A DNA stretch of 11,855 nt from the NCBI GenBank assembly GCA_012032965.1, contig JAAUPT010000018.1, positions 1-11,855 of the forward strand, given 5' to 3'. This DNA comes from Nitrospira sp. Its GTDB lineage: Bacteria; Nitrospirota; Nitrospiria; Nitrospirales; Nitrospiraceae. A program made the position numbers and the translations under genes. Shown one piece after another: positions 1 to 11,855 of this stretch (the stretch's first letter is position 1; each line of letters opens with the position of its first letter). The notes beneath the pieces are model-generated. The model saw only the letters and a program-made list of their open reading frames with translations, did no database searches and had not been told where the DNA came from.

Positions 1-465
1 GGTGCCCGAATCGACAGAAGCATTCTGGTTCAATGCACATAACATTCGCTCAACACCAGGTTAAGCGACATCTCCATACGTTCTGACTCCACAACAGCTG
101 ATGCATCAGTACGAGCGGCGCATTGAACCTTGCATTTTTGAAATAGACACGGAGTCAACAAGCAGCCTGGCTAAGAACGCTGTAAGCAGGCCGAGAACTA
201 TTCTTTGCCTCTCCCTTGAAGCCCGGTCGTAACCAAGGAGTATTGTATGATCCCGTGTCAGAGGCGCCACCCGACTCATTGAGTCTCTCGCAATCACTAG
301 AGGCATCTCCGGAGCTAGTTCGTGCACGCTCGGACAAGCGGGTATGCCATGATCTCCCAGGAGGCGATTTGGTTTTAATCCAATTTCCCCTGGCTCCCAG
401 CCTTGGTCAGGCAGCCCACCGTTTCCAAGTCCTAACGTCAAGGCATCCAAGAATCGGCAGATGCT
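1..465. other. 465-base stretch downstream of motE with no supported gene
   Basis: No recognisable protein, RNA gene or mobile element is seen. Several short frames exist on both strands, but none has family sequence or a good ribosome site. The longest (450-106, minus, 114 codons from TTG) lies in the same frame as motE, directly past its TAG. Near the left edge a minus frame starting MLCALNQNASVDSGT (ATG about 45) runs out of the window and could be the first codons of the next gene; in this operon type that is often fliK, but the fragment is too short to tell. A GACTC-AAT-GAGTC hairpin and the 12-base palindrome at 98-109 are present, with no T run typical of a terminator. Confidence 0.6.
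98..109. repeat. 12-base perfect palindrome downstream of motE
   Basis: CTGATGCATCAG is identical on both strands. It lies in the region without a supported gene, about 360 bases after motE. There is no neighbouring T run and no second copy I could see in the window. Function unknown; chance is plausible. Confidence 0.45.
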
Positions 466-1227
466 CTACGGCATCTGTGCCAGCAACTGCTCGGTGAGTT
501 TAGCGGCCCGGTCCGCTTTGACCTGGGAAAGAATTGCTCCGGCGGTCTTTGATTTTACCAGGCGGAGGATTTCAAGCGCCCTCCGATCCGACATCCGCTC
601 CAGGCGCGCAGCTGCGTCTTCCGACGGCATGGATTCGTACATCTTGGCAAGCCGTGTCCGCTCTTCTTGCGCCACACGTTCCTTCTCCACATTGACCTTG
701 GCCTGGGATCGGTCTTCTTTGGCCTGTGCGCTTTGAATCTTCTTCTCCAAGGCTTCGTTTTGTTCTAACAACTCCTCGATCTGGATTCTCACAATCATGA
801 GCCGCTGCTCGTTGTGACGGATCGTCTCTTCGCGCTGATCCAGATCGCGCTTACGCTGTTCCAGCATCTCCAGCACTTCGCGCGGAGCACCAATCGCCGG
901 TCCCTGACTTTCCGGAGGGGCGAGCAATTTGGCATCATCCCGCGCCTCCAATTCGCTCTTCCCTCCCGGCAGTACAGGAGGTGCCGCATCCAGGTTCGAG
1001 GATGTCTGTGCCATCGCTGGAACCTTGGATTTAGGTTCAGATGAGGCTTGTCCCAATTGCACCACGACCCACAAGAGAATAGTCGAACCAAAGACTCCAC
1101 CAATCAATGTCCAGAGAGAAGAGTGTCGACTCGATCTCGGCGCTGAGTCATGAGGTCTCTGACTGGCAAAACGGAACCGCTCTTTCATGGGATTGGTGGG
1201 AAATGAATGCATATATCCCATTCTCAT
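466..1227 (-). CDS. MotE-like membrane-anchored coiled-coil protein with MgtE_N-type domain
   Basis: Starting at ATG 1227 the product has 253 residues; the frame is open from ATG 1257 and internal Met codons at 1221, 1212 and 1188 are also possible, since no clear ribosome site marks any of them. I chose 1227 because it would form ATGA with a repaired fliJ end. After a basic N terminus comes one membrane helix (WTLIGGVFGSTILLWVVVQL, about 39-58), a Pro/Ser/Ala-rich linker, a long Glu/Gln/Arg-rich coiled coil (about 115-195) and a C-terminal helical domain of MgtE_N/MotE type (MYESMPSEDAAARLERMSDR onward). The N-in topology implies a periplasmic coiled coil. MotE proteins follow fliJ in many flagellar operons; in Sinorhizobium MotE is a periplasmic chaperone for MotC. 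The same helical fold is related to FliG domains. Its role here is inferred from that. Confidence 0.82.
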   Translation of the reverse strand: MRMGYMHSFPTNPMKERFRFASQRPHDSAPRSSRHSSLWTLIGGVFGSTILLWVVVQLGQASSEPKSKVPAMAQTSSNLDAAPPVLPGGKSELEARDDAKLLAPPESQGPAIGAPREVLEMLEQRKRDLDQREETIRHNEQRLMIVRIQIEELLEQNEALEKKIQSAQAKEDRSQAKVNVEKERVAQEERTRLAKMYESMPSEDAAARLERMSDRRALEILRLVKSKTAGAILSQVKADRAAKLTEQLLAQMP

Positions 1228-1648
1228 CGCAACAAATACCGGCGCTCGCGGCCTCATCTGTCGCTCGCTGTTCCTGACGAGCTAAGTCGGCACATTTTGT
1301 TGCCTCGCGTTGTTCGAGAATACGATCGAGCAACTTACACTCCTGATTCGCTATGACAAGGAGATTGTTGGTGCGCCGCCACGACAGAGTGGCCTGCTCA
1401 ATCTCCCGGTACGTCTGATTTAATGCCGCCTGCTGCGAGTGCATACGCACCTGCCACTCCAACATGGCTTCTATGGTCATGCCTTGCTCCGCTTGTTGAC
1501 TATATTGATCGGCATCCTCCACCATCTCGGTTTCGATCTTGCGATATCGTTCTTCGCTGCGCGAAAGAGATTGGACAATGTGGCCCAATTCCACCATGAG
1601 AGCCTCTACCGCCTGCCCGCGCAGCTTCCGTAACGAGTCAAGGCTCAT
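1148..1648 (-). CDS. fliJ: Flagellar export chaperone FliJ, 3' end probably frameshifted
   Basis: FliJ is a small antiparallel coiled-coil protein, the central stalk of the FliI hexamer and an escort for export chaperones. The ATG overlaps the fliI stop (ATGA). The protein is nearly all helix, rich in Glu, Gln and Arg (SRSEERYRKIETEMVEDADQ, WQVRMHSQQAALNQTYREIE, CKLLDRILEQREATKCADLA), as FliJ should be, although the family is weakly conserved, so position carries much weight. As read it has 166 residues, longer than the usual 140-150, with an odd Cys-rich, non-coiled tail after RATDEAA. One added base between 1254 and about 1235 would give a basic end, RERRYLLR, and a stop at 1226-1224 that overlaps an ATG of the next gene as ATGA, for 141 residues. 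That alternative end fits the family and operon style better. Confidence 0.82.
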   Translation of the reverse strand: MSLDSLRKLRGQAVEALMVELGHIVQSLSRSEERYRKIETEMVEDADQYSQQAEQGMTIEAMLEWQVRMHSQQAALNQTYREIEQATLSWRRTNNLLVIANQECKLLDRILEQREATKCADLARQEQRATDEAASAGICCDENGIYAFISHQSHERAVPFCQSETS

Positions 1649-2951
1649 GCCGCTTTCTTGGCCAGCATCTCAAGCTGCTGTGCAGACGATGTGAAGCTGG
1701 CTGCCTGATCAATGTCTTGGCGCAAATACCCGTTGATGGCGTCCTGCGCGTCAACGGCACGATCTAGGACGGCATTCATCCCTGGTTTGTAGGCACCAAG
1801 TAGGACCAAGTCCTCAGATTGTCGGTACCGAGCCACCAATTCCAGAAGCCGCCTGGACGCGTCGTAGTGTGAACGGTCGACGATATCCCGCATGACACGG
1901 CTGGTGCTTTGGAGCAGATCAATCGCGGGAAAATGATTCCGTGCCGCCAGTGTCCGAGAGAGGACGATATGGCCGTCTAAGATCGATCGGACCGTATCAG
2001 CGATTGGATCGTTCAGATCATCTCCATCGACGAGGACCGTGTACAATCCAGTTATGGTGCCGAGTCCGGATCCCGTCCCCACACGTTCCAAGAGTTTCGG
2101 CAAAAATGCAAACACCGAGGGAGTATAGCCTTTCGTCGTCGGAGGTTCTCCGATCGCGAGCCCAACTTCTCGCTGACTGTAGGCTAATCGCGTCAATGAA
2201 TCCATGAGCAACAAGACGTGCTTTCCTGCATCACGAAAATACTCGGCAATGGTCGTCGCCACCAGAGCAGCCCGGAGTCGAATGAGCGGAGCCTGGTCGG
2301 AGGTCGCCACGACTACGACGGAACGCGAGAGCGCTTCAGAACCAAGATCACGCTCTAAAAATTCGTTGACCTCGCGACCTCGTTCTCCGATCAGGGCAAT
2401 GACATTGACATCTGCTTTGGTATAGCGACTGATCATCCCCAGCAACACGCTCTTACCGACACCTGAACCGGAGAAGATCCCCATTTTTGGCCACGACCAC
2501 AGGTCAGAAAGCCGTTGATCGCACGAACACCGAGATCAAGCGGAGCGTGAACCCGTGCTCGTTGCAACGGGTTTGGAGCCTCAGCGTGAATCGGGTATCT
2601 GGCAATCGTCGCTGGTATGCCCTTGCCATCTAGCGGATTCCCACATCCATCGAGAACGCGCCCCAGCAAGCCTGAGCCAACAGCTAAGTTGGCGACGTGG
2701 CCCGTCATGGTAATTCGACTCCCTGGCCCAATACCCTGCATCTCTCCCAGCGGCATCAGCAACACGCGATCCCCGCGGAATCCCACCACTTCCGCAGTGA
2801 TCGGTCCATCACCGACCTCTCGAGTAATCCGGCACAACTCACCAACCGTCGTCATTGGTCCATACCCTTCCACGACCATTCCCACTGCTTGCACCACTCT
2901 TCCCGAAATCTCGATCGGGTCGATGTGTTCAATGAGATGACTAAGACTCAC
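1645..2951 (-). CDS. fliI: Flagellar type III export ATPase FliI, frameshifted at the Walker A region
   Basis: FliI is the hexameric ATPase of the flagellar export apparatus, related to the F1 beta subunit. The GTG start at 2951 overlaps the fliH end; AGGG lies about 7 bases upstream. Frame one gives the N-terminal beta-barrel and nucleotide-domain start up to LDLGVRAINGFLTCGRGQK (Lys156), then diverges. Frame two opens with MGIFSGSGVGKSVLLGMISR, the P-loop, then Walker B VLLLMDSLTR, the type III ATPase stretch GEPPTTKGYTPSVFAFLPKL and the ATPase signature PAIDLLQSTSR. Adding one A to the A5 run in GGCCAAAAATGGGG joins them as GRGQKMGIFSGSG, giving 435 residues, normal for FliI. As written, neither fragment could be a working ATPase. 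The stop overlaps the fliJ ATG as ATGA. Confidence 0.94.
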
Positions 2952-3966
2952 GATGAGCCCTATTCTTCAAGGCGTCGCCCACCCTGAGCAACTGCGTGTC
3001 AAGGGACGCATCCACCATTCGTGTGCTGGTATGCACAAGGCAACTTCCACGTGGGAGCGAGGCCACTGGTTCGATGGTGAGCGTTAGTGCGGGATCCTGT
3101 CGCCCTTCCAGTTCCGCCCGAACCGTCTCAAGGACGGCTGCATCCAGTGGATGCGCCTGTATAACCATCGCACCCGGCTCTCGAACAGCACCTAGTGCGT
3201 CCTTTACCTGTCGGACAATTTGTTCACGGTTCGATTCGGCCGACTCGTGAAGAAGTTTAGAGACGATCTGAAGTGACAAGGCAATGACCTCATCCTCGAC
3301 CGTCTGCTGCAGTTTGGATCGAGCCGTATCAAATTTCCTTGCCGCATCGATCAACACGGCGAGATCGTGTCGACGCGCTTCTTCCATTCGCCGCTGCGCA
3401 TCCACTACGCCGCGCTCGTATTCCGACGGGCCGTCGTTCTCCGCCATCGTGCCGTCTTCTCCAAACGTCTGAAACGGGGACATGTGCAGCCGTACCATGC
3501 CGGACTGAACCGCCGCATGCTTCAAGACTGTGTTCTCGACACGCAACCGATGGAGTTCCAACAATCGACGTACGGTCCCACGCACGATTTCTGACTGGAA
3601 CGGCTTGACCAAAAAGTCAATGGCGCCGGCTTTCATCGCGCGCACTGCGAGTTCGACCGTCGCTGCTCCCGTCATCACCACACCGATGATCCGACTATCA
3701 ATCTTCTGGGCTTCCTCAAGCACTGCAATCCCGTCTTGCTCGGGCAGCAAGACATCGACCATTAAGACAGCTGGAGCCATCTGCTTGACCATCGCAATCG
3801 CCTCGGACCCAGAACCAGCGACTCGAACGGACACTCGTTCCGTCCGGAATAGTTCAATGAACAGATTGCGAATCCCCTCCTCATCATCAACGATGAGGAT
3901 CGTCTCCTGCTGTCGGCCAAGCTCATGTTCGCGAAACGTTCCCGCTGATACCGCCGTTCGCTTCAC
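2941..3966 (-). CDS. fliH: Response-regulator receiver domain fused to flagellar export ATPase regulator FliH
   Basis: With the GTG start at 3966 the product has 341 residues in one unbroken frame. Residues about 21-135 are a CheY-like receiver: ILIVDDEE with acidic Asp27/Asp28, phospho-acceptor Asp71 in LMVDVLLPEQDG, Thr99 in VVMTGAA and Lys121 in FLVKPF, so the phosphorylation site is complete. A linker (about 136-175) leads to a helical FliH region (EYERGVVDAQRRMEEARRHD onward) and the C-terminal FliH fold ending VHTSTRMVDASLDTQLLRVGDAL. FliH dimers bind and restrain the ATPase FliI and dock it to the export gate. Position between fliG and fliI confirms identity. Standard FliH is about 220-270 residues with no receiver, so this is an unusual fusion. 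It overlaps fliI by 11 bases. Whether FleS or another kinase phosphorylates it is unknown. Confidence 0.92.
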   Translation of the reverse strand: MKRTAVSAGTFREHELGRQQETILIVDDEEGIRNLFIELFRTERVSVRVAGSGSEAIAMVKQMAPAVLMVDVLLPEQDGIAVLEEAQKIDSRIIGVVMTGAATVELAVRAMKAGAIDFLVKPFQSEIVRGTVRRLLELHRLRVENTVLKHAAVQSGMVRLHMSPFQTFGEDGTMAENDGPSEYERGVVDAQRRMEEARRHDLAVLIDAARKFDTARSKLQQTVEDEVIALSLQIVSKLLHESAESNREQIVRQVKDALGAVREPGAMVIQAHPLDAAVLETVRAELEGRQDPALTLTIEPVASLPRGSCLVHTSTRMVDASLDTQLLRVGDALKNRAHRES

Positions 3967-4958
3967 TACAACATCTCCTCTCCGACGCCGGCGATCACGA
4001 TACGGCCCTCCTCTTCGAGTTTTCGACAAACCTTCAGGATATTTTGTTGAGCTCGTTCCACATCCGAAATCTTGACTGGCCCTCGTGTCTCCATATCATC
4101 CTTCAACATTTCGGCAGCACGACTAGACATATTTTTGAAGAATTTCTCTTTCACGTCGGGATTGGCGCCCCGCAGTGCAACCGGCAGGTCATCTTTGCTG
4201 ATCTCTTTCATCAACTCTTGCATCCCACGGTCATCGACTTTCACGATGTCGTCAAACACAAACATGAGCGCCCGAATATTATCGGCAAGGATTTGGCTGT
4301 TTTCTGAAATTCTAGTCATGATCCCGCCTTCACTCGTCTTGTCCATCCGCATCAAGATATTGGCGATGACCTCGGCCCCTCCGACGCTATGAGCTCCCAT
4401 TTCTTTACTTACCAAAAGAGTTTCTTGTAACGTTTCACTCAGCTCCTCAAGGACATCCGGCTGCACTTCTTCCATCGTGGCAAGCCGAAGCGCTACATCT
4501 CCCCGCATGCCCTCAGGCAGGGCAGACAGCACTTGACTGGCTTGGGCACTCTCCAAATGGGCGAGAACGACCGCGACCGTTTGTGCATGCTCGACCTTCA
4601 GCATTTGAGTCAGGGTTTTCACGTCCACCCACTTCAACGCTTCCAGACCCGGATAGCTCTTCTGCGTCATCGATTCAATGATCCGCGCCGCCTTGTCCGG
4701 TCCCAGTGCCTTCGTGAGCACCGTCTTAATAAACTCTTTTCCCTGAAACTGAACTCCCCCCGTCGCACTCGCCGTTTGAAAATCTGAAATGACCGCCTCT
4801 TCCTCGTCTCGAGAAATCTGCGCCGTCCCGCTCATGAAGCTTCCCAATTTCTTGATTTCCTTCGGATCAAGTTGCTTCATGACTTGGGCGGCGGCCTCTT
4901 CACCGATGGCTCGAAGGAGAATGGCCGCTTTCTGTTCGCCCGTCAGATTCTTTGCCAT
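3966..4958 (-). CDS. fliG: Flagellar motor switch protein FliG
   Basis: I place the start at ATG 4958 (MAKNLTGEQKAAILL), 7 bases after the fliF stop; a longer open frame begins at 5060 inside fliF but lacks family sequence. The product has 330 residues, the normal FliG length. Domains: FliG_N (1-about 100), which binds FliF; a middle domain with the EHPQ-type motif here as EHAQ; and FliG_C with the torque-helix residues, seen in FVFDDIVKVDDRGMQELM and SRAAEMLKDDMETRGPVKIS. The conserved charged Arg, Asp-Asp and Arg that meet the stator are present. FliG sits on the cytoplasmic face of the MS ring and converts stator torque and switching signals. Its last codons (GGAGAGGAG) are the ribosome site of the next gene, whose GTG overlaps its TAG by one base. 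Confidence 0.98.
   Translation of the reverse strand: MAKNLTGEQKAAILLRAIGEEAAAQVMKQLDPKEIKKLGSFMSGTAQISRDEEEAVISDFQTASATGGVQFQGKEFIKTVLTKALGPDKAARIIESMTQKSYPGLEALKWVDVKTLTQMLKVEHAQTVAVVLAHLESAQASQVLSALPEGMRGDVALRLATMEEVQPDVLEELSETLQETLLVSKEMGAHSVGGAEVIANILMRMDKTSEGGIMTRISENSQILADNIRALMFVFDDIVKVDDRGMQELMKEISKDDLPVALRGANPDVKEKFFKNMSSRAAEMLKDDMETRGPVKISDVERAQQNILKVCRKLEEEGRIVIAGVGEEML
3975..3983 (-). promoter_or_regulatory. Ribosome binding site deciding the fliH start
   Basis: GGAGAGGAG inside the last codons of fliG is followed after 8 bases by GTG at 3966, which overlaps the fliG stop (TAGTG). The upstream ATG at 4029 in the same frame has no such site and would overlap fliG by 64 bases with a very Arg-rich, shadow-like sequence, so the GTG is preferred. 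Confidence 0.75.
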
Positions 4959-4965
4959 CTCTACG

Positions 4966-6532
4966 TTAGGTTGGATTCTTGAGCCACTGTTTGACGACAA
5001 CGGCGGTCGTATCAGGATTCTTTCGAGCCATGTCGATGATCTGTGCCCGATCCGGAGCATGTGTTAATGACGCGTCAGGCATCCCAGCCCGACCAGGGAG
5101 GGCGGAGGCCGATGCTTCGGCCTGCATTTGCTCGCTCGTCGATCCCAACATCGCCAACAACGGACGGACGACAAACAGGAGAATCACCGTGAACAGAAGG
5201 ATTCCGACACCATAACGAAGATAGGGCAACCACGCTTTGGGACCTTCCGCCGTCGCTTCTGCGACCATACCTTGTGGCTCATCGGGTCCCGTCCCAAATT
5301 GAACATTGACCACTTGCACTTGATCTTGCCGCTCAGCTGAAAATCCCATGGCTTTCTTGACGATGTCCTCGATTCGTTTTAAGTCCTCTTCCGAACGTGG
5401 AATATATTTGCGCGCCACGGCTGGCGCATCTGTTGCCTCTCCTTCACCAGCTTTAATCGGTTCATACATGCCGTCGACGAGAACGGCCACGGAGAGTTGC
5501 TTGATCACACCCACAGGCTCTACAATTTTTGAGACGGTTCGGCTAATCTCGTAGTTCACGGTCTCATTTTTTTGTTTGGCTGTTGTTTGAACTCGTTTGC
5601 GCAGGCTCCTGGTCTGTGCCTGGCGGCACGTTCGACTCGACACCCGGGACTCCGCCACCGACCCCGTTGGTACCGTTGGCCTTCTCTTGCCCTCGCTGTT
5701 CACTCCTCACCACTTGACTGTTCGGGTCGTAACGTTCTTCCGTCGTCTCCACCTTGCGAAAATCTACGAGACTGGATACGCGCACCACGGCCTTGTTCGG
5801 TCCCACGATCCGCTCCACCATCGTCTGAATGCGTGTCTCCACATCCTTTTCAACACTGCGCTGATAATCAAGCTGCGTGTTGGTCAAGCCGGATGCATCA
5901 TCCGTCACCGTGGCTGACAACATGCGGCCATGCCCATCCACGATGGTCACATCCCGAGCCTGTAACCCTTCCACGCTGCTCGACACGAGATGAATCACTC
6001 CCTGCACCTGTGCTTGACCCAGTTGTTGTCCATTACGAAGCGTCAGGATAACGGACCCGCGCGCTTTTTCCTGCTCGCTCGCGAACAGTCGTCGTTCTGG
6101 TATGGCGAGGTGGACCCGAGCCCGTTCTACCTCCGGCATCTGTGCAATGGTCCTCGCCAACTCACCCTGTAGCGCTCGACGATAGTTGAGTTTTTGGACG
6201 AATTCCGACATGCCGATCGAGGTTCGATCGAAAATCTCAAATCCAACCCCTCCTCCGTGCGGAAGCCCTTGCGTCGCAAGTTGAAGCCGCAAGTCATGCA
6301 CCTGTTCGCTCGGCACCAGGACGGTCGAGCCGCCACCGGTAGTTTCATACGGCACCTTCGTCTCTTTGAGCTTGTCGACAATAGCTGCCGCATCTTCAGC
6401 CCCGAGATTGGTGAACAGCACTTGCATGTCTGGCTGCTGGGTCCAGAGCGTAAGGGCAATGAGACCGGCAACAGACCCCGCCAAGGCCACGAGGATGATC
6501 ATCCGTTGATTGATGGTGAACTTTGACAGCAT
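4966..6532 (-). CDS. fliF: Flagellar MS-ring protein FliF, frameshifted at an A7 run
   Basis: FliF forms the inner-membrane MS ring that carries the rod and binds FliG. Frame one (6532-5564) has the first membrane helix (about 11-30), the YscJ-like ring-building domain and the central FliF domain, then stops in TGA right after ACAAAAAAATGA. Frame two continues at NETVNYEISRTVSKIVEP, with the second membrane helix (YGVGILLFTVILLFVV) and the C-terminal FliG-binding motif NPDTTAVVVKQWLKN. Removing one A from the A7 run (or adding two) joins the frames as NSQTKNETVNYE and gives 521 residues, near family size. A -1 slip at A AAA AAA would read ATG AGA CCG TGA and stop, so ordinary -1 recoding does not rescue it. 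GAGG lies just upstream of the ATG, and fliG begins 7 bases after the stop. Confidence 0.93.
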
Positions 6533-6564
6533 ACCGGCCTCGTACCCTCATTGTGCCCGTTGAA

Positions 6565-6876
6565 TCACACCTGCATCCGTTGAATTTCTTCATACGCCGA
6601 AACCAACTTGTTTCTGATCTGCATCATTAATTGGAACGAGACATCTGCCTGCTGTAACGCGACCATCGTGCGGTGAATGTCCTGCGTTTCGCCGGTCATG
6701 AGGGAATCGATGGCCCGACCAGCCTCCATCTCCGCATCATTGACCTTTCCAATCGCCGACTTGAGGGAATCCAAGAACCCGGATGTTCCTGAGGTGCCGA
6801 CGGCTCCTCCCGACCCTGCTTGCCCTACATCAGCAATGGGAGCGATACCAGATGTCACACCATACAGCTGGCTCAT
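6565..6876 (-). CDS. fliE: MS-ring/rod junction protein FliE
   Basis: The protein has 103 residues, the usual FliE size. The first 35 residues are Gly/Ser-rich and probably disordered. The rest is two helices, containing FLDSLKSAIGKVNDAEMEAG and the highly typical C terminus ADVSFQLMMQIRNKLVSAYEEIQRMQV. FliE links the MS ring (FliF) to the rod and is needed to open the export channel. It starts two bases after flgC with a GGGAGGT ribosome site inside flgC's last codons, so the two are likely coupled. A gap of 32 bases precedes fliF. Confidence 0.97.
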   Translation of the reverse strand: MSQLYGVTSGIAPIADVGQAGSGGAVGTSGTSGFLDSLKSAIGKVNDAEMEAGRAIDSLMTGETQDIHRTMVALQQADVSFQLMMQIRNKLVSAYEEIQRMQV

Positions 6877-6878
6877 GT

Positions 6879-7328
6879 CTACCTCCCGATCTCAAGCGCC
6901 TTGTTCCACATGGCGCGTGTCGCATTGATCGCTTGCACATTGGCTTCATAGGCCCGCGATGCGCCGATCATGTTCACCATCTCTTCCATGACGTTGACGT
7001 TTGGAAGACGGACGAACCCTTTGGGATTGGCATCCGGGTGGTGTGGATCATAAATCAGTTGTCCTGGTTTGGAATCTTCCACTACTCTCACCACAGAGAC
7101 TCCTTCGAGTGCATGAGAGGAAGGCCCACCAGCGACTTGACGGAAGGCTCGCTGAAACGAGCTAGGAACCGCGGTTGAGCGGAAGACAACATCCCGACGT
7201 TTATACGGCCCCCCATTGGGAGTCTTCGTAGACTGCGCGTTCGCCAGATTGCTGGCGATGACATTGAGTCGTCGCCGTTGAGCATCTAAACCGGACACCG
7301 ATACTGCAAGACTGTCGGACATCTCCAT
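6879..7328 (-). CDS. flgC: Flagellar proximal rod protein FlgC
   Basis: The protein has 149 residues, close to the family size. The N-terminal motif LDAQRRRLNVIASNLANAQSTKT is the flagellar rod signature. The C-terminal region has the FlgC-typical stretches VRLPNVNVMEEMVNMIGASRAYEANV and TRAMWNKALEIGR. FlgC joins FlgB and FlgF in the proximal rod in the periplasm and is exported through the flagellar type III apparatus. The start is set by AGGAGGT six bases upstream. It ends two bases before fliE, and its last codons (GGGAGGT) supply the fliE ribosome site. Nothing is missing. Confidence 0.98.
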   Translation of the reverse strand: MEMSDSLAVSVSGLDAQRRRLNVIASNLANAQSTKTPNGGPYKRRDVVFRSTAVPSSFQRAFRQVAGGPSSHALEGVSVVRVVEDSKPGQLIYDPHHPDANPKGFVRLPNVNVMEEMVNMIGASRAYEANVQAINATRAMWNKALEIGR

Positions 7329-7333
7329 GCCAC

Positions 7334-7340
7334 ACCTCCT
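7334..7340 (-). promoter_or_regulatory. Strong ribosome binding site of flgC
   Basis: AGGAGGT lies six bases before the ATG at 7328 and is the best Shine-Dalgarno match in the window. It fixes the flgC start at the first of two nearby Met codons (MEM). Confidence 0.85.
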
Positions 7341-7344
7341 ACAC

Positions 7345-7356
7345 CTAGTTAACTAG
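7345..7356. repeat. 12-base perfect palindrome between flgB and flgC
   Basis: CTAGTTAACTAG reads identically on both strands. It sits in the 70-base flgB-flgC gap, three bases upstream of the flgC ribosome site. It has no GC-rich stem and no T run, so it is not a convincing terminator. A binding site, an RNA element near the ribosome site, or chance are all possible. Confidence 0.5.
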
Positions 7357-7398
7357 CAACAACCACCTGCACGAGAGTTGCGCCGTCACACTTAGTCG

Positions 7399-7809
7399 TT
7401 ATCGTGCGTCTCGTATGGCGCTCAATAACCCTCGAAACTTGGCAGCCAATATCGTGGCGGCCGCGTTGTACTGCATCGCGTTCTCGGAGAGCTTGGCCAT
7501 CTCCAGCTCAAGATTGACGGAGTTGGCGTCAAGAGGGAGATCACCGGCCGGCACTTCGCCGAGTTTCCCCGTCACTGCTTGAATCCCCTGAGGACCACGC
7601 ACCCCAAAATGCCGAGATTGAGTCGCCGCTAACACAATCGGCAGACGTCCTTTCTGTGCAGACTGCATTTGGTCCATGAAGGTTAATTCGGAGGCACGAT
7701 AGCCTGGAGTTTCTTCATTCGCTACGTTCGAAGCGATGACCCGTTGTCGAGCACTGCGGAGATCAAGCGTCCGCTGCAACAGCCCCACAGTTCGGTCAAA
7801 GATCGTCAT
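7399..7809 (-). CDS. flgB: Flagellar proximal rod protein FlgB
   Basis: The protein has 136 residues, the normal size for FlgB. The N-terminal heptad-like segment LDLRSARQRVIASNVANEETPGYRA carries the rod/hook-family signature (A-S-N-(V/L)-A-N-x-x-T-P-G-Y), and the C-terminal helix has the usual NAMQYNAAATILAAKFRGL form; terminal helices of rod proteins pair in the assembled rod. FlgB forms the proximal rod above the MS ring with FlgC and FliE and is exported by the flagellar type III system without a cleaved signal peptide. It is the first gene after the sigma-54 promoter. A modest purine-rich ribosome site (GAAGGGA) sits about 9 bases before the ATG. A gap of about 70 bases separates it from flgC. 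Confidence 0.97.
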   Translation of the reverse strand: MTIFDRTVGLLQRTLDLRSARQRVIASNVANEETPGYRASELTFMDQMQSAQKGRLPIVLAATQSRHFGVRGPQGIQAVTGKLGEVPAGDLPLDANSVNLELEMAKLSENAMQYNAAATILAAKFRGLLSAIRDAR

Positions 7810-7857
7810 AAGTCAGCGTCCCTTCTCCCGCACAACGACGGGCCTTCTGTAAATCTG

Positions 7858-7873
7858 TGCAACCCTAGTGCCT
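7858..7873 (-). promoter_or_regulatory. Sigma-54 (RpoN) promoter for the flgB operon
   Basis: On the minus strand the sequence reads AGGCACTAGGGTTGCA. This matches the -24/-12 consensus TGGCAC-N5-TTGC(A/T) at every conserved position except the leading T, with the required GG-N10-GC spacing. It lies between fleR and flgB and points at flgB. Counting from the -12 C gives a transcription start near 7847 and an untranslated leader of about 37 bases. The neighbouring sigma-54 activator with an intact GAFTGA loop supports the call. Confidence 0.88.
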
Positions 7874-7985
7874 GACTCAACACTTCGACTCAGTCCAAAA
7901 TCGGCTCCTGACAACGGCCTTAGTCCTTTTTCGATACCCCCCCACTCGCTTTCTGGTTGAACCGATAAACTGCCTGGCACAAACT

Positions 7986-7997
7986 TGCCGATCGGCA
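7986..7997. promoter_or_regulatory. Candidate activator-binding palindrome (UAS) upstream of the sigma-54 promoter
   Basis: TGCCGATCGGCA is a perfect 12-base palindrome. It is flanked by AAA and TTT at symmetric distance. A second imperfect element with the same half-sites, TGCC-T-GGCA, lies at 7971-7979. The palindrome centre is about 145 bases upstream of the predicted flgB start site, within the usual range for enhancer-like sites of NtrC-family activators. It also begins 13 bases after the fleR stop codon and could fold as a short hairpin, so a weak terminator role is possible, although no long T run follows on the minus strand. The functional reading is inference. Confidence 0.4.
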
Positions 7998-8010
7998 CTT
8001 TTTGCCTCAC

Positions 8011-9422
8011 TCATGACATTGGAATGGACAATGGCCTTTCGCACTCACGATATTCCCGCAACTTGTTTCGCAACGTACGGATGCTGATCCCCAGTTCTTT
8101 CGCCGCGTGCGTGCGATTGTCTTTCACACGAGCGAGTGTCTTGAAAATCAGCTCTCGTTCCATCTCCCACAATGACCCGTTGGCCGGTTGTTGAGGACGG
8201 GCTGGCTGTCCCACCATTCGTTACACGTTTCCGCCGGACAATGTTCGGGAAGGATTGATCCATCGCCCGCCAACAAGACCGCTCGTTCCATCACATTCTC
8301 TAATTCGCGTACATTTCCCTTCCACACCAACCGTTGAAGATGTGCTAAAGCGTCTTCCGACAGAGTCGGCGGCGTGAGCCCGTTCCTGAGTGCCGATTGA
8401 GTCGCAAAATTCCGAGCAAGCAGGGGAATATCGATCGCACGCTCACGAAGCGGCGGAACGGTAATGGGAAATACATTGAGACGATAATAGAGATCTTCCC
8501 GAAAGCGGCCAGCTTCTACCTCACGATACAGCGCCCTATTGGTCGTGGCAATCACGCGAATATTGACTGGAACCGGATCGCGCCCTCCAATCCGATCCAC
8601 CTCGCGCTCTTGCAGCACACGCAGCAGCTTCGCTTGAAGAGGCAGATTCATCTCACTGATTTCATCGAGAAGCAGTGTACCCGTGTGGGCCATTTCAAAC
8701 TTGCCGATTTTTCTGATCAAGGCACCGGTGAATGCTCCGCGTTCGTGCCCGAACAGTTCACTCTCCAGCAGGCCATCCGGCAGTGCTGCACAATTGACGG
8801 CGATAAACGGCCGATGGGCCCGCGGGCTTCTGGCATGGATAAACCGAGCCAGAAGCTCTTTACCCGTGCCACTTTCTCCATGAATCAACACCGTGGCCTG
8901 GCTTGCGGCCACTCCCTCAATCGTACTCAAGAGTCTGACCATTCCGGGGTCTTGGGTTAAAATGGCGCGGCTTTCTGTCGATTGAACAGGTGGACCGGCA
9001 GGGAGACCTTCTTCTCGTCCAGCCTTGAGACTCACAATCATGCGCTCCAGGACGTCCATTGAAAATGGTTTGAGCAGGTACTCGCTCGCGCCAAGCTTCA
9101 TGGCCTCCACGGCTGTTTCAATCGTCCCATACGCCGTCATAAGGACAATCGTGACCTGCGGCGCCCGCGACCTGATCTCCCTGATCAAGTCAAGACCACT
9201 GAGCCGCGGCATCCTGAGGTCGGTCAGCACCAACCATGGACGAAACCGGACGAGGCGCTCCATGGCATCACTCCCGTCGACCGCTCCTTGGACCGCATAC
9301 CCGAGTCTCTTGACCGTCTCTATCAGCGCAGTTCGCATCGATGGATCATCATCGACGATCAGAACGCGTTCGCTTTCGTCGTGATGGTCTACCAGAGGGC
9401 CGTTCTTCTCACGTTCATTCAT
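8011..9422 (-). CDS. fleR: Sigma-54-dependent flagellar response regulator FleR/FlrC-type, frameshifted before its HTH
   Basis: An NtrC-family activator in two frames. The first (9422-8148) encodes a receiver domain (about 19-130; acidic residues 24-26, phospho-acceptor Asp68, Lys118) and a complete AAA+ domain with Walker A GESGTGK (182-188), the sigma-54 contact loop GAFTGA (229-234) and Walker B LLLDE (ending 254). It then runs into about 24 non-homologous residues. The second frame (covering 8217-8011) encodes a Fis-type helix-turn-helix, recognisable by [19 protein letters not shown] and [10 protein letters not shown]. One added base between about 8219 and 8165, for example in AAC GAA or the GGG nearby, joins them into a 470-residue protein of normal family length. 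As read, the product would lack its DNA-binding domain. It probably activates the sigma-54 promoter 138 bases downstream of its stop. The start overlaps fleS. The symbol follows context. Confidence 0.88.
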
Positions 9423-10716
9423 GCAGCCACTCCTCTGCTAACGCCAACTCGCAGTTGATATGCTCGTCTTCATCTGATTCGTATTCTTTCCCCTCCGAGA
9501 CCTGAATCTCGCCTGAGGCTGACCCCACCGGAGGATGCGGCAGGATGATCGTGAACGTCGTGCCCTGCCCGATCGTGCTGTGAACATCGATCCGTCCTTG
9601 GTGGGCATCGACGATTGAATAGACAATTGCGAGGCCGAGGCCTGTTCCCTCATCCTTTGTCGTAAAGAAGGGATCAAACACACGTGACCGATGATCCGGG
9701 TCAATGCCCACACCGGAATCTCGCACAGTCAGCCGAACGGACGGTATTCCAAGCGTCTGCGGCAGTTCTTTTTGGAGGCTGACTGTCAAACGACCTCCGT
9801 TGGGCATGGCCTGAACGGCATTCACAACGAGGTTCAATATGACTTGCTTCATTTGCCCATCGTGACACCAGAGCGACGCAATGTCCGGATCGATGTCCAC
9901 GCGAATCTCTATCGGCACTTTCGTAATCGCATGAGCCGCCAACTTAATGGAATCGTGGATTAACGGTTCGGAGAAGTGCCATCCACGCGCCATACGCGCC
10001 GGCCTCGTGTACAGCAGGAGATTGGCGAGTAATCGATCCATCGATTGGACGGCCTGTGATATCTGCTCAGCATAACGCTTGGCGGATGAATCATGCTCAA
10101 GATCTCGCTGCAGCATGGAGGCGAAGAGCTCGACACTACCCAATGGATTTCTGACTTCATGAGCGATCCGACCAATGAGCTCTCCCATTGCGGCGAGTCG
10201 ATCCTTGCGCTGCAATTGCTCTTCAAGCTGATAGATACGCGTGACATCTTGAATGAGAATCAGGTGACTGGAACCGCCGTTTGAATCTTTGCGCAGCGGT
10301 ACTTGACTGATTGAGACCACGGTCTGCCCAAGGCGTTGAGGCCGATCACACACACTCACACCTAGACGGGTGAGGACCTCTGACGCCACGCGGTTGCGCA
10401 GCTCCCCCTCAGTAGCACCAAACATTGCCTCAGCGGCAAGATTGCTACGGGTAATCACCTCGCGCTCGTCCACCACCAACACTCCCGTGGATAAAGATTC
10501 AAGAATGCCATTAAGATGCATCCGCATCGCCTCGTTCTCGCAAAGCTGTCGGCGAAGCGCTTCATTGCTGTCCGCCAGCTCAACATCCATCTGCTCTACA
10601 CGTGCCGTCAATGCAGTATAGGACTGTTGTAGTGTTTGCGCGGCCTCATCAAAACTCCTGAACGCTGCCTGGAGCAGGTCCCGTTCCTCCGGTTGCCCTG
10701 TCGTCGCAGTTGTCAT
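9415..10716 (-). CDS. fleS: Cytosolic PAS-domain sensor histidine kinase, FleS/FlrB-type
   Basis: The protein has 433 residues and no membrane segment, so it should be cytosolic. Order of parts: an N-terminal helical coiled-coil stretch (about 20-70), a PAS-like domain (about 70-165), a HisKA dimerisation domain with H-box IAHEVRNPLG and phospho-acceptor His186, then an HATPase_c domain with N-box NLVVNA (295-300), G1 box DSGVGI (333-338), F-box FDPFFTTK and G2 box GTGLGLA (357-363). All catalytic boxes are intact. Family knowledge: FleS, FlrB and FlgS are soluble kinases that phosphorylate a sigma-54 activator to turn on rod and hook genes. The start overlaps the TPR gene by ATGA and the end overlaps fleR by 8 bases, the usual arrangement for a cognate pair. 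After the ATPase domain comes an acidic tail of about 40 residues (ESDEDE near 413-418) not typical of the core fold. The symbol is assigned by context; AtoS- or ZraS-like kinases are alternatives. Confidence 0.9.
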   Translation of the reverse strand: MTTATTGQPEERDLLQAAFRSFDEAAQTLQQSYTALTARVEQMDVELADSNEALRRQLCENEAMRMHLNGILESLSTGVLVVDEREVITRSNLAAEAMFGATEGELRNRVASEVLTRLGVSVCDRPQRLGQTVVSISQVPLRKDSNGGSSHLILIQDVTRIYQLEEQLQRKDRLAAMGELIGRIAHEVRNPLGSVELFASMLQRDLEHDSSAKRYAEQISQAVQSMDRLLANLLLYTRPARMARGWHFSEPLIHDSIKLAAHAITKVPIEIRVDIDPDIASLWCHDGQMKQVILNLVVNAVQAMPNGGRLTVSLQKELPQTLGIPSVRLTVRDSGVGIDPDHRSRVFDPFFTTKDEGTGLGLAIVYSIVDAHQGRIDVHSTIGQGTTFTIILPHPPVGSASGEIQVSEGKEYESDEDEHINCELALAEEWLHE

Positions 10717-11855
10717 AGCCCCTCCGCATGACGAGATTGCCGAGCTGTTTGCAGACTGTTCTTCAGAGATGCGGCTATGCGATTGACCATCTGGTCGGCG
10801 GCGGCATCGAGTTCGGCCAGTGCAACCGTGGCTCGATCATATTGCTTGAGCGCCATCCAATGCTTGGCCGTTTGCAGGTGCGCCCATTCGGACTGATGAG
10901 CGTTCGGTTTCTTTTCTAAGACTAATTGATAGGCGGCGATCGCCCGCTCATGTCGATTCAACTGGGACAAGATGTCCGCGTAGGACAGCAATGTTCCGGC
11001 GGACTGAGTCGCACCAGATTTGAACGCTTCTTCGAATGCAAGTGCGGACTCATCGAGCTTTTCCAGCTCCTCCAGAGTCTTGGCCAGCTGCAGATACATG
11101 ACAGGGCGCTCAGGATGAACCGGATGACGTAAGAGCCATGTTCGGCAGAGGTGGAGAAGGCCTTGTAGCTCCCGCTGTTGCCGCATGGTACTGATAAGAA
11201 GTTGCAGGACTTCCCCTTCGTATTTTCCGATGGGAAACTGGAACCGATATCGCTCAAGCACTTTTCTGGCAGCCTCTGCATCCCGCTGATCTAAGTAGTT
11301 CTTTCCCAAGCCAACTAAAGCTGGCTCAACCAGCGCTGAGTCTTTTTGGACCTTGATCACCTGCTGAAGCAGTCGTACGGCTTCGGTAGTGAACCCCAGA
11401 CGTCGATGGGATTCAGCGATTTCCAGGAGCATCGGTGAACGCGCGTACCGTTGCTCGGCCATGACGCCATGTCGGTGATACAAACTGACGACCGTCCAAT
11501 CGTCATGCGACGCAATCGCCGCCTGAATCCATGGTACGAGGAGGGCTGACAACCGCGCTGCTGCCTTAGTGGCCCATGGCTCACTTCCCCTTGCAGTTCG
11601 AAAGGTAACTTCTTTGTACGTATGAATCGCCTCGTTCAGCTCATTTCTCTTCTCGTACTCTTGCCCGAGGTAAAACAGCGCCTCGCTTCCTGTAGGAGTG
11701 TCCGCCTCCCGAATGGCGATCTCTTCCAGCAGCGCTCGATATGAAGCTGTGGTGTCTATCGGAACCGTCACGTTGTGAATCATGGCTCCGATGATCGGAC
11801 TGAGGACCTTGCCGTCGTCCGATACACGACTTTGAGTCAGGAGCGTGGCAAGTCG
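10713..11855 (-). CDS. TPR-repeat protein, 5' end outside window (partial)
   Basis: The frame stays open to the window edge: 24 codons precede the first ATG (11783) with no stop, so the gene starts upstream and about 380 C-terminal residues are visible. The protein is almost wholly alpha-helical, with repeated 34-residue-like units of tetratricopeptide type, such as the stretches beginning ALFYLGQEYEKRNELNEAI, MLLEIAESHRRLGFTTEAV and LLSYADILSQLNRHERAI. TPR arrays are protein-interaction scaffolds and no catalytic motif is seen. No signal peptide can be judged because the N terminus is missing. Its stop overlaps the start of the histidine kinase gene by ATGA, which implies translational coupling and a shared transcript. 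I infer a role near the FleS-FleR signalling pair, perhaps as a sensor or assembly partner, but the sequence does not prove this. I do not recognise a named gene. Confidence 0.85.
   Translation of the reverse strand, partial: RLATLLTQSRVSDDGKVLSPIIGAMIHNVTVPIDTTASYRALLEEIAIREADTPTGSEALFYLGQEYEKRNELNEAIHTYKEVTFRTARGSEPWATKAAARLSALLVPWIQAAIASHDDWTVVSLYHRHGVMAEQRYARSPMLLEIAESHRRLGFTTEAVRLLQQVIKVQKDSALVEPALVGLGKNYLDQRDAEAARKVLERYRFQFPIGKYEGEVLQLLISTMRQQRELQGLLHLCRTWLLRHPVHPERPVMYLQLAKTLEELEKLDESALAFEEAFKSGATQSAGTLLSYADILSQLNRHERAIAAYQLVLEKKPNAHQSEWAHLQTAKHWMALKQYDRATVALAELDAAADQMVNRIAASLKNSLQTARQSRHAEGL

Follow-up and report, generated by a model that had tools for sequence, protein, structure and literature searches.

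In Salmonella, FliH forms a dimer that anchors the ring of the flagellar ATPase FliI and, within the FliH2-FliI complex, suppresses FliI ATPase activity; FliN and FlhA are bound by the far N-terminal end of FliH, which includes Trp-7 and Trp-10 (PMC9114704). The activity of the kinase FlrB/FleS requires the MS ring, the rotor and the export core, and Burnham et al. suggested that it may monitor the export apparatus via a factor that they left unidentified (PMC7064773). The same source leaves two questions open: what switches flagellar export post-translationally, and by what means kinases of the FleS/FlrB type detect completion of the export apparatus (PMC7064773). Homologs of FleQ and FleSR are described in Nitrospira strain ND1 and in N. 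defluvii (PMC5767232). A core export component carrying its own receiver would make both questions testable in one protein. Here we discuss such a candidate, found in a stretch of 11,855 nucleotides from a Nitrospira sp. contig, referred to below as the window.

A receiver and FliH in one frame

The window contains on its minus strand a single open frame (2941..3966), here called RR-fliH, in which a receiver is fused to FliH. Read from a GTG start, it encodes 341 residues up to the stop; an upstream TTG as start would give a product of 362 residues. An unbroken frame joining the two parts had been reported in a preliminary description of this DNA, and both Pfam domains were found within its 341 codons: Response_reg (PF00072) at residues 23-127 (3586..3900; E 3.4e-22, 79.2 bits for a cut-off of 30.2) and, by profile search, FliH (PF02108) at residues 205-328 (2983..3354; E 1.2e-15, 58-59.1 bits for a curated cut-off of 24.1). 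Comparison with RR-A, a regulator of the same gene cluster, assigns residues 128-155 (3502..3585) to the end of alpha5 and a linker helix like that of RR-A. Residues 147-178 (3433..3528), at the position of the FliH docking end, are predicted to be disordered, and residues 182-245 (3232..3423) form a long FliH-stalk helix in the structure model; all these features lie on the minus strand. The receiver bears F118 together with D27, D28, D71, T99 and K121; the five phosphorylation residues listed in the preliminary description are thus all present in the window protein, which has the full DD, D, T/S, K active site and lacks none of the key residues whose loss marks a pseudo-receiver. Pfam detected in RR-FliH neither the AAA+ sigma-54 domain nor the Fis-type HTH, both of which are found in RR-A. 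Genome G000, to which the window belongs (2.39 Mb in 440 contigs, about 68% complete), has one copy of RR-fliH.

The structure model of RR-FliH has a mean pLDDT of 77.2 and a pTM of 0.41, a value at which the relative placement of the parts is not fixed. Within it the receiver is ordered (pLDDT mostly 84-94), residues 147-178 fall below 50 and the helix at 182-245 is formed. F168, inside the flexible stretch, is kept in 67/69 fusion proteins. The window protein has no Trp, as is the case for 35/69 fusion proteins. Receivers top the Foldseek list of the model and filled the structure lists of RR-FliH, which gave no confirming match for its FliH fold; a bare FliH used as query returned nothing significant, only OSCP at E 0.55.

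The frame lies between fliG and fliI, as first described, in the window and in all 18 fusion loci whose gene order was compared. Upstream, the stop of fliG (3966..5060, minus strand) overlaps the GTG of RR-fliH by one base; downstream, fliI (1645..2951, minus strand), in two frames in this assembly, starts inside the end of fliH. Among the 20 longer loci, the fusion loci and that of genus g14 share the order RR-A, TPR protein, FleS, FleR, flgB, flgC, fliE, fliF, fliG, fliH, fliI; the f3 locus has a similar order, a TPR match not being seen there. The RR-A gene lies some 10 kb upstream of RR-fliH. RR-A combines a receiver, a sigma-54 AAA+ domain and HTH_8. At 13963-15411 of locus L058, and at the equivalent positions elsewhere, it is an NtrC/AtoC-type regulator of the flagellar cluster with an intact receiver. 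No kinase was found beside RR-A in L058, a g1 (Nitrospira) locus; immediately upstream of RR-A in g19 and g22 there is a hybrid kinase, along with a single receiver. The TPR protein between RR-A and FleS in fusion loci measures about 720-750 aa (10713-11783 in the window; 11663-13894 in L058). At 466-1257 of the window, after FliJ, a protein with a weak MgtE_N-type match is kept in the loci, and we take it to be MotE-like.

In the loci whose gene order was compared, the kinase encoded between RR-A and FleR is FleS, in the window a PAS histidine kinase (9415..10716, minus strand), and is followed by a FleR-type sigma-54 regulator (8148..9422, minus strand) with a C-terminal frame break. Three window genes are each read in two frames, FliF (4966-6532), FliI (1645-2951) and FleR (8014-9422), and the window FleR is without an HTH. 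Compared with genome G101, the breaks fall near 5570-5586 in FliF, at 2478-2487 in FliI and at 8103-8214 in FleR. Across the 20 loci L058-L077, FliI is a single frame of 435-480 codons and FliF a single frame of 466-553 codons. The three breaks are likely assembly errors of the window genome; RR-fliH, fliG and fleS are unbroken in it.

Distribution and origin of the fusion

The receiver-FliH fusion was found in 69 fetched genomes of the family Nitrospiraceae (f1) in addition to the window, spread over seven genera: 40 in g1, 17 in g10, 8 in g12 and one each in g13, g15, g19 and g22. These belong to stretches fetched from 76 genomes, of which five carry a bare FliH (two from g11 and one each from g14, f3 and f14) and two (G013 and G188) gave no FliH match, the G013 contig ending at flgB. 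Genera g11 and g14 thus have FliH without a receiver although they lie within f1. Among 20 f1 genomes chosen for an absent or doubtful fusion, 17 gave no FliH match at all. Long FliH frames (343-384 codons) occur in the same-genus genomes G001, G004, G008, G011, G017 and G022, outside the 69. Genome G347 (L116) has a 349-codon FliH frame on each of two contigs, either two copies or mixed strains.

Of the 611 homologs found in a database search, 120 were listed, and both Pfam domains are present in 119 of these; P0048, the remaining one, is a FliH-only product of 244 aa on a contig of 1,830 bases. The named sources of the listed homologs are Nitrospira. L112, a record titled uncultured Nitrosospira, holds a fusion 62% identical, as Nitrospira genomes have, and is probably mislabelled. 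The architecture has already been annotated, since the record of P0052 is named 'putative Flagellar biosynthesis protein FliH with response regulator receiver domain'; we found no study of a receiver-bearing FliH by title or abstract in the open-licence literature.

Beyond the family, samples of 146 genomes for the class and 295 for the phylum were used, loci being taken among the matches listed. FliH was matched in 162/295 genomes of the phylum sample. Receiver and FliH shared a frame at 3 of the 43 Nitrospirota FliH loci examined, all three in f1, and the receiver profile found no receiver on FliH at the 40 loci from other families. In the phylum of the Pseudomonas genome G370, FliH was present in 105/150 genomes. 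Outside Nitrospirota a receiver was seen on FliH at 0/39 loci, namely all 32 listed frames of at least 320 codons (shorter ones were judged unable to accommodate the two domains) plus seven loci drawn from a set of 50 further named genomes, with no dedicated sample of Bacillota or Spirochaetota. The profile applied to these 43 and 39 loci, built from the receivers of Nitrospira, might overlook a highly divergent one; it matched 9/10 control loci, the tenth (L117) having been fetched for a receiver match. A scan of genome contigs gave at least 80 loci, and most of the 80 were other receivers.

With the receiver missing at the 40 other-family and 39 outside loci, the fusion is seen only in f1 in these samples, which fits the earlier statement that FliH normally lacks any receiver. 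Its presence in 69 f1 genomes shows that it is no assembly artefact, and no stop or frameshift separates the two parts in any of these relatives; a frameshift product or chimeric assembly was rejected on the strength of the 69 genomes and the 119/120 listed homologs. As judged from these sequences, receiver-FliH is a genuine architecture of a single lineage, in which known domains are combined. The bare FliH of g11 and g14 may reflect primary absence of the receiver or its later loss; the base of f1 stands at 14% in one tree and the split of fusion and bare forms at 75/54 in another.

A tree of 85 receivers unites its 16 fusion receivers in one clade (SH-aLRT 97), which is nested together with RR-A in a larger group (SH-aLRT 98); FleR and the other G101 receivers included fall elsewhere. 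The tree is short and of the quick kind (141 columns; 30 of the 102 G101 receivers, among them RR-A, FleR and two mutually identical ones), so the exact branching inside the RR-A group is unsure. Compared within each of 15 genomes, the fusion receiver shares 38-52% identity with RR-A and 28-38% with FleR. Comparison by segments gave a likeness of 0.81 to RR-A versus 0.31 to FleR for the loop after D71, and of 0.26 versus 0.06 for the linker, whose helix is common to RR-FliH and RR-A and missing from FleR. The top PDB sequence matches are to the NtrC1 receiver plus linker, the profile match reaching residue 151. By these comparisons the receiver is of NtrC/AtoC type with RR-A as its nearest paralog, and it appears to have been copied from this flagellar regulator. 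Derivation from the neighbouring FleR was rejected by the tree, the identities and the linker. A CheY origin was likewise rejected by the NtrC1 match and the clade with RR-A, and the earlier label 'CheY-like' is misleading for a receiver and linker of this kind. The same grouping weighs against phosphorylation of RR-FliH by CheA, through which export would follow the chemotactic state; che genes are reported in Nitrospira strain ND1 (PMC5767232), and we nevertheless regard this as the least probable of the explanations considered.

Conservation of the receiver and candidate kinases

An acidic residue at the position of D28 is a direct metal ligand, and the feature most often seen in pseudo-receivers is a non-acidic residue there (PMC12632262). 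Across the 69 genomes and the window, position 27 is D or E in 70/70 proteins, and D71, T or S at position 99 and K121 are each found in 70/70. Position 28 is acidic in 60/70, which therefore retain the full DD, D, T/S, K site, and non-acidic in 10/70, nine of the ten forming one g1 group. The corresponding residue is D in 68/69 RR-A and 69/69 FleR proteins. In the 120 listed homologs together with the query, D28 is D in 83/120, D71 is D in 118/120 (E in 2/120), T or S99 is found in 117/121 (T99 replaced by A in 4/121) and K121 in 121/121. The preliminary description's 'all phosphorylation residues' therefore holds for the window and not for every one of its relatives, and degeneration of the receiver, the possibility raised against it, is absent from most of them and present, in part, in one sub-lineage through the loss of D28.

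Selection was gauged by medians of simple pairwise Nei-Gojobori dN/dS, the pairs being non-independent. The receiver has lower values than the FliH part in D28-bearing g1 genomes (0.068 versus 0.102, 43 pairs), in g10 (0.051 versus 0.069, 29 pairs) and in pairs with the window (0.129 versus 0.175, 3 pairs), estimates that place it under purifying selection. The order is reversed in the nine g1 genomes lacking D28 (0.16 for the receiver versus 0.096 for FliH, 25 pairs). At a FliH identity of 90-95%, receivers are 94% identical among D28-bearing genomes (17 pairs) and 76% identical between D28-less and D28-bearing ones (5 pairs). From the active-site counts and the dN/dS values, most RR-FliH receivers look phosphorylatable, and the D28-less lineage looks to be heading toward a pseudo-receiver; to the extent that the domain functions in that lineage, it probably serves as a binding module with little phosphorylation.

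These data bear on whether the receiver fold might be a constitutive docking or dimerisation tag on FliH, with the pole, the C-ring or RR-A as its target, operating independently of phosphorylation. The faster change of the receiver where D28 was lost and the variability of the kinase-contact helix would agree with such a role, for which the pseudo-receiver of FrzS offers a precedent (PMC1974792). The retention of D71, T/S99 and K121 in 70/70 proteins, the acidic residue kept at position 28 in most members and the strong purifying selection outside the D28-less group make it a doubtful account of the family, though the strongest competitor of phosphorylation-tuned export.

Variability along the receivers was compared in 64 genomes. 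The helix of the FleS DHp domain that follows the phospho-His is nearly invariant over 21 positions. The mean entropy of alpha1 is 1.65 in the fusion receiver, its most variable segment, 1.42 in RR-A and 0.47 in FleR; at the positions that we presume, from CheY numbering, to contact the kinase, entropy is 1.41, 0.80 and 0.54, respectively. Part of the alpha1 variability is general, since the fusion receiver evolves faster overall (mean pairwise identity 0.57, versus 0.64 for RR-A and 0.75 for FleR). A dedicated kinase is not evident when the kinase-contacting helix itself varies.

The coupling to FleS-FleR proposed at the outset is weakened by this entropy comparison, the alpha1 of the FliH receiver varying while that of FleR and the FleS DHp helix are conserved, and a tight pairing of RR-FliH with FleS is not favoured by the sequences. 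In its fullest form this coupling would have FleS phosphorylate RR-FliH, FleR and perhaps RR-A, RR-FliH being the part by which FleS senses assembly. The position of FleS between RR-A and FleR, and the dependence of FlrB/FleS on the MS ring, rotor and export core (PMC7064773), speak for it; given the variable contact positions and the presence of FleS and FleR also in the bare-FliH genomes of g14 and f3, we hold it to be unlikely. Alternatively, the FliH receiver could pair with RR-A through the latter's receiver and linker and retain this regulator on the export apparatus, so that transcription would be coupled to assembly. Descent of both receiver and linker from RR-A suits this idea, as does the finding that the FliH receiver varies least in alpha4 (mean entropy 0.45), but alpha4 is conserved in FleR too (0.10) and the overall identity to RR-A is just 38-52%; such sequestration seems very unlikely, if marginally less so than the chemotaxis link.

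Proposed function and relation to known systems

Our preferred reading, to which we give a probability of about one half, is that RR-FliH is specific to this lineage, arose when the receiver and linker of RR-A were copied onto FliH, has been kept by selection and tunes export according to its phosphorylation. Sequence comparison indicates that the event took place once within f1, bringing the receiver together with a dimer-forming linker helix to the N-terminus of FliH, and that the RR-A-derived domain has since been retained there. Because the N-terminus of Salmonella FliH docks on FliN and FlhA, the receiver would sit at the docking end of the dimeric FliH stalk, joined to it by the flexible stretch. 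A dimer-prone receiver at this end suggests docking tuned by phosphorylation: modification of D71 would move the paired receivers from one dimer state to another, and this shift would tune either how FliH docks or how the ATPase complex of FliI is released. The outcome, which we infer, would be a two-component control of flagellar export exerted after translation.

More tentatively, RR-FliH could be a phosphorylation switch within the flagellar type III export machine itself, through which a two-component signal starts or stops the FliI ATPase complex with no change in transcription; it may also be the physical connection by which Nitrospira flagellar regulators sense assembly of the export apparatus. 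It is speculative to see in it the factor postulated by Burnham et al., and the FleS results count against any simple form of that idea. The receiver-FliH combination changes where a two-component signal could act, and family f1 offers a natural series of FliH without a receiver (g11 and g14), with an intact one (60/70) and with the metal ligand lost (10/70).

RR-FliH shares with other FliH proteins (PF02108), the stalk and regulator of the FliI ATPase, the FliH domain, the long helix and the position between fliG and fliI, and differs from them by an extra receiver in place of the extreme N-terminus. Salmonella FliH docks by Trp-7 and Trp-10 (PMC9114704), whereas the window protein contains no Trp. 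With NtrC/AtoC-type regulators such as NtrC1 and RR-A it has in common the receiver and linker helix, which in those proteins are followed by AAA+ and HTH domains and here by a flagellar export protein. CheY is a stand-alone receiver under CheA control; the receiver of RR-FliH is fused and groups with RR-A. FrzS of Myxococcus xanthus likewise has a receiver heading a motility protein, but it is not a flagellar export protein and lacks the phosphorylated Asp (PMC1974792), which RR-FliH keeps. Finally, the FleSR, FlrBC and FlgSR systems also link flagellar assembly to two-component signalling, and FleS and FleR are both encoded in the window; their known outputs are transcriptional, whereas in RR-FliH the receiver is placed on the export apparatus itself.
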